The notes beneath the pieces are model-generated. The model was not told the DNA's origin, did no database searches, and saw only the letters and a list, made by a program, of their open reading frames with translations. The position numbers and the translations under genes are program-made. From Spirochaetota bacterium (lineage in GTDB: Bacteria; Spirochaetota; UBA4802; UB4802), in the NCBI GenBank assembly GCA_040756435.1, contig JBFLZD010000014.1, forward strand, positions 1 to 62,868: a stretch of 62,868 bases of DNA, given 5' to 3'. This document shows, one piece after another, positions 1-62,868 of this stretch (position 1 is its first letter; each line of letters opens with the position of its first letter).

Positions 1-1152
1 TATGATGTAAAGATAATTAATGGGCAGATAGCAGTAAATCCCGGTGCGTTTTATAACAGCTTGCAGGCATCGCGTAATGGCTATATTGCCAGTGAATATG
101 AGGAGCGGTCAATAAAGGCAAATACTATCATTACTACACTGAGGCTGTACTATCAGGTACTGTTAACGAAAGAGTTAATTAGCATGCATGAAGAATCGCT
201 GAAGGCACTGGAGGAAAATCTCAGAGTAGTGACAGTGGGTTATCAGAAAGGCACGTTTTCCAAGCTGGATTTTCTGCGTGCAAAGGTTGCCTATAATAAT
301 GAAAAGACGCAGCTTATTAATGCTAAAAATGATTATTTGACGGTGTGTGCAACGTTCAACATACAGTTAAACAGAGAGATAAATGAACCTGTAGAGCTTG
401 ATGAATCAGCACTCATGGTAAGTAATGATGATTTGCAGTATCTTTCACTGGAAGAAGAAAAGGAGATAGCTCTTATTAAGGAACTTGTTGCACTATCACT
501 CAAAAACAGACCCGAGTTATTGCAATTAACCCATTCTAAAAAAGCTTTAGAATATGCATCGGATGCAGCTGCATCGGTATACCTGTGGCCAAGCTTGTTT
601 GTAAGTGGGAACTATGGATCAACCAAATCTATTTCTAAGGAAACCAATGGGTTCCAACCTACAGGGAACCCAGCAATAGATCCCATCTTAGAAGCAATGA
701 GTCAGGGCATGTCAGAAAGCTTTGCACCTAAAGGCTGGAATGATCACTGGATGATTACTTTTGGGGCTACTTATCAGTGGGGAGCATGGTCGCCCATTGA
801 TTCATCACATGCAAAGGCAAAGCAGTTAGAAAGCCAGGCAAATCAGCTTGATCTGCAACTGGAGGATTTTGTAAAAAGTGTGCGCCTTGATATACAGCGT
901 GGTTTTTTGAAGCTCAAATCGGCTTCAAATTCTATATATTCACAGCAAGGCAATGTTGAAACTGCTGAAGAATCACTGAAGACTGCCACCACACAATTTA
1001 GAAATGGCATTATTGATAATTCAAAATTTTTAGAAGCAAATGTTGCGCTCATTCAGGCAAAAACCTTATACATACAGTCTTTGTATGATTACAAGGTTTC
1101 GCAAGCAGAATTGAATAAATCTATTGGTGTGGATTATTTCAAGATTTACTAA
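1..1152 (+). CDS. TolC-family outer membrane efflux protein (5' partial)
   Basis: The frame is open from base 1, so the gene begins upstream of the window and the visible 384 codons are its C-terminal part. The protein is built of long amphipathic helices separated by short strands (for example the coiled stretch around codons 60-120 and the last 100 codons), with Gln/Asn/Ser-rich heptads typical of TolC/OprM-type trunks. In the family this is the outer-membrane exit duct of a tripartite pump. It is followed after 18 bases by an adaptor and then an RND permease, which fixes the role. The TTG at 61 is an internal codon and not a convincing start. The substrate cannot be read from sequence. Confidence 0.9.
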   Translation, partial: YDVKIINGQIAVNPGAFYNSLQASRNGYIASEYEERSIKANTIITTLRLYYQVLLTKELISMHEESLKALEENLRVVTVGYQKGTFSKLDFLRAKVAYNNEKTQLINAKNDYLTVCATFNIQLNREINEPVELDESALMVSNDDLQYLSLEEEKEIALIKELVALSLKNRPELLQLTHSKKALEYASDAAASVYLWPSLFVSGNYGSTKSISKETNGFQPTGNPAIDPILEAMSQGMSESFAPKGWNDHWMITFGATYQWGAWSPIDSSHAKAKQLESQANQLDLQLEDFVKSVRLDIQRGFLKLKSASNSIYSQQGNVETAEESLKTATTQFRNGIIDNSKFLEANVALIQAKTLYIQSLYDYKVSQAELNKSIGVDYFKIY

Positions 1153-1170
1153 TTTTTTGGGAGAGTTACT

Positions 1171-2094
1171 ATGAAAAGGGGAACAAAAACAATACTTACC
1201 GTAATCGTTGTGATTATAGCAATTATTGCTACCTACAGGCTGGTAGTTTTTATTGGAAATAAAATAAAGCCCAAGCAGGTCACTGAAGAAGAGCGTGTCA
1301 TTCCGGTAAAAGCGTCTAAGGCAATACGTATGGATATAACAAAAACGCTAAACTTAAGTGGCGATATTGTAGGCAAAGAGGTAGTGAACGTATTTTCGCA
1401 GGTGCCAGGCAAGGTAATGGAAATCCTTGTGAAAGAAGGCCAGTTTGTAAAAAAAGGGCAGATACTCTTCAGGATTGATCGGGACATAGTTGGTATGGAA
1501 TACATGCCAGCTGTTGTTGAATCACCACTATCAGGATATGTAGGCACTGTTATGGTGGACAGAGGAATGTCCATAAGCCCGCAAACTCCCCTTGCGCAGG
1601 TTGTTACCATGAATCAGGTTGAAGCGGTTGCCCAGCTCATTGAGGAACAGATTAACATGGTACAGATTGGCATGAAGGCAAAGGTGCGTGTAGATGCCTA
1701 TCCTAACACCTATTTTTACGGAACGGTGTATCGTAAAAATGCGGTGTTGGATGCAGCAAGTAGAACCCAGGAAGTGCGCATACTCATAGACAATCCACAG
1801 CTTAAGCTGCGCCATGGCATGTTTGCTGACATTCAGATACAGATGGGCGCTGCAAAGAATGCAGTGGTAATCCCGGTTGATAGTATTTTGAGCGATAGTT
1901 CCGGCAATTATTATGTATATACGGTAGTTGATAACAAGGCATTTAAACAAATGGTAAAGCCCGGATTTTCCTTAAAAAATGTTACAGAAGTTTTATCCGG
2001 CATCAAAGAAGGTGATGTGGTGGTAACATTAGGCAAGGAAAATGTGGGGCATGGCGATAAGCTGTTAGTGTATATGGAAGAGATAAAACAGTAA
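1171..2094 (+). CDS. RND efflux periplasmic adaptor (membrane fusion protein)
   Basis: A 307-residue protein with one N-terminal membrane anchor (about residues 6-28), then a lipoyl/barrel-sandwich hybrid domain (the VPGKVMEILVKEGQFVKKGQ half-motif near residue 85 and a second half near 110-135), a beta-barrel domain and a C-terminal membrane-proximal domain. The helical hairpin between the lipoyl halves is very short, as in the small adaptors. It bridges the TolC duct and the inner-membrane pump. GGGAG lies before the ATG. It sits between TolC and the permease with 18 and 21 base gaps, so the three are one operon. Confidence 0.92.
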   Translation: MKRGTKTILTVIVVIIAIIATYRLVVFIGNKIKPKQVTEEERVIPVKASKAIRMDITKTLNLSGDIVGKEVVNVFSQVPGKVMEILVKEGQFVKKGQILFRIDRDIVGMEYMPAVVESPLSGYVGTVMVDRGMSISPQTPLAQVVTMNQVEAVAQLIEEQINMVQIGMKAKVRVDAYPNTYFYGTVYRKNAVLDAASRTQEVRILIDNPQLKLRHGMFADIQIQMGAAKNAVVIPVDSILSDSSGNYYVYTVVDNKAFKQMVKPGFSLKNVTEVLSGIKEGDVVVTLGKENVGHGDKLLVYMEEIKQ

Positions 2095-2115
2095 TAGTGC
2101 AGGGAGATAGTTACT

Positions 2116-5100
2116 ATGAAATTAACTGATATATCCGTTCAACGGCCAATAACCATCACAATGCTCTACATTGGTATAATTGTGGTGGCGATAGTAAGCT
2201 ATGTAAAAATTCCATTGGATTTATTCCCTGACATTGAGTTCCCGGTTGCTGTTGTCTTTACAGAATATCCCAATGTTGGGCCAAAAGAGATAGAAAGTAC
2301 TGTAACTCGACCACTGGAAGAGGCATTGTCATCGGTTAATAATATTGATACCATAACGTCAACATCAAAAGAAGGCTTATCGATGATTATTGTCAAGTTT
2401 ACCTGGGGAACTGATATGGGCCTTGCAGTAAGCGATATGCGGGAACGTATTGACATCCGAAAACGATTTTTACCTGATGAAGTGAAGAATCCTGTTGTAT
2501 TAAAGTTTGATGTATCAATGATGCCTGTTGTTATGCTTTCGGTTACCGGTCCAAAGGACTTAGCGTATGTAAAAAAATATGCTGAGGATAATTTAAAAAA
2601 TTTATTTGAGCAGACCGATGGTGTGGCTGCTGCATACGTCAGTGGTGGGCAAAGCTACGAAGTAAAGGTTGAGCTTATTAAAAACAGGATAGATGCATAT
2701 AAATTAACTATCGACCAGATTATACAGCTTTTGGCGGCAGAAAACTTAAATATTGCTGGCGGTGACGTAAAAACACCATACATGAAATATACCTTGCGAA
2801 CTCAGGGCGAATTCAAGTCTCTTGATGATATTCGTAATGTAGTTGTTACCGTAAAAAACGGAACTCCTATTTATGTAAAAGATATAGCGCGTGTTTACCT
2901 TGCACCTGCTGATGTGAAAGAGATTGTGCGTCTTAATGGCGAAAACGGTGTTATTTTACGTGTGCAAAAGCAGTCGGATAAAAATACTGTTATTGTTGCT
3001 CGTAATATTTTAAAAAAGGCTGAAGAAGTACGTAAAACCTTGCCTAAGGGGATGGATATACAACCATTCTTCAATGCAGCTGAATTTATAGAGCTATCAA
3101 TATCCAATATGATAAAAAATGCTGTTGAAGGGGCTTTGATAGCAATTTTAGTTGTCCTTGTTATATTACGTAATATGCGGGCTGCACTCATCATGGGGTT
3201 ATCAATCCCTATTTCCATAATAACGTCGTTTGTTCTTATGTATTTCTTTGACCTATCGCTTAACATGATGTCAATGGGTGGGCTTGCCATTGGCGTTGGC
3301 ATGCTCATTGATAACTCCATTGTAGTACTGGAAAATATTTTTAGGTACCGTGAAAAAGGAGCTCGTCCCAATGAAGCGTCAAAGTTAGGTGCCGATGAGA
3401 TGGGGATGGCTATTACGGCGTCTACATTAACAAACCTTGTTGTTTTTGTACCATTTTTATTCAGCCAGGGGCTTGCTGTACAGCTGTTTAAAGATATGGC
3501 GCTTACTATTACGTTTTCAATGCTCAGTTCATTGGTTGTTGCTCTTTCACTTGTACCAATGCTTGCCGCAAAGTTTATTCCCCGCATTGAACATACCTAT
3601 ACAGGGAAACTATCATTTTTGCAGCCGCTATTTGATAAAAGTGAACAATATTTTATGCGATTGGAACGTTTTTATGGAAAAGTCATCAACTGGGCGCTTG
3701 ACCACAGAAGGCGCGTTATCCAATATGTGGCAATTTCATTTGTGATTGGGCTAATTATGATCCCTATTGCCGGTATGGAATTTATGCCTGAATATGATGA
3801 TGCACAGCTTACTATTGTTGCCAAGCTCCCTGTGGGTACCAATTTGGAAACAACTGAATCCGTTATGAAGATGATTGAAAAACGAGCACTGGATGTCCTT
3901 AAAAAGGAAGAATATGTAGTGGTTTCTGTACGTGCCGGTTATGGAGAGGGATTTACCGCAGCGTTTGGCGAAACCACCGATTATACTGGCAAGATTGAGA
4001 TGCGATTAACACAGCCAAGCAAACGCAAACGTTCAAAAGATGAGATACGGCAGGCGTTGCGTGAGGCTTTCAAAGGGATACCTGGCGTTACATTTAACTT
4101 TTCACTGCAGGGTGATGCGGGTGGTAGAATCTTAGGAATGGGTGGAGCTACTATTTCAATTGAAGTATATGGGTATGATTTTGAGAAATCTTCACAGTAT
4201 GTTGAAGATATCCGCAATGCCATTAAGAATATTCCAGGATTAAAAGATATTGATGTTTCCCGGGAAGAAGGATTGCCCGAAAAAGTCATAGTTGTAAACC
4301 GTGAAAAGGCTTCCAAGATGGGAGTCAATGCCTACCAGATTGCAAATCTTATAAAAAATAATGTTGCTGGATACCCAGCAACCCGATACCGCTTTGAGGG
4401 CGATGAGTATGATATTAATGTTCGTTTACGAGAAGCTGACAGAGAAACTATTGAGCACATAAAATCAATTGAGATAAATACTCCAATTGGAAAGCGAGTG
4501 CCAGTAGGAAACTTAATTGATATTGTGACTAAATCCGGACCATCAACCATTGAGCGAAAAAAACAGGAACGTGTTGTGTATTTAAACTGTAAAGCTGAAG
4601 GCAGGGCTTTGAGTGCTGTGGTAAATGATATTAATAATGCTATCAACAAACTGCCCAAACCGGCCAATTTTGATGTGGTGATTGCAGGTGCTTATAAGGA
4701 TATGCAAGACACATTCAAGGATTTACTCCTTGTGCTTGTAGTTGCTATGGTGCTTACCTATGTTATTATGGCAGCGCAGTTTGAATCGCTACTGAGGCCA
4801 TTTATTGTTATGTTCAGTGTGCCAACTGTTATTTTTGGGGTGTCACTATTTTTATTCCTTACCGGTACAACGTTTAATGTAGTAACATTCTTGGGTGTCA
4901 TTATGCTGGTTGGTATTGTGGTAAATAATGCGATAGTTCTTGTGGATTATACTGATATCTTGAGGAAACGTGGCTACGGCATACGCGAGGCACTGGTTGA
5001 AGCCGGCACTAAACGACTGCGACCCATTATGATGACTACCCTTACTACGATACTTTCACTTATACCAATGGCTTCAGGATTGGGCGAAGGATCGGAATTG

Positions 5101-5232
5101 TCCGCGCCTTTGGCACGTGCTGTTATGGGTGGCATGAGCACAGCATTTATCTTTACGCTGGTGTTTATCCCGGTTATGTATATGATTTTTGAAACCATAC
5201 GCGAACGCTATGAAGCACGACGAAAATATTAA
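2116..5232 (+). CDS. RND-family efflux permease (AcrB/MexB-like)
   Basis: At 1038 residues it is the normal length of a hydrophobe/amphiphile-efflux RND permease: TM1 at the N-terminus, a large periplasmic loop, TM2-6, a second loop and TM7-12. The first TM4 proton-relay motif reads GMLIDNSIVVLEN, with Asp-Asn where AcrB has Asp-Asp, and the TM10 counterpart is VNNAIVLVDY. One of the two canonical relay aspartates is therefore replaced, as in several divergent RND branches. It is proton-driven export of an unknown substrate through the neighbouring adaptor and TolC protein. A GGGAGATAG-type ribosome site precedes the ATG. Confidence 0.95.
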   Translation: MKLTDISVQRPITITMLYIGIIVVAIVSYVKIPLDLFPDIEFPVAVVFTEYPNVGPKEIESTVTRPLEEALSSVNNIDTITSTSKEGLSMIIVKFTWGTDMGLAVSDMRERIDIRKRFLPDEVKNPVVLKFDVSMMPVVMLSVTGPKDLAYVKKYAEDNLKNLFEQTDGVAAAYVSGGQSYEVKVELIKNRIDAYKLTIDQIIQLLAAENLNIAGGDVKTPYMKYTLRTQGEFKSLDDIRNVVVTVKNGTPIYVKDIARVYLAPADVKEIVRLNGENGVILRVQKQSDKNTVIVARNILKKAEEVRKTLPKGMDIQPFFNAAEFIELSISNMIKNAVEGALIAILVVLVILRNMRAALIMGLSIPISIITSFVLMYFFDLSLNMMSMGGLAIGVGMLIDNSIVVLENIFRYREKGARPNEASKLGADEMGMAITASTLTNLVVFVPFLFSQGLAVQLFKDMALTITFSMLSSLVVALSLVPMLAAKFIPRIEHTYTGKLSFLQPLFDKSEQYFMRLERFYGKVINWALDHRRRVIQYVAISFVIGLIMIPIAGMEFMPEYDDAQLTIVAKLPVGTNLETTESVMKMIEKRALDVLKKEEYVVVSVRAGYGEGFTAAFGETTDYTGKIEMRLTQPSKRKRSKDEIRQALREAFKGIPGVTFNFSLQGDAGGRILGMGGATISIEVYGYDFEKSSQYVEDIRNAIKNIPGLKDIDVSREEGLPEKVIVVNREKASKMGVNAYQIANLIKNNVAGYPATRYRFEGDEYDINVRLREADRETIEHIKSIEINTPIGKRVPVGNLIDIVTKSGPSTIERKKQERVVYLNCKAEGRALSAVVNDINNAINKLPKPANFDVVIAGAYKDMQDTFKDLLLVLVVAMVLTYVIMAAQFESLLRPFIVMFSVPTVIFGVSLFLFLTGTTFNVVTFLGVIMLVGIVVNNAIVLVDYTDILRKRGYGIREALVEAGTKRLRPIMMTTLTTILSLIPMASGLGEGSELSAPLARAVMGGMSTAFIFTLVFIPVMYMIFETIRERYEARRKY

Positions 5233-5271
5233 TATGGTTTAATAAATTTATTTTCAGAGGAGAAAAATAGT

Positions 5272-5559
5272 ATGGTACTGCTATTTATAGTATACAACAA
5301 TGCGGTAGATGATGAGGTGGTTGAAATTGCAAAACAATATGCTACTGGCTATACCAAATTTGTGGGTGTGCAGGGTGAGGGGAACAAAGAGCCACAGCTT
5401 GGAACACATGTATGGCCGGGGTTAAACAACTGCATGATGATTGCTATTGAGGACAATAAGGTAAAAGATAAGATTGCAGATGAACTCAATAAAATAAAGA
5501 TAAAATTTAAAGGTGTTGGTATAAGCATGTTTGTGCTGCAGTTAAAAGAGATGCTTTAG
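5272..5559 (+). CDS. Small PII-like transporter-associated protein (PG0541-type)
   Basis: A 95-residue cytoplasmic protein without signal peptide, alternating strand/helix in a ferredoxin-like pattern. It carries a central G-(T/N)-H-x-W-P-G-L-N-N segment near residues 45-54 and a C-terminal amphipathic helix. Small proteins of this kind directly following RND permeases are known as PG0541-family transporter-associated proteins. Recognition here is from context and pattern, not from a search. AGAGGAG precedes the ATG and the gene lies 39 bases after the permease, so it is probably the last gene of the efflux operon. A regulatory or sensing role on the pump is inference. Confidence 0.65.
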   Translation: MVLLFIVYNNAVDDEVVEIAKQYATGYTKFVGVQGEGNKEPQLGTHVWPGLNNCMMIAIEDNKVKDKIADELNKIKIKFKGVGISMFVLQLKEML

Positions 5560-5571
5560 GGAACTATAAGA

Positions 5572-6417
5572 ATGCTAAGAATAGTGAAACAAAGATTTAA
5601 AGTTGAAAATGTTTTTGTGAAATTTATTATACTGTGTGCGTATAATTTTCTGGTGTTAACTATATGTGTCATATTTATTGGATGTTATCTTGGGCTGGAA
5701 TATTCCCCATATTCAACAGATGTAGATTATGAAAATCTAAATAAGAAGAATATTGACCGTATTAAAGTTATTGAATCACAATCCGATAACTACAGAATTG
5801 CACTTATAGGTGATACTCATCGTTTCTATACTGAAACTGAAAAGGTTGTTAATATTTTAAACAGTCGTAATGATTTGGATTTTGTATTTATTTTAGGTGA
5901 TATTACAGATGTTGGTTTACTGAAAGAATATAATTTATCCTATGATATATTTTCAAAATTACATTACCCTTTTATTGTTGTTATTGGCAACCATGAATTT
6001 CTTGGGTATGGTGAAAATATATATAAAAAAATGTTTGGACCATTGAATTTCAATTTCACTTTTCGTGGAACTGAATTTATCTGTTTTAATGATAATAATT
6101 GGGAAAGTGGTGAACCCGACTGGGGATGGTTGGAGCAGGCAGCTCTTTCCAGTAATGAAATGCATCGTATATTGTTAGCACATATTGACTGTTCTGTTGT
6201 ATCTGAAAGATTTAACCAGGAGCAGGTAAATCTTTTCAATAATATTGTAAAAAGTTATTTTACACTTGCATTTCATGCTCATGATCATGTGATTAGTATG
6301 AAGTTAATTGAAGGTATACTGCGTTATCATGTTGGTAGCCCACAAAATAATAATTATGTCATATTAGAATATGATGCTAATGCTGATAATTTTAATGTTG
6401 AGCTATGTACATTTTAA
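5572..6417 (+). CDS. Membrane-anchored calcineurin-like metallophosphoesterase
   Basis: A 281-residue protein with a single N-terminal membrane segment (about residues 18-42) followed by a metallophosphoesterase domain. The metal-binding blocks are all visible: GDTH near residue 83, GDITDVG near 107, GNHEF near 141, and a late H-x-H pair (FHAHDH) near 235. In the family these residues bind two metal ions and hydrolyse phosphomono- or diesters. The domain should face the periplasm. The gene starts 12 bases after the PII-like gene and overlaps the next gene by 13 bases, so the two are translationally coupled. The substrate is unknown. Confidence 0.85.
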   Translation: MLRIVKQRFKVENVFVKFIILCAYNFLVLTICVIFIGCYLGLEYSPYSTDVDYENLNKKNIDRIKVIESQSDNYRIALIGDTHRFYTETEKVVNILNSRNDLDFVFILGDITDVGLLKEYNLSYDIFSKLHYPFIVVIGNHEFLGYGENIYKKMFGPLNFNFTFRGTEFICFNDNNWESGEPDWGWLEQAALSSNEMHRILLAHIDCSVVSERFNQEQVNLFNNIVKSYFTLAFHAHDHVISMKLIEGILRYHVGSPQNNNYVILEYDANADNFNVELCTF

Positions 6418-7034
6418 GAAATAATTGGGAAACATCACTTGCTATTTTTATTATTACAATCTCATTTTTTAGTTTATCCTATAGTAGTTTTGCATTTGGG
6501 CAAGACAAAGATAATTTATGGCATTATCCTAATTGTTATACAGTACAAACAGCTGGATATATTGGATTTATAGCTTTGGGTGTTGGTTTCCTTTCTTTCA
6601 ACAGAACCTGGGAGAGCTCCCTATTTTATGGGTATAGTCCTGCTGATGTTACTGGTAAGGTGATACATACTGTTTCCTGGAAAAATACATTATACCCTTT
6701 TTCTTTTGATTTTTCGAATGATATTGTAATATTGCCAATTTATTTAGGTATGACAATGCTTTTTGTTATGGATAAAAACGTGTATTGGGAAAACTCCACA
6801 AACTGTCAGCCCAGGTATTATAATCCAACAGGAAGACATATTGCATTAAATATTGGGATGCAGCTAAACGGTCGAAGTAAAATGATAGGGTTGAGTCATG
6901 GTTTTTATGTTGAAATAACTATGCTAGATACATATTTGAAAGGATACTTATGGGATGATAATAAATATTTAAGATCAAAATTTGATCAAATTGCAAGCCT
7001 GGCAATTGGTTATAAAATAATAACAAATTATTAA
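6405..7034 (+). CDS. Predicted exported protein of unknown function
   Basis: I do not recognise a family. The 209-residue protein begins with a hydrophobic export segment (about residues 10-30) ending in SSFAFGQ, then alternates aromatic-rich strands and short turns, with two more hydrophobic stretches (about 48-62 and 100-115). The C-terminus ends in a strand with terminal Tyr, which would suit a small outer-membrane barrel, but an inner-membrane protein is also possible. The start ATG overlaps the end of the metallophosphoesterase gene by 13 bases in another frame, so the pair is likely co-translated. Low GC like its neighbour. Confidence 0.6.
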   Translation: MYILRNNWETSLAIFIITISFFSLSYSSFAFGQDKDNLWHYPNCYTVQTAGYIGFIALGVGFLSFNRTWESSLFYGYSPADVTGKVIHTVSWKNTLYPFSFDFSNDIVILPIYLGMTMLFVMDKNVYWENSTNCQPRYYNPTGRHIALNIGMQLNGRSKMIGLSHGFYVEITMLDTYLKGYLWDDNKYLRSKFDQIASLAIGYKIITNY

Positions 7035-7427
7035 TAATAGTTAATAAATCAAAAGTGATGGTTGCTTTTAAAGAGTTATTTTAAATAGGGATTAAAAGTA
7101 TCATATCAATAATGAAAAGAGCTTTATGTGAAATTTATTATTTTGCATTTTTACCATATCCATTGATTTTAAGATAAATAGTATCGGCGACAATGGTAAC
7201 CAAAAATTACCCTTCTCAATTTCCAATACCTTTAAATGTTTTGAAATTGTGAATTATGCTTTGTGAAGCTATCATTACTGTATTGTTGGGTTGATATTTT
7301 TTAAAAATGGAATGATTATCATATAATTTTGTGAGATAGTAAAAATATTTTTTATTAGGGATTTCCCCAATTAAAAACAATATTATCAATAATGTTTATG
7401 TAATAAATAATGATTAAATTTAAGGAG
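7035..7427 (+). other. AT-rich convergent intergenic region
   Basis: 393 bases between convergent genes. It is very AT-rich, with runs of A and T and no open frame that resembles a protein. No clear hairpin terminator or repeat was found. Confidence 0.5.
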
Positions 7428-9317
7428 TTAATAATAGTATGTTTTAAAAATAATTTTTGCATAATCTATCCCCAATTTTTTATATACATATTTCTGGTCG
7501 GCTTCATCCTGGAAGCTGACCAGTTCTATACTTTCACTGTACTGTTGTTTGAGCCAATCAATGCAGTGCCGTGCAAATCCCTTCTGTATTGCGATAGGGA
7601 AGGGATAAGCAAATTCAGTATGTGAAATAGAAGTATAATTTTGGGGTGTTACAAGCAGTATAGGATTAATGCACTCATAGTGCTCCTGTGCTTGTAAAAA
7701 TGTTTCCAGCGTTTCAAATAGCTGAAATATGCGTATGGGTAATCTGTCGTATGTATCCTGGAAGTGCATCATGTGGTAATAAAATGAGTCTTTTGTGGCT
7801 GCTAAAAGGGTACGGGCAATAGCGCTGTCATCCAGTATATCGTTGTATATACAAACAACGGAATACAGCATGGTATGGTATTGACAATGGGAAAGGATGG
7901 ATTGCAAGGCAAGGTCTATTTGCGATGAACTATCGCACAATAAATAAAAAATGAAATGATTTGTTTGTATGGCATTGTAAATATGGCCTGGCAAGGTTTT
8001 GTGTTTTTTACAATTGATGAGCACACTGTTGGTAAGATTACCGTTTTTATTCATAACAAATGAAGGTATGAATGGCGGATTGAATACAAATCCCGTTACA
8101 TCTTCAAAATACTGTGTTATTGCATAGAGATCAGTTTGTGAAAAATTGAATCCTTCAATAAAGTAGTACGGTGGATGCTGCATAAAGGTGGCACCTTGTT
8201 GCAGTGCTTCATCATACAGGGCTGTTCCTGGTAAAACCATAAGTGGGTACAGTTCAATTTCGTTGCCAAGCCCATAATCTAAAAGTTTGTCAATAGTGTT
8301 CATAAATGATTCAGGGGTGTCGGTGGGAAGGCCGGGTATAATACCAACCTGAAGCTTAAATCCAGCGTCTTTAAGACGCACAATGCCTTCAAGCTCCTTT
8401 TGTGCATTGGTTTTTCGGCCAATATGATTGAGGCAGGCCTGATTCATTGTTTGCAGGCCAACCTCTAAGCTATGAAAACCTGCCTTTTGTAACAGTGCTA
8501 TTGTTTCTTTTGTGATGCGGTCGGCTCTGATTTCAGTATGGAGTGGTATTGTGTTATGTGACTCTATGAGGGTGTTACAGTAACTTACAAAATGGTTTGA
8601 TTGATTAAACGTTGGTGCAAGCAGGTATATTTCCTGGATGGTGTCTTTTTTTGCCTTGCGGATAATAGCTTGCAAGGTATCGGCAGGGAATGCTCTAACC
8701 CTGCTTGTATTTTTTGAATACAGGCAGTAATTGCAGGTAAACGGGCACCCGCGAATTACTTCCACGCTGAGGCTTCCATCATACATAGGTTGCAGGTATC
8801 CCAGTGTATACGGTTCAACCATCTTTTTTAAAGGCACAAAACAGTTAGCAGGCTGAATAAATACAGCATTGCCATTGATGGTATGAAGATAGTGGGTGTG
8901 GGTGTTGTGCACATAGTGGTCAAAGAAAAACTCCCCTTCGCCAATGATGAACATATCTACTTCAGGGTGATGCTGCTTGAGGATATAGGATTGCAGCTGT
9001 ATTTCAGGACCGCCAAACAGTATGATAACCTGTGGGGTCAGAGCCTTTATTTTTTGCGCTATGGCACAAGAGCGTTCTACATTCCACAGATAGCAGGTAA
9101 AAGCTACATGGGTTGGATTATGGTGCAGTATGGTATCAACAATCAGGGGGTCAGAGCCAAAGTTTTGTATTGTTTGCGGCAATTGTATGGCCTTAATGTT
9201 TGGGCGATAGTTACTGAGACAAAATGCCTGCAATGTAGCAGGTGCAGTGGGGATATTGCCAGCAATGTAGTTATAGCCGTGATCGAGCAGCGGAAGTTGT
9301 ACAAATACGATGTTCAT
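7428..9317 (-). CDS. B12-binding domain radical SAM protein
   Basis: About 629 residues. The N-terminal cobalamin-binding-like domain has a Rossmann pattern with a GEGE motif typical of this class. The radical SAM core carries the C-x3-C-x2-C cluster motif (GCPFTCNYCLY), binding a 4Fe-4S cluster and S-adenosylmethionine. The C-terminal 200 residues look like the DUF4080-type extension found in many such proteins. The start at 9317 (MNIVFVQLP) is preferred because relatives begin at this strand. A frame-consistent start at 9353 would add 12 residues of low-complexity Tyr/Phe. The reaction is unknown. Its 5' end has been copied to 14928-15180. Confidence 0.85.
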   Translation of the reverse strand: MNIVFVQLPLLDHGYNYIAGNIPTAPATLQAFCLSNYRPNIKAIQLPQTIQNFGSDPLIVDTILHHNPTHVAFTCYLWNVERSCAIAQKIKALTPQVIILFGGPEIQLQSYILKQHHPEVDMFIIGEGEFFFDHYVHNTHTHYLHTINGNAVFIQPANCFVPLKKMVEPYTLGYLQPMYDGSLSVEVIRGCPFTCNYCLYSKNTSRVRAFPADTLQAIIRKAKKDTIQEIYLLAPTFNQSNHFVSYCNTLIESHNTIPLHTEIRADRITKETIALLQKAGFHSLEVGLQTMNQACLNHIGRKTNAQKELEGIVRLKDAGFKLQVGIIPGLPTDTPESFMNTIDKLLDYGLGNEIELYPLMVLPGTALYDEALQQGATFMQHPPYYFIEGFNFSQTDLYAITQYFEDVTGFVFNPPFIPSFVMNKNGNLTNSVLINCKKHKTLPGHIYNAIQTNHFIFYLLCDSSSQIDLALQSILSHCQYHTMLYSVVCIYNDILDDSAIARTLLAATKDSFYYHMMHFQDTYDRLPIRIFQLFETLETFLQAQEHYECINPILLVTPQNYTSISHTEFAYPFPIAIQKGFARHCIDWLKQQYSESIELVSFQDEADQKYVYKKLGIDYAKIIFKTYYY

Positions 9318-9491
9318 GATGGCATAATAAAAATAATACAGAAAATATAGCAATGCTTTTCTATTGATTCATACATAATAGGTTCACTTGCCAGGCTTGG
9401 CCTTGATGACATTACAAAAGAGATAAGAGACTTAAGCGATATTGCAGGAAAATGGAGTGAAGATGATTTTAATGAATTTATGTGCTATTAG
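9144..9491. repeat. Duplicated segment, copy A
   Basis: Bases 9144-9395 match 14928-15180, with about 5 differences in the first 222 bases. After an abrupt junction, 9396-9483 match 15461-15547 with about 6 differences in 87 bases. Copy A lacks the roughly 280 bases present between these blocks in copy B, which there hold the promoter, operator and first part of an antitoxin gene. The segment comprises the 5' end of the radical SAM gene plus an antitoxin remnant. Confidence 0.9.
9396..9491 (+). pseudogene. Decayed VapB-like antitoxin C-terminus
   Basis: The in-frame translation LGLDDITKEIRDLSDIAGKW continues to FNEFMCY and a stop. It differs at only four of 29 aligned positions from the C-terminal half of the intact antitoxin at 15344-15595. 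The N-terminal DNA-binding half, the start codon, the promoter and the toxin gene are all missing, so this is a remnant of a second toxin-antitoxin copy. Confidence 0.85.
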
Positions 9492-9537
9492 CTATCTCTG
9501 TGTGAGAAAATATTTTTATAAAATTAATGTGGGAAAA

Positions 9538-10152
9538 TCATATAACAGCAGTTTTCAACTCATCTCGCAATTTTATATAAAAAGGACGTTCGGGGGTTTT
9601 TAACTCAATCTTAAAAATTAGTATTTCAAGAATTTGGAATACAGTAAGAGTATTCACTGATATTGTATACGAAGCGCCTGTTTTTTGCGCAGATGCTATC
9701 ATGTCTTTGCATTCATCCAGACTACCAAAAAGGTTTACAAGCTTTTCAAATTCTTCGGAGGATAATGTTATTGTTTTTGTCGGTTTGTTTTTTTGATTGC
9801 TATCTTTCAAAAATTGCATGTACAGAGGGCTATTTTTCCAGTTTTTGATTATGCCTTCAGAACCACATACCGGGCATTTCCAGTTTATCTGGTTGGGGAC
9901 ATGAGTGATTAACACTGTAACAGTACCGGTGCAAGAGGGATTAGCTGTGAAAAGTTCACATTGTATATCAGTTACTATCGCTTCCCCTTTTATGAGATTT
10001 GCTGTTTTAAGTATAGCGGTTTGACAACGTTCAAAAAGCATTTTTTCAGCGTGTGGCAGATCATATTTAACATTGCCATAATGCAAAAAGTCATTTATAT
10101 CAATAATTATCCCCATATAAATATATGGGGATAATTGGGACATTTTTGTCAC
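9538..10152 (-). CDS. Hypothetical protein with a CPVC zinc-knuckle-like motif
   Basis: I do not recognise a family. Up to 204 residues. The most distinctive feature is WKCPVCGSEG near residue 92, a half zinc-ribbon, flanked by a Thr/Val-rich strand region and followed by a charged helical part. The C-terminal 40 residues are helical (LEILIFKIELK). No signal peptide. The start is uncertain: besides 10152, an ATG at 10116 (MGIIIDIND) would remove the first 12 residues, which are encoded by a CCCCATAT/ATATGGGG palindrome. It lies between the antitoxin remnant and the CoA-transferase, on the same strand as the latter, 31 bases downstream. Confidence 0.5.
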   Translation of the reverse strand: MTKMSQLSPYIYMGIIIDINDFLHYGNVKYDLPHAEKMLFERCQTAILKTANLIKGEAIVTDIQCELFTANPSCTGTVTVLITHVPNQINWKCPVCGSEGIIKNWKNSPLYMQFLKDSNQKNKPTKTITLSSEEFEKLVNLFGSLDECKDMIASAQKTGASYTISVNTLTVFQILEILIFKIELKTPERPFYIKLRDELKTAVI

Positions 10153-10183
10153 TAAATTTTTTACAAAAAATTATGTAAATCTT

Positions 10184-11545
10184 TTACAACCATTTGCGTT
10201 TTTTGGCTTCAAATTTTAATTCATCCCTGAAATCAGGATGGGCGATAGATATCAGTGCTTTTGCCCTTTCGTAAATACTTTTGTACTTCAAATAGGCAAC
10301 ACCATATTCGGTAACAACGTATTCCACGTCATTACGTGAGGTGGTGACTACTGTATTTTCAGGAAAACTAGGCATAATTTTGCTTTTTAGTTTACCATCC
10401 TTATCAGTGAATGTTGAGTTTATTGCCAGAATATTTTTTCCGTTTTTGGCAAATTTTGCTCCCAATATAAACTGTACCTGACCTCCAGTACCACTGTATT
10501 GCTTTGCACCAATGGATTCAGAGGCTACCTGCCCGGTTAGGTCAAGCATCAGCGCGTTGTTAATTGCTACAATATTATCATTTTTTGCAATATTGAGCGG
10601 ATTGTTGATAAACCCAATAAGTTTAAATTCAAAATCCTGATTGTTTTCTACGTAATCATAGAAATCTCTTGTTCCAACGCAAAATCCGGCAACAACCTTT
10701 CTACCCTGCATAAACGTACGCCTGGAACCATCAACAGCTCCACATTCTATAAGTTCTTTCATTGCTGGAGTTGCAACTTCTGAATATATGGAAAGATTCT
10801 TTTTATTCCTAAGATTATAGCCTATAGCATTTGGAAGCCCACCAAAACCCAATTGAACTGTTGCACCATCAGGGATCATTTCAGAAATATAATCAGCCAT
10901 TTTTTGTTCAGCATCAGTTATTTCAATATTTGGTATTTCAAAGATTGGTTCGTGGTGTTCAATGATATAATCAACTTCCGAAACATGGATTTTAAATTCA
11001 GGAGCTACGAGCCGTGGCATATATTTATTGACTTCAACGATAACATAATCAGCTTCCCGTATAGTATCTAAATCAAGAAATGATGCAAAGTTTGACCTGC
11101 ACATAAAACCGTCTTCATCGGGAGGTGTTACCCGTGCAACAGCAATGTTTAACCGAGAAGCTCTGCAGTAGTTAGCTGTTTCTCCCAGGTGGATTGGTAC
11201 ATACTGACATACTCCCCAGTCCATACATATACGCTCCATGGGACCAACGAAAACTGTTTCAAGGTAAAAACTTTCATGATTTTCCGGTTTCATGTAATCA
11301 AATAGCGCCATAGCATAGCCCATGCTGATACCAACATTTTTTATCTGACCTGCTCGTTTGCTTAAGGCACGGGAAAACTCATACGGAATACTTGTACCAC
11401 CACTCATGGCTATCCGGTCGCCTGATTTAATTAACGCCGCTGCCTGTTCTGCTGAGCAGAGTTTGTCTTCATATTCTTCTTGCCAGTTTGCATAATGCTT
11501 TTTGGATCGTAATTTCTGTACCACATTTCCTGTTACTGTATACAT
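10184..11545 (-). CDS. 4-hydroxybutyrate/acetyl-CoA CoA-transferase family protein
   Basis: At 453 residues it is full length for the acetyl-CoA hydrolase/transferase family. The catalytic glutamate that forms the enzyme-CoA thioester is Glu256 in YSEVATP. The preceding GFGGLPNAIG loop and the late GTGGQVQFILGA oxyanion-loop segment are both present. The closest functional type is the 4-hydroxybutyrate CoA-transferase, supported by a 4-hydroxybutyryl-CoA dehydratase 16 kb away in this window. Acetate, propionate or butyrate transferase activity cannot be excluded. A strong AAAGGAGG ribosome site sits before the ATG. It appears monocistronic or co-transcribed with the small gene downstream. 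Confidence 0.82.
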   Translation of the reverse strand: MYTVTGNVVQKLRSKKHYANWQEEYEDKLCSAEQAAALIKSGDRIAMSGGTSIPYEFSRALSKRAGQIKNVGISMGYAMALFDYMKPENHESFYLETVFVGPMERICMDWGVCQYVPIHLGETANYCRASRLNIAVARVTPPDEDGFMCRSNFASFLDLDTIREADYVIVEVNKYMPRLVAPEFKIHVSEVDYIIEHHEPIFEIPNIEITDAEQKMADYISEMIPDGATVQLGFGGLPNAIGYNLRNKKNLSIYSEVATPAMKELIECGAVDGSRRTFMQGRKVVAGFCVGTRDFYDYVENNQDFEFKLIGFINNPLNIAKNDNIVAINNALMLDLTGQVASESIGAKQYSGTGGQVQFILGAKFAKNGKNILAINSTFTDKDGKLKSKIMPSFPENTVVTTSRNDVEYVVTEYGVAYLKYKSIYERAKALISIAHPDFRDELKFEAKKRKWL

Positions 11546-11916
11546 AAGTCCTCCTTTGAAATAGAATATATTGATTCCACCCCAGCACCTTGCCTTATTT
11601 TGTAAGGAAAGTTAAAGATATTAATGCTGAGGATGGAAATATATACAATAGTTTGCCTGGCCACCCTTCGGCATGTGGTTGGTGAGCCTGCCGAACCGCT
11701 CAGGGACCACTCTTCAATAAATTCAGTGATCCAATAATATATTAGTTTATATATATTTATTTAAATAGAAAAGTCTGATAATGTAGATATTGGTGTAATG
11801 AAAAGTGGAATTTTATTAGCTTGAAAGTATGCATGGTAATGTGGTTATCTTTACCACAAAATATAATAGGGAATGAAAAAGAGTTTACATGTTTTATATC
11901 ACATATAGTTGTAAAT
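11546..11916. other. Intergenic region with a dispersed hairpin repeat
   Basis: 370 bases upstream of the CoA-transferase and downstream of the response regulator. Apart from the hairpin repeat at 11661-11710 and the ribosome site at its left edge it is AT-rich and has no protein-like open frame. Confidence 0.5.
11661..11710. repeat. GC-rich dispersed hairpin element
   Basis: A GC-rich island in AT-rich sequence. TTCGGCA pairs with TGCCGAA around a GTGGTTGGTGAGCC centre, and outer CCACCC/GGGACCAC arms add to the stem. A related module (TTCGACAAGTGGTTGCTGAG, closed by TCGAAG) lies inside the repeat at 55311-55573, so this appears to be a short relative of that family. Confidence 0.65.
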
Positions 11917-12582
11917 TTATTTCTGCATCCATTGCATGGCATACCTATTGAGTTCGGCATTGTTCTGCAGATTCAGCTTTTCCTTAATCCGTTCACGATA
12001 GGTAGAAATAGTATTGGTGCTTACTGACAAAACCCTGGCAATATTTTTGTTTGTCATCCCCTTTGCTATGAGGTTAAATACTTCAAATTCCCTTTCACTT
12101 AATTTTTCAATAGGTGAAGAACCAATATTTTGACCTCCTGCTACAGAACGCTCTAGAAAGTAATCAATCATGGTATCGCATATATAGATTTTACCCTGTA
12201 ACACCCTTCGGATTGCATCAATTACCTTGCTGGTGGCTTCGCGTTTGGTGATATACCCGCGTGCTCCAGCTTTAAAGACACGTTCAGCAAAGATAAGTTC
12301 CTCATGCATGGAAAGGATAAGCACTGGAATTGATGGATAGGATTTTTTTATTTCCTTGGTAAGCTCAATACCACAACTGTCTTTGAGTGTTATATCAACA
12401 ATTATACAATCAGGTTGATTGTTTTTTAAATATTTCAGGCAATCTTCAGCATTTTCACATCCGCCCACAACAAACATATCGTCTTCCTTGTTTATAAGCT
12501 GAGTAATCCCATCACGAAAAATTGGATGGTCTTCAACTATGAATATTTTATACCGCTTATTGCTTTGCATTGGTCCCTTCAT
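11917..12582 (-). CDS. NarL/LuxR-family response regulator
   Basis: 221 residues: a receiver domain with the acidic pair in VEDHP and the phospho-acceptor Asp63 in IVDITLKD, then a LuxR-type helix-turn-helix (LSEREFEVFNLIAKGMTNKN, residues about 155-215). The start at 12582 is chosen because GGGAGG lies 8 bases upstream. An upstream ATG at 12600 has no comparable site. The gene overlaps the kinase gene by 26 bases, so the two form a coupled two-component pair. It is expected to bind DNA as a phosphorylated dimer. No target can be read from the sequence, though the CoA-transferase gene lies immediately downstream on the same strand. Confidence 0.92.
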   Translation of the reverse strand: MKGPMQSNKRYKIFIVEDHPIFRDGITQLINKEDDMFVVGGCENAEDCLKYLKNNQPDCIIVDITLKDSCGIELTKEIKKSYPSIPVLILSMHEELIFAERVFKAGARGYITKREATSKVIDAIRRVLQGKIYICDTMIDYFLERSVAGGQNIGSSPIEKLSEREFEVFNLIAKGMTNKNIARVLSVSTNTISTYRERIKEKLNLQNNAELNRYAMQWMQK

Positions 12583-14803
12583 ATAAAATCCTCCCATCAT
12601 TAGTTATTCTTTCCAGAGGGATTTTTACAGTGATGATAGTTCCTGAAGGCTTATTATTCTGAATCTGAATTGTACCATCAATTATTTCAGCACGATATTT
12701 CATGATTTTAAGGCCCATTCCTCCTGTGTTATCATCCTCAGATATCCTTTGCTTTTTTATTCCTTTTCCATTGTCTTCAATGGAGAGCACAAGGTAATTT
12801 TCCTGTTTATGTAACTTTATGATGATTAAGCTACCTTCAGAATATTTTGCTGCATTAAAGCTTGCTTCCTGTGCAATGTAGTAAAGATTTGAAGCAACAT
12901 TGGGGTCCTGCATAACAACCGACTTATCAAAATAAAATTTTCCTTCTATTCCATACAGGTTTTTAATTAGTTTAAGCAGATTTATGATAGGGGATTGTAT
13001 ACCTGTTGATTCTAAGTCAATAGGGCATAACCCTTTGGCAAGCCGGTGTGTCTTGGTAATAGCTTTATGTATGAGTGTGGCAATTTTATCAGCTTGCTCT
13101 GCTTCAGGAAGCTGTAGGCTTTTAAGACGCATGGAAAGTACCTTGGTTAAGGCTTCTATACCAATGAGGTGCGGGTTAAGGTCATCGTGCAGATCCCTGC
13201 TTACCTGCTGCCTGATCCTTTCTGAAATGGCAATAATCTCTTTTTCTAATTTTTTGCGTTCAGTAATGTTCCGTGCAACAACAAGCATTCCAGGACTATC
13301 GCCATTAAGTTTTATGGGACTTGATATGGATTCAAGCTGAATCAGCTCACCCTGGCTATTGAAAACTTCAACACGGTTTTTAAAGCTTGTATTATTTTTT
13401 ATTGCTTCTTCTATTGCCTGCCATGGAGGGCGGGTTTCGCTTGTGCGGTGAAGCAGGTCGTTAATATTAATTTTTCTTGCATTTAAATCACCCCTTTCAA
13501 TGCCAAATGTTTGATGCCCTGATTCATTCATATAATGGATAAAGCCACTTTCGTCATAGATAATGATAATATCTCTGGCATTTTCAGCTACAAGGCGATA
13601 GCGTTCTTCGCTTGCCATGAGAGCATCCTGGGCATTTTTTATCTGGGTTATATCATTGAAGAAAAGAAGTACTGCAGGTTTTTGGCACCACATGGTAAGC
13701 ACCGAATTTACATGAAACCAGCGCTCCATGCTGTGAGTATCAATAATTTTAATAGGGAAAAGTGTATATTTTTCTTTTCCTTCAATTCTGTATTTATATT
13801 CATTGCGGACGATTTCTTTAAAATCTGGATGAACAAGTTTATAGAATTTTTTATTTAAAAGCTGCTCCTCGGTATACCCTGTTATTTCACATAATTTGGG
13901 GTTAACATAGCGTACAAGCTCATCCTGTATAATGGCAATTGCTTCCTTGCTGTTTTCAACAAGGAGGCGATAGTTATGCTGAGTAGCCATCAGTATTTCT
14001 TCAGCTTCCTGCAGTTCAGTCAGGTCAATGATGGAAGCTACGCTTTTCTTTGTTCCCGGTATCATGGTGATTGTCATAAAAACATTGTGATACCTGCCAG
14101 TTTTATCAATAAGCCTGAACTCATAATTATTGGGGAGTAAGTCGCCAGTGCGGCGCAATTCGTGATTTTTTTCTAAAATCCAGCGGTCTTCAGGCGCTAC
14201 AAAATGTGGCCATTTTATTTTGCCTTCTATCTCATTACGGGTATATCCTGATATCTTTTCGCATTCACCATTAACCAGTGATATTGTTTTATCTTCTTCT
14301 ATGAAGAGCATTGCCGTGCCAGTTGATTCAAAGATTGTTTTATACTGCAACTCGGTTTTTTTCAGGCTTTCTTCAGCTTTTTTTCGGTTTTTAATATCCT
14401 TGAAGAAGAAAATAACACCATCTCTGCCTTCAAAGTTAAGGTACGTTGAGGATATTTCAATGTCGATGCTTTCCCCGTCACAGGCTATAATTTTATCTTC
14501 ACTTGAGATGTAGCTTTTGGGGTTTTTAAGAACAAGTGATATTACTTTTCGCAATTCGTTGTGGCTTTGTGGTTGCAAAAAGCTGTATACACTTCTGCCT
14601 ATGACATCATCAGGCTTAGTGGCTTTTAACAGAGAAAGTGCAGTAGTGTTGGCAAATACTATGGTTTCATCAACATACACAAAGATTGCTTCAGGGAACA
14701 GATTAACGATATCTTTAAAGCTATTATGTGCTATAGGTTGTTTTAAACAGTCAGTATTCATGATAGTGTATGTATACATCATTTGGTATGTGCTGTAATA
14801 CAT
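12557..14803 (-). CDS. Multi-PAS sensor histidine kinase (HisKA_3 type)
   Basis: Up to 748 residues with no membrane segment, so cytoplasmic. Four PAS domains follow one another (about residues 25-140, 145-265, 270-390 and 395-510), each ending with the typical ITE/LTELQEA-type linker. The dimerisation/phospho-acceptor domain is of the NarX type with His539 in SRDLHDDLNPH. The ATP-binding domain shows DNGKGI and GGMGLKIMKYRA. PAS domains usually sense redox, oxygen, light or small ligands. No heme or flavin residues can be assigned here. An internal start at 14761 (MNTDCLKQ) is equally plausible. Its partner is the overlapping LuxR regulator. Confidence 0.92.
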   Translation of the reverse strand: MYYSTYQMMYTYTIMNTDCLKQPIAHNSFKDIVNLFPEAIFVYVDETIVFANTTALSLLKATKPDDVIGRSVYSFLQPQSHNELRKVISLVLKNPKSYISSEDKIIACDGESIDIEISSTYLNFEGRDGVIFFFKDIKNRKKAEESLKKTELQYKTIFESTGTAMLFIEEDKTISLVNGECEKISGYTRNEIEGKIKWPHFVAPEDRWILEKNHELRRTGDLLPNNYEFRLIDKTGRYHNVFMTITMIPGTKKSVASIIDLTELQEAEEILMATQHNYRLLVENSKEAIAIIQDELVRYVNPKLCEITGYTEEQLLNKKFYKLVHPDFKEIVRNEYKYRIEGKEKYTLFPIKIIDTHSMERWFHVNSVLTMWCQKPAVLLFFNDITQIKNAQDALMASEERYRLVAENARDIIIIYDESGFIHYMNESGHQTFGIERGDLNARKININDLLHRTSETRPPWQAIEEAIKNNTSFKNRVEVFNSQGELIQLESISSPIKLNGDSPGMLVVARNITERKKLEKEIIAISERIRQQVSRDLHDDLNPHLIGIEALTKVLSMRLKSLQLPEAEQADKIATLIHKAITKTHRLAKGLCPIDLESTGIQSPIINLLKLIKNLYGIEGKFYFDKSVVMQDPNVASNLYYIAQEASFNAAKYSEGSLIIIKLHKQENYLVLSIEDNGKGIKKQRISEDDNTGGMGLKIMKYRAEIIDGTIQIQNNKPSGTIITVKIPLERITNDGRILYEGTNAKQ

Positions 14804-14915
14804 ATTATGTAAGACTTTATATTTTATGTCAAGTAAAAGTTTAAATATAATATATTTTATATATGTATATAGTAAATATGTTCATATATTATTCAAATGA
14901 TATTGATAAGATGCT

Positions 14916-15101
14916 TTATAAAGTATGCAGGGGGTCAGAGCCAAAGTTTAGTATTGTTTGCGGCAATTGTATGACCTTAATGTTTGGGCGATAGTTACTG
15001 AGACAAAATGCCTGCAATGTAGCAGGTGCAGTGGGGATATTGCCAGCAATGTAGTTATAGCCGTGATCAAGTAGCGGAAGTTGTACAAATACGATGTTCA
15101 T
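14916..15101 (-). pseudogene. Truncated copy of radical SAM gene 5' end
   Basis: Translation from the ATG at 15101 (MNIVFVQLPLLDHGYNYIAG) follows the intact gene at 7428-9317 for about 57 codons. The homology then stops at a CAGGGGGTCAGAG word and the frame closes at 14916. It lacks the radical SAM core and is a non-functional fragment carried by the duplicated segment. Confidence 0.85.
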
Positions 15102-15282
15102 GATGGCATGATAAAAATAATACAGAAAATATAGCAATGCTTTTCTATTCATTTATGCATACTGGGTGCGCTTGCACAGGTTTGCGTACAACTTTTTTTT
15201 GGTAGCTTTAAATATTACAACAAGCATGTGAGTGGTAGTTATGTACATAAAATATGCTTATATTGATACAATAATAAAATAT

Positions 15283-15311
15283 TTGACGACAGTTGTAATA
15301 TGTATTAAATT
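15283..15311 (+). promoter_or_regulatory. Predicted promoter of the VapBC-like operon
   Basis: TTGACG at 15283-15288 and TAAATT at 15306-15311 are separated by 17 bases, a standard sigma70-type arrangement. The -10 box runs directly into the palindrome at 15310-15332, so repressor binding there would block transcription. Confidence 0.5.
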
Positions 15312-15332
15312 GATATCATTAAATGATATCAA
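15310..15332. promoter_or_regulatory. Perfect palindromic operator before antitoxin gene
   Basis: TTGATATCATT and AATGATATCAA are perfect 11-base inverted arms around a single A. Each arm also contains the self-complementary octamer TGATATCA, giving two half-sites 13 bases apart. It lies between the -10 box and the AGAGG ribosome site. Ribbon-helix-helix antitoxins of this type autorepress by binding such repeats. Confidence 0.65.
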
Positions 15333-15343
15333 GAGGTAAAAAA

Positions 15344-15595
15344 ATGATACAGATAGTTATAAGAAATTTGTCGCAAAAAACCTATGAACAGCTCAAGATG
15401 CTTGCAAATAAAAATAAAACAAGTATAAACAAAACCATAATTGCTTTATTACATAAATCGCTTGGTATTGATGACACTACAAAAAAGATAAGAGATTTAA
15501 GCGATATTGCAGGAAAATGGAGTGAAGATGAATTTAATGAATTTATGACAAATATAAAGGTATTGGATGCTATTGATGAAGAGGTATGGAAGTGA
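15344..15595 (+). CDS. VapB/FitA-like ribbon-helix-helix antitoxin
   Basis: 83 residues from the ATG at 15344, chosen because AGAGG lies 7 bases upstream. The N-terminal strand IQIVIRNLSQKTYEQLK and helices NKTSINKTIIALLHKSLG match the FitA-like ribbon-helix-helix fold (about residues 2-45). The acidic C-terminal half (KWSEDEFNEF) is the usual toxin-binding tail. The gene overlaps the toxin gene by 10 bases. It should neutralise the PIN-domain toxin and repress its own promoter through the adjacent palindrome. A decayed copy lies at 9396-9491. Confidence 0.88.
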   Translation: MIQIVIRNLSQKTYEQLKMLANKNKTSINKTIIALLHKSLGIDDTTKKIRDLSDIAGKWSEDEFNEFMTNIKVLDAIDEEVWK

Positions 15596-15975
15596 AAGTG
15601 TGTATTGATACGAACATTTATGCATATATGTGTAGGGGTAATGCAGAAATAATAGAATTATTGGAAACAGCTAATGAAATAATTATGCCTGTAGTAGTAA
15701 TAGGTGAATTGTTTGCATGGTTTTATCAGGGGAGAAGATATAAACAAAATATTGCTTTGCTAAATTCGTTTCTTGGAAAAACAGGGGTTACGGTTGTATC
15801 TATTGATAAAGATATTGCAGAACGTTATGGTGCAATAGTAAAAGATTTGAAAAACAATGGTACTCCAATACCAACTAATGACATTTGGATAGCAGCAACC
15901 GCTATGCAGACAGGATCAAAGCTTTTTACAAAAGATGAACATTTTAAACTGGTTCCAGGTATTTTGTTGGTGTAA
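15586..15975 (+). CDS. PIN-domain ribonuclease toxin (VapC-like)
   Basis: 129 residues, full length for VapC. The acidic metal-binding residues of the PIN fold are all visible: Asp8 (CIDTNIYAY), Glu41 (GELFAW), Asp99 (PTNDIWIAATA) and Asp117 (TKDEHF). The family cleaves RNA, commonly tRNA or rRNA, when the antitoxin is degraded. It is expressed from the antitoxin promoter through a 10-base overlap. Only this copy of the locus is intact. Confidence 0.92.
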   Translation: MEVKVCIDTNIYAYMCRGNAEIIELLETANEIIMPVVVIGELFAWFYQGRRYKQNIALLNSFLGKTGVTVVSIDKDIAERYGAIVKDLKNNGTPIPTNDIWIAATAMQTGSKLFTKDEHFKLVPGILLV

Positions 15976-15988
15976 AAAAATAATTATA

Positions 15989-18900
15989 TTAATTACTATT
16001 TATATCATAATAAATATCCTGTTTGTTATTACGCCTGTCATACCACAGGAATATACCGCCATAGGGGGTGCCTCCATCATTGAAAAAGGCAGCTTTTAAC
16101 CCAAGGTAGGGTTTATACCATATATTGGTAAACCCAATAAGAATGCCATCAAAATCGGTTCCAGCACCTGGGTCTGCATCCCATCGTCGTGTTCCTAAAG
16201 AATCGATTGCCTGTGACATTATAGCATATCCAAGTTGTGGCAGATAGCGCTCATCAACCCAGCTTATAATAGCACCACCATTCCCATCAGGTACAATATT
16301 TAGATTGGATGTGTATGCCCAGGGGGTCAGAGCAACAATAGTTGTTTCGCCAAAAGCCACGGCACCTGCTCCTGTATAACCTTGAGCAAAAATCTGGCTG
16401 GAATTGGTAGTCTTGTTGTAGGTAACTATCACACCAGTACCAGATCTACACATTGCTGCATCAACAACATTGTTAATAGTGTTAGTCCAGGAAATAGCCA
16501 TACCTGATGATATTCTTCGTACAAATATATCATTTGCAATCTTGTATAAAATAAACATTCCACCAGCATCATCAGAAAAAGCATTAAGTAAGGTTGCATT
16601 TGCAGGAGTAACCAGTACACCAAGGCCACCATTAGCTGCATTATCAGCAGCATTAACCACACCAGCCCCATTTATGCGCTTTGCGTAATAGGTATACGTT
16701 GGGCCTGCACCACTCTGGTAAAGAGCAATAGCGCCGGTATTGGTGCTTGTATAACCGGAGGTTATTAGCTTCACGTTTGCCTGAGTTCCCGCTGCACCAC
16801 AGATAGTAAATTCGTTTAAATAGGTGGTTCCATCCCTAAGACGGATGACCTTACCATAAATATCTCCTGCACGTTCATAGGCAACAAGCACTCGTGGCTG
16901 AATAATGACGTAACGGTGACCGGCAGTTGTCATTATGTTATTATTCAGTGTAAGCTGAGTTGCTGAGTTCACCGCAGTTACATAGGCGCTTGTGCCGGCA
17001 TCAAGATTGTGAACAATGTCACCAACTTGAACAGGGCCGTTTGCCGAAGTAAAATTGGCATTGGTATCGGTAAATGGATTCCCTGTTGTAGTAACAGTGC
17101 CCGTTTCAATGAGAGGTTCGTTACTTGCAAATACAATAAAATAATCGCCTACTGTTACTATATTTTTATTTAATGTAAGTGTATCATTGTCATCAACACT
17201 GGTTACCACTGCATACAGATTGTCAGTGATATTATATACAAGATCCCCTTTTTTGACAAGGCCAGAAAACCCAAAGGATTTTGAAGTTGAAACAAGCTGA
17301 TTGGCAACAGTGGATGTAGCCTGACCCAAAACAAGAATGGGCTCAGCTGAATTTAAAAATCTCAATATCCAGTAAAATTGATTATTGGACATGATACTAT
17401 CTACAAGACCCAATGCACCAGCTGTACGGTAAGTGATATCATTAACCCTTGAGTCATTATTTGTGGTAAGGTTAACTACAATATCATTATTAGCTACAGC
17501 TGATAAATCAACTCCATCATCATAGAGTGGGTTTGTACGAGGTGTATCTGCAGTTCCACCAGTGACATAGTTGTATAGGGTTACCGTTTCGCCATTGCTG
17601 ATTAACCCTGATGGATTAAATTGGATGGTATAAAAGCTCACTGCTGAAGGAACATGTGTCCAACAGTATTGCCCATTCCAGATGGAGTAATTTTCGCCTG
17701 AATTTGGGAAAATATCATTAGCCAGTGTTAAAGTATAGTTATTATCAATTGTAATAGCATAAGAATATAAGGATGATGTTGTGTTTTGTACTAATGCATA
17801 AACATATACAGTTGAAAGCCAACTTGGGAAACTCCAGAAATCAATTAATTGATTTGTATTTGTAAAATCATTATCACCCGAATCAGCCAAAACCAGACCA
17901 GAAAGATTTATAGCAGATGCATTTGCAGTAACATATCCCCAGTTAGTCCCGTCAGTAATAAGGTCATTTGTTCCCCAGCCTGCTATATTAACACCATGGT
18001 CGGTATATGCGTTATTGCCTGCGTTGCTGTAGGTGGTTTGTGTTTGTGTGACAGCTGTGGCAGTATTGACAACATGATTGGTGGCAGTAAAACTGGTGGT
18101 GGAGGTGTTGTCGGCAATCCAGTAGTTTTCAGTTGCAGTGACAACACCTGCAGCAGTTCCTATGACATGCCGGTAATTTTGTCCTGCTATGTTAATTGTG
18201 GTGTGATTATACGACCCATCGATTATATGGTTACCTGTGGCAGCCACACTTAAATCAACATCGTAATCAAAGAAATAATTTCCCCATGGTATGTTCATTT
18301 CGGTTGTATTTGGCACAGCACCAACAGGTACTACCTTTGTTACAAAACCTGCACTCACATTATTTGCTGCCTGATCGCCCCACAGCATGGTTACCGCCGG
18401 GTTGGTGCCAGTGGAAATATTTAATCCTGTGGCAGCAGCATTTGCACCAAATACGGTATCAAATGCAAGCGCTCCTGCATTGTTATAAATGCGTTTTATA
18501 TAAATATTTGTTCCATCACCTAACGTTACAAAGCAGTAGCCTAAAAAGTCAGGAAATAATCCAAGTACCGTTCGGTTGTTGGAATCCACGGCCGTTCCAT
18601 CTGCACCCCAGCGTTTTGTTGGAGCAGCATCATTGTCAATAAATGAAGCATATACAGAACCATCAGGGTCTTTCCATGCAAAAAATGCTGAGCCATCCTG
18701 CGTAGCAAGTATTTGATTTTGAGCGATAGTTACCAATGACTTATCACCTGCTGTATCAGTTACCGGATCATCATCAGATGTTCCAGCATTATCTGCAGTG
18801 ATAAAACTTCCCGTGGCTGTTACTGGCCCTGGATATTGAATCCTGAAATAGTATTTTGTTGTCCGTGTTAAACCTGTGATTGTTACCTGATGCACGGTGC

Positions 18901-19849
18901 GCGTGCCTGCAGGTTCTGAAGCAGAGGAACCATAGGCTGAACTTGTACCATAATCAACACTTATTGCAGCCTGTGGAGTACTTGTTGTCCAGTAAATGAT
19001 GGCCTGTGTGTCGGTGATATTCATTACCCACACATTGCTAATGGTAAGAGCACCGGTTGCAGGTGCAAGTTCGGTTGTGAACGTCCAGGTGTGATTGCCA
19101 TCAAGCACAAGTGGATTGGATAGTGAATCGGTAATAGCAGCTGTAAGGGCAATTGTATAGAGTGTATTATAAGCCAGTGAAGTTGATAATTGTAATCTGA
19201 ATGTCTGGTTATCAGTAGTACTGACACCTGTTGCCAAACCTGGTGTTATATCAAAACTTGCGTTTGCAACAACTGTTACCGGATTAACTTGCTTGGTAAA
19301 TGTGACGTCAACAAAACTCTGGTTTATGCTGACGTTATTTGCACCATTAGATGGATAGCGTGATGCAGCAATAACCCTGGGATGTTCAAAGGTAGAAGTA
19401 TCTGCAGATGTAGTAAATGTGATGCTATAATTTGTGATTAGATTTCGCTGCGGGATATCCTGATCCAGAACTCCTGTACCTACATCAATGGTATATGGTG
19501 TTAATGGTGAAAGATTTCCTGAAGTAATGGTTAATATAACAACTCTGCCATCTGATGAAGATGATGCACTGTACGTTACACCACCTGATATGGTAACATT
19601 AGCAGGAACTATCGTTGCCAGGTCCACCGGTTCTGAAAAAATAAGCACAATTGATGTGTCTACCGGTATACTGGTATCACCATTAGCTGGATATGCGTTA
19701 AGCAGATCAGGGGCTGCGGTACCTATCCCTGTACCCCCTCCACCACTCTGTTCAGGATTTGGTTGTACCGTGGGTGCCTGGGGAGCACATTGAAACAGCA
19801 ACAACAGGCTTATAAGTTGTATGAGTAGTAAAATTTTGTGTTTTTCCAT
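15989..19849 (-). CDS. Large lipoprotein with Ig-like and fibronectin-type domains
   Basis: About 1286 residues. From the ATG at 19849 there is a lipoprotein signal (KHKILLLIQLISLLLLFQC) with the lipidated Cys about 21 residues in, followed by a Pro/Gly-rich linker. Two Big_5-type Ig-like domains come next (each with a YPANG/YPSNG start and an ITFTTS or TWTFTTE end), then one fibronectin-III-like domain. A long beta-rich region contains at least three copies of a unit around G-D-x-V-x-N-L..SAYVTAV..LTLNNNI. The C-terminus has WVDER and WYDRR beta-propeller-like blades. It should sit on the outer membrane as a surface protein. The 3' end is only 13 bases from the VapC gene. Confidence 0.8.
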   Translation of the reverse strand: MEKHKILLLIQLISLLLLFQCAPQAPTVQPNPEQSGGGGTGIGTAAPDLLNAYPANGDTSIPVDTSIVLIFSEPVDLATIVPANVTISGGVTYSASSSSDGRVVILTITSGNLSPLTPYTIDVGTGVLDQDIPQRNLITNYSITFTTSADTSTFEHPRVIAASRYPSNGANNVSINQSFVDVTFTKQVNPVTVVANASFDITPGLATGVSTTDNQTFRLQLSTSLAYNTLYTIALTAAITDSLSNPLVLDGNHTWTFTTELAPATGALTISNVWVMNITDTQAIIYWTTSTPQAAISVDYGTSSAYGSSASEPAGTRTVHQVTITGLTRTTKYYFRIQYPGPVTATGSFITADNAGTSDDDPVTDTAGDKSLVTIAQNQILATQDGSAFFAWKDPDGSVYASFIDNDAAPTKRWGADGTAVDSNNRTVLGLFPDFLGYCFVTLGDGTNIYIKRIYNNAGALAFDTVFGANAAATGLNISTGTNPAVTMLWGDQAANNVSAGFVTKVVPVGAVPNTTEMNIPWGNYFFDYDVDLSVAATGNHIIDGSYNHTTINIAGQNYRHVIGTAAGVVTATENYWIADNTSTTSFTATNHVVNTATAVTQTQTTYSNAGNNAYTDHGVNIAGWGTNDLITDGTNWGYVTANASAINLSGLVLADSGDNDFTNTNQLIDFWSFPSWLSTVYVYALVQNTTSSLYSYAITIDNNYTLTLANDIFPNSGENYSIWNGQYCWTHVPSAVSFYTIQFNPSGLISNGETVTLYNYVTGGTADTPRTNPLYDDGVDLSAVANNDIVVNLTTNNDSRVNDITYRTAGALGLVDSIMSNNQFYWILRFLNSAEPILVLGQATSTVANQLVSTSKSFGFSGLVKKGDLVYNITDNLYAVVTSVDDNDTLTLNKNIVTVGDYFIVFASNEPLIETGTVTTTGNPFTDTNANFTSANGPVQVGDIVHNLDAGTSAYVTAVNSATQLTLNNNIMTTAGHRYVIIQPRVLVAYERAGDIYGKVIRLRDGTTYLNEFTICGAAGTQANVKLITSGYTSTNTGAIALYQSGAGPTYTYYAKRINGAGVVNAADNAANGGLGVLVTPANATLLNAFSDDAGGMFILYKIANDIFVRRISSGMAISWTNTINNVVDAAMCRSGTGVIVTYNKTTNSSQIFAQGYTGAGAVAFGETTIVALTPWAYTSNLNIVPDGNGGAIISWVDERYLPQLGYAIMSQAIDSLGTRRWDADPGAGTDFDGILIGFTNIWYKPYLGLKAAFFNDGGTPYGGIFLWYDRRNNKQDIYYDINSN

Positions 19850-19954
19850 GTGATATAACCGCATATAAGGCCAGTATTCATAAATCATAAAAAATATTGA
19901 CCTTTTTACATAATATACGGTAGTATAGATAAAAGTGCAAATTAATTTTTTACA

Positions 19955-22318
19955 ATGAAAAGATATATATACAACTTTCTGGTTATCATGATGCTTGCTT
20001 CCTGGGGGCGTGCCTATGCTACCATTACGTCGGTAGTTTTAACCCCCCAAAACCCCACATTTTTATCTATGGGTAATGGATATTATCTGGCGGGGAAAAC
20101 GTATACCTTTACCGTGCAGGTGGTAGATCCAGATCTTACTGCATGGAATCAGATAACCGAAGTTGTGCTAACTATCCCTAATTCCACAAACATCCAGCTA
20201 AGGGTTTCTGCCATAACTGGTACGGGCGCCGGGAATCATATGTTGACAATAGTTTCTGGCACAGTAGCTTGCAGTTCATCTATTGCTGGTACCTGGAATA
20301 ACTTTACTGTAACATTTAATATTACATTTCAATGGAATACACAGGAGTCAGCCTGGGCATTAAACAGAAATATTGTAGCATCGGCTACAACAACAGTACC
20401 TGCTAATAATACCGTAACAGATACTAAATCTGTATCGTATGGTGTGTGTGCATCCATACGTATTTTAAACTTTGCTCAGGATGGTGTTGCTTCTGACGGC
20501 ATGATTAACCCATGGCACAGCGCTTTTAATGTTACAGGAACTATCGTATATAATGTACCGGGAGCAGCCGCTCTTGATGCTGTGCATCTTGTTGCAGATG
20601 CTTTAACAGGTGAAATTACAAATGCCGAATTGCTTCGTAATGGGATTGCAACAGTTGCCACTGATGGTGATGAGTCAGATGGCCTTACATTACCAGTACC
20701 ATTGGAATATTTTTTTAGCCTTGATAATACTCCACCGTATAGCCAGTTAGGCAATCATACATGGACAGTAAGAATAACCTGCAGCACACCCGGAGGTCCT
20801 GAAGTTTCAATAAATTCTTTGACCATTAATTGTGATGTGGTTGAAATCACCAATATTGAAATTATAAATGGGGGAGGCCTCAATGCATCACCAAATTATT
20901 GGCGAAGTGTCGCTGTACCAGGAACTCAGGTCAGGGTTACTGCACGGTTGCAATGGGCGCTTACCAATGTAGTAGGAAATACAACGGTAAGAATTCAGGA
21001 TAGTGAAGGCAATAATACTGATGTATTAATTCCCAATGGACAGCCCAGCGCTGTAGCAAATATAACATATCCAACAGTAACAGCACAGGCTACGGATACC
21101 ATTACCTATCAGGCTATAAGTATTACCGGTGGAGCACATGATGATGAGCAAAATGGTGCAGGACGTATACCACAGGTAGCAACACGGACAGTATACTGGG
21201 ATAACGCGGATCCACCTGGTGCAAATACGCCACCATTTACCACCTATACCGGGCATTCACAGACAGCTACAACTATTACTGTAAACTGGGGGGCGCTTAA
21301 TACTGCTACTGTTGATGGTGATTTTGACAGCTACAGAATTTATTACCGGGAAAGCCCTGCTGGTATATGGTTTATGGTTGACCGTACCATAATAGCAGCA
21401 CTGGGGAACGCCGCAACAACACAGGCCACTATAACCGGGCTTACCCCATTGACCAACTATGATATACGTATTTCAGCAGTTGATGTTTTTGGCTATGAAG
21501 TAGCTTTAGTAAATCGGATTTCCGATACAATATCAACAACTGCTACCAGCATTGAAGTGTCAATAACTGATGGTATCACCGAATGGGGGGATACCACATT
21601 TGGAACAGTTGCAAGCAACAGGCCTGTAAGAAAAACAGCAATACGGGTTAATGTGAGAATTGTTAGTGCTGCTGATTTGCCAGAAACAGTCAATATAATT
21701 GTTGCACAGGGTGATATTGGAGTGGGTGTTGATTTAATTGCAGGAGGAGTAATTAATCCAGTTTTAACCGAGGGTGTGGATTATTATAGGATCACAACTT
21801 CAAGAATTGGTCCCAACACATGGGTTGGCTATATACCTGATACTAATACTTTAATAACAATAGGGAATGATGTGCGGTTTATTATCGAAACAATTAAATC
21901 AGGAATAACCACCTATACCGACAGTGATTCGGAATCTGAATCACCGCCCGGTAATCCAAATGACTTTGAATATTCTTTTGCCGTTACAACGCCCACTCAA
22001 TTTACCCCCTGGCCCACGCGTATTTTAAACAATGTCATAACTGACAAAAACCCCACCTGCTATCCGGCGTATTATCTTACCGATGATGCGTATGTTGATA
22101 TTACTGTATATGATATAAAGGGAAGGCCTGTTGCTAAACTACTGGATAATGCATTCCGCAAAGGAGGCCAGAATATAAAAGAAGGTGGCTGGAGCGGGAC
22201 CAATAAGGCAAATAACAAGCTTGGTGTTGGATTGTACTATATTCATATACGTGCAAAAAGAGTGAGTGATGGAAAAATTATACTCAATTCCTTCCAGAAA
22301 GTAGTTATTGCAAAATAA
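19955..22318 (+). CDS. Secreted FlgD-like/fibronectin-III repeat surface protein
   Basis: 787 residues with a signal peptide (about residues 1-22, ending SWGRAYA). Tandem beta-sandwich domains fill the middle, one a clear fibronectin III domain around residues 415-530 (ATTITVNWGAL.., ITGLTPLTNYDIRISAVD). The last 80 residues form a FlgD-type Ig-like module (VDITVYDIKGRPV.., LGVGLYYIHIRA), commonly found at the C-terminus of exported proteins. It is divergently transcribed from the large lipoprotein across about 105 bases. The last 14 bases overlap the convergent NTase gene. No enzymatic motif seen. Confidence 0.78.
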   Translation: MKRYIYNFLVIMMLASWGRAYATITSVVLTPQNPTFLSMGNGYYLAGKTYTFTVQVVDPDLTAWNQITEVVLTIPNSTNIQLRVSAITGTGAGNHMLTIVSGTVACSSSIAGTWNNFTVTFNITFQWNTQESAWALNRNIVASATTTVPANNTVTDTKSVSYGVCASIRILNFAQDGVASDGMINPWHSAFNVTGTIVYNVPGAAALDAVHLVADALTGEITNAELLRNGIATVATDGDESDGLTLPVPLEYFFSLDNTPPYSQLGNHTWTVRITCSTPGGPEVSINSLTINCDVVEITNIEIINGGGLNASPNYWRSVAVPGTQVRVTARLQWALTNVVGNTTVRIQDSEGNNTDVLIPNGQPSAVANITYPTVTAQATDTITYQAISITGGAHDDEQNGAGRIPQVATRTVYWDNADPPGANTPPFTTYTGHSQTATTITVNWGALNTATVDGDFDSYRIYYRESPAGIWFMVDRTIIAALGNAATTQATITGLTPLTNYDIRISAVDVFGYEVALVNRISDTISTTATSIEVSITDGITEWGDTTFGTVASNRPVRKTAIRVNVRIVSAADLPETVNIIVAQGDIGVGVDLIAGGVINPVLTEGVDYYRITTSRIGPNTWVGYIPDTNTLITIGNDVRFIIETIKSGITTYTDSDSESESPPGNPNDFEYSFAVTTPTQFTPWPTRILNNVITDKNPTCYPAYYLTDDAYVDITVYDIKGRPVAKLLDNAFRKGGQNIKEGGWSGTNKANNKLGVGLYYIHIRAKRVSDGKIILNSFQKVVIAK

Positions 22319-22862
22319 ATGGTGTAACCGCTTCAGGCACTGGAATATGCAGTAACTCCAATTGTTTAACAATATAATCTTTATTTACCGGGATAGAACC
22401 GCGTACAAGAGCCTGTATGTCGGCAATATCCTGATATCTTCCTGCAACACATTTAATAACAATAAGATCTTCAAGATTAATAACAGGAATTTTGATACCC
22501 TTTATAGAGAATAGTTTGCTGTTTTGTATACAGTGTTTCAAGAAATCATTTGTTGCTAATAGAATATCTATTACAAAATGAAAAGAGTTGTGTACAATAA
22601 CATATCGTTTAAGAGGGGTTAATGTTGATTGTAGCATTTCCTCTTTATGAGGTATAACGTTAAAACGGTTTTGCAATGCATTGAAAAATTTAGTTTCATT
22701 TGTTTCATCAAGTAATGCAATAATATCAATATCTTCAGTTGCCCGTACATGACCCCATAAACTAACAGCAATACCTCCGGCAATACAGAATGAGATATTT
22801 GATTTTATAAGACAGGAACTAATAGCAATAACAATTTCAGGAATTGATGTTTGGTCTTTCAT
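22305..22862 (-). CDS. Nucleotidyltransferase-fold protein (AbiEii-like)
   Basis: 185 residues. The nucleotidyltransferase signature is visible: FCIAGGIAVSLWGHVRATED followed by IDIIALLD, giving the helix plus the Asp-x-Asp metal pair near residues 44-46. A later acidic strand (FVIDILLATNDFL) supplies the third carboxylate. Such stand-alone NTases act as toxin halves of type IV-like pairs or as aminoglycoside-type enzymes. Here the preceding gene (22837-23088) overlaps it by 26 bases, which favours a two-gene pair. The 3' end overlaps the convergent FlgD-like gene by 14 bases. Confidence 0.75.
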   Translation of the reverse strand: MKDQTSIPEIVIAISSCLIKSNISFCIAGGIAVSLWGHVRATEDIDIIALLDETNETKFFNALQNRFNVIPHKEEMLQSTLTPLKRYVIVHNSFHFVIDILLATNDFLKHCIQNSKLFSIKGIKIPVINLEDLIVIKCVAGRYQDIADIQALVRGSIPVNKDYIVKQLELLHIPVPEAVTPFILQ

Positions 22863-23088
22863 TATTATCTTTTCTTTTTAATATATCCTCTGTAATTTTT
22901 GACCATATTTCCTCATCATTGAGAGTGGGAAATAAAGATTTATAAAATGCATGTTTCATTGAAAACATGGACTGGGTAAGTTCACAGAAGCGGTTGAAAT
23001 TTTGTCGCATCATTTTTTGAATTATAGTGTTATCGATGTTTCCCATAGTTCGTAATCCATGCTCTGTCTGCCAAGTTTTTTTCTTCAA
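22837..23088 (-). CDS. Small hypothetical partner of the NTase
   Basis: Up to 83 residues, all-helical and basic (KKMMRQNFNRFCELTQSMF). I recognise no family. The start is uncertain. The non-ATG start at 23088 is weak, and ATG at 23046 (MGNIDNTII) would give 69 residues. It ends 26 bases inside the NTase gene, a translational coupling typical of antitoxin-toxin pairs. The antitoxin role is inference only. Confidence 0.5.
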   Translation of the reverse strand: MKKKTWQTEHGLRTMGNIDNTIIQKMMRQNFNRFCELTQSMFSMKHAFYKSLFPTLNDEEIWSKITEDILKRKDNNERPNINS

Positions 23089-23290
23089 CAGGATTTGATT
23101 TTACCAAATTTTGCAAAGTAATAGCAATGATGATAATGATAGCAAACGGCATCACTCAAACCACTTGAAATTTCAATGAATGTGATGGCTTTACGTTTTT
23201 CCACTATCCAATTTTAGATATTGTTGCTTCTTTAAAACTATCAAAATAAAAAATATACTCAGTGTTAAAAATTGTCAAATGTAAAAAATA

Positions 23291-24277
23291 TTACTTTTCC
23301 ATGTGCATTCTAAAGGCTTTTAAATCTTTTGGCCCGTCTATATCATTTTCCCAGTGAGCAGCATTTTTTTTAATATGATAAATATATCCACCAAAGTGAG
23401 ATAAATCCAGTTTGTATACCCGCTCAATAACATCAATAACAGCACGATAAAATTTTTCTTCTTCCAGGCAGCGCTGCTTTACCTGTCGTATGACATCAAA
23501 ATTTTTTGTTTTCCATAGATGATACAGTATTTTAGAAAAAATATTGGGCGATAGTGCCTTGCGTAATCCGTAGAAAAAGTCAATAATCTGGTATTCCACT
23601 ATTGGGTCAATGGAATGATGTTTGATAATAGCAGCAGAGTTACCAATGCGTGCTTCAAACGTATCAAAGCCAACAAAATATTTGTGTTTGCCTTTATGCT
23701 CGCCACGTTTGATTGCTTTTAAGCGGTGTGGCAACCAGCTATCGTTAGCAACATCCTGATATTCCACAATGCTGTAAATTAAATGAACTATCGCCCCCCT
23801 ATAATCTTTTACTGTACCTAAAATTTTAGTGTATTCATCATGGATAAACTCAACATCCTGTGCAGTGATGCGCGGGGTATCGCCAAAGAAAATATCAAGC
23901 CGCTGGCCATAGTCAATGTAGTTGAAATAAAAATCTTTTAAATGTCCGCCAACTGACTGTTTCATCTGCAACACGGTAAGGTTTTTATATTTTTTTGTAT
24001 CTATAGCATCGGTAAAGTTTTGTACATCGTTGTACACATAAATTTTTTCATACAGTGGTTTGCCATATTTTTTGGCATGGTACACGCTATCAAGCACATA
24101 CTGTATAACAGGCTTACCGGCAAGTGTTTGCAAAAATTTATTTTTTCCAATATAAATCACATCGCCATCATAGGCTTCAATGAGCTGCTTTTTACGCTTT
24201 ATCATGGTTTTGCGGTCAGGTTTGTCAAAACCAGCAAGGATGAGGGCTATTGGCTTTTGTTTATTTCCTTTTGGCAT
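23291..24277 (-). CDS. GT-A-fold nucleotidyltransferase-like protein
   Basis: 328 residues, cytoplasmic. The N-terminus PIALILAGF resembles the start of nucleotide-sugar pyrophosphorylases, followed by a KPVIQYVLDSV segment equivalent to the sugar-nucleotide acceptor loop. FFGDTPRITAQDVEF matches the G-D-x-P motif that holds the metal in MobA/IspD-like enzymes. The glycine-rich nucleotide loop of typical members (GGxGTR) is not intact: GFDKPDRKTM occupies that place. A divergent member or an altered substrate is therefore likely. The C-terminal half is helical and charged. It stands alone between the NTase pair and the divergent protease gene. Confidence 0.65.
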   Translation of the reverse strand: MPKGNKQKPIALILAGFDKPDRKTMIKRKKQLIEAYDGDVIYIGKNKFLQTLAGKPVIQYVLDSVYHAKKYGKPLYEKIYVYNDVQNFTDAIDTKKYKNLTVLQMKQSVGGHLKDFYFNYIDYGQRLDIFFGDTPRITAQDVEFIHDEYTKILGTVKDYRGAIVHLIYSIVEYQDVANDSWLPHRLKAIKRGEHKGKHKYFVGFDTFEARIGNSAAIIKHHSIDPIVEYQIIDFFYGLRKALSPNIFSKILYHLWKTKNFDVIRQVKQRCLEEEKFYRAVIDVIERVYKLDLSHFGGYIYHIKKNAAHWENDIDGPKDLKAFRMHMEK

Positions 24278-24495
24278 GGTAGTATCCGGCTATACAATTA
24301 TTAATACAAAAGTATATGTGTGCTATGTATCAGTCAAGCCTTTAATAGTAACGAAGAGGTAATGCCATAGAGATGAGCAAAGTGTGAATAAAAAAAATAA
24401 ATATAATTGTAATTTAACTTGACAGCCGGTATATTAAATATCAAGAAATAAACCCTGACTTTTATAAACTCTGCAAAAAGAACATAGAGGTACCA

Positions 24496-26469
24496 ATGAA
24501 AAAACTAATGATTCTATTTTTAGCTTTCTTTGTGGCATGTGCTACCGGGGCAAATACCACTCAAACAAAATCTTTATCTAAAGACCTTAAAAATCTTATT
24601 AACGAATCGTGCTTTGAGGTTGTTGTAAACAAGCCTGAAAAAGATACCCTGACATACGAAAAGGAGCTGCCATGGCATCTAATACCCTATAACATACGGG
24701 TGGATAAATACTATTCAATAGGGACTGCATTTGCTATATCCCCCACTGAGCTTTTAACGGCATTCCATGTGCTGGATTTGAAGACTGACTCGCTCATTTA
24801 CAAAGATTTTTATATCCGTGATTCACAGGGCAATGTGTATGAAATTGATAAAATTTTAGCGTTTGATAGTCACAGGGATTTTATACGCTTTACGGTTAAA
24901 AATAAGACATTTGCAAAATATTTAAAACTAAAAGAAAATTTTAGCATTGGCGATAGTGTCTTTGCAGTAGGCAACGCGTATGGTGAAGGCATCGTAATGC
25001 GCCAGGGGGAGCTTATTGGCACTTACCCCGAACCAGAAGATGGAAGATTTAATTTATTAAAAAGCTCATCAGATGTTAATTTTGGAAACAGTGGAGGCCC
25101 TCTTGTTGATGATCAGGCCAATTGTATTGGTATTGTCATCCAGCGCAAAGATAATATTGCCTATTCACTTCCAGTAAGTGAGGTTACTAAAACAGGAAAT
25201 CGCGGTATTTTCCATGTGCGTATGAACTTTGGCTTTACACTGCTTCCTGAAAAGACAATGGTTAAGGATTTTGATGATGAACTATCACTTCCAAAAGGCT
25301 ATAAGGAAATTAAAAAATTATTTAATGAGCGTTTTAAAAAATTCTATGTAACAACCATGGATGAACTTTTGAAAGGCCAGGGCAGGGGGATGTTCCCTGA
25401 GGGTGAGGAGTCGCTTATCCCACTTTTTGATTTTACCGATAGTTACTTTTTACAGGTCAATTATTTAAGCAAGGATAACAACAAATGGACTATCTCCAAT
25501 ATTGAATACAAAGAAACAAAGATACATGGCAATGGCGTTATCCGCATGGCAAATCCTGATAAGCGTTTGCTTTTTATTGATATTTCGCGTCCCGATGATG
25601 TGAGCCTGCAGGATATGCTCAATGACCCCAAAGTGGGAATGAAACTTGTTTTAGAAGGGCAGAGCATAACCCGCGATTTTGGCGATGTGAAGACCCGGAT
25701 ATTGTCGCTGGGCGATCCAATAGCTACCGAGTACCATACCGATAAATACGGTCGTAAATGGCGGCTGTGTACGTGGGTGCTGGAATATTCTGATGAAGCT
25801 GTCATAAGCTGTGCAACACCAACACCTGAAGGCATGTCAGCGGTGGTCTTTGTATGTGAGACATCCGAAATTGAGTTCTGGAAATATGATGCACTGAAAT
25901 TGCTGGATTATGTACAGTTATCATACTATGGAAAATTGAAAGACTGGAAAGAGTTTTTAACGGGTAATAAATTGCTGCCAAAAGCATTAAGTGGGGTCAA
26001 GTTTGATTATTCAGCACAAAGAGGCTTCCAGTTTGGTGCTGGTGTGTTTTCTATTTCTGCTACAAATGATGTTATTGCAATCAATGATGATGTGCGTATG
26101 GGTATCAATTTTGGGTATATAAAGCAGGCCACAGGCACCGAATGGACTATACGCCGTGTCATGCTCAGTGAATATCAGAAAGATAATTATTTTGTACTGG
26201 TAAACTGGGTTGCACCTGATACACGGTTGCCAAAGGATTATATTAATTACTGGGAAAGCATTGTCAATGCTGAACATCCTTATACCATGAAACCTTTTAC
26301 CAGCGATAATATCACCAAAATAGCTGCCGTGGTTAAGACGATACAGGAAAAACCTGAAAAAGTTAAGAAGCTCTATACGCTTTTTTTGGGCAGGGCTGGA
26401 AAAGTGGAAGAAGAAAAGATGGTACAGGATTTTAAAACCCTCATGAATGGTATAAAGATAAATGAATAA
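24496..26469 (+). CDS. Trypsin-like serine protease lipoprotein
   Basis: 657 residues. The N-terminus MKKLMILFLAFFVAC is a lipoprotein signal with Cys15. A chymotrypsin-fold domain follows with a complete triad: His91 (LTAFHVLD), Asp128 (DSHRDFIRF) and Ser199 (VNFGNSGGPLVDD). Residues 250-657 do not resemble a PDZ domain. They are a long alpha/beta region with a WRLCTWVLEYSDE core and no motif I can name. The protein is probably anchored in a periplasm-facing membrane leaflet. It is followed immediately by a MITE-like repeat. Confidence 0.85.
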   Translation: MKKLMILFLAFFVACATGANTTQTKSLSKDLKNLINESCFEVVVNKPEKDTLTYEKELPWHLIPYNIRVDKYYSIGTAFAISPTELLTAFHVLDLKTDSLIYKDFYIRDSQGNVYEIDKILAFDSHRDFIRFTVKNKTFAKYLKLKENFSIGDSVFAVGNAYGEGIVMRQGELIGTYPEPEDGRFNLLKSSSDVNFGNSGGPLVDDQANCIGIVIQRKDNIAYSLPVSEVTKTGNRGIFHVRMNFGFTLLPEKTMVKDFDDELSLPKGYKEIKKLFNERFKKFYVTTMDELLKGQGRGMFPEGEESLIPLFDFTDSYFLQVNYLSKDNNKWTISNIEYKETKIHGNGVIRMANPDKRLLFIDISRPDDVSLQDMLNDPKVGMKLVLEGQSITRDFGDVKTRILSLGDPIATEYHTDKYGRKWRLCTWVLEYSDEAVISCATPTPEGMSAVVFVCETSEIEFWKYDALKLLDYVQLSYYGKLKDWKEFLTGNKLLPKALSGVKFDYSAQRGFQFGAGVFSISATNDVIAINDDVRMGINFGYIKQATGTEWTIRRVMLSEYQKDNYFVLVNWVAPDTRLPKDYINYWESIVNAEHPYTMKPFTSDNITKIAAVVKTIQEKPEKVKKLYTLFLGRAGKVEEEKMVQDFKTLMNGIKINE

Positions 26470-26474
26470 AGTGA

Positions 26475-26693
26475 GGAGGGTGTCCCAAAAGACATATTTT
26501 TGCAATGACTTTTGACCTTGTGTCATTGCGAGGAACGAAGTGACGAAGCAATCCCATAGTTGCGAGCGCTGCAGGCGCGTGGCAATCTTGTCTTCTGCGG
26601 GATTGAGATTGCTTCCTCCGACAAGCTCTATGCTCTCAATGACTTTGCATACGCGTCATTGAGATCCTCACTGTTTGTTTTGAGACACCCTAT
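26475..26693. mobile_element. MITE-like repeat, copy 1
   Basis: About 219 bases with inverted ends: AGGGTGTCCCAAAA at 26477-26490 against TTTTGAGACACCCT ending at 26691. The interior holds CATTGCGAGGAACGAAG and GACGAAGCAATC hairpin modules, and is homologous to the copy at 55311-55573. It encodes no protein. The right end overlaps the last codons of the 4-hydroxybutyryl-CoA dehydratase gene and supplies its stop codon. Confidence 0.8.
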
Positions 26694-28140
26694 TCTCTAT
26701 AATCTGCGCTAAGTGCTTAGCGGTTTCCTGCTTTTCCTTTACGTTGGATTCTCGAGCTATCATAATGCGCTGCGCCTGTGGTGAGCCTGCACCATGCATT
26801 GATTCGGTTAAATAGCCTACAGCAGCTGTGCCCATAGTGATATTTTCTATCAGGCGCAGGATACGGATGCGGTGTTCAGTAGGAACATCGCTTTTTGCTT
26901 TAAAATATTTTTTAATCCATTTGCCTGCTTCAGGGTGATATAAATCATCTGCCGAAGGAAGTGTAACCAGCGCACCGCCTGCTATGTCCTGTGCAAGGCG
27001 TGCAATCTCATAGGGGAAACGCGTGACATTTTGTTTGTGGACATTTGCAAGCAAGGTGTTTACCATATAAGTACCTGGCTCTTCACGCTTACCCTCTGTT
27101 GCGCATGCAATACAGCCGCAATACAGCGTTTCATTCAGGTGTATCATTTCAATGATCTTGTCTTTCACATGTGATGCTTTGTCTATTCCATTGTACTCAG
27201 CTATTGTCTGCGTTGCACCAATCAGCACATCACCCACACCAACCTTGCAGGCATAGCTCTGACGATGGTATGAGGCAAAGCGTTCAACTAAGTGTCCTGC
27301 AAAGTCATATTCTTTGTACATGAAGACTCTATCCCACGGTACAAACACGTCATCAAATACTATCAGTGCTTCATGGCCGCCAAATAAGGCATTCCCCTGG
27401 TCAATGGTATATTTTTCTAACTTTCGGGTATCACAAGACTGTTGTCCGTAAATATAAATAATCCCTTCAGTATCAGCCGGCACCGCAAAAGAAACTGCCC
27501 AGTCCTTATCTTCGGGGCGCATGGCGATAGTTGGCATCACAATAATCTCATGCGAATTAAGAGCCCCAGTTTGATGAGCCTTAGCCCCACGCACAATGAT
27601 ACCATCGTTTGTTTCTTTTACAACATGCAGGTACAGATCAGGATCTTCCTGTTTATGGGGTGGGAGCGACCTGTCACCTTTGGGATCGGTCATAGCCCCA
27701 TCACATACCAGATCATTATCCTGCACATACTGTAAGTACTGTAAAAAGCGCTGATAATACTGTGTGCCGTATTTCTGATCTATTGCGTATGTTGTCATTG
27801 AAAGGGCATTGAGCGCATCCATCCCCACACAGCGCTGAAAGCAGCATCCAGTCTTTGCACCCAGAAGGCGTCCCATTTTACTTTTTTTCACCAAATCATC
27901 AATACTTTGATGAATATGGGTAAAACGGTTTATGACATTTCCGGTTATGTGTGATGTAGCCGTCATGATATCTTTGTATTCATCTTTCTGGGCAAGGGCA
28001 TACGTCATGGCAACAGCATTGAGTGAGGGCTTAATGATGGGGTTATCAACGGTGTTTTCAATCTTCTGACCAAAAAGATACACGGTTCGCTTTAATGCTT
28101 TAATACTTTCAATATATTCGGCAGGGGTTTTGAGTGGCAT
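26668..28140 (-). CDS. abfD: 4-hydroxybutyryl-CoA dehydratase / vinylacetyl-CoA isomerase
   Basis: 490 residues, the usual length. FAD/[4Fe-4S] enzyme converting 4-hydroxybutyryl-CoA to crotonyl-CoA. Cluster ligands described for the clostridial enzyme have counterparts: Cys100 and Cys104 (CCFQRCVG), His292 and Cys298 (YHRQSYACKVG). Catalytic-region residues Arg91, Thr191 and Glu257 also fit the alignment. The His-to-Cys distance is six residues, one fewer than the His292/Cys299 numbering implies. AAGGAG precedes the ATG. The last residues (NRVSQNKQ) are encoded by the right end of a MITE-like repeat. With the CoA-transferase at 10184-11545 it suggests use of 4-hydroxybutyrate or 4-aminobutyrate. 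Confidence 0.92.
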   Translation of the reverse strand: MPLKTPAEYIESIKALKRTVYLFGQKIENTVDNPIIKPSLNAVAMTYALAQKDEYKDIMTATSHITGNVINRFTHIHQSIDDLVKKSKMGRLLGAKTGCCFQRCVGMDALNALSMTTYAIDQKYGTQYYQRFLQYLQYVQDNDLVCDGAMTDPKGDRSLPPHKQEDPDLYLHVVKETNDGIIVRGAKAHQTGALNSHEIIVMPTIAMRPEDKDWAVSFAVPADTEGIIYIYGQQSCDTRKLEKYTIDQGNALFGGHEALIVFDDVFVPWDRVFMYKEYDFAGHLVERFASYHRQSYACKVGVGDVLIGATQTIAEYNGIDKASHVKDKIIEMIHLNETLYCGCIACATEGKREEPGTYMVNTLLANVHKQNVTRFPYEIARLAQDIAGGALVTLPSADDLYHPEAGKWIKKYFKAKSDVPTEHRIRILRLIENITMGTAAVGYLTESMHGAGSPQAQRIMIARESNVKEKQETAKHLAQIIENRVSQNKQ

Positions 28141-28229
28141 AGGGAATCTCCTTTTTAAAAAGGTTAATGTACATTCATAAATGTAGCAGGCTCAAGATAA
28201 TTGTCAATAAAATTTGTAAAAAATTAATT

Positions 28230-28967
28230 TTATGGATGCAGTTTAAGCCATGACACTATGTATTGCAAGATTAATTCAACATGCTTTTGTGACGTTAACG
28301 TATGGTCACCATCCGGGATGATGTGCATGGTATGGGGTACGCATAGATTTTTCTGAATGTCATGGGCATGGGTTACCGGAACAACATCGTCATTCTGCCC
28401 ATGAATAATACACACAGGGATGTCAACACGGGGGATAAGTTTCACCAGTTCAGTGGTACTCATCTGCTGCAGTGATTGTGCATCAATTGTGTATTCGCCA
28501 ACGGTTACATAATCACCTGAGATGCCTTGCGGAACTATCGCCCTGACCAAATGATTCAGATGCACTGGTGTTGCTATAAGGCTCATGCTTTTTATAGAAA
28601 AAATGTATGGCACGGTTGCTGCATAGTACAGCGCTATAGCACCCCCCATGCTTGAACCAATAATATGCAGGTTAGGGTTGTAGGTATTGGCGGCGTATTC
28701 CAGCACTGCATTGAGTTCGTCAGCACACTGTGGCAGCGCAATAGTAAGGGGGTTTACGGTTGTATAGTGACGTGTGTATCCGTAGCTGAAACTTATTACC
28801 GTATAGCCGCTGTCATGAAGAGATGGTGCAATCTGATTTATTTTATAAGCATCTTTGGAAGAAAAAAGCCCATGGCTGTACACAATGGTACCCACACTTT
28901 GAGCACAGGGGTACACGGTTGCATCTAAGGGGTCTTTATACGGAATGGTTATGGTGCGATAGCTCAT
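28230..28967 (-). CDS. Alpha/beta hydrolase
   Basis: 245 residues without signal peptide. The catalytic triad is readable: nucleophile Ser106 in GSSMGGA, an Asp near 193 in HGQNDDVVP, and His222 in DGDHTL. The HG dipeptide for the oxyanion hole is in VYSHGLFSS. The compact lid resembles cytosolic acyl-esterases or feruloyl-esterase-like hydrolases. The substrate is unknown. It follows the small secreted protein gene by 5 bases and forms a two-gene operon with it. Confidence 0.85.
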   Translation of the reverse strand: MSYRTITIPYKDPLDATVYPCAQSVGTIVYSHGLFSSKDAYKINQIAPSLHDSGYTVISFSYGYTRHYTTVNPLTIALPQCADELNAVLEYAANTYNPNLHIIGSSMGGAIALYYAATVPYIFSIKSMSLIATPVHLNHLVRAIVPQGISGDYVTVGEYTIDAQSLQQMSTTELVKLIPRVDIPVCIIHGQNDDVVPVTHAHDIQKNLCVPHTMHIIPDGDHTLTSQKHVELILQYIVSWLKLHP

Positions 28968-28972
28968 GGTAG

Positions 28973-29422
28973 TTACTTGTGCGTGAGTAAAATGACCGGT
29001 TCAAAATATCCTTCTGAATTAATTCCATCAATGACGATAGACAATGGTTTTAATTCAAGCATTTTTTTGTTGTTTTTGGTTATTAATGTAGCATTGAAAA
29101 GGAAGTATGAAGATTTTACCAGAGCAAAACCAGTGGTAGTATTGACATTACAGCAACTGTCGGCATTTTTCATCTGGTTAATGTTAATGCGAATGGTTTG
29201 TGGATTATCAAATGTATATACACCTTTGAAGATCACAGCATTGGTCTGCATGTAGATAATACACACAGCCTGGTAATTTTTATAAAATCTGAATTCATAT
29301 CCATAATTGCCACGATAGAGTAACTGCCACTTGCCATAAATGTCAGCAAACTGAAGTGTGTGAGCGGCGATAGTTACTGTTACAATGGCTATTGCAATAT
29401 ACAATTGTGATAATTTATTCAT
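28973..29422 (-). CDS. Small secreted protein, lipocalin-like pattern
   Basis: 149 residues with a signal peptide (about residues 1-20). The mature part starts DIYGKWQLLYRGNYGYEFRF, a G-x-W start and successive strands like small lipocalin-type or META-like proteins. An adjacent Cys pair (DSCCNV) is present. I cannot name a family. It is the first gene of a pair with the hydrolase. Confidence 0.5.
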   Translation of the reverse strand: MNKLSQLYIAIAIVTVTIAAHTLQFADIYGKWQLLYRGNYGYEFRFYKNYQAVCIIYMQTNAVIFKGVYTFDNPQTIRININQMKNADSCCNVNTTTGFALVKSSYFLFNATLITKNNKKMLELKPLSIVIDGINSEGYFEPVILLTHK

Positions 29423-29730
29423 CTACTTCCCTTCATTTTTATTGTTTTACACAGTAAGAATAATCTAACTAATAATCAAGGAATTTTTTTAGTAGTAGCA
29501 TTGTCTCTCATACTGGAGATGTACACTATTTTCATTATGAAATTTTTTAAGGAATTATTGCTGGATGTTGTTATAAATTTTATCGGGCAATGATATTGTT
29601 TATAAACCTATTGGGGATGACCTGACGCATAAAACTTATTTTTTCACTATCAGGTAATTGACAAATGAAAAGGGCTGCCCCACGGTTTGTTTTGCGACTG
29701 CCCCTATAGAACAATTTGTTGTTCACTATA
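29423..29730. other. Intergenic region with a short MITE remnant
   Basis: 308 bases between the 3' end of the fusion gene and the start of the secreted-protein gene. The only structured part is the repeat remnant at 29671-29706. The remainder is AT-rich without protein-like frames. Confidence 0.5.
29671..29706. repeat. Internally deleted MITE-like copy
   Basis: AGGGCTGCCCCA is followed directly by GGTTTGTTTTGCGACTGCCC and CT. Read on the minus strand, the right half resembles the right end of copy 1 (AGGGTGTCTCAAAACAAACAG-like) with the same CAAAACAAAC core. Both ends survive with almost no interior. It lies 25 bases past the stop of the ATP-grasp/FMN gene and could act as its terminator. 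Confidence 0.5.
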
Positions 29731-31992
29731 CTATCGTACTTCTAATGGCTGGTATGAGTTATGATGGATTTTACGTACAATGTCGCTGATTATATCATCT
29801 ATTGTTGCGCAGCCTGTCAGTATCATGGCTTTTTTTAGCTCGGCCTGTAATGATTTAAGGTAATATGCAACAGCCTCAGAACCCATTCCCACGGCAGCAA
29901 TAGCAATAGGTCTACCAATAAGCACATACTCAGCACCTAATGCTAATGCTTTTAAAATGTCAACACCAGTTCTGAAACCCCCGTCAATTAATATATGGAT
30001 ATGCCCCTGTACCTCGCGCACAATATCTTCTAATACATCCATGGTTCCAACCATCTCATCAAGTACCCTGCCCCCATGATTAGAAACTACAATTGCATGG
30101 GCACCTGCTTCAACAGCTATTGCAGCATCGCGCGGATTCATAATGCCTTTGAGTATAAATGGCAGGTGTGTGGATGATATAATGCTTTTAAGCTCGCTTA
30201 AGCTTTTGGGCTTTACTGCCTGATGTTTTAATTCCATGGTCTTGAATACAATGGCATCAATATCCATGCCCACGGCAACAGCGCCTGCAGCTTCTGCAGC
30301 CTGAATGCGTTTAATGATTTCATCGTTATTTGCTCGTGGTTTGAATATGGGTATGCCCATACCGCCAAATTGAGTTAAAGCTTCCATTGCTATTTTATAC
30401 TTTTCCGGGTCTGCTCCGTCACCTAAGAATGCAATGGTACCTGCATCCATACAACCCTTGACCACGGCAATGTTGTAATCCAATTCATCTATCGCTCCGC
30501 CTAAATTGGTAACGGCTCCGGTAATGGGTGCTGCCATAACAGGGAAAGACAGGTTGATGCCAAACAGTGAAGTAGATGTGTCGGGATTGGTTACATCGTG
30601 AATGACGCGGGTATTGATTTTATAATTAAGGAGTGCTTCACTGTTTCGTTTAAATGAAGCGCCATTGCCTGCTCCACCCATGCCGGGGACTCCGCTGGCA
30701 CAATCCTTGCCATTGCACTGTTTGCATACGTAGCATACTTTACGCAACCTCTCCCGTGCAGAAATATTGATGGTGTCCATGGAAAGTTCTGATTCATCAC
30801 ATATTTCTATTTTTATCATTTCTTTGCACTTACGAACAGCTTCTTCCGCTTCTTCCAGGGTGTCAGCAACGGCAATAATATGGCCTGCTTTTTCAACATT
30901 GGATGTTGGCTTTTTCACTTTATCACCAGGTTTTACATTAATGAATATTTCAGCAATGCCGGGAATCTTCAATGCTTCTTCTACACCGCATATCTTTTTT
31001 ACTATTCCGGGTCTTGTGATGATTGCCCGCTCAATGGATACCCTGTTATACAATGGTTCAAGATTGCCTGGTTCCTGTCCCAATGCTACCTCAATAGCAG
31101 CACGCATTAAGTTAACGCCCGTTGAAAGTGGATAGGTATACGCTGACATAAAACCACCAGAAAGCCGTGCAGCCAGTTCCCCAATTTTTGGGCCATCCTT
31201 GGTTATTTTAATATCGCCTTTGGCACAGCCTAAATGAATCCCCAAAGCTTTGATGCCAGCCTTCATCACTTCACAGGCACTGTCCTGCACCTCTTTTGGC
31301 AACTGTGAAGGCATGGTGTGGCCTGTTTCAACAAAGTGGGGAGGATATTCAATGATACGGTCGGCAATACCGGTGAAGGTCACTTCCCCATTGAAAACAA
31401 CAGCGTCAATGGATAATTCATGACCTTCCATAAATTCTTCTATTATCAATTCACCACTGGGAGATGCACTTTTGGCAAATGTAAATGCGTCAGCTATCTG
31501 ATTTTTATTATCAATACGTACCACACCGCGGGCGCCCATATTATCAGATGGTTTTATGACTACAGGAAATCCCAACACCCTGCATGCCTTCTTTGCATCT
31601 GAAAGAGACCATACCGGGAAGAAATGAGGTGAGGGAACACCGTGTTCAAAAAACCGTGTACGCATTTTTATTTTATTGGTTGCAGCAATGGCATCTTCAA
31701 ACTTTATCCCGGGGAGGTTAAGTGCATTAGCCACAGCAGCGACAGTGGCTGAAGCATCAGTACCAACCGTCAAAACGCCCGATATAGGGGTAATCTCATG
31801 TTGTTTTTTTGCTACGCGGACTGAACCTTCAATATCACGGGTACTCATGACAATAGGGATATCAGCATACTTCATTCCTAATGCATTGGGGTTATAATCA
31901 GTAACTATCACCTGCAGCCCCATTTTTTGAGCTGTCTGTATAACAGGAACCTGTAAAAGGCCTCCGCCAATTACCAGTATGGTCTTTTTCAT
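29731..31992 (-). CDS. ATP-grasp ligase fused to FMN-dependent alpha-hydroxyacid oxidoreductase-like domain
   Basis: 753 residues with two enzymes in one chain. Residues 1-400 are an ATP-grasp protein: N-terminal Rossmann (ILVIGGGLLQVPVIQTA), ATP loop (VIKPSDNMGARGV), metal site (GELAARLSGGF). Residues about 425-753 are a TIM barrel of the FMN-dependent lactate/glycolate-oxidase type with SNHGGRVLDE (catalytic His) and LIDGGFRTGVDILKALALGA (FMN phosphate loop). The linker carries CYVCKQCNGKDC, four Cys that could hold a metal or cluster. The start at 31992 follows GGGGGA. An upstream TTG at 32004 is less likely. The combined reaction is unknown. Confidence 0.85.
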   Translation of the reverse strand: MKKTILVIGGGLLQVPVIQTAQKMGLQVIVTDYNPNALGMKYADIPIVMSTRDIEGSVRVAKKQHEITPISGVLTVGTDASATVAAVANALNLPGIKFEDAIAATNKIKMRTRFFEHGVPSPHFFPVWSLSDAKKACRVLGFPVVIKPSDNMGARGVVRIDNKNQIADAFTFAKSASPSGELIIEEFMEGHELSIDAVVFNGEVTFTGIADRIIEYPPHFVETGHTMPSQLPKEVQDSACEVMKAGIKALGIHLGCAKGDIKITKDGPKIGELAARLSGGFMSAYTYPLSTGVNLMRAAIEVALGQEPGNLEPLYNRVSIERAIITRPGIVKKICGVEEALKIPGIAEIFINVKPGDKVKKPTSNVEKAGHIIAVADTLEEAEEAVRKCKEMIKIEICDESELSMDTINISARERLRKVCYVCKQCNGKDCASGVPGMGGAGNGASFKRNSEALLNYKINTRVIHDVTNPDTSTSLFGINLSFPVMAAPITGAVTNLGGAIDELDYNIAVVKGCMDAGTIAFLGDGADPEKYKIAMEALTQFGGMGIPIFKPRANNDEIIKRIQAAEAAGAVAVGMDIDAIVFKTMELKHQAVKPKSLSELKSIISSTHLPFILKGIMNPRDAAIAVEAGAHAIVVSNHGGRVLDEMVGTMDVLEDIVREVQGHIHILIDGGFRTGVDILKALALGAEYVLIGRPIAIAAVGMGSEAVAYYLKSLQAELKKAMILTGCATIDDIISDIVRKIHHNSYQPLEVR

Positions 31993-32100
31993 GGAATCCC
32001 CCAATATTATGTCACATTAGCAGTACATGTCCAATACAGCAACAATTTTGCTATTATAATTATTGGCTTTTTTAGATTAAAACTTAAATGTAATTTTTAG

Positions 32101-32130
32101 TTGCATTTCTTTGGCATTTTTCAATAGTAT
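32101..32130 (+). promoter_or_regulatory. Predicted promoter of the TPR-barrel gene
   Basis: TTGCAT at 32101-32106 and TAGTAT at 32125-32130 are separated by 18 bases, about 45 bases before the ATG. Confidence 0.35.
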
Positions 32131-32175
32131 ATAGTACTGTTACTTGTTATACTTTAGTAAAGTAAGGAAAGGTTT

Positions 32176-33609
32176 ATGTACAAAAAAATAATTACTGTGT
32201 TATTTTGCATTTGTGTGACAGCTCTGTATGCTCAGGATCCTGAAGAATTAACCAGAGAAGGGGTTGAATTAGGCAGAAAGCAGAAATATGATGAATCATT
32301 GCAGAAACTGGACGAATCAATGAAATTATATAATGTCCGCTCAGCCAAGACATTGCATAACATGGGTTATGTATATGAACTCAAAGGAGAAATTGATAAA
32401 GCAATCCCTGCATATGAAGAGGCGGTACGGCGCAATCCTATACAAATTCCATCTCTGGAGAGATTAGGGTATTTATATTATAAAACAGGTTTATTTGATA
32501 AAGCAGTGGCAACGGGAGAGCAGGTGTTGAAACTTGATCCCAAAAATCAGGAAGTTATAAAGTGGTTACCTGATGCATATAAACAAAAACTGATAGCTCA
32601 AGCACAAAAGCAAATGGAAGAACAAGCTGCAAAAGAAGAAAAGAAGATTGCAAAAGAAGAGGTTGTTGAAGAAGAAAAACCACAGGAAAAGAAACGAATT
32701 CTTCTGGCTACAGTTGATGGTATGTCCAGAACAGGATATTTCCTGGATAGCAAAGGGTTTGAGGTGGTCAGTGATAATGGCATTGGCCCCAATATGCCAT
32801 ACCTGTTTTTTATTGATGCTGGACGATTTGATGGATGGGAAGCACGCATAACAACTGGCAATCCTTACTATGGAGCATTAATGCCTGATGCCAATGCATG
32901 GATGGAAAAAGTAGAAGGTATGTTTAATGCAGGGGGTTATTATTTAGGCTTTGGTGTTCTTGGCAATCACCACCGTAGTGGAGATATCTTTGGTGAAAAT
33001 AAACACCTTAATGATTATAAAATGGGGATATTGTTTGGATTTACTCAGGATAAGGCCAGGGTTGACATTGCCCTGTATCCACGGCTTATTATGCGCGATG
33101 GGGAAAAATCAGGTGGGAAAACCTTTGATGCTGATTATTTTGATTTTGCGTATACATACACCTTTGATAAATATTTACAGTATTATACAAAGCTTACTAT
33201 CAATGAGTTTTACTTTTTTGACCATACTATACCAGCATGTTTGTATGCTGGTGTATATGATTTTAGTATAGGAGTTATTCTTAACAGGTATAATGAATTA
33301 ACCGGTCAAAAAAAGCTTTCATTCAATTTTAGTATTACCGAGCGCATGTATTTTGGTTCTCTCAACCTTGATGATCCGTATGCAAAATTTGGCAATGGCC
33401 AGGGATGGTTTGGGATAAATACTGATAAATGGACAAAAGGTGATCCTTTTTCAGGATTCAGGTCACTTTCTCATGTGTTTACTGCTGGCATGGAGGAATA
33501 TATTCATAAAAATATTTTTCTTTATCAGTCATTGGGTTTTGAATTAGCTGATACATCTGAAGATCATCATGAAATTACGTTTAAACTTGGAGCAGGTGTT
33601 GAATTGTAG
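32176..33609 (+). CDS. TPR protein with C-terminal beta-barrel-like domain
   Basis: 477 residues: signal peptide (1-19, ending ALYAQ), three TPR units (about residues 25-130, including HNMGYVYELKGEIDKAIPAY), then a Lys/Glu coiled linker (135-175) rich in AKEE/EEKPQEK. The following 300 residues alternate amphipathic strands with aromatic belts and end in a strand (KLGAGVEL), as in outer-membrane barrels. It is expected to assemble in the outer membrane with a periplasmic TPR platform. The downstream gene starts 2 bases later, so the two are one operon. Confidence 0.75.
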   Translation: MYKKIITVLFCICVTALYAQDPEELTREGVELGRKQKYDESLQKLDESMKLYNVRSAKTLHNMGYVYELKGEIDKAIPAYEEAVRRNPIQIPSLERLGYLYYKTGLFDKAVATGEQVLKLDPKNQEVIKWLPDAYKQKLIAQAQKQMEEQAAKEEKKIAKEEVVEEEKPQEKKRILLATVDGMSRTGYFLDSKGFEVVSDNGIGPNMPYLFFIDAGRFDGWEARITTGNPYYGALMPDANAWMEKVEGMFNAGGYYLGFGVLGNHHRSGDIFGENKHLNDYKMGILFGFTQDKARVDIALYPRLIMRDGEKSGGKTFDADYFDFAYTYTFDKYLQYYTKLTINEFYFFDHTIPACLYAGVYDFSIGVILNRYNELTGQKKLSFNFSITERMYFGSLNLDDPYAKFGNGQGWFGINTDKWTKGDPFSGFRSLSHVFTAGMEEYIHKNIFLYQSLGFELADTSEDHHEITFKLGAGVEL

Positions 33610-33611
33610 GT

Positions 33612-34397
33612 ATGGATTATAGAGAAATCACTGAATATGCAATCCATGTTTGTAAACAGGCAGGAGCAATAATACTGGAAGGGTATTACAGCAACGATGT
33701 AACGATTGATTACAAAAGCAGGACAAATTTAGTAACCAACATAGATTATGAATCTGAAAAATTAATTGTTGAAAGCATTAAAAATACATTTCCTGACCAT
33801 GGAATAGTTGCAGAAGAGGGAAGTTTAAAGAAATCCAATAGCAACTATGTGTGGTATGTTGATCCGTTAGATGCTACCAATAACTTTGCTCACAAAATTC
33901 CGCTCTTTTGTGTTACTGTTGCATTATATTCCAGAGAGATAACATCAACAGTTGTTGGTGTGGTTTATGAGCCTTTACGCGATGAATGTTTTTATGCGTG
34001 GAAAGGAGGCGGTGCCTATTGCAACACAAAACGAATATATGTTTCACAAATTCAGGATATTGGCATTTCAGTTATTGCTACTGGTTTTCCCTATAAAAAA
34101 GATGACCCGGATGTAAACAACCTGAAACAATTTAATAATGTTTTGCCAAACGTTCAGGGAATTCGGAGGATGGGATCTGCAGCCATTGACCTTTCATATG
34201 TAGCATGTGGAAGATTTGATGGTTATTGGGAGCCCATGCTGTATCCATGGGATATGGCAGCAGGTGCACTTATTGTAGTGGAAGCAGGGGGGATGGTGTC
34301 GAAATATAATGGTGAACCATTTGACCCTGAGTACCCTGAAATATGTGCCACCAATGGACTCATTCATCGTCAGTTACTTGATTGTATTAATGCATAG
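33612..34397 (+). CDS. Inositol monophosphatase family protein
   Basis: 261 residues. Metal-binding motifs of the IMPase family are present: EEGS near residue 75, DPLDATNNF near 94-102 and WDMAAGALIVVEAGG near 218-232. The second motif normally reads DPLDGTTNF. Here Gly-Thr are replaced by Ala-Thr-Asn, but the metal aspartates remain. It dephosphorylates a sugar or inositol phosphate, or 3'-phosphoadenosine 5'-phosphate. Substrate uncertain. It begins 2 bases after the TPR-barrel gene. Confidence 0.85.
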   Translation: MDYREITEYAIHVCKQAGAIILEGYYSNDVTIDYKSRTNLVTNIDYESEKLIVESIKNTFPDHGIVAEEGSLKKSNSNYVWYVDPLDATNNFAHKIPLFCVTVALYSREITSTVVGVVYEPLRDECFYAWKGGGAYCNTKRIYVSQIQDIGISVIATGFPYKKDDPDVNNLKQFNNVLPNVQGIRRMGSAAIDLSYVACGRFDGYWEPMLYPWDMAAGALIVVEAGGMVSKYNGEPFDPEYPEICATNGLIHRQLLDCINA

Positions 34398-34473
34398 ATG
34401 GTGTATTCTTCTAAATTTTGCAAGTAGATTGACCGATAGATACTAAGAAACACTGTAATGATGGGCGGTTTAT

Positions 34474-35064
34474 ATGAAGAAAAAAATTTATACAATAATT
34501 ATGGTATTGTTTGCATCTGTATTGCTGGCACAGACTACTCAAAAATTAGATATTCCTGTCCAGTCTTTATATAGTAACCAGGTTAGAATAAAGGATATAT
34601 ATTTTAACAAAAGAGTTGATACAGCCGGGAAAGGAGATGTCCTGGAGGTTGAGGTGCTGTTTGAAAATTTAACTGATAATCCTATGGATATATATGTAAA
34701 TGTTATTGCAACCTTTGAAAAAGAAGAAAAAACCACATCCAGTTTTGAGATGCCTATACCCGAAAAGGAGCGTATACGAAATTTTGTCCCCTATCCAGAT
34801 GATGTGTCAAATTATGAATATACTGATGGCAAAGGTAAAAAAATATTTCAGGCGTATCCAAAAAATACAAAATCGGGGATTAATCCTTTAACAAATAAAT
34901 TATATTCACTTCCGGTGAGGGATACTTTAGTTGTGCGTTCTTATCATGTATCTCCATATCGGAAAGACTTTGTATTTTTTAATTATGTTACGGTACTTGT
35001 TTTTGACAAGGATGGCAATCCCATCATGCACCAAGTATATGAACTGAAAGGTAAAAGGAAATAA
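34474..35064 (+). CDS. Secreted hypothetical protein
   Basis: 196 residues with a signal peptide (1-19, ending SVLLAQ). The mature part is a beta-sandwich-like domain beginning IKDIYFNKRVD and LEVEVLFENLTDNPMDIYVN, with an acidic/basic FEKEEKTTSSFEMP loop and a C-terminal strand VTVLVFDKDGNP. It resembles small periplasmic Ig-fold proteins, but I cannot name a family. It ends at a strong terminator and is probably the last gene of the TPR-IMPase operon or has its own promoter in the 76-base gap. Confidence 0.6.
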   Translation: MKKKIYTIIMVLFASVLLAQTTQKLDIPVQSLYSNQVRIKDIYFNKRVDTAGKGDVLEVEVLFENLTDNPMDIYVNVIATFEKEEKTTSSFEMPIPEKERIRNFVPYPDDVSNYEYTDGKGKKIFQAYPKNTKSGINPLTNKLYSLPVRDTLVVRSYHVSPYRKDFVFFNYVTVLVFDKDGNPIMHQVYELKGKRK

Positions 35065-35093
35065 AAAAAGGCGGCTAAAAACCGCCTTTTTTT
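35063..35093. terminator. Bidirectional rho-independent terminator
   Basis: AAAAAAAGGCGG pairs perfectly with CCGCCTTTTTTT around a CTAAAAA loop. The A and T tracts make it functional in both directions, between the convergent secreted-protein and cytidylate-kinase-like genes. Confidence 0.92.
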
Positions 35094-35107
35094 AATATGC
35101 TACATGA

Positions 35108-35821
35108 TTAAATAAGCTTTCGTGCCTTTAATGCAGCAATAACAATAGCAGCTATCTGCTCAGGTGTGAACTGGGCAATATTGAAAGTAAGGTCATATGA
35201 TGCCGGGTCGTAAGCATCAAATTTGATATACTGAGTCATGAATTCATGACGTTGTTTATCTTTTTCTTCAATAAGCTTTTCAGCTGCAAGCCTGTCTCTA
35301 ATCTTCTGGATTTCCATAACTTTCTGGATACGATATTGCAACGGAGCAACAAAACGTAGATGCAGTCCAAATCGTAATCCTTTTGTAATAATTACTGACC
35401 CCCTTCCCACCAGAATAGCGTTGCCATGGATTGCAAGTGAACGTATGGTGCTGGCAAGTTTCTGGAAAACAGCTGCCTGTGGTGGCAGGTCAGAAAGCAT
35501 GGTCCGCCATAATTCGCTCATTTCCTCACGCTTTTTCGTGTCGATAGTTTCCACAATCTTTTCTGAAATGTTATACTGCTCTTCAATTTTGTTAATCAAA
35601 TTTTTGTCATAGGTAATCCATTTGTCACTACGCTGTAAATCATTGAGGCTTTTGGCAATTGCTTCGGCAATATCATTTGCAAAACACCCATATTGCCTGG
35701 AAATAGTGATAAAGGGGCGGGGAATGTCTTCTTTTTCAATAACCTTTTTTTCAGACTCCCAGACCTTCATCTGGTTCTGGATCCAGCGTTCCAGTGTAGA
35801 TTCTTTAATTGGGTTACTCAT
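35108..35821 (-). CDS. Cytidylate kinase-like family protein
   Basis: 237 residues. The N-terminal PFITISRQYGCFANDIAEAI aligns with the P-loop region of cytidylate-kinase-like proteins (a degenerate phosphate loop after ITISRQ-G). It is followed by a helical lid and an Arg-rich RFVAPLQYRIQK segment that fits the LID/NMP region. These proteins are annotated as kinases of unknown substrate. The start at 35821 is chosen because AGGAG lies 6 bases upstream. A TTG start 6 bases earlier is unlikely. Monocistronic, ending at the bidirectional terminator. Confidence 0.82.
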   Translation of the reverse strand: MSNPIKESTLERWIQNQMKVWESEKKVIEKEDIPRPFITISRQYGCFANDIAEAIAKSLNDLQRSDKWITYDKNLINKIEEQYNISEKIVETIDTKKREEMSELWRTMLSDLPPQAAVFQKLASTIRSLAIHGNAILVGRGSVIITKGLRFGLHLRFVAPLQYRIQKVMEIQKIRDRLAAEKLIEEKDKQRHEFMTQYIKFDAYDPASYDLTFNIAQFTPEQIAAIVIAALKARKLI

Positions 35822-35837
35822 AATCAACTCCTATAAT
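35809..35837 (+). promoter_or_regulatory. Candidate rightward promoter with perfect -10 box
   Basis: TTGGGT at 35809-35814, 17-base spacer, TATAAT at 35832-35837. It points rightward into the hairpin array at 35849-36042. The -35 matches only partly. It overlaps the ribosome site and start of the leftward cytidylate-kinase-like gene. Confidence 0.4.
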
Positions 35838-35843
35838 TGCTAA

Positions 35844-36042
35844 AATATAAGGGAACTTCTAAAAACTGTTATTTTGAATGTTCCCTTGTGGGCACTATAT
35901 ATGATAAAACCGCTTTCTATTGTATGGATAATTTCAGAAGAAAGCAGTTTTTAAAGGTGCCCATAAAAAATAATTATTATAATACCATAAAGAAAGCTCT
36001 TTTCCTCAGGGTATTTACAGCATAAAGGAAAAGGGCCTTTTT
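35844..36042 (+). ncRNA. Candidate structured small RNA, three stem-loops
   Basis: Three consecutive stem-loops fill the gap between divergent genes. H1: AAGGGAAC (35849-35856) with GTTCCCTT (35880-35887). H2: TGGGCAC (35889-35895) with GTGCCCA (35957-35963), enclosing AAAACCGCTTTCT (35906-35918) with AGAAAGCAGTTTT (35939-35951, one mismatch). H3: AAAGCTCTTTTCCT (35993-36006) with AGGAAAAGGGCCTTT (36026-36040), followed by T residues as in a terminator. A TATAAT box precedes the first stem. There is no convincing protein frame. The transcript direction and ends are inferred. Confidence 0.45.
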
Positions 36043-36168
36043 AAAAAATTAATCCAACTATCTAATAATGATATATTTTTTCAATTATTTTACTTTGCAT
36101 ATTGTACAATTTTTATTATTGAGAACACCATTATTTTTGTTATGTTTTTGGTACCATGTATATTTCAC

Positions 36169-36197
36169 TTGACCTTAACCTTTATGCATGGGATAGT
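36169..36197 (+). promoter_or_regulatory. Predicted promoter of the GDP-mannose pyrophosphorylase-like gene
   Basis: TTGACC at 36169-36174 and GATAGT at 36192-36197 with a 17-base spacer, about 40 bases before the ATG. Confidence 0.4.
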
Positions 36198-36238
36198 ATT
36201 TTCATGTACAATGTTTATATTCAAAACCTGGAGTTACT

Positions 36239-38722
36239 ATGAAAGCTATAATAATGGCAGGTGGCGAAGGAACAAGGCTTAGGCCTTTGACATGTAACAG
36301 GCCAAAACCAATGATACCGGTACTTAACCGGCCTGTAGTTGAATACTCAGTGTATTTGTTGAAACAGTATGGTATAGATGATATAACAATGAGTTTATTT
36401 TATCTTCCTGAAAATGTGGTTAATTATTTTGGAGATGGTACATTCTGGGAGGTTTCCATAGATTATAGTATTGAGGAATTACCTCTGGGGACTGCAGGGG
36501 GAGTAAAACTAGCTCTGAAAGATTATGATGACACATTTATGGTATTAAGTGGTGATGGGATCTATGATTTTAATTTGCAGGATATCATTGATTTTCATAA
36601 AAGGAACAAATCCCCGGTTACTATCGCCCTGACACATGTTCCTGACCCTATAGAGTATGGTATTGTTATTGCACGTGATGACGGCACTATAGAGAGGTTT
36701 CTGGAAAAGCCCTCATGGGGCGAGGTTTTCAGTGATACCGTTAATACCGGGCTCTATATCATTGAACCTGAGATTATGGAACGGTTTGTCCCCGCAAATG
36801 AAAAATTTGATTTTTCCTATGACCTTTTCCCTCTGTTACAGAAAAATACTATTCCTATTTATGGATATATTTCTGATGGTTACTGGTGTGATATAGGCAA
36901 TCTGGAAGCGTACCGGAAAGTACATCAGGATATACTTAATGGTTTGGTAAAAATTACCTTCCCCGGGAAAAAAATTGGTGAAGATATATGGGCAGGCAAG
37001 GATGTGGAAATACATCCTGAAGCTAAAGTGTTGGGGCCTGTTGTATTGGGCAATTATGTAAAAATCAAAAAAGGCGCTGAGGTTTCTGAATATAGTGTCA
37101 TTGGCGATAACACGGTAATCCATGAAAATGCTTCCGTGCGTAGAAGTGTGGTGCTGCATAATACCATTATTGGGACAAAGACAGAAATACGCGGTGCCAT
37201 CATTGGCAAACGCAATGTTATTGAAGATACTGTCTCAATATATGAGGGTGCGGTAATCAGTGATGATTGTCAGATAGGCAGTAATGCTAAGGTTGCTTCG
37301 GGGATACGAATATGGCCGGAAAAAATAATTGACCATGGTACCCAGCTTAATTCTGACCTTATATGGGGTAAAACCGAAAAAAAGATTTTGTTTTCTGCTG
37401 AAGGTGTCTATGGATCATTTAATATAAAGATTACACCTGAATTTGCTGCAAAATTGGGTTCAGCTATTGGTGCTTTTTTGGGTAAGAATAAAAAAGTCAT
37501 TGTTAGCCGGGATACCACACGAGCATCACGACTTATAAAACGTGCATTAACAGCCGGGCTTTTGTCAATGGGAGTGGAAGTATACGACCTGGAGATAGCA
37601 AGCATACCAATAAATAAATATTCTGTGGTTTATGAAAATGCAGACCTTGGAATTTATGTGCAGATTTCCCCACATACTGATTTACAGTTTAACTTGATAA
37701 AAATTTTTAATAAACAAGGGTTTGAACTAAATAATGTAGAAAGAAGGAAAATTGAAAATATATTTTTTAGAGGTGATTATCCACGGAGCAGTGCGTTTGA
37801 GGTTGGGAGGTTATATTATCCAACGCATAATGTTGAATCATATATTATGTTTGTTTCAAATTTTGTAAATAAAGCAATAATAGCCCAAAAACAATGTAAT
37901 GTGATAGTTGACTGTTTTTATGGGACCACCACACATATTTTCCCTTCACTTTTAGCTGCATTTTCATGTACAGCCACTGTTCTAAGGGGGCAGATCCGTG
38001 AGTTCAACAGCACTGAAGAAATACGAAATGAAAGCAGGGATTCTATCAATGGGATCAAAAATCTTGCAAAATTGAATAATGAAATTGGTGTAATAGTTGG
38101 GCCACATGGGGAACAAATAACGGTAGTTGATGAAGAGGGAAACATTCTACAGTGGGATGACATATCAACGCTATTAGGATTATTATTTGTAAAATACAGG
38201 ACAATAAAAGAACTCTGTATTCCTGTTATATCCTCATCCCGGCTGGAAAAAATTGCCAAAGAAAATAATGTGATACTCAAACGGGTACCTAAAACACAGG
38301 TATTTGAAGATGTGTTTGGAATGTTTTCTAAGAATTCTGAAACAGTGTATCCGCATAGCATTTATGAATATGATCCAATGATTGCCTTTTTGCTTTTGCT
38401 TGAACTTGTTGCATGGGAAGAAAAGAAATTATCCGAAATACGACGTGCATTGCCTGATACCAATATGAATCATATCGTGCTGCCATGCCCTGTTGATGCT
38501 AAGGCTGTGGTTATGAGGGAGATAGCTTCTACAGCAAATGGTCATGTGGAATTGATTGATGGTGTAAGAGTTGTCCATGATGACGGCTGGATTATAATTT
38601 TACCCGATACCTTACAGCCATCAGTGCATGTTTACTGTGAAGGGATAACCGATGAAGCGCGTGATAAACTAATTGATGATTACAGTATCAAGATAAAGAA
38701 AATAACTGCAAAATATGTATGA
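36239..38722 (+). CDS. Mannose-1-phosphate guanylyltransferase-like / degenerate phosphomannomutase fusion
   Basis: 827 residues. Residues 1-235: nucleotidyltransferase with the GGEGTRLRPLT nucleotide loop and LSGDGIYDF metal motif. Residues 250-370: left-handed beta-helix hexapeptides (IHPEAKVLGPVVLGNYVKIK-like). Residues 380-827: phosphohexomutase fold. The mutase phospho-serine motif (TASHNP in active enzymes) is replaced by QISPHTD near residue 475, so this half is probably not a mutase. Related fusions are annotated as mannose-1-phosphate guanylyltransferases. Product likely an NDP-sugar, but GDP-mannose is inference. GGAG precedes the start, and the next gene overlaps or closely follows. 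Confidence 0.85.
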   Translation: MKAIIMAGGEGTRLRPLTCNRPKPMIPVLNRPVVEYSVYLLKQYGIDDITMSLFYLPENVVNYFGDGTFWEVSIDYSIEELPLGTAGGVKLALKDYDDTFMVLSGDGIYDFNLQDIIDFHKRNKSPVTIALTHVPDPIEYGIVIARDDGTIERFLEKPSWGEVFSDTVNTGLYIIEPEIMERFVPANEKFDFSYDLFPLLQKNTIPIYGYISDGYWCDIGNLEAYRKVHQDILNGLVKITFPGKKIGEDIWAGKDVEIHPEAKVLGPVVLGNYVKIKKGAEVSEYSVIGDNTVIHENASVRRSVVLHNTIIGTKTEIRGAIIGKRNVIEDTVSIYEGAVISDDCQIGSNAKVASGIRIWPEKIIDHGTQLNSDLIWGKTEKKILFSAEGVYGSFNIKITPEFAAKLGSAIGAFLGKNKKVIVSRDTTRASRLIKRALTAGLLSMGVEVYDLEIASIPINKYSVVYENADLGIYVQISPHTDLQFNLIKIFNKQGFELNNVERRKIENIFFRGDYPRSSAFEVGRLYYPTHNVESYIMFVSNFVNKAIIAQKQCNVIVDCFYGTTTHIFPSLLAAFSCTATVLRGQIREFNSTEEIRNESRDSINGIKNLAKLNNEIGVIVGPHGEQITVVDEEGNILQWDDISTLLGLLFVKYRTIKELCIPVISSSRLEKIAKENNVILKRVPKTQVFEDVFGMFSKNSETVYPHSIYEYDPMIAFLLLLELVAWEEKKLSEIRRALPDTNMNHIVLPCPVDAKAVVMREIASTANGHVELIDGVRVVHDDGWIIILPDTLQPSVHVYCEGITDEARDKLIDDYSIKIKKITAKYV

Positions 38723-38730
38723 GGAATACC

Positions 38731-39840
38731 ATGAAGCCATTAGTTAATCAGGACAGAATTGTTTCAACATTTATTGATCTGGCTAAGATTGCCTCTCCAT
38801 CATGGGAAGAAAAGGGTGTTATAGAGTATATAAAACAAAAAGCGGATACATTAGGCGTTGAATGTGTATTGTACCCCTGTAACAATTCATACAATGTGTT
38901 GATCCGTGTTCCCGGGGATGAAAGCTATATTCCTGTTCTTTTTTCCTGTCATATGGACACGGTAACACCATGTGAAAATATTCAACCAATTATAAAAGAT
39001 AATAAGATAGTTTCGGATGGGAAGACCATATTAGGTGCTGATGATAAATCGGCAATTGCAGCATTTCTGGAAGCAATAGCACTGGTAAAAGAATATGGTA
39101 TACCACATGGCCATATTGAGTTTTTATTTTCATGTGCAGAGGAAGTTGGATTGTTTGGGGCAAAGGGATTTGATCTGTCATTGGTTAAGGCACAGTATGC
39201 ATTTGTATTTGATAGTGATGGGTCAGTGGGGAAAATTATTGTGGCAGCACCCTATCATATTAGCATGAAAATTATTATTAAGGGGAAGGCTGCACATGCA
39301 GGCATGGAACCTGAAAAAGGGATTAATGCTATACGAGTACTATCAGAAATTATTGCTGCTATTCCCCATGGCAGGCTTGACAGAGAAACAACAGCAAATG
39401 TTGGAACAGTAAAAGGTGGACGGGCAACCAATATTGTTGCAGAGGAGGCCGAATGTACTCTTGAAACCCGTTCCCGCAAAAAAGCCAGAGTGCTTTCAGT
39501 AAAAAGGGAAATTGAAAGGACTGCAAAAACAATTGCACAGAAATATAAAGCAAAAGTAAAGATTGAAAGTACCATGGATTATGAAGGATACACCATCAGC
39601 GATAATGATCCAATCGTTTTAATTGCATCTAAAGCGTTAAAGAATATTGGCATAAAGTCGGCTCTGGCGGTTTCGGGTGGAGGCAGTGATACCAATATAT
39701 TCAATGCGCATGGAATTAAAGCAATAAATCTTTCATCTGGCATGAGGCAGGTACATACCACAAAAGAATATATAATGATACAGGATCTTGTTAATGTAGC
39801 ATCATTAGTGGTGTCAATTATCCAGAATGCAAAACACTGA
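38731..39840 (+). CDS. M20 family zinc peptidase (peptidase T-like)
   Basis: 369 residues. Metal and catalytic residues of M20 enzymes are visible: SCHMDTV (first zinc His and the catalytic Asp), GADDKSA (bridging Asp), CAEEVGLFG (catalytic Glu and metal Glu), FDSDG (metal Asp) and RQVHTTKEY near the C-terminus (last His). The dimerisation insertion runs about residues 175-285 (AHAGMEPEKG). Likely a cytosolic di/tripeptidase. The start at 38731 has GAGG in position. An ATG at 38719 would overlap the previous gene by 4 bases. Co-transcribed with the nucleotidyltransferase. Confidence 0.9.
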   Translation: MKPLVNQDRIVSTFIDLAKIASPSWEEKGVIEYIKQKADTLGVECVLYPCNNSYNVLIRVPGDESYIPVLFSCHMDTVTPCENIQPIIKDNKIVSDGKTILGADDKSAIAAFLEAIALVKEYGIPHGHIEFLFSCAEEVGLFGAKGFDLSLVKAQYAFVFDSDGSVGKIIVAAPYHISMKIIIKGKAAHAGMEPEKGINAIRVLSEIIAAIPHGRLDRETTANVGTVKGGRATNIVAEEAECTLETRSRKKARVLSVKREIERTAKTIAQKYKAKVKIESTMDYEGYTISDNDPIVLIASKALKNIGIKSALAVSGGGSDTNIFNAHGIKAINLSSGMRQVHTTKEYIMIQDLVNVASLVVSIIQNAKH

Positions 39841-39842
39841 TA

Positions 39843-40286
39843 TTATTTCCCGCATCCTAATTTTACTATAAAATATGCACCGCATACCAGTGTAAGTGGA
39901 AGTGTTAAAAAGTAGGTAAAAAGTTCGGGCATTTTCACCACATTAGGATGCAATACCTTTTTGCCAAAATATGAATAATGAAAGTACTGGGGATCTTTTG
40001 TGCGTTTGTATATATTTACTGCAATTTTTGTTTTTACATACAGCATCCCAAAAAAAATTACTCCGGATTCAATAAACAGTATACGTTCTAAATTAATTGC
40101 CTTAAGATCTTGCGGAAATAGTAAAATAAATACTGATAGAAATATCCCTAAAAAAATATTAATCATTGAAGTAAAAAGAAAGCCTTTGAAATCCTTATCC
40201 TGTTTTTTTGAAATATAGCTTATAATATAATAGACATGGACGGCCAGTGATATTTGCAGGATAATAATAAATGTTAGAACAATCAT
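39843..40286 (-). CDS. Small integral membrane protein of unknown function
   Basis: 147 residues with four predicted membrane helices (about residues 2-22, 35-58, 65-85 and 118-140) and a basic loop KTKIAVNIYKRTKDPQYFHY between the last two. I recognise no family. It converges on the peptidase gene, ending 2 bases from its stop. Confidence 0.6.
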   Translation of the reverse strand: MIVLTFIIILQISLAVHVYYIISYISKKQDKDFKGFLFTSMINIFLGIFLSVFILLFPQDLKAINLERILFIESGVIFFGMLYVKTKIAVNIYKRTKDPQYFHYSYFGKKVLHPNVVKMPELFTYFLTLPLTLVCGAYFIVKLGCGK

Positions 40287-40316
40287 ATATGCTCGTGTGT
40301 AATTATTGAATAATTA

Positions 40317-40344
40317 TAACCCCGCTTCTTTTGGCGGGGGTTAT
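40317..40344. terminator. GC-rich hairpin between divergent genes
   Basis: AACCCCGC pairs with GCGGGGGTT (one bulged C) around TTCTTTTG. No long T run follows in either direction. It could stop rightward read-through from the peptidase operon or act as a 5' leader hairpin. Confidence 0.5.
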
Positions 40345-40480
40345 ACGGTATAATCTTTTGTAGTATACAAACTGGTAAGTACAAGTCAAGAAAATCATTG
40401 GACTGCATACAAACATTTACTTGTCTTTTTAATATAAGGCATGATACCATGAACTATCGCTTAAAAATGGATAATGGACC

Positions 40481-41938
40481 ATGTGTGGACAACAATTTAT
40501 TTATAATCTGTATGAACTGTTTCAGGAACAGGCACAAAAATTTCCTAAGGAAATTATGCTATATTATAACGGTGTGCCTGTGCTGTATAAAGACGCTCTA
40601 AGTAACGTGCATAAAATTGCACATGCACTGCGACGGCTTGGAGTGCATAGTGGTTCCACCGTGATTGTGCAAACCGGAAATACGCCATATTTTGTATATA
40701 GCTTTTTTGCCATTTTACAGTGCAATGCAATTCCTGTTCTGGTAAATCCTTTGGCCAGGCAGTTTGAATTGCACCATTATATTACTGTTACCCAACCTGC
40801 ATGTATCATTACCACAAGCTTTATGGCTGACAGACTGATGCAGTATGGTATTGTCAGTGATAATCATGCTATCATTACCACAGATGAAAACAGTACCTAT
40901 ACATCCATGGATTCAATTGTTAGTGGAAATACTGGTGACAGCCACTATGTTCAGGAGAACAATGATGCTGCAGCAATAATATTTACTTCAGCAATGGATG
41001 GGTGTGCGTTAGGTGCAGTTTTAACCCATTATGGCATTTATCAAAGTGCAAAAGCAGTGGCTCAGATGATGCCTGGACACGCTCTTGTTTCAGTGGCCGT
41101 GCTTCCCTTATTTCATGCGTTTGGTCTTACCTCTTCGCTGGTGGTGCCACTTTTGAAAAATATCCCTATTGAGTTAGTTGAAAAATTTTCACTAAAAAAA
41201 TTGATGCGGGTACTGTCCAATAATGAAGTCAGGTCATTTGTTGGAGTGCCGGCCATGTATGCCATCATGAAAGGGCTCTTTGAGCGTAATAACAATTTTG
41301 AGCATGTGCAGTTATGGGTCAGCGGTGGCGATTATCTACCCCTTACTCTTCAGAAATGGTATGCTGAGCGGCAGGTGGATATACGCCAGGGGTATGGATT
41401 AACTGAAGCCTCGCCCATTGTAAGCTGGAATATGCCAGGAATTGACAATAAAATTGGCTCTATAGGAAAACCAATGCCTTATAATGAGGTTCGTGTGGTG
41501 GACAATAATGGCAGTAATGTACCTGCTGGCGTTCATGGGGAAATTATTGTGAAGGGAATGAATGTGATACACAATTACTATCATAATCCGCAAAAAACCA
41601 AAGAATATATTAAAGATGGATGGTTGTATACCGGTGATATTGGGTATTATGATAATGATGGCTATTTGTTTATTTCCGGGAGAAAAAAGGATATGGTATT
41701 AAGAAATGGATACAATGTATATCCTAAAGAGGTGGAGCGGTTACTATCATATCACCCTGATATAGCAAGTGTACGGGTATCAGGACATGTTGAATTTCTG
41801 GGCGATAGTACCAGAGAGCGGCTTATTGCTCGTATAAAGCCAAAACAGAGTACAGTATTATCCCCGGATAAGCTCAAGCTATGGTGCAGTGAGAATATTT
41901 CCATATATAAAATTCCTGATGAGATAGTAATAGAATAA
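40481..41938 (+). CDS. AMP-binding acyl-CoA ligase-like protein, atypical
   Basis: 485 residues of the ANL superfamily. GYGLTEASP, YTGDIGYYDNDGYLFISGRK and the hinge region place it among acyl-CoA ligases. Two catalytic elements are atypical. The phosphate-binding loop (usually SGTTGxPKG) reads TSAMDGCALG at 169-178, without the lysine. The protein ends at YKIPDEIVIE, so the C-terminal segment with the adenylation lysine is missing. It may be an acyl-AMP-independent or binding-only member, or part of a subfamily with altered loops. A leftward RNA terminator abuts its stop codon. Confidence 0.82.
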   Translation: MCGQQFIYNLYELFQEQAQKFPKEIMLYYNGVPVLYKDALSNVHKIAHALRRLGVHSGSTVIVQTGNTPYFVYSFFAILQCNAIPVLVNPLARQFELHHYITVTQPACIITTSFMADRLMQYGIVSDNHAIITTDENSTYTSMDSIVSGNTGDSHYVQENNDAAAIIFTSAMDGCALGAVLTHYGIYQSAKAVAQMMPGHALVSVAVLPLFHAFGLTSSLVVPLLKNIPIELVEKFSLKKLMRVLSNNEVRSFVGVPAMYAIMKGLFERNNNFEHVQLWVSGGDYLPLTLQKWYAERQVDIRQGYGLTEASPIVSWNMPGIDNKIGSIGKPMPYNEVRVVDNNGSNVPAGVHGEIIVKGMNVIHNYYHNPQKTKEYIKDGWLYTGDIGYYDNDGYLFISGRKKDMVLRNGYNVYPKEVERLLSYHPDIASVRVSGHVEFLGDSTRERLIARIKPKQSTVLSPDKLKLWCSENISIYKIPDEIVIE

Positions 41939-42031
41939 AAAAAAGAGGTAATCGGGCGATTACCTCTAGCTCTACAAAAGCATAGCGGAATACTTTGGAA
42001 GGAAATTGTTGTGTACCAGGATTTTCCCAGC
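41937..42031 (-). ncRNA. Candidate leftward small RNA with own promoter and terminator
   Basis: On the minus strand a promoter-like element (TTGACG, 17 bases, TATATA overlapping TATAAT) is followed about 85 bases later by a perfect terminator. AGAGGTAATCG and CGATTACCTCT form 11 base pairs around a two-base loop, and then eight T. The T tract exists only in the leftward direction; rightward the stem is followed by AGCTCTAC. No protein frame of credible composition fits. Predicted length about 95 nt. Ends are inferred. Confidence 0.5.
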
Positions 42032-42036
42032 TCACT

Positions 42037-42069
42037 ATTATATATAAGCAAATCGTATGCCAGCGTCAA
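42037..42069 (-). promoter_or_regulatory. Predicted promoter of the leftward small RNA
   Basis: Minus-strand TTGACG (plus-strand 42064-42069), 17-base spacer, TATATA (42041-42046) overlapping TATAAT (42037-42042). Confidence 0.5.
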
Positions 42070-42244
42070 GTAAAAAATTTGTAATTTTTTATAAAAACAG
42101 AAATTTTTTTTAATTTTAAGCATATTTAATACAATTTTAAAGAATATTTAGCAATTTAAGGTGAAAAAAAAGACTTCCAAAGCTTAATATATGTACAAGA
42201 AGCCTTATAATGTCATATTTTTATAGTGGATTAATACGTTTTAT

Positions 42245-42260
42245 CCATACAAGTGTATGG
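42245..42260. promoter_or_regulatory. Palindrome CCATACA-AG-TGTATGG
   Basis: Perfect 7-base arms with a 2-base centre. A second, shorter palindrome of the same style (CCGTA-CA-TACGG) lies at 42285-42296. Neither is followed by a T run, so a protein-binding operator is more likely than a terminator. No target gene is adjacent. Confidence 0.4.
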
Positions 42261-42732
42261 AATTTCGGACATATGTTTAGTATACCGTACATACGGACTA
42301 TTTTATTCAATGTGATGAATATATTTTCAATGAGATGAAATCATTAACGCAAGAAATTGCACTGAATTAGGGCCTGTTACCATAAAAGATTTTATTTTAG
42401 AATACAAGTTTTTTAAAAAAATGATGGGTGAGGATAGGTGCAGATTCAAGAATAAAGGACAACACAAAATAAAAAATATTTTTTTGGCAATTTCTTTTGT
42501 TGTCACATGGACAAACGAAATTGCATAGTGGGATAAGGGCAATCCTTTATAAATTGCATCTAAAGAGGAAAATTAATCTTGATAATGTATATATGAATAA
42601 CTGTACGTCCACGGAAGTCTAAATGATGCGCTTCTAACGTGAAGTTACAGATAATACAAAGCACATACAAAATAATTGCTTGACTAATGAATTTTTGTTC
42701 CATACTATTTTGGAAAAGAAAGAGGTAAAGGT

Positions 42733-43761
42733 ATGCAACAACTCATATCTAAAAAAGGTGATTTGCTTGATACAAATGGTCAACTCATAGAAAAAGGTTA
42801 TTCAACCACCCTTGTGAGGACGTATAATCCTGAACATGTTTCCCTGTATCCTGTTTCCTGGTTAAACAAATTACGTATCAAGGAGTGGGATTATTATGGC
42901 ATAACCACTAAAGATTATTTTGTTTCAGCTACTATCTCACATATTGGATATGCAGGGCTTGTGTTTGTGTATTTTATTGATTTTAAAACAAAACAGTATA
43001 TTGAAGATACACTCATAACGCCACTAGGTAAAGGGTTTACGCTTGGGCGGTCAAGTGATGACGATAGTTACTTTAAAAAAGATGATATAACCTTTGCTTT
43101 CCGAAAAAAGGGTATTGAACGTGAGATATATGTTAGCTGGCCTCAATTTGGTAAAGGGAAGGGTTTTCACGCACACTGGATAATACGGCAAACACCACAC
43201 GATTCAATCGTTATGATGACACCTATTGGAAAGAAACGATTTTACTACAATCAAAAAATTAACTGCATGCCTGCGCGTGGTGCGTTTTTACTGGGTGAAC
43301 AGGAATATGGCTTTGACTTTGGTAAGGCACTGGCAACGTTAGATTGGGGAAGAGGTGTGTGGGAATATAAAAGCTTCTGGAATTGGGCAAGTGCTTCATG
43401 GTTTTTACCTGATGGGACTCCGTTTGGTTTAAATTTAGGTCAAGGTTTTGGTGATTTATCATATGCCACAGAAAATTGTTTCTTTATCAATGGGCGTATT
43501 CATAAATTAGATACGGTCACATTTAATTATGATAATACAAATTTTATGAAACCCTGGTATTTTGGATCCAATGATGGCAGGTTGAGTTTAACGTTTTCAC
43601 CTTTTTTTGAAAGAATAGCAACATCCAACCTTCTGGTTATAACAAGTGAGGTGCATCAGCTGTTTGGTATATACAATGGCTTTGTTATCGATAACAGCGG
43701 TAAAAAAATACAGGTAACCAACATTATTGGATGGGCCGAAGAACATCATGCACGGTGGTGA
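42733..43761 (+). CDS. DUF2804 family protein
   Basis: 342 residues without signal peptide. The pattern of a DUF2804 protein is recognisable: an N-terminal zinc-free start with GDLLDTNGQLIEKGYSTTLV, aromatic-rich strands (REIYVSWPQFGKGKGFHAHW), a central DWGRGVWEYKSFWNWASASW block and a late GLNLGQGFGD block. The fold resembles lipocalin-like hydratases, but no activity is established. GAGG precedes the start. It heads a cluster with a DUF4912 protein and a GH57 enzyme, 10 bases before the former. Confidence 0.8.
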   Translation: MQQLISKKGDLLDTNGQLIEKGYSTTLVRTYNPEHVSLYPVSWLNKLRIKEWDYYGITTKDYFVSATISHIGYAGLVFVYFIDFKTKQYIEDTLITPLGKGFTLGRSSDDDSYFKKDDITFAFRKKGIEREIYVSWPQFGKGKGFHAHWIIRQTPHDSIVMMTPIGKKRFYYNQKINCMPARGAFLLGEQEYGFDFGKALATLDWGRGVWEYKSFWNWASASWFLPDGTPFGLNLGQGFGDLSYATENCFFINGRIHKLDTVTFNYDNTNFMKPWYFGSNDGRLSLTFSPFFERIATSNLLVITSEVHQLFGIYNGFVIDNSGKKIQVTNIIGWAEEHHARW

Positions 43762-43771
43762 GGGAGGATAT

Positions 43772-44197
43772 ATGTCAGGATATTTTACGGTGCATTTACC
43801 ATCGTTTTCATTGATGCATGTGCACTGGGCTATTGATAATGAATACTGGGATACTATTGTTTCAAACGCGGTAACTGATGTATATGGTGATCCAGTGTTA
43901 TTCATACGAATTGTCAAATTGCATGGGAACCAGTGGATACAGGATCAGCAGATTGATGTTTTTGGAAGAAATAATCATTGGATTGTTTCCGTTGGAGATC
44001 ATCTTCACGGTTGTGTTATCAAAGTAATGCTTATGACAGCAATAGAAGGAAAAGGCGATGAGATTATATTTGAATCCGATGCTATTACGCTGCCTCTTTC
44101 TCCTGAAAACCTGAAAGACACCATCCCAACATTTACACAGGAAATTCGTAGGTTAAATACTATTGATTTGGCTGATGAAAAGCGCCTTTCTTCATGA
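43772..44197 (+). CDS. DUF4912-like protein
   Basis: 141 residues from the ATG at 43772, chosen because GAGGGAGG lies just upstream. The first residues (SLMHVHWAIDNEYWDTIVSN) and the strand VLFIRIVKLHG fit DUF4912, a small carbohydrate-associated domain frequently encoded next to GH57 branching enzymes. The remainder is beta-rich with an acidic tail. Stop and the next start overlap (ATGA), so it is translationally coupled to the GH57 gene. Confidence 0.72.
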   Translation: MSGYFTVHLPSFSLMHVHWAIDNEYWDTIVSNAVTDVYGDPVLFIRIVKLHGNQWIQDQQIDVFGRNNHWIVSVGDHLHGCVIKVMLMTAIEGKGDEIIFESDAITLPLSPENLKDTIPTFTQEIRRLNTIDLADEKRLSS

Positions 44198-45738
44198 TTG
44201 ATAATCAAGCCAGTGCAACAAAACTTTGCATCATACTGCATGCGCATCTTCCGTATGTCAGGAATCCTCAAGCTACATTGCCGCTGGAAGAAGTCTGGTT
44301 GTATCAGAATATAGCAGAATGCTATATCCCGCTTATTCACATGTGCCAAAGACTTAATCAAAAGCATATAATACCTTCAATTGCCCTGTCAATAAGCCCC
44401 ACCTTACTTACCATGTTGCAGCAATCATACTATCATAAGCGTTTTAGAAAATGGGCGCATTCACTTCTTGATGCCATTACCCTACTAAAAAAAAAGAATA
44501 TAAAGGCTCATGGCGCTCTTGATTTTTATACAACGTTTATAACCAATTCCCTTTCTTTTTTTGAAGACATACATGGGAAATGTGCTGATGCTTTTGGCAA
44601 ATTGTTTTATAACAATTCCATTGAATTACTGACAACTGCAGGAACACACCCTTTTTTCCCTTTATATAGAACATATCCTTCATTTCAGAAACTTGAGATC
44701 ATTACTGGAATTGATTCATTTACAACAAAATTTGGGAAATCACCACGGGGGTTCTGGCTGCCTGAGTTAGGATACCATGCAGGGATTGACCGGTATCTGC
44801 GTCAGAATTCAATAGACTATACCATTGTTAATGATACAGGTGTTTTATTAGCTCAAAATATTCCGCAAACAGGAAATTTTTTTCCACTGAAAACGCAAAC
44901 AGGTTTAGTTTTGTTTCCCCGAGATGCGGTTTTATCCATGAAGATATGGTCATCGCATCAGGGATATCCAGGGAATCCTGCTTACAGAGAGTTTCATCAC
45001 GATGCAATGTATGAATTGCAGGAACTATCGCCCAATTATGAACATAGACTATTGGGTTTAAAAATTTATGCGATAAGCGGAAGCAACCATAAAGATTATT
45101 ATGACCCACAGAAAGCTATGGTCGTTGTGCGCCAGCAGGTTGATGATTTTATTGATGCTATACTAACACGCGCACAGGAGGTTGAATGCATTATAAAACG
45201 AAAACCCGTATTTGTGTTACCATTTGATGCAGAGTTGTTTGGTCATTGGTGGTTTGAAGGCCCGGTATTTTTAGAGATGCTTTTGGAAACCATTGCTTCC
45301 CGGGATGATATGATGTGCGTGATGCCCCATGAGCTTTTAGAGTATGATATGGAAATTTTTGAACCGGTGGAATCATCATGGGGCAGAGGGAATGATTTTT
45401 CTACCTGGTACAATGCAAGGGTGCGACACACCGTGGTGAAATTAGAAGAATTGCTGTACAGATTTGATAAAGCACTTCACAGTAATGATGAAGCGTTACA
45501 GCAGTGCGCACGGGAACTTATGCTTGCTTCTTCATCGGATTGGCAGTTTATGATTTCAACAGGAAACTATGCTGACTATGCACGTATGCGCTTTGAGGAA
45601 CACTCTGCTGCTGCAGAAGCAATTATGGATATGATGGAAAAAAAGATAACCAACAATACCTATATAAATGAACGATTTGAAAAATATCCTCTATTTGAGA
45701 ATATTGGCTCACTTCTCCTCAGGCTTGTGCAGCAATAA
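44194..45738 (+). CDS. GH57 1,4-alpha-glucan branching enzyme-like protein
   Basis: 514 residues. GH57 motifs are present: LHAHLPYVRN near residue 15, the nucleophile Glu191 in GFWLPELGY and the acid/base Asp345 in LPFDAELFGHWWFEG. The C-terminal helical DUF1957 domain follows (SSWGRGNDFSTWYN, then a helix-rich end). Branching enzymes of this type create alpha-1,6 branches in glycogen. It overlaps the DUF4912 gene by 4 bases and the convergent AAA ATPase gene by 20 bases. Confidence 0.88.
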   Translation: MIDNQASATKLCIILHAHLPYVRNPQATLPLEEVWLYQNIAECYIPLIHMCQRLNQKHIIPSIALSISPTLLTMLQQSYYHKRFRKWAHSLLDAITLLKKKNIKAHGALDFYTTFITNSLSFFEDIHGKCADAFGKLFYNNSIELLTTAGTHPFFPLYRTYPSFQKLEIITGIDSFTTKFGKSPRGFWLPELGYHAGIDRYLRQNSIDYTIVNDTGVLLAQNIPQTGNFFPLKTQTGLVLFPRDAVLSMKIWSSHQGYPGNPAYREFHHDAMYELQELSPNYEHRLLGLKIYAISGSNHKDYYDPQKAMVVVRQQVDDFIDAILTRAQEVECIIKRKPVFVLPFDAELFGHWWFEGPVFLEMLLETIASRDDMMCVMPHELLEYDMEIFEPVESSWGRGNDFSTWYNARVRHTVVKLEELLYRFDKALHSNDEALQQCARELMLASSSDWQFMISTGNYADYARMRFEEHSAAAEAIMDMMEKKITNNTYINERFEKYPLFENIGSLLLRLVQQ

Positions 45739-46990
45739 AACTTTTAACAGTATGATAGTAGTACTCAAATGGCGGTGGGGATGGTGGCAGATCTTTTATA
45801 ATAAGCTTACGTGCCCACCTGCGTTCGGTTTGCTCACACAGGTCTTTTATTGTTCTGCCAGAAAGGGAGTGGCTTGCTGTTGCCAGTTTTACAAGCTCTT
45901 CAGGTGCAAGGTGTTTTGCATAGTTTCCAAAAATGCTTGCACGCTCCTGTTCCCCAGGTAATGGGAAATGAATAGTTTGATCAAATCGTGAAATGAGAGC
46001 ATGATCTAAATCCTGCTTCCGGTTGGTGGCTCCAATCACTATAGTATTGGTGATAGCACCTATACCATCAAGTCGCCGCAGAAGCACCGATAAAATACGG
46101 CGTGTGGCTTCGTACATATTCTGATCCCGTGAACCTGCCAGTGAATCGATCTCATCGATGAATAAAATTGATCCACCCAAGTCATCACATGCATCAAAAA
46201 TAGCTGCCAGATTTTGTGATGACTGTCCGTACCATTTAGACATGATTGATTCCACCGGTACATACACCAGAGGGACCTGAACCTCTTTTGCTATAATTCG
46301 AGCAATAGTGGTTTTTCCTACGCCAGGAGGTCCTTCAAAGAGTATTGCTTTGGGCCTGTTGGTTTCAAATGTTTTGCGTGTGATTTCGGCAATGCTGTCA
46401 TATACTTTTGGGTTTTTGAGTGGCAGGATTATGGATTCGCGTATGGTACGTTTAACTTCCTCATAGCCAGCGATATAATTCCAGTCAAGACCACCTGCAT
46501 CGGTATAGACTGATGCTCCATGTTTTATAAGCCGTATCACAGGGTTTTCTTTTGCTTGTGAATAGGCTTTGTAAACCAGAGCAATGAAGCAATGTATTTC
46601 TTCCTGTGAAAGGTTACCTTTTTTGGTGCATTCAATCTTAAAGTTTGTCGTTAGCCCTGAAAATTCGATTTTAAGGTTATCAAAGATATTCTCGGTTTTA
46701 AAAAGATTTTTATTTAAAGCCTGCACTGCATAATAGCCATCCGAAAATGCATGAATGCGTATGTGTTCTAAATGGTCTTTAATAATGCCCAAACACTGTA
46801 TTATCAGTGCAGGCGATAGTTCCGGAATTGAAACACTTATTTTAGTAAAACCTTTTTCAAAACCAATGTAGGGTTCACTCACGATAATGTTGCTTTTAAT
46901 TGACAACTCCTCCAGCGCGCGGTTAATCTGAGTTTTCATCTGGTCAAAAGAGATGGTGTCAATTTCATTATTCATGGTTGCAATTGCCAT
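45719..46990 (-). CDS. AAA-family ATPase with novel N-terminal domain
   Basis: About 423 residues with a single AAA module: Walker A GPPGVGKT near residue 220, Walker B ILFIDEIDSL near 278, sensor GATNRKQDLD and the arginine-finger-type SRFDQ. The first 165 residues form an alpha/beta domain (VSEPYIGFEKGFTKISVSIP) that I do not recognise. The AAA part resembles the spastin/katanin or proteasomal ATPase group, implying a hexameric unfoldase or remodelling function. The start at 46990 has AAGGGTG upstream. It converges on the GH57 gene with 20 bases of overlap. Confidence 0.85.
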   Translation of the reverse strand: MAIATMNNEIDTISFDQMKTQINRALEELSIKSNIIVSEPYIGFEKGFTKISVSIPELSPALIIQCLGIIKDHLEHIRIHAFSDGYYAVQALNKNLFKTENIFDNLKIEFSGLTTNFKIECTKKGNLSQEEIHCFIALVYKAYSQAKENPVIRLIKHGASVYTDAGGLDWNYIAGYEEVKRTIRESIILPLKNPKVYDSIAEITRKTFETNRPKAILFEGPPGVGKTTIARIIAKEVQVPLVYVPVESIMSKWYGQSSQNLAAIFDACDDLGGSILFIDEIDSLAGSRDQNMYEATRRILSVLLRRLDGIGAITNTIVIGATNRKQDLDHALISRFDQTIHFPLPGEQERASIFGNYAKHLAPEELVKLATASHSLSGRTIKDLCEQTERRWARKLIIKDLPPSPPPFEYYYHTVKSFIAAQA

Positions 46991-47018
46991 GTTCACCCTT
47001 GTTTTATTACTGTAAAAT

Positions 47019-47783
47019 TTAAGCTAATGCCCCTCCATCAATGACAATGGTAGATCCTGTGGTATAGCTTGCAGCATCAGAAACCAGGTATAATACTGCT
47101 CCTGTCATTTCCTGAGGGGAAGCAACACGCTTCATTGGTATTGTCGGCAGAATCATATTTAAAATTTCCTGATTTTGTGTCATAACCGATGAAAATTTTG
47201 TTTCAGTAAGACCTGGCAGGATTGCATTCACACGGACATTAAATGGGGCAAGTTCTTTGGCAAAGGATTTTGTCATAGCTATGACCCCTGCTTTTGTAAT
47301 TGAATATATTCCCTGGAATGGTGCTGGACGTATTCCATTAATAGAAGCAACGTTAACAATGGAACCGCCACCATTTTTTATCATGAGATTTGCTGCATAC
47401 TGGCTTGCAAAGAAATACCCTTTAAGGTTTACATCCACTGTTTTATCCCATGCATCCGGGGTTGCATGTAAAACATCGCCAAAAAATGGATTGGTTGCGG
47501 CATTATTTATCAGTATATCAAGCTTACCGTATTGTTCCTCCACAACCTTGAATAGGTTCTGTATATCTTCTAATTTGCCAACATGGCAGGCAACGGCATG
47601 TGCTTTGCCACCCTGTGATTCAATTTCCTGTTGTACTTTTTTTAAATCTTCAATCTTTCTGCTGGTGCAGTAAACAACAGCGCCGTGCGCTGCCAATGTT
47701 TGGGCTATTGCCTGGCCAATCCCTCTGCTTGCACCAGTTACTATCGCTATTTTACCCGTTAAATCAAATGTAAGTTTGCTCAT
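47019..47783 (-). CDS. SDR-family oxidoreductase
   Basis: 254 residues from the ATG at 47783, where GGGAGG lies 6 bases upstream. Classical SDR: TGASRGIG (NAD(P) loop), INNAA, the catalytic Tyr-x3-Lys in YSITKAG with the Ser in VNVASING, and PGLTETKF near the C-terminus. Resembles 3-ketoacyl-ACP/acetoacetyl-CoA reductases or glucose-1-dehydrogenase-like SDRs. Substrate uncertain. It lies next to the AAA gene on the same strand and is divergent from the acyl-CoA synthetase gene, so a role in acyl-CoA metabolism is plausible. Confidence 0.88.
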   Translation of the reverse strand: MSKLTFDLTGKIAIVTGASRGIGQAIAQTLAAHGAVVYCTSRKIEDLKKVQQEIESQGGKAHAVACHVGKLEDIQNLFKVVEEQYGKLDILINNAATNPFFGDVLHATPDAWDKTVDVNLKGYFFASQYAANLMIKNGGGSIVNVASINGIRPAPFQGIYSITKAGVIAMTKSFAKELAPFNVRVNAILPGLTETKFSSVMTQNQEILNMILPTIPMKRVASPQEMTGAVLYLVSDAASYTTGSTIVIDGGALA

Positions 47784-48003
47784 AAAACCTCCCTTATTGA
47801 ATATTATCGTATACACCCCTACATTGGGGTTAATGTTCGTCAAGTTATTTGTACAGTATAGTACTCTGTAGATACGGGATATTCAACAATATTAATTTGT
47901 TGTATAAAAAGTTAACAAAAAAATGTATAACACCCATTCATTTTTATATTGCAAAATATGTGTAGTATGTCGTAATGCAGAAAAAACATATTGAGGTGTC
48001 ATT

Positions 48004-50145
48004 ATGGGTCCGCTGGAAAAACTCATTAATCCTTCATCAATAGCCATTGTGGGTGCTAGCAACAATCCCTTAAAAATGGCTACCATGCACCTTTTAAGTA
48101 TTATGAAAGATGGCTTTACAGGAAAAATATTTCCTGTTCATCCAAAGGAAGATTTTGTATTTGGGTTAAAAGCTTATAAAAGCCCTCTTGATCTTCCTGA
48201 AGCTCCTGATTGTGCCATATTTGTAATTCCAGCTACAGGTATTCCTGCAACACTGGATGCATTTGGCACAATTGGCACTAAGCGTGCAATCATTATTAGT
48301 GCTGGCTTTAAAGAAGTTGGTGAAGAAGGAAAGAAGCTGGAAGAAGAAGTTAAAGCCATTGCCGCAAAGCATGGTATACGTTTTTTGGGGCCTAATTGTA
48401 TGGGGTTAATAAATTCAGAAATAGCTCTCAATACAACAGTAATGGCATATACTGCAAAACCTGGCTCATTAGGATTTGCCTCACAAAGCGGGACATATAT
48501 AACACAATCAATCATGTATCTGAAGCATCACGGGATTTGCTTCAGCAAAGCACTGAGTGTTGGTAATGAAGCTGATATCTCAATTATTGATGCGCTTGAA
48601 TTCCTGGGTAATGACGAACAGACCAGGGCAATTTCACTGTATATTGAAGGTATTCGGGATGTGCCACGTTTTCTGGAAGTGGCATCAAATATTACGCCCA
48701 AAAAACCTGTCATAGCACAATATGTTGGCGGATCTACTGCTGGGGCACGGGCTGGTTCCAGTCATACCGGTGCAATGGCAGGGCCTGATTATCTATATGA
48801 AGGTCTCTTCAAGCAGGCTGGCATAATCAGAGTTTATTCTGTTGAGGAACTGTATATGCACGGACACGTGCTTGCAACCCAGCCGAGACTCAAAGGAAAT
48901 CGTGTTGGTATTATTACAAACTCAGGAGGTCCGGGGACATCAATGGCCAACACCTGCGAAAAGGAGGGTTTTACTGTACCTCCATTCAGCCGTCAGTTGC
49001 AGGAAAAAATAAAACCATTGATACCACCACATGCGCCGGCAGGAAATCCTGTAGATATTACATTCAATCTGGATTTAGATGTGCTGACAATTAAAATACC
49101 TGAGCTTGCAATACAGAGTGGGGAGGTTGATGCCCTTTGTATTCATGGTGCTTTTAGAAAAGGTTTTATAGAATGCATATTCCCTCACGTGCAACAGGCA
49201 TTACATTTAGATAAACCTGAAGATGTGCTGGGGTTTTTACCAAGTGATCTAGATACTCCTGGTATTATTCCCTATAAGTATGGTATTCCAATAGTTATGT
49301 CATCGTTTTTTGATTATCAGGATGATTTTACAGTTGCAATGCAGGAAAAAGGTGTGCCTGTATTTGACAGCCCGGAAAAAGCTGCAAAAGCACTGGCAGT
49401 ATTATTACGATATAAAGAAGTTACACAGCGGCTTCCCTATGAAAAGGTTGCATTGCCAGAAGTCAATCCACAGGCTTCGGCAATCATTCAAAAAGCATTG
49501 AAGAACAAACAGAAAGCACTGGATGAACATGCTGCAAAGACACTATTAGCTTTGTATGGCATTCCAATTCCTGATGAAACACTTATTGGATCTAAAGAAG
49601 AATTAGATGTAGTTGTTGATTCATTGAAATATCCTGTAGTAATGAAAGCCTGTCATCCTGATATAATGCATAAGACTGAAAAGGGGCTGGTAATTCTGCC
49701 TATTAAAAACAGTGCAGATGCAAAAGTTGCATTTAATGAAATACAAAAGCGTGCAGGTTTTGAAACACCAATTTTAGTATATCCTTTGGTTGAAGGCAAA
49801 CGGGAATTCATGGCAGGAGCAATACATCAGAAAGGCTTTGGCAAAGCTGTTCTTTTTGGATTAGGAGGAATTTTTACGGAAGCATTAAAAGATATTACGT
49901 TCAGAGTGGCTCCACTTTCAAAACGAGATGCATTTGAGATGCTTAATGATATACACGCTAAAACACTGTTAGGCAAATTCAGGAATGAAGATGAAGTGGA
50001 TGCATCTTCATTAGCTAATCTTCTGTACATAGTGAGTGCTGTACCATTGTTGCATCCAGAAATTTCGGAAATAGATTGCAACCCAATAATTATCAGTGGA
50101 AGTAAGCCTGTTGTTATTGATGCTCTGGTGGTATTGAATAATTAA
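48004..50145 (+). CDS. ADP-forming acetate/acyl-CoA ligase
   Basis: 713 residues fusing both subunits. CoA-binding domain (SIAIVGASNNPLKMA), two succinyl-CoA-ligase-like domains with the phospho-accepting His in SSHTGAMAG, and a C-terminal ATP-grasp domain (YPVVMKACHPDIMHKTEKG). The enzyme makes ATP from an acyl-CoA, ADP and phosphate, and is typical of fermenting anaerobes and archaea. The acyl substrate may be acetyl, propionyl or aryl-acetyl CoA. GAGG precedes the ATG. The next gene starts 2 bases after the stop. Confidence 0.9.
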   Translation: MGPLEKLINPSSIAIVGASNNPLKMATMHLLSIMKDGFTGKIFPVHPKEDFVFGLKAYKSPLDLPEAPDCAIFVIPATGIPATLDAFGTIGTKRAIIISAGFKEVGEEGKKLEEEVKAIAAKHGIRFLGPNCMGLINSEIALNTTVMAYTAKPGSLGFASQSGTYITQSIMYLKHHGICFSKALSVGNEADISIIDALEFLGNDEQTRAISLYIEGIRDVPRFLEVASNITPKKPVIAQYVGGSTAGARAGSSHTGAMAGPDYLYEGLFKQAGIIRVYSVEELYMHGHVLATQPRLKGNRVGIITNSGGPGTSMANTCEKEGFTVPPFSRQLQEKIKPLIPPHAPAGNPVDITFNLDLDVLTIKIPELAIQSGEVDALCIHGAFRKGFIECIFPHVQQALHLDKPEDVLGFLPSDLDTPGIIPYKYGIPIVMSSFFDYQDDFTVAMQEKGVPVFDSPEKAAKALAVLLRYKEVTQRLPYEKVALPEVNPQASAIIQKALKNKQKALDEHAAKTLLALYGIPIPDETLIGSKEELDVVVDSLKYPVVMKACHPDIMHKTEKGLVILPIKNSADAKVAFNEIQKRAGFETPILVYPLVEGKREFMAGAIHQKGFGKAVLFGLGGIFTEALKDITFRVAPLSKRDAFEMLNDIHAKTLLGKFRNEDEVDASSLANLLYIVSAVPLLHPEISEIDCNPIIISGSKPVVIDALVVLNN

Positions 50146-50147
50146 CT

Positions 50148-51089
50148 ATGGATATAAAATTACCATTATCTGTGCGGATTCGATTATTATTGAAACGCTA
50201 TTTAGAAGCGCTTAATATGGAACGCAGGGTGGTGCTTCCTCGCTATGAACCTGATTACAAACCTAAATGGGGTGTTATAAGTATACTTTTTGCTACAACA
50301 TTTTTAACAACATCAATTGCTGGCTCTGCTGGCGGAGATACGCTTTTGGAAATAATTATTAATGGCTTGCCGTTTTCAATTTCCCTTTTAGGCATATTAA
50401 TGGCTCATGAAATGGGGCATTATTTTGCTGCACGCTATTTTAATGTTATTGCAACACCACCATATTTTATTCCTTTTCCTTCCATTGTGGGCACAATGGG
50501 CGCAGTTATTCGCATTAAATCGCCAATACCGGACAAACGAGCATTGTTATATATAGGTGCAATGGGGCCAATATCTGGGTTTATACTAAGTTGTATAATT
50601 ACCATAATCGGGCTGTATCAGTCTACAGTACAACCTCTTCCACAACCAGCACCTGATGCTATTATTCCAATATTTGGTGATTCATTACTGTACTATCTCT
50701 TTACTAAATTGATTCATGGTACCATTCCTCCCGGTAGCGATGTTCATCTTTCGCCTCTTGCATGGGCTGGTTGGATTGGTTTTTTAGTTACCAATTTAAA
50801 CCTTATGCCTATTGGTCAACTTGATGGCAGCCATATTATCTATGCATTGTTTGGTGAAAAGCAACGATATGCAGGATGGGTCTTTTTTGTAGTATTATTC
50901 TTTTTAGCACTATTGTGGCCGGGATGGGCAGTATGGATTATCCTTACCCTTACGTTGCTTATGATAGGACATCCATATATTCCTGATGGCATGCCATTGA
51001 ATATCTGGGAACGGTGTATGGGGTATATGTGTGTTATCATCTTTATTCTTACGTTTATACCGGTGCCAGTAAGTATTTTAGGACAATAG
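50148..51089 (+). CDS. Site-2 protease family membrane metalloprotease (M50-like)
   Basis: 313 residues with about six membrane segments. The zinc-binding HEMGH at residues 87-91 lies in MAHEMGHYFAARY, and the third ligand in NLMPIGQLDGSH. FNVIATPPYFIPFP fits the loop of the bacterial homologues that lack a PDZ domain. These intramembrane proteases cleave membrane-bound regulators. It follows the acyl-CoA ligase gene by 2 bases and precedes the carbonic-anhydrase gene by 25, but the metabolic link between them is not evident. Confidence 0.9.
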   Translation: MDIKLPLSVRIRLLLKRYLEALNMERRVVLPRYEPDYKPKWGVISILFATTFLTTSIAGSAGGDTLLEIIINGLPFSISLLGILMAHEMGHYFAARYFNVIATPPYFIPFPSIVGTMGAVIRIKSPIPDKRALLYIGAMGPISGFILSCIITIIGLYQSTVQPLPQPAPDAIIPIFGDSLLYYLFTKLIHGTIPPGSDVHLSPLAWAGWIGFLVTNLNLMPIGQLDGSHIIYALFGEKQRYAGWVFFVVLFFLALLWPGWAVWIILTLTLLMIGHPYIPDGMPLNIWERCMGYMCVIIFILTFIPVPVSILGQ

Positions 51090-51114
51090 TTAAATTTTAT
51101 ATTTGGAGGTATAC

Positions 51115-51639
51115 ATGCCACTGTATGAAATTAATGGGAGGAAACCAATAATAGGAGAGGGAACCTGGATAGCTCCTTCAGCAGAGATCATTGGTGATGT
51201 CAGAATTGGTAAGCGCTGCTATATAGGGTTTGGGGCAATTATACGAGGTGATTATGGCACCATAATAATTGGTGATGAAACTGCCATTGAGGAAGGATGC
51301 ATGATTCATGCGCGTCCTATGCAACTGGTACAGATTGGCAATCGCGTAACGGTTGGTCATATGGTTATGATACACGGTTCTATCATCATGGACAATGCTG
51401 TAATTGGGATGCATGCAACATTAAGTGATAATGCAGAGATAGGTGAATGGGCTATTATAGCTGAACATGCTCTGGTGGTAAACAAACAAAAAATTCCCGG
51501 TTATAAAGTGTATGGTGGAGTACCAGCAAAAGAGATAGGTGATGTGTTACAGAAACATATGGATATATGGAATGCCGGCAAGCAGGTATATGTTGATTTG
51601 ACCTATCAGTACCCCCAATCATTCAAGAGGATAGATTAA
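51115..51639 (+). CDS. Gamma-carbonic anhydrase family protein
   Basis: 174 residues from the ATG at 51115 (GGAGG 7 bases upstream). Left-handed beta-helix of hexapeptides: GEGTWIAPSAEIIGDVRIGK, then RPMQLVQIGNRVTVGHMVMI. The metal-site histidines of the family correspond to MIHARP, GHMVMIHG and GMHATL. It hydrates CO2 or, as with many members, has an unproven activity (trimeric). Last gene of the acyl-CoA ligase operon, followed by a terminator. Confidence 0.9.
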   Translation: MPLYEINGRKPIIGEGTWIAPSAEIIGDVRIGKRCYIGFGAIIRGDYGTIIIGDETAIEEGCMIHARPMQLVQIGNRVTVGHMVMIHGSIIMDNAVIGMHATLSDNAEIGEWAIIAEHALVVNKQKIPGYKVYGGVPAKEIGDVLQKHMDIWNAGKQVYVDLTYQYPQSFKRID

Positions 51640-51641
51640 AT

Positions 51642-51677
51642 AAAAAAGGCGTCGCCATAAAGGGACGCCTTTTTTTT
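51642..51677. terminator. Rho-independent terminator
   Basis: AAAAAAGGCGTC pairs with GACGCCTTTTTT around a 10-base loop, followed by more T. Works in both directions for the convergent genes on either side. Confidence 0.92.
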
Positions 51678-51690
51678 CATATCATTATTC

Positions 51691-53808
51691 TTATTTTTCC
51701 ATTGATTCCCATACATATTCAGCTAAATCAAATGTTTGCAGATTCTGAATGTCAAGCTCGTTGGCACCGTCAGAAAGCATGGTAAGGCAGAATGGACATG
51801 CAGTACCAATCTTTGTTGCACCAGTAGCCTGTGCATCCTTTGTTCTGAATTGATTAATACGGGTACCTAAATGCTCTTCAATCCACATACGAGCACCGCC
51901 AGCACCGCAGCAGAAGCTACGCTGGTGGTTTCTGCTCATTTCAACGAAGTTAGTGCCAGGTATAGCTTTAATTATATTTCGTGGCTGGTCATATATCTCA
52001 TTATATCGACCCAGGAAGCATGAATCGTGATAGGTGATAGTTTCATTAAGAGGTTTTGACAGCCGGATCTTGCCTAATTTAATAAGATCCATGATAACCT
52101 CTGTGTGATGATATACTTCATAATTGACTTCTAACGGATTACCACTTGAATCAACACCCACTTTAGCAAATTTGGGATATTCTTTCTTGAGCATGTTATA
52201 TCCATGTGGGCAGGTAGTGATAATCTTTTTTACACCATAGTTTTTAAATGTTTCTAAGTTTTGTGCTGCCAGTGAATGGAACAGGTATTCATTTCCTGCA
52301 CGCATTGCTGAATCACCACAACATGCTTCTTCGGCACCAAGGATACCTACTTTGTATCCTGCAGCCTTCAGTATCTTACAAAGAGCTATCGCCACTTTCT
52401 GATTACGTTTGTCATACGATGCAGCACATCCAACGTAATAGAGAAAATCTACATCCGGATCTTCAGCTAATGTTTTAACACCTAAATCTTCAGTGACCCA
52501 ATCACCACGGGCTGCAAATGCAAATCCGTAAGGATTGGAGTTGTTTTCCATATTGCTAAATGAAGTCTGCAATTCAGGAGCCATCTTACCTTCCATGAGG
52601 ACCTGATAGCGACGCATATCATTTATTTTTGGTACATGCTCAATCTGAACCGGGCAGTTTTCCATACATGCAGCGCAGTTAGTACATGACCAGATTTCAT
52701 CTTCCAGCACATGTTCACCAATTAATGCTTTGGATTCAACTGTAGCGGGGTCTTCAGCAACAAGCAGTTTTGGGATACGTTCATCCATTGCTGCCTTTAC
52801 ATCATTGACAATCTTTTTTGGAGATAGTGGCTTTTCAGTTAAATATGCCGGGCAATTGTCCTGACAGCGTCCACAACGGGTACATGCATCACCGTCCATA
52901 AGCTGTTTCCAGGTAAAATGCTCAACAGTTCCCACACCAAACGACTCTGCTGTTTCAAACTCCTGGGGACTGATGATTGGCATTGCAAATTTTGTTTTTG
53001 GGCTTTCATTATCTAAATTCTGGAAGTAGACATTAAGCATGGTAATAAGCACGTGGCCTAATTTATCAGTTGCTATCAACCCAATGAATGTAAAAGCGCC
53101 AATCATATGAAGCCACCAGTTGATATAGTGGGTTACCTCAAGTGTAGGGATGCTGATCCATCCAAAGAGGTGAGCCAGCGTATAGCCAACAGGTGACCAG
53201 ACTTCAAATGTTGGGAAGCCGGTGATTGCAATTCTTAATGACTCATTAAGAAAACCTGTAAGGATAATAAATGCAATGAGTACCAGCGCAAATGTGTCGA
53301 TTGGCTTGGTATCAAGACGGCTTGGCTTCACCTTATATCTGCGCCAGAAAGCCATGACCAGTCCAACAATAACAGCAACGCCAAACACATCGCCAGCCAG
53401 TGACCACAATAGATAAGCATCTCCCACCAAAAATTTGAAATGGAAGAATAGTTCAGTAACGTCTTCCTGTATAAGTATGATGAACGTTACGATGAACAAC
53501 CCAACAAATCCGTAGAACAGGGAAGCATGCATTATACCTGCATATTTTTCCCTCAGTACTTTCTTCTGTAAAAAGACATATTTGAGGAGTGCGATAATCC
53601 TTTTTTCGTGAAAATCGGTTCTCAGTTCTGGTTTACCCTTTCTCCAGATTCTCACTCGTTGAATTAAACTGTACAGAATATATACACCTGCGATAATTAA
53701 AAAGATATATACACCCCATCTCATGAAACCATGCATGCCACCAACATTAAAGTATGATTCCCTGGTAATCTGGTCGACAGGCAGGTCATATAAACTTGAA
53801 AGGCTCAT
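51691..53808 (-). CDS. Membrane Fe-S oxidoreductase (DUF224/EtfAB:quinone oxidoreductase-like)
   Basis: 705 residues. Six N-terminal membrane helices of NarI type (residues 25-275, with conserved His in MHASLFYGF and HWWLHM-like places that could bind heme). Two 4Fe-4S motifs follow (CTRCGRCQDNCP and CTNCAACMENCP), then two HdrB-type cysteine-rich CCG domains (ACCGDSAMRAG and FCCGAGGARMW). This architecture is that of the membrane oxidoreductase passing electrons from electron-transfer flavoprotein to menaquinone in beta-oxidising anaerobes. AAGGAGGG precedes the ATG. Monocistronic. Confidence 0.87.
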   Translation of the reverse strand: MSLSSLYDLPVDQITRESYFNVGGMHGFMRWGVYIFLIIAGVYILYSLIQRVRIWRKGKPELRTDFHEKRIIALLKYVFLQKKVLREKYAGIMHASLFYGFVGLFIVTFIILIQEDVTELFFHFKFLVGDAYLLWSLAGDVFGVAVIVGLVMAFWRRYKVKPSRLDTKPIDTFALVLIAFIILTGFLNESLRIAITGFPTFEVWSPVGYTLAHLFGWISIPTLEVTHYINWWLHMIGAFTFIGLIATDKLGHVLITMLNVYFQNLDNESPKTKFAMPIISPQEFETAESFGVGTVEHFTWKQLMDGDACTRCGRCQDNCPAYLTEKPLSPKKIVNDVKAAMDERIPKLLVAEDPATVESKALIGEHVLEDEIWSCTNCAACMENCPVQIEHVPKINDMRRYQVLMEGKMAPELQTSFSNMENNSNPYGFAFAARGDWVTEDLGVKTLAEDPDVDFLYYVGCAASYDKRNQKVAIALCKILKAAGYKVGILGAEEACCGDSAMRAGNEYLFHSLAAQNLETFKNYGVKKIITTCPHGYNMLKKEYPKFAKVGVDSSGNPLEVNYEVYHHTEVIMDLIKLGKIRLSKPLNETITYHDSCFLGRYNEIYDQPRNIIKAIPGTNFVEMSRNHQRSFCCGAGGARMWIEEHLGTRINQFRTKDAQATGATKIGTACPFCLTMLSDGANELDIQNLQTFDLAEYVWESMEK

Positions 53809-53980
53809 GTATAACCCTCCTTACCCTTGAAAATGATTGCACATATTCATTTTACAACAATACTTTAATAGTTGAAGTCCTTGTCAACACTATTTTAAAT
53901 AAAATAGTAACTCAGGAATGATTGATTAGCAACCAGTGATATTATAGAAATGGCTTTATTCAGATATTCGTAAAAATAGT

Positions 53981-54009
53981 TTGACTTGTCCATTGATTTA
54001 TTGTACAGT
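53981..54009 (+). promoter_or_regulatory. Predicted promoter of the lipoprotein gene
   Basis: TTGACT at 53981-53986 and TACAGT at 54004-54009, spacer 17 bases, about 45 bases upstream of the GAGG ribosome site. Confidence 0.5.
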
Positions 54010-54060
54010 ATCTACTATATAACTCTCTACAAAAATTATTACAAAATACGAGGTTCAACT

Positions 54061-55281
54061 ATGAAACGACATGTTTTTTGGATAGCGTTGTTGGTAATTA
54101 TTTCATTTGTTGCCTGTGGTGGTTCCAAACCACAGCAAAAAGCGTCTAAAGCAGGATGTGAAATGTGTGGCGAGGCTGATGGTTTTGCTGCAATATTTGA
54201 TAATGATATTGCACTGGCACGTGACAGGGCAATTGATGATGCTATGAATAAGCTGGTTAAAATGAAGTTGGGTACAACTGTCGAAGGCCGTGCAATTGTT
54301 GAGGATTATGCACTGGTGGAATCAATAGTTGAAGCAAAATCCACAGGGATGGTGCGTAACTGGAAGGTTATTAAAGAAGGTTCTCAGGAAGGTGCTTATA
54401 CTGTAAGAATATATGGTGAAGTGTACCCACAGGCTGTTAATGATACTATTGAAGCTACATTGAAAAATTATGGTCGTCCAAAGTTTATGATCCTGGTCCG
54501 TGAAACATTTGAGGGTCAGCAAAATGAACCGGGCTTCACCGTAACGGAACTTACCATGATGGAAATTATGCAGAATGCTGGTTTTGAGTTTGTGGATGCA
54601 GCTACTGTACAGCAGTTGATAAAAAAAGACAGAGCAAAGATGATGCAGGCAATGCAGGGTCAGGTGGGTGGAAATGTTCAGGAATTGCTCCTTGATGATG
54701 TGGGAGCTGAATGTATTATCGTAGGTGATGTGAAGACAACTGACCAATCAGCGGTATTGAAGCAGTATTCAGCAAACATGAAATCAAAGCAGGCAATCCT
54801 TAATTTAAAGGCTATTGATGTGTATACTGGCAGTATCCTGGCATCTACCAGTGTGAATATGCCAGGCGCTCATATAGATGATGCAACTGCTTCTAAAACA
54901 GCAATCCAGCGTGCTCTGATAAAGATTTTAGGCAGCACTGATGAAGAAACCGGGAAGTTTAAATCGGGACCGTTTATGAATCAGATTACCAAAAAGTTTT
55001 TACTGGCGGCAACGCATAGAATGATTACACTGAATATAGTAGGACTGGACTACAATGGTCTTACAAAATTCAGGGATATTTTGCAGAACAGAATACGAGG
55101 TATCCAGAAAGTTTACGTAAGGGGACAGGCGGGAAAACAGTCAAAGATAGATGTTGAGTTTGCGGGAAAAACAACTGATCTTGCTGATGAACTTGTTGGC
55201 AAAGCAAATAGTATTGGATTCAAGATAGAGATTAAAGAATCCTACCCAAATAAAATTATGATGGTTGTGCAGAAAATGTAA
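54061..55281 (+). CDS. Lipoprotein of unknown function
   Basis: 406 residues. Lipoprotein signal HVFWIALLVIISFVAC with Cys at residue 18-19. The mature protein has an early Cys-x-x-Cys (GCEMCGEADG), then alpha/beta domains with FDNDIALARDRAIDDAMNKL, KFMILVRETFEGQ and a LPP20/TolB-like N-terminal region. The last 100 residues repeat a ferredoxin-like pattern (MITLNIVGLDYNGLTKFRDI). LPP20-type proteins and peptidoglycan-associated lipoproteins are the nearest resemblance. The ATG at 54061 is used because GAGG precedes it and the signal starts there. Confidence 0.75.
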   Translation: MKRHVFWIALLVIISFVACGGSKPQQKASKAGCEMCGEADGFAAIFDNDIALARDRAIDDAMNKLVKMKLGTTVEGRAIVEDYALVESIVEAKSTGMVRNWKVIKEGSQEGAYTVRIYGEVYPQAVNDTIEATLKNYGRPKFMILVRETFEGQQNEPGFTVTELTMMEIMQNAGFEFVDAATVQQLIKKDRAKMMQAMQGQVGGNVQELLLDDVGAECIIVGDVKTTDQSAVLKQYSANMKSKQAILNLKAIDVYTGSILASTSVNMPGAHIDDATASKTAIQRALIKILGSTDEETGKFKSGPFMNQITKKFLLAATHRMITLNIVGLDYNGLTKFRDILQNRIRGIQKVYVRGQAGKQSKIDVEFAGKTTDLADELVGKANSIGFKIEIKESYPNKIMMVVQKM

Positions 55282-55310
55282 TCTGATGCATTACACAATA
55301 CAATTTCTAC

Positions 55311-55573
55311 AGAGAGGTGCCCCAAAAGGCACCTCTTTGCAATGACTTTTGCCGTCTTGTCATTGCAAGATCGAAGTTCCGTGGCAATCCATTTTCCTGT
55401 CATTGCGAGGAGCGTCAGCGACGAAGCAATCTTGCTTTTCGTAGTATTGAGATTGCTTCACTTCGACAAGTGGTTGCTGAGCTCGTCGAAGCACTCAGTG
55501 CAAGCGCTACGCTCGCAATGACTTTGCACTCGCTTCATTGATAGCCCCACTGTTTGTTTTGGGACACCCTCTT
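55311..55573. mobile_element. MITE-like repeat, copy 2
   Basis: About 262 bases, imperfect inverted ends (AGAGGTGCCCCAAAAGG against TGTTTTGGGACACCCTCTT). Interior modules CATTGCGAGGAGCGTC and GACGAAGCAATC are shared with copy 1 at 26475-26693. A TTCGACAAGTGGTTGCTGAG hairpin module is present that copy 1 lacks in this form. No protein. It lies between two plus-strand genes. Confidence 0.8.
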
Positions 55574-55581
55574 AATTTTTG

Positions 55582-55611
55582 TTGACATTTTGTTTTAAGT
55601 ATCAGTAATAT
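55582..55611 (+). promoter_or_regulatory. Predicted promoter just beyond the MITE-like repeat
   Basis: TTGACA at 55582-55587 and TAATAT at 55606-55611, spacer 18 bases, 9 bases after the right end of the repeat. Confidence 0.45.
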
Positions 55612-55692
55612 TAAGAAGATAGAACGCAGCAAATATATTGCATCACATACTGTTGTGATGAAGATCATACAATATTTTTGTAGGAGCTTTTG

Positions 55693-56064
55693 ATGGATAT
55701 GCAAGAAAAGCAACCTGAACGTATTCTGGTTATGGATGAAATAGCATCTATTTTAACCAGCGATAATATTGTCAAAGCCCTGGCAAATTATAATGCTGGC
55801 ACACCTGAAAAAGAACATGCTATAGAATTTGTGAAAGCCCATTACAATTTTATAAAGGAGATAGTTTCTAATGATATAAACCGAAAAGTTGTCCGATCTG
55901 ATTTTGAGATAAAGGATTTAGTAGCCCATGTAAACGCACTTATGCAGCATAAAGATGAGTATATCTTTACTACGCTGGTTGTCAATTCCCCTAAGCATTA
56001 TCAGCAGGTTCAAAAAGAAGTGTTGCAGGAAATGAGCAAAGAGGAAAAAGAAAAACAAAATTAA
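55693..56064 (+). CDS. Small hypothetical acidic/basic helical protein
   Basis: 123 residues, all-helical, no signal peptide, with a lysine/glutamate-rich C-terminus (EMSKEEKEKQN). I recognise no family. AGGAG lies about 6 bases before the ATG at 55693. A TTG immediately upstream is less likely. Probably single-gene under the promoter at 55582, convergent with the GH57 gene. Confidence 0.55.
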   Translation: MDMQEKQPERILVMDEIASILTSDNIVKALANYNAGTPEKEHAIEFVKAHYNFIKEIVSNDINRKVVRSDFEIKDLVAHVNALMQHKDEYIFTTLVVNSPKHYQQVQKEVLQEMSKEEKEKQN

Positions 56065-56161
56065 TATATTGTACTTTTCATATAACAACAATACATGCAT
56101 TGTGTTATACTGTATTTACACTACCTAGGGAAGATTGATACATCTAATGATGTTTATACAA

Positions 56162-58219
56162 TTATTCCAGAGATAATATGAGATCCAGTTCCAGAGTTTC
56201 AGTAACTTCAAAACACAAAATAACACAGCTTCCCTGGAAATTTTTCTCAAACCCCGAATCCGACTGTGAAATAGTATATAACGGGTATCGCAAAAAGGTA
56301 GAGGGGCTACTTGCCTGGACACTGAATGTTACATCCCGAATGGTATCAGCAATTGCATAGCGGGTAATGTTGTTCATCTGTCCTACGCTGTCCAGATACG
56401 ATTCCTCTTCAGCCATACCTTCAACAATGTAGTGACACTCCTTCACGTGAGGTGCACGCATATTGACATTACATTCTATGCCCACAACACCGTTAAACCC
56501 ACTAATGTCATAGTGAATGGATATGGCAGGATCAGTATCATGAACATGAATAGTTTTTCTTATTGATGGTAATGCATTACTGGAACTATCGCTTATAATA
56601 CTATTATTATGTATTGCATACATATAGGGGTATTGCGAGCAATCAGTATAGTGCAGGGAGTTAAACATAAGCTCATCTGCAGAAGGCATGGCTGAAAATA
56701 AAAGCTCCTTACATGAATATCGCCGAGAGCTGTCATATACAAGATAGCGCTTGAGGCCTTTTTCTTTCACCGTTACCATATCATGAATGGATTTAACAGT
56801 ATCATTATTTAGCTCATCTTCATTAAGCTCAGCCAATAGCTGATGATATGCTTCTTTGCGACGGGCAATAACATCAAAAGCATTGACTTTTTTGGTTCGG
56901 TTACTAAATTCAGAAATTGAAGCACCTAAAGCAGGATTGATAATTATACTACAGGATTTGTTGCGAATAAAAATCTGCTCTGAGCCTTCATTGCGGAAAT
57001 CACCGGTTACTATCTCCGGTTTCTTTAATTTTTTTTCATTACATACCTGTTCTTCACTTGCAAGGATGTGCTCATACAGGGCGCCTCTGAGGTGTGTAAG
57101 ATAGATACCGCCAAAGAGTCCATGCCAGTATGCGCAGTTGCACTGAGCTTTATACAATTCAAGTTTTGCCTGTGAAAGGTCTTTGCCGGTTTTCATCTCT
57201 AAGGTAGTTATTTCCCGTGAAAGATACAGCGTGCGTTTATTGATGGCATTTGATTCAGGGTATTTGTTTAAAAAGTTATTCCATACTCCTCCCTTTAAAA
57301 ACGGATAAAACTCTGCTTCCCTGCCGGCAGATTTTATTTCATTATGTATCCTGACAAGTTCCGCAGCGCTTTCGGCAGGAAGTGCCCATTCTGACATTTC
57401 ATAGTAGCTTCCCTGTGTAAGGTATACCCTATCAATAGGCGAGTGCGTTTTAATATAATCTTTTGGATGTATCAGTGTGATGAAGTCTTCTTTCAAGATT
57501 GCTTCTATGAAATTCTGCAGCCATTTCTCTTCAAAGACCCATTGATAGGTGTGGGGCCAAACACCAAATTTTTCACCATCATCACCATAGACAAATGCAC
57601 AGTTACCGTATTTATCACACTGACGTTTGAAATAATCTATTGTTTCATGAGGAAGCTTAAATGGAATAGAATAGCGTAAAAATTTGTCTATGGGGAAAAC
57701 GCGTAAGGGGCGCAACAAACGTTCGGTTATATAATACCCATACAATTTGCTTTCGGGTATTCCTGCATAGCGGAAATGGATGTCGTCAAGGAGCGTATAC
57801 TGTAATTTAAAGTCATATACCAGCTGAGGTATATCTGGGTCCCATACTCGCTCAGCTGTCCAGAACCCTACAGGTTCGGTGCCAAAGCGCTTTTTACAGA
57901 AACTCTGCATGAGCGAGATATGGCCATGGATATCGTCTTCACTGATGATTGAAAAAATTGGTTCGTAGAAACCACCGCTAATAATCTCAACCTGACCGCG
58001 TTTAACCATCTGTGCCAGCATGTCGCAGTATGTTGGATCATGATGTTCAATCCATTCAAGCAGGGGTCCGGAATTATGTATTGCAAATTTAAATTCAGGG
58101 TATTGATACAAAAGGTCAAGAGTTTTGCGGTAACAATCGTTATATGCCCATTCAAACACATGATCAAAATTACCAACAGGCTGATGGTTATGCAGGCAAA
58201 AAATAAAATTACATTCCAC
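56162..58219 (-). CDS. GH57 4-alpha-glucanotransferase
   Basis: 685 residues. The nucleophile Glu123 (GFWTAERVW) and the acid/base Asp214 (YGDDGEKFG) occupy exactly the positions known from the Thermococcus litoralis enzyme. LHNHQPVGNF starts the domain. The C-terminal 270 residues form the DUF1925/DUF1926 beta-sandwich (SIIINPALGASISEF). The enzyme transfers maltooligosaccharide chains and takes part in glycogen or maltodextrin turnover. It follows GlgC by 73 bases on the same strand, so the two are probably co-expressed. Confidence 0.93.
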   Translation of the reverse strand: MECNFIFCLHNHQPVGNFDHVFEWAYNDCYRKTLDLLYQYPEFKFAIHNSGPLLEWIEHHDPTYCDMLAQMVKRGQVEIISGGFYEPIFSIISEDDIHGHISLMQSFCKKRFGTEPVGFWTAERVWDPDIPQLVYDFKLQYTLLDDIHFRYAGIPESKLYGYYITERLLRPLRVFPIDKFLRYSIPFKLPHETIDYFKRQCDKYGNCAFVYGDDGEKFGVWPHTYQWVFEEKWLQNFIEAILKEDFITLIHPKDYIKTHSPIDRVYLTQGSYYEMSEWALPAESAAELVRIHNEIKSAGREAEFYPFLKGGVWNNFLNKYPESNAINKRTLYLSREITTLEMKTGKDLSQAKLELYKAQCNCAYWHGLFGGIYLTHLRGALYEHILASEEQVCNEKKLKKPEIVTGDFRNEGSEQIFIRNKSCSIIINPALGASISEFSNRTKKVNAFDVIARRKEAYHQLLAELNEDELNNDTVKSIHDMVTVKEKGLKRYLVYDSSRRYSCKELLFSAMPSADELMFNSLHYTDCSQYPYMYAIHNNSIISDSSSNALPSIRKTIHVHDTDPAISIHYDISGFNGVVGIECNVNMRAPHVKECHYIVEGMAEEESYLDSVGQMNNITRYAIADTIRDVTFSVQASSPSTFLRYPLYTISQSDSGFEKNFQGSCVILCFEVTETLELDLILSLE

Positions 58220-58292
58220 GGAATTTCCTCCCCAACTAACAATTCATAAGGATTCAATTAATCTATCACGGAAAAAGTGGTTTGCTATAATT

Positions 58293-59513
58293 TTATTGCA
58301 GATAGCCTTTAGGTATCACAACAATGCCTTCTGGGCTAACAGTAAAATGTTTTTTATCCTCTTCAAGATTGTACCCAATTTGCATGTGTTCTGGTATGTG
58401 ATTGTCTTTATCAATGATGGCATTTCGTATTTTTACATATCGACCAATGGTAGAACCATGCATAATGATGCTGCCCTTCACTTCTGAGAAACTGTTAACT
58501 TTAACTCCTGGAGATATAACCGAGTCTTCCACGTATCCTCCGCTTATAATTGCGCCATTGGCAACCAATGAGTTTATTGCAATACCTCTTCTACCTTCTT
58601 CATTATGAATGAATTTTGCCGGGGGCCACTGTTCCATGTAGGTACGAATAGGCCATTCTTTGTCGTACAGGTTAAGGATAGGGGTAACTGAAATAATGTC
58701 CCTGTGAGCTTCATAATATGAGGCGATAGTTCCAATATCACGCCAGTAGGCGCGTTCTCCTTCATTATGGACATAGTCATACGCAAAGACACGCTCTGAA
58801 GAAAAAATGCGGGGAATAATATCTTTACCAAAATCCTTTGAGCTATCGAGCTTATGGTCGTCCGAAACATACCGAACTAATTTTTCAGTGGTAAAAATAT
58901 AAATTCCCATGGAAACAAATGCAACGTCAGGTTTACCGGGGACTGGTTTTGGGTTTTGAGGTTTTTCCTCAAAACCAGTTACTCTTAGGGAACTATCGGT
59001 AATCAGAACCCCAAAGCGTTGTGCTTCTTCAAGCGGCATTTCGCATGCGGCAATGGTCATATCCGCATCTTTTTCAATATGATATTTCAGCATCTTACGA
59101 TAATCCATTTTGTAGATATGATCGCCGGAGAGGATTAATGTATAATGCGGCTTTTCATGTTCAATGATGTAGATATTCTGGAATATGGCATCTGCAGTGC
59201 CCAGATACCAGTTTTCGTCATATCGCTGCTGTGGCGGTACCACATCAACAAAATTTCCCGATTCCCGGAAATACAGATTCCATGCTGTCTTAATGTGCCT
59301 ATCAAGAGACAGTGATTTGTACTGGGTGAGTACTATAATACGGCTTAAGTCTGAGTTGAGACAATTACTTAATGAAAAATCAATGATACGATAGGTGCCT
59401 GCAAAATGCACAGAAGGTTTTGATCGGTCTTTTGTCAACGGGTATAACCGTTCACCCTGACCGCCTGCAAGGATGAAAGTAAGTGTTTTTTTTAGTGCTT
59501 GCTGTAGTTCCAT
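58293..59513 (-). CDS. glgC: Glucose-1-phosphate adenylyltransferase
   Basis: 406 residues, full length. N-terminal GGQGERLYPLTKDRSKP nucleotide loop, SGDHIYKMDY metal/catalytic motif, FEEKPQNPKP sugar-phosphate site, and a C-terminal left-handed beta-helix. Makes ADP-glucose for glycogen. Its ATG follows the response-regulator stop directly (TAA then ATG), so translation is coupled. Upstream regulation by that regulator is inference. Confidence 0.94.
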   Translation of the reverse strand: MELQQALKKTLTFILAGGQGERLYPLTKDRSKPSVHFAGTYRIIDFSLSNCLNSDLSRIIVLTQYKSLSLDRHIKTAWNLYFRESGNFVDVVPPQQRYDENWYLGTADAIFQNIYIIEHEKPHYTLILSGDHIYKMDYRKMLKYHIEKDADMTIAACEMPLEEAQRFGVLITDSSLRVTGFEEKPQNPKPVPGKPDVAFVSMGIYIFTTEKLVRYVSDDHKLDSSKDFGKDIIPRIFSSERVFAYDYVHNEGERAYWRDIGTIASYYEAHRDIISVTPILNLYDKEWPIRTYMEQWPPAKFIHNEEGRRGIAINSLVANGAIISGGYVEDSVISPGVKVNSFSEVKGSIIMHGSTIGRYVKIRNAIIDKDNHIPEHMQIGYNLEEDKKHFTVSPEGIVVIPKGYLQ

Positions 59514-59873
59514 TTAGCTTCGAGTTGATACCAGTTCTTTGATTTTGTCTTTGAGTTCTTTTAAATTTGATGATTTTGTAATGTAAGCATCTGCTGTCCA
59601 GGTCATGAAGTTGCTTTTATAGTTGGAATATGCAGTATAAATAATAATGGGAACTTTTTTGTCACGGGAAAGGATCTTCCCTAAAGCTTCTATGCCATCC
59701 ATCTCAGGCATGCGGATGTCAAGCACCACACAATCATATTTATTTGCTTTGACTTTATCAACAGCTTCCTTACCATTTGCTGCCTGATCAACTTCATATC
59801 CTTCTTCCTGAAGCTCCATTGCATACAGCTCGCGCTGATGCTGCTCATCTTCAACAATAAGTATTTTTTTCAT
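59514..59873 (-). CDS. CheY-like single-domain response regulator
   Basis: 119 residues, receiver domain only: acidic pair in IVEDEQHQ, phospho-acceptor in VVLDIRMPEMDG near residue 53, Thr/Ser in IIYTAYS and Lys in ITKSSN. No output domain, so it acts by protein contact. The start at 59873 has AGGAGG in position. The stop codon abuts the glgC start. The nearest kinase is the gene at 60001, 127 bases upstream on the same strand. Confidence 0.93.
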   Translation of the reverse strand: MKKILIVEDEQHQRELYAMELQEEGYEVDQAANGKEAVDKVKANKYDCVVLDIRMPEMDGIEALGKILSRDKKVPIIIYTAYSNYKSNFMTWTADAYITKSSNLKELKDKIKELVSTRS

Positions 59874-60000
59874 AGCAACCTCCTGATGTTTTTCTACTAT
59901 GTAATGTACACTATTTATATAAAAAATCAAAAACATTTTTTATATACATATTATTAATGAACTGTTTACCTCCAGCACTAAATGACCTGTAAAGGATGCA

Positions 60001-62043
60001 TTATGGCAATGGTATTGAAATTGTAAACACTGCTCCTCTTTCCCTGTTAGCTACTTTTATTTCACCATTGTGGTCAGCTACAATTTTTTTTACAATAGCA
60101 AGGCCCAATCCCACACCGGTTGTCTTGGTTGTATAGAATGGCTCAAAGATTATGTTCATGTTTTCCTCATCTATTCCTGTCCCGGTATCGCTGACATCAA
60201 CATAGACATATCGGTCATCTGCATATGTCTTAACTTCCACTACACCGTAAGGCTGCGTTGCATCAAGGGCATTTTGCAATAGGTTGAGCATAACCTGCTT
60301 CATCTGATTAAAATCTGATTTGATTAAAGGTACATCCTGAAGTTGCAGCGATAGCTCCACGCGCCGTTCCTGGAAGAGATTGGAAAGCAGGGATGCTGTG
60401 TCTTTGATTATATCGTTGATATTATTAAACTTTAGCAAAAATGGGGACGGACGTGTAAAGTCCATAACATTGGCAAGAATTTTTTCAAGACGTTCTGTTT
60501 CGGTCATTATAATCTGTGCTGCTTTTTTTATTTTCTGTACATCGGGTGGGTTCTGGCTGATATTCTGTAATATTCTGCGAGAATACCCACCAACAGTCAC
60601 AAGGGGGTTGCGGATTTCATGTGCTATATGTGATGCTATACGACCGATAGCTGCCAGTTTTTCAGATTCGACAATGGCCTCCTGACGTTGCTTTATTTTT
60701 TCCATCTCCTTTTTGAGGAGGTCAAGGCTGTTATAGCTTTCTATTGATAACGCAGCCTGATATGCAAATACCGTTAAAAGGTCCACACTATCCTGGGTAA
60801 TTGGCATCTGATTGAATTTATTATCAGCTATAACAATGCCTATTGTTTTATTCAAAGCAATAAGAGGAACAATCACAAATTCATTCACATCAATGAAAGC
60901 CCTGATTTCATCATTAACACGGGGATCATGGTATGCATCATACACATGAATTGTTTCGCCGGTTTTAAATGCTTCAGTAAAAATTGTTTCTTCATTCAAA
61001 TCGAATGACGTCGATGCAACTTTTTCTTTCAGTAATTGACCATGGGCATCATCCCCATTTGCGCCGCGGCTTAATATCTCCTTGTCCTTTTGTGGGCTTA
61101 AACTGCTCCAGATGGCAAATGCCTCTTCAAGAGTATCAGGACCAACTGCCATTCTACCATACAAAACATTATTCTTTTCATCTTTCAAAAAAAGCATTGC
61201 GCGATTAAATCCAAGCCCTGTCCCTGATGTTACGGCAGTTAATATAGTCCGTAGTACATGGTCAAGCACATCATCTTTCTGTATTTTTTCTGATAGTCTG
61301 GTAATAAGTGAAATCTGATAATCACGCTTTGTTTTACTGGTAACATCATCCATTACCATAATTATCTGTGGATCATTATTGGAAATCATATATGACAATT
61401 TGATGTCAGCAATAACGGTAATACGGTTATTTGAAATCAGGTGGGCTTTTTCCAAAACAATGGATTCATGAGTTTTTTTTATCTCTTCAATGGCTTGTAG
61501 CACAGTCCCTGTTAAAAAATAAAAAAGTTCAGTAATATTTTTACCTGATACCTCCTGTGGTGTGTATTGAAATTTCTTTAAAAATAAGTCATTGGTAAAA
61601 AGGATTGTATTGTGTACATCAAGTACAACAATATAGGCATTCATGGAAAACATCATATTGGTATACAGCTCGCGTAACTTCTCTATTTCGCTTTTCTGGG
61701 ATTTAATAATGTTTTCCAGATTCTTTGAAGCAGATAACAGCTCACTATATATTTTTGCAAAAGGATCATCACCATCTATTTGGCCAACTTTGTGGTGAAA
61801 TTCGCCTTTTTTAAAGTTTTCAACAATTGCATGTAATTTTTCAATTTTATCAATGAATAGAATTTTATGTATTATCCTGATATAGATAAAAAGAAAAATT
61901 AGTAAAGTAGTGCAGACAATACTTAAATAGAAAATCCACGAATGCGGGTTAATAAAGTATATTACTAAAGAGATAGTCATTGCAACTACAATAACTATTA
62001 TAAATAGGGTAATAGCAGAAAATTGTAAAAGCTTATCGTTCAT
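60001..62043 (-). CDS. PAS/GAF sensor histidine kinase
   Basis: 680 residues. Two N-terminal membrane helices (about 7-30 and 37-60), coiled linker, PAS domain (130-240, FTNDLFLKKFQYTPQEVSG), GAF domain (255-430, with FVIVPLIALNKTIGIVIADN), HisKA with IASHIAHEIRNPLVTVGGY, and HATPase with NLLQNALDAT, DTGTGID and TTGVGLGLAIVKKI. Sensor input at the membrane plus cytosolic ligand binding. It starts 11 bases after the upstream hypothetical gene and probably phosphorylates the CheY-like regulator next door. Confidence 0.92.
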   Translation of the reverse strand: MNDKLLQFSAITLFIIVIVVAMTISLVIYFINPHSWIFYLSIVCTTLLIFLFIYIRIIHKILFIDKIEKLHAIVENFKKGEFHHKVGQIDGDDPFAKIYSELLSASKNLENIIKSQKSEIEKLRELYTNMMFSMNAYIVVLDVHNTILFTNDLFLKKFQYTPQEVSGKNITELFYFLTGTVLQAIEEIKKTHESIVLEKAHLISNNRITVIADIKLSYMISNNDPQIIMVMDDVTSKTKRDYQISLITRLSEKIQKDDVLDHVLRTILTAVTSGTGLGFNRAMLFLKDEKNNVLYGRMAVGPDTLEEAFAIWSSLSPQKDKEILSRGANGDDAHGQLLKEKVASTSFDLNEETIFTEAFKTGETIHVYDAYHDPRVNDEIRAFIDVNEFVIVPLIALNKTIGIVIADNKFNQMPITQDSVDLLTVFAYQAALSIESYNSLDLLKKEMEKIKQRQEAIVESEKLAAIGRIASHIAHEIRNPLVTVGGYSRRILQNISQNPPDVQKIKKAAQIIMTETERLEKILANVMDFTRPSPFLLKFNNINDIIKDTASLLSNLFQERRVELSLQLQDVPLIKSDFNQMKQVMLNLLQNALDATQPYGVVEVKTYADDRYVYVDVSDTGTGIDEENMNIIFEPFYTTKTTGVGLGLAIVKKIVADHNGEIKVANRERGAVFTISIPLP

Positions 62044-62054
62044 ATCATCGTTGC

Positions 62055-62729
62055 TTATTTTGTGATTTCTTCCATGAAATATGGCTTAGTATATTCCTGA
62101 ATTAGTTTGGTTAAAAATCTTTGCCATACTTTATGGGCATTGTCAAAATGAAAGGTTACAGCCCCTTTTAAAAATGATTTTGGTTTTAATTCATCATGCG
62201 TAATATCAAGTATTCTGATATAGGGGTCATATTTTTTTATTTCATTATACATGGATACTTCCTGAGCAACTTGTTTTACTGGTATATAGCCAACCACAAC
62301 TAATTTTGGTGAAAGACCTTTTTCAAATAGTTTGAAAAGTTCATAGAATCCTGGAACGGTCTCAATAAATGGTTTATAGATTCCTCCTCCAATTCCTTCA
62401 ATGGTAGTAATAAGCTGCAAAGAGAATTCTTTTGCATTGGGTGATTCAGTATTGGTTACAATAGCAATGCCTTCATCTGAGCTAAATATTTTAAACTCTG
62501 TATCAGGTTTGAAATTACGTTGCAGCAATTTTACAACTGATATATTTATATCATGTGCTTTTTCAACAATAATGTTCCCATAGATATCCTTTAATTCCTC
62601 TCGCGAAACGACAAATCGCCTCCGCCTTGAATACTGATTCATCAGGCGGAATGCTTTTACCAGCTCTTCCAGTTCGGGAAGACTTGCAATACCTATCCGT
62701 AATATATTTAACTGCTTCTGCTCTTCCAT
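62055..62729 (-). CDS. Hypothetical protein, first gene of the kinase operon
   Basis: 224 residues, soluble, alpha/beta. An Arg-rich patch (NQYSRRRRFVVSREELKD) near residues 31-48 and a lysine-rich C-terminus stand out. A GIGGGIYKPF segment and LVVVGYIPVKQVAQEVSM suggest a Rossmann-like half. I recognise no family. It is separated from the sensor kinase by 11 bases, which implies a shared function, possibly as ligand-binding partner. Upstream of it the window ends in 139 AT-rich bases. Confidence 0.6.
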   Translation of the reverse strand: MEEQKQLNILRIGIASLPELEELVKAFRLMNQYSRRRRFVVSREELKDIYGNIIVEKAHDINISVVKLLQRNFKPDTEFKIFSSDEGIAIVTNTESPNAKEFSLQLITTIEGIGGGIYKPFIETVPGFYELFKLFEKGLSPKLVVVGYIPVKQVAQEVSMYNEIKKYDPYIRILDITHDELKPKSFLKGAVTFHFDNAHKVWQRFLTKLIQEYTKPYFMEEITK

Positions 62730-62868
62730 AGCATTGGACTATATACAATGATAATAATTTTTTCAATGAAAATAAATAAAAACAGCCACAAATATTTTAG
62801 ATTGACTATTTTATTACATTAATTATTTCTAAATGTAGAAATATGAACAAAATATAATATAGTATACA

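Follow-up and report, generated by a model that had tools for sequence, protein, structure and literature searches.

A candidate sigma-54-dependent small RNA family and its sigma-70-driven paralogue in an uncultured order of Spirochaetota

GlmY, one of the paralogous small RNAs (sRNAs) GlmY and GlmZ of Enterobacteriaceae, has overlapping sigma-54 and sigma-70 promoters (PMC7073468), and the enhancer consensus of GlrR/QseF is TGTC-N10-GACA (PMC4987338, PMC8745638). The Qrr sRNAs of Vibrionaceae are sigma-54 dependent and stand under enhancer-binding proteins (PMC10162802). MmgR, an Hfq-dependent sRNA of ~77 nt with an anti-Shine-Dalgarno motif and a U-tailed terminator, is activated by NtrC, and both RpoD and RpoN promoters are listed for it (PMC7143759).

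Here, we describe an RNA gene (type A) in a 62,868-nt stretch of DNA from a Spirochaetota bacterium (the window), together with a paralogue (type B). Their twin arrangement is most like that of GlmY/GlmZ, without homology. In both cases there is a paralogous pair and a sigma-54 promoter with an enhancer-binding protein, putative here; the TGTC-N10-GACA enhancer resembles the TGTCC-N8-GGACA-like dyads of the new locus, and the overlapping sigma-54/sigma-70 promoters of GlmY recall type A in the genus of the window. However, types A and B are shorter, belong to a different phylum and have an unpaired linker in common, not a RapZ-type fold, and the Rfam families of GlmY and GlmZ were matched neither in the window at gathering level nor in the locus at relaxed E. 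MmgR and suhB (alpha-r8 family, RF00519) are likewise small sRNAs with an anti-Shine-Dalgarno motif, a U-tailed terminator and an RpoN promoter. The best Rfam score of type A was indeed to RF00519, but we rejected membership at 20.8 bits against a gathering cut-off of 41, with an alignment consisting mostly of the terminator and a gapped linker. With the Qrr sRNAs, type A has sigma-54-dependent control in common, but there was no Rfam match and no sequence relation was seen. By every sequence test made, type A is outside the GlmY, Qrr and MmgR families. No Rfam family matched at gathering level in the window, and at relaxed E the locus gave only sub-threshold matches. Judged by these comparisons, type A is a previously undescribed sRNA family of a known general kind, apparently the first to be reported from this uncultured order. 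So far as the literature searched shows, it is also a clear spirochaetal candidate for an sRNA controlled by sigma-54 and an enhancer. The parallel with GlmY/GlmZ without homology would suggest that the division of a single RNA function between two copies, one signal-controlled and one sigma-70-driven, evolved more than once.

A conserved RNA gene facing a ligase gene

Type A lies in the gap between an AMP-binding ligase gene and a DUF2804 gene (42733-43761), and the gene coordinates bore out the 794 bases initially given for this gap. The features of the locus are collected in table 1. The only minus-strand open reading frame across it (41752-42123, 123 aa) had no Pfam match and no conserved reading frame was found in the sRNA locus, in agreement with the initial annotation, in which no protein fitted the element. 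A 221-base query matched all four congeners (4/4) at 91-95% identity and, at 74-86%, nine genomes from other families within the order; the cross-family matches were confined to the stretch from the promoter through the T tract. Among five congeners, invariance was 98% in the RNA, 88% in the promoter and 57% in the enhancer region, and 20% in the 181-bp spacer between the latter two. A covariance model run on 393 genomes of the phylum recovered type A in 14 genomes from families f1, f2 and f5 of one uncultured order; elsewhere it gave only weak matches. Four of the weak matches of the model were the type B paralogue. The named relatives are uncultured Spirochaetota assemblies. Because of its conservation among congeners and across families, we concluded from these alignments that the type A locus is a real gene. 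Thus, the unannotated leftward sRNA gene initially proposed was recovered with its 5' hairpin, linker, terminator and promoter conserved across three families, and the covariance search in relatives suggested at that time found it in 14 genomes.

Several other matches were discarded. Matches to the core pattern beyond the order (Borrelia-like genomes and others) had no hairpins or terminators and were about as frequent in a reversed control; model matches at L168 and L169 in family f24 were unrelated terminators, and a match in G131 had no core. Separately, a 21-base exact copy of ATCCTGGTACACAACAATTTC, spanning the 3' arm of the type A hairpin and the start of the linker, was observed at L015:3212-3397 (G005:C446:10297-10317), in a genome without a recognisable type A RNA.

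Table 1. Features of the type A locus, with positions in the window
Feature	Position	Strand	Remarks
AMP-binding ligase gene (PF00501)	40481..41938	+	Convergent neighbour of type A; kept beside type A in all three families
Type A sRNA gene, ~100 nt, +1 inferred at 42036	41936..42036	-	Conserved block in 14 genomes; covariance model E 1e-19 to 1e-26
Intrinsic terminator, 10-11 bp stem and T tract	41937..41967	-	Hairpin/T-tract sequence; RNAalifold
Core of mostly unpaired linker, CCUUCCAAAGUAUUCCGCUA	41983..42002	-	Common to type B paralogue
5' hairpin, GUGaGCUGGGA-AAA-UCCUGGUaCAC	42011..42035	-	RNAalifold consensus
Sigma-70-like TTGACG-17-TATATA, overlapping sigma-54 box	42041..42069	-	As such only in the genus of the window
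Sigma-54 -24/-12 box, TGGCATACGATTTGC	42048..42062	-	GG 42061/42060, GC 42049/42048; fixed distance in type A loci
Enhancer dyad 1, TGTCCGAAATTCCATACA on minus strand	42254..42271	.	
Enhancer dyad 2, TGTACGGTATACTAAACA on minus strand	42274..42291	.	Exactly 20 bp from dyad 1

Folding of the predicted RNA is better than that of shuffled sequences (z -3.6). Its predicted 5' hairpin is nearly invariant among members, and the linker had a mean unpaired probability of 0.64-0.87 in four members; the predicted pairing region consists of the linker core plus flanks (42014-41979). The terminator hairpin at 41967-41944 of the minus strand, AGAGGTAATCG-CC-CGATTACCTCT, was verified as the perfect 11-bp inverted repeat initially described, which sterically forms a 10-bp stem with a 4-nt loop. 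The eight T counted earlier comprise seven past the stem and the T that closes it, and the T run is found in the leftward direction only, as had been stated, the plus side having none. One terminator pair showed a compensatory change (U-A to A-U). Terminator prediction on the minus strand, an initial suggestion, gave this hairpin as the sole terminator-like site within 2.5 kb.

The ligase stop codon (41936-41938) lies on the T tract of the sRNA, right at the terminator as first noted. The two genes are convergent and overlap by only ~2-3 nt of ligase coding sequence; thus, the label "antisense to a ligase 3' end" was overstated, and conservation falls on the linker rather than on the overlap. 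From this layout, a trans-acting role appears to fit type A better than an antisense role. We regard as very unlikely a local cis role, in which the leftward transcript would interfere with or terminate against the convergent ligase mRNA. The abutment of terminator and stop codon and a convergent ligase gene in all three families that carry type A would suit it; however, the ligase coding sequence does not include the conserved part, the hairpin has no T run in the rightward direction, and type B carries the same linker at unrelated loci.

Promoter class and upstream dyads

The initial annotation had described a TTGACG-17-TATATA/TATAAT promoter. TTGACG (42069-42064) and TATATA (42046-42041) are indeed separated by 17 bp, whereas the spacing to TATAAT is 21 bp. 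The promoter type, by contrast, had been misread: the upstream bases kept in the cross-family alignment are TGGCA...TGC, a -24/-12 box, and the element conserved across families is thus a sigma-54 box accompanied by an enhancer far upstream. This box (GG-N10-GC) was present in 14/14 type A loci versus 0/15 type B loci. At the type A loci it is situated 60-62 bases from the core and matches the consensus at 10-12 of 12 bases; 164 sites match at this level in the window genome (4.07 Mb of strand). The box sets +1 at 42036, immediately before the conserved hairpin. Could the RNA instead be a leftward sigma-70 sRNA transcribed from TTGACG-17-TATATA? We give this little credence. In five congeners the element matches at 9/12 positions and is correctly spaced from the same +1, but it is missing in the other families, whose nine loci retain the sigma-54 box and the enhancer alone, and by itself it occurs at chance level (9 such sites in the region versus 10.0 +/- 3.7 in shuffles). 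Taken together, the type A promoter is apparently of the sigma-54 class and enhancer dependent.

In all 14 type A loci of the three families, a tandem pair of 18-bp dyads (TGTCC-N8-GGACA) with a spacing of exactly 20 bp was observed 213-284 bp upstream; every pair (14/14) scored no lower than the highest of 60 dinucleotide shuffles of the region in question. In 2.03 Mb of the window genome, the pair in the window scored 32.8 bits versus 19.2 for the next best; the matrix was trained on these same sites, and the gap is a measure of uniqueness, not of significance. The second-best pair falls inside a coding sequence (window position 3894), and no other gene with a convincing dyad enhancer was found in these 2.03 Mb. 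In sequence terms, the tandem dyads are arranged like a site for an enhancer-binding protein. With 15-18 of 20 positions matching per pair, they have the length and ends of TGTC-N10-GACA, a likeness to the GlrR/QseF site that we take as a lead, not an identification. RpoN genes were present in 43/46 genomes of the order, that of the window included, and Hfq genes also in 43/46 (G000:C63 in the window genome). There were eight PF00158 matches in the window genome (G000), and the cognate enhancer-binding protein was not singled out among these ~8 candidates.

A paralogue with the same linker

A search with the linker pattern CTTCCAAN{2,5}WTCCRCTA revealed a second RNA, type B, in 15 genomes of families f1, f2, f4 and f5, including the genome of the window (contig C70:1802-1878); eleven genomes carry both types. 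Neither this paralogue nor the enhancer figured in the initial annotation. The single-stranded linker CCUUCCAA-n-UCCGCUA is their only clearly shared part, and a model of type B alone recovered most type A loci, as the type A model recovered several type B loci. The 5' hairpin of type B differs in sequence from that of type A; 100% of its cells are paired in the aligned members, four of six pairs show changes on both sides, and its covariation score was reached by 0/500 shuffles. The type B terminator, GACGATTCC-N4-GGAATCGTC, is also different. The promoter is of the sigma-70 form TTGAC-17-TAnnnT in 14/15 loci and degenerate in one. As for gene order, type B is found near an SNF symporter and hemA-type region in f1 and beside an MFDI gene in f5. 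Because the linker is unpaired and shared by paralogues with different hairpins, it is best read as a pairing or protein-binding site.

Two type B matches stand apart. The copy in G028 (L121:3754-3817, G028:C66) runs to the end of its contig, where its linker is repeated in inverted orientation; this is probably an assembly artefact. At G009:C44:70066-70124, a genome in which the linker pattern gave only type A, the type B model matched weakly (E 7.9e-4), and this may be the missing paralogue.

Predicted targets and mode of action

A promoter of its own and an intrinsic terminator flank the conserved non-coding RNA, as in an sRNA gene, and the genomic marks of Hfq-dependent sRNAs, an Hfq gene and a T7-T8 terminator tail, were found; type A is probably Hfq dependent. 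Complementarity to the type A linker was scored in 1,697 predicted leaders (56% of the genome), with 2,500 shuffled linkers for comparison. The best target was a coiled-coil gene of 383 aa (G000:C19:51584), which had only coiled-coil Pfam matches, below cut-off, and whose C-terminus is nuclease-like by eye. Its leader, GCATAGCAATACTTTAGAGGGAAGGAAATTGTGACTTATG, pairs with the linker over 28 bases covering the Shine-Dalgarno region (alignment score 44, -34.6 kcal/mol; net complex gain -30 kcal/mol), and 0/2,500 shuffled linkers did as well on any leader. The orthologous leaders keep the site at -29.8 kcal/mol in G003 (0/2,500) and -25.0 kcal/mol in G004 (2/2,500), with diverged sequence farther upstream. 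Because the site covers the Shine-Dalgarno region and is kept in these two genomes, the predicted action on this gene is most likely translational repression. The gene is present in some congeners only and is a pseudogene in G004; thus, it cannot explain the order-wide conservation of type A. In 1,642 non-redundant leaders, short linker seeds (7-9 nt) showed no significant enrichment, and a broad regulon is therefore unsupported.

We consider it likely that type A is a trans-acting sRNA driven by sigma-54 and an enhancer, whose linker blocks target translation by pairing, probably with Hfq. The anatomy, conservation, promoter class, enhancer, paralogue and complementary leader were read from the sequence, and from them we infer transcription, Hfq binding, repression and a signal. 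A putative enhancer-binding protein would bind the two dyads ~220-255 bp upstream and activate leftward transcription from the sigma-54 promoter, and the transcript would end at the hairpin and T tract. The unpaired linker, also present in the sigma-70-driven paralogue, would be the active part, pairing with the ribosome-binding region of target mRNAs, with the coiled-coil gene as one predicted target. The enhancer motif, the linker and the target leader are directly testable predictions.

Alternatively, the RNA may bind a protein, as a decoy like GlmY on RapZ or as an Hfq/CsrA-type sponge, in which case the linker would be a protein site and type A would control the fate of type B. The conservation of the linker sequence between different hairpins, the lack of seed enrichment in leaders, and the control of one paralogue by an enhancer and of the other by sigma-70, as in GlmY/GlmZ (PMC7073468), are consistent with such a role. 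However, GlmY is without the pairing site of GlmZ, whereas types A and B share their linker, and a conserved 28-bp match to an mRNA leader is unexpected of a protein site; we hold this alternative to be rather improbable, and translational repression through linker pairing to be the preferred reading. A bolder version of the latter, which we rate as doubtful, is a two-input riboregulator new to science, in which sigma-54 and sigma-70 paralogues with swapped structural modules around one pairing sequence would silence accessory or multicopy genes of this genus by covering their start sites: the coiled-coil nuclease-like gene, IS200-like Y1 transposases and a 150-aa multicopy family.

IS200-like transposases (Y1_Tnp, PF01797) occur at L140:6499-7095, L182:6460-7056 and L220:15057-15653, with copies in G001-G003 and ~12-16 matching places in each of G000, G001 and G003. 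At their starts, the sequence GGAATACTATGGCACGGAAATTGCGTGTA is similar to the sRNA antisense; the start also mimics a sigma-54 box. Several copies scored 32-40 against the linker. Because the copies are homologous, the site overlaps the coding sequence and 20/2,500 shuffles reach 38, these starts are only suggestive as targets. A 150-aa protein family (MNIETTTC...) without a Pfam match has at least 10 copies in 2 Mb of G000, at L136, L140, L180, L189 (L189:15878-16330), L196, L202, L219, L222, L225 and L247. Most of them have a common leader, ATACTTTGGAGGAAA, in which 9-11 bases correspond to the linker antisense, the copies of this family, like those of the transposase, not being independent of one another.
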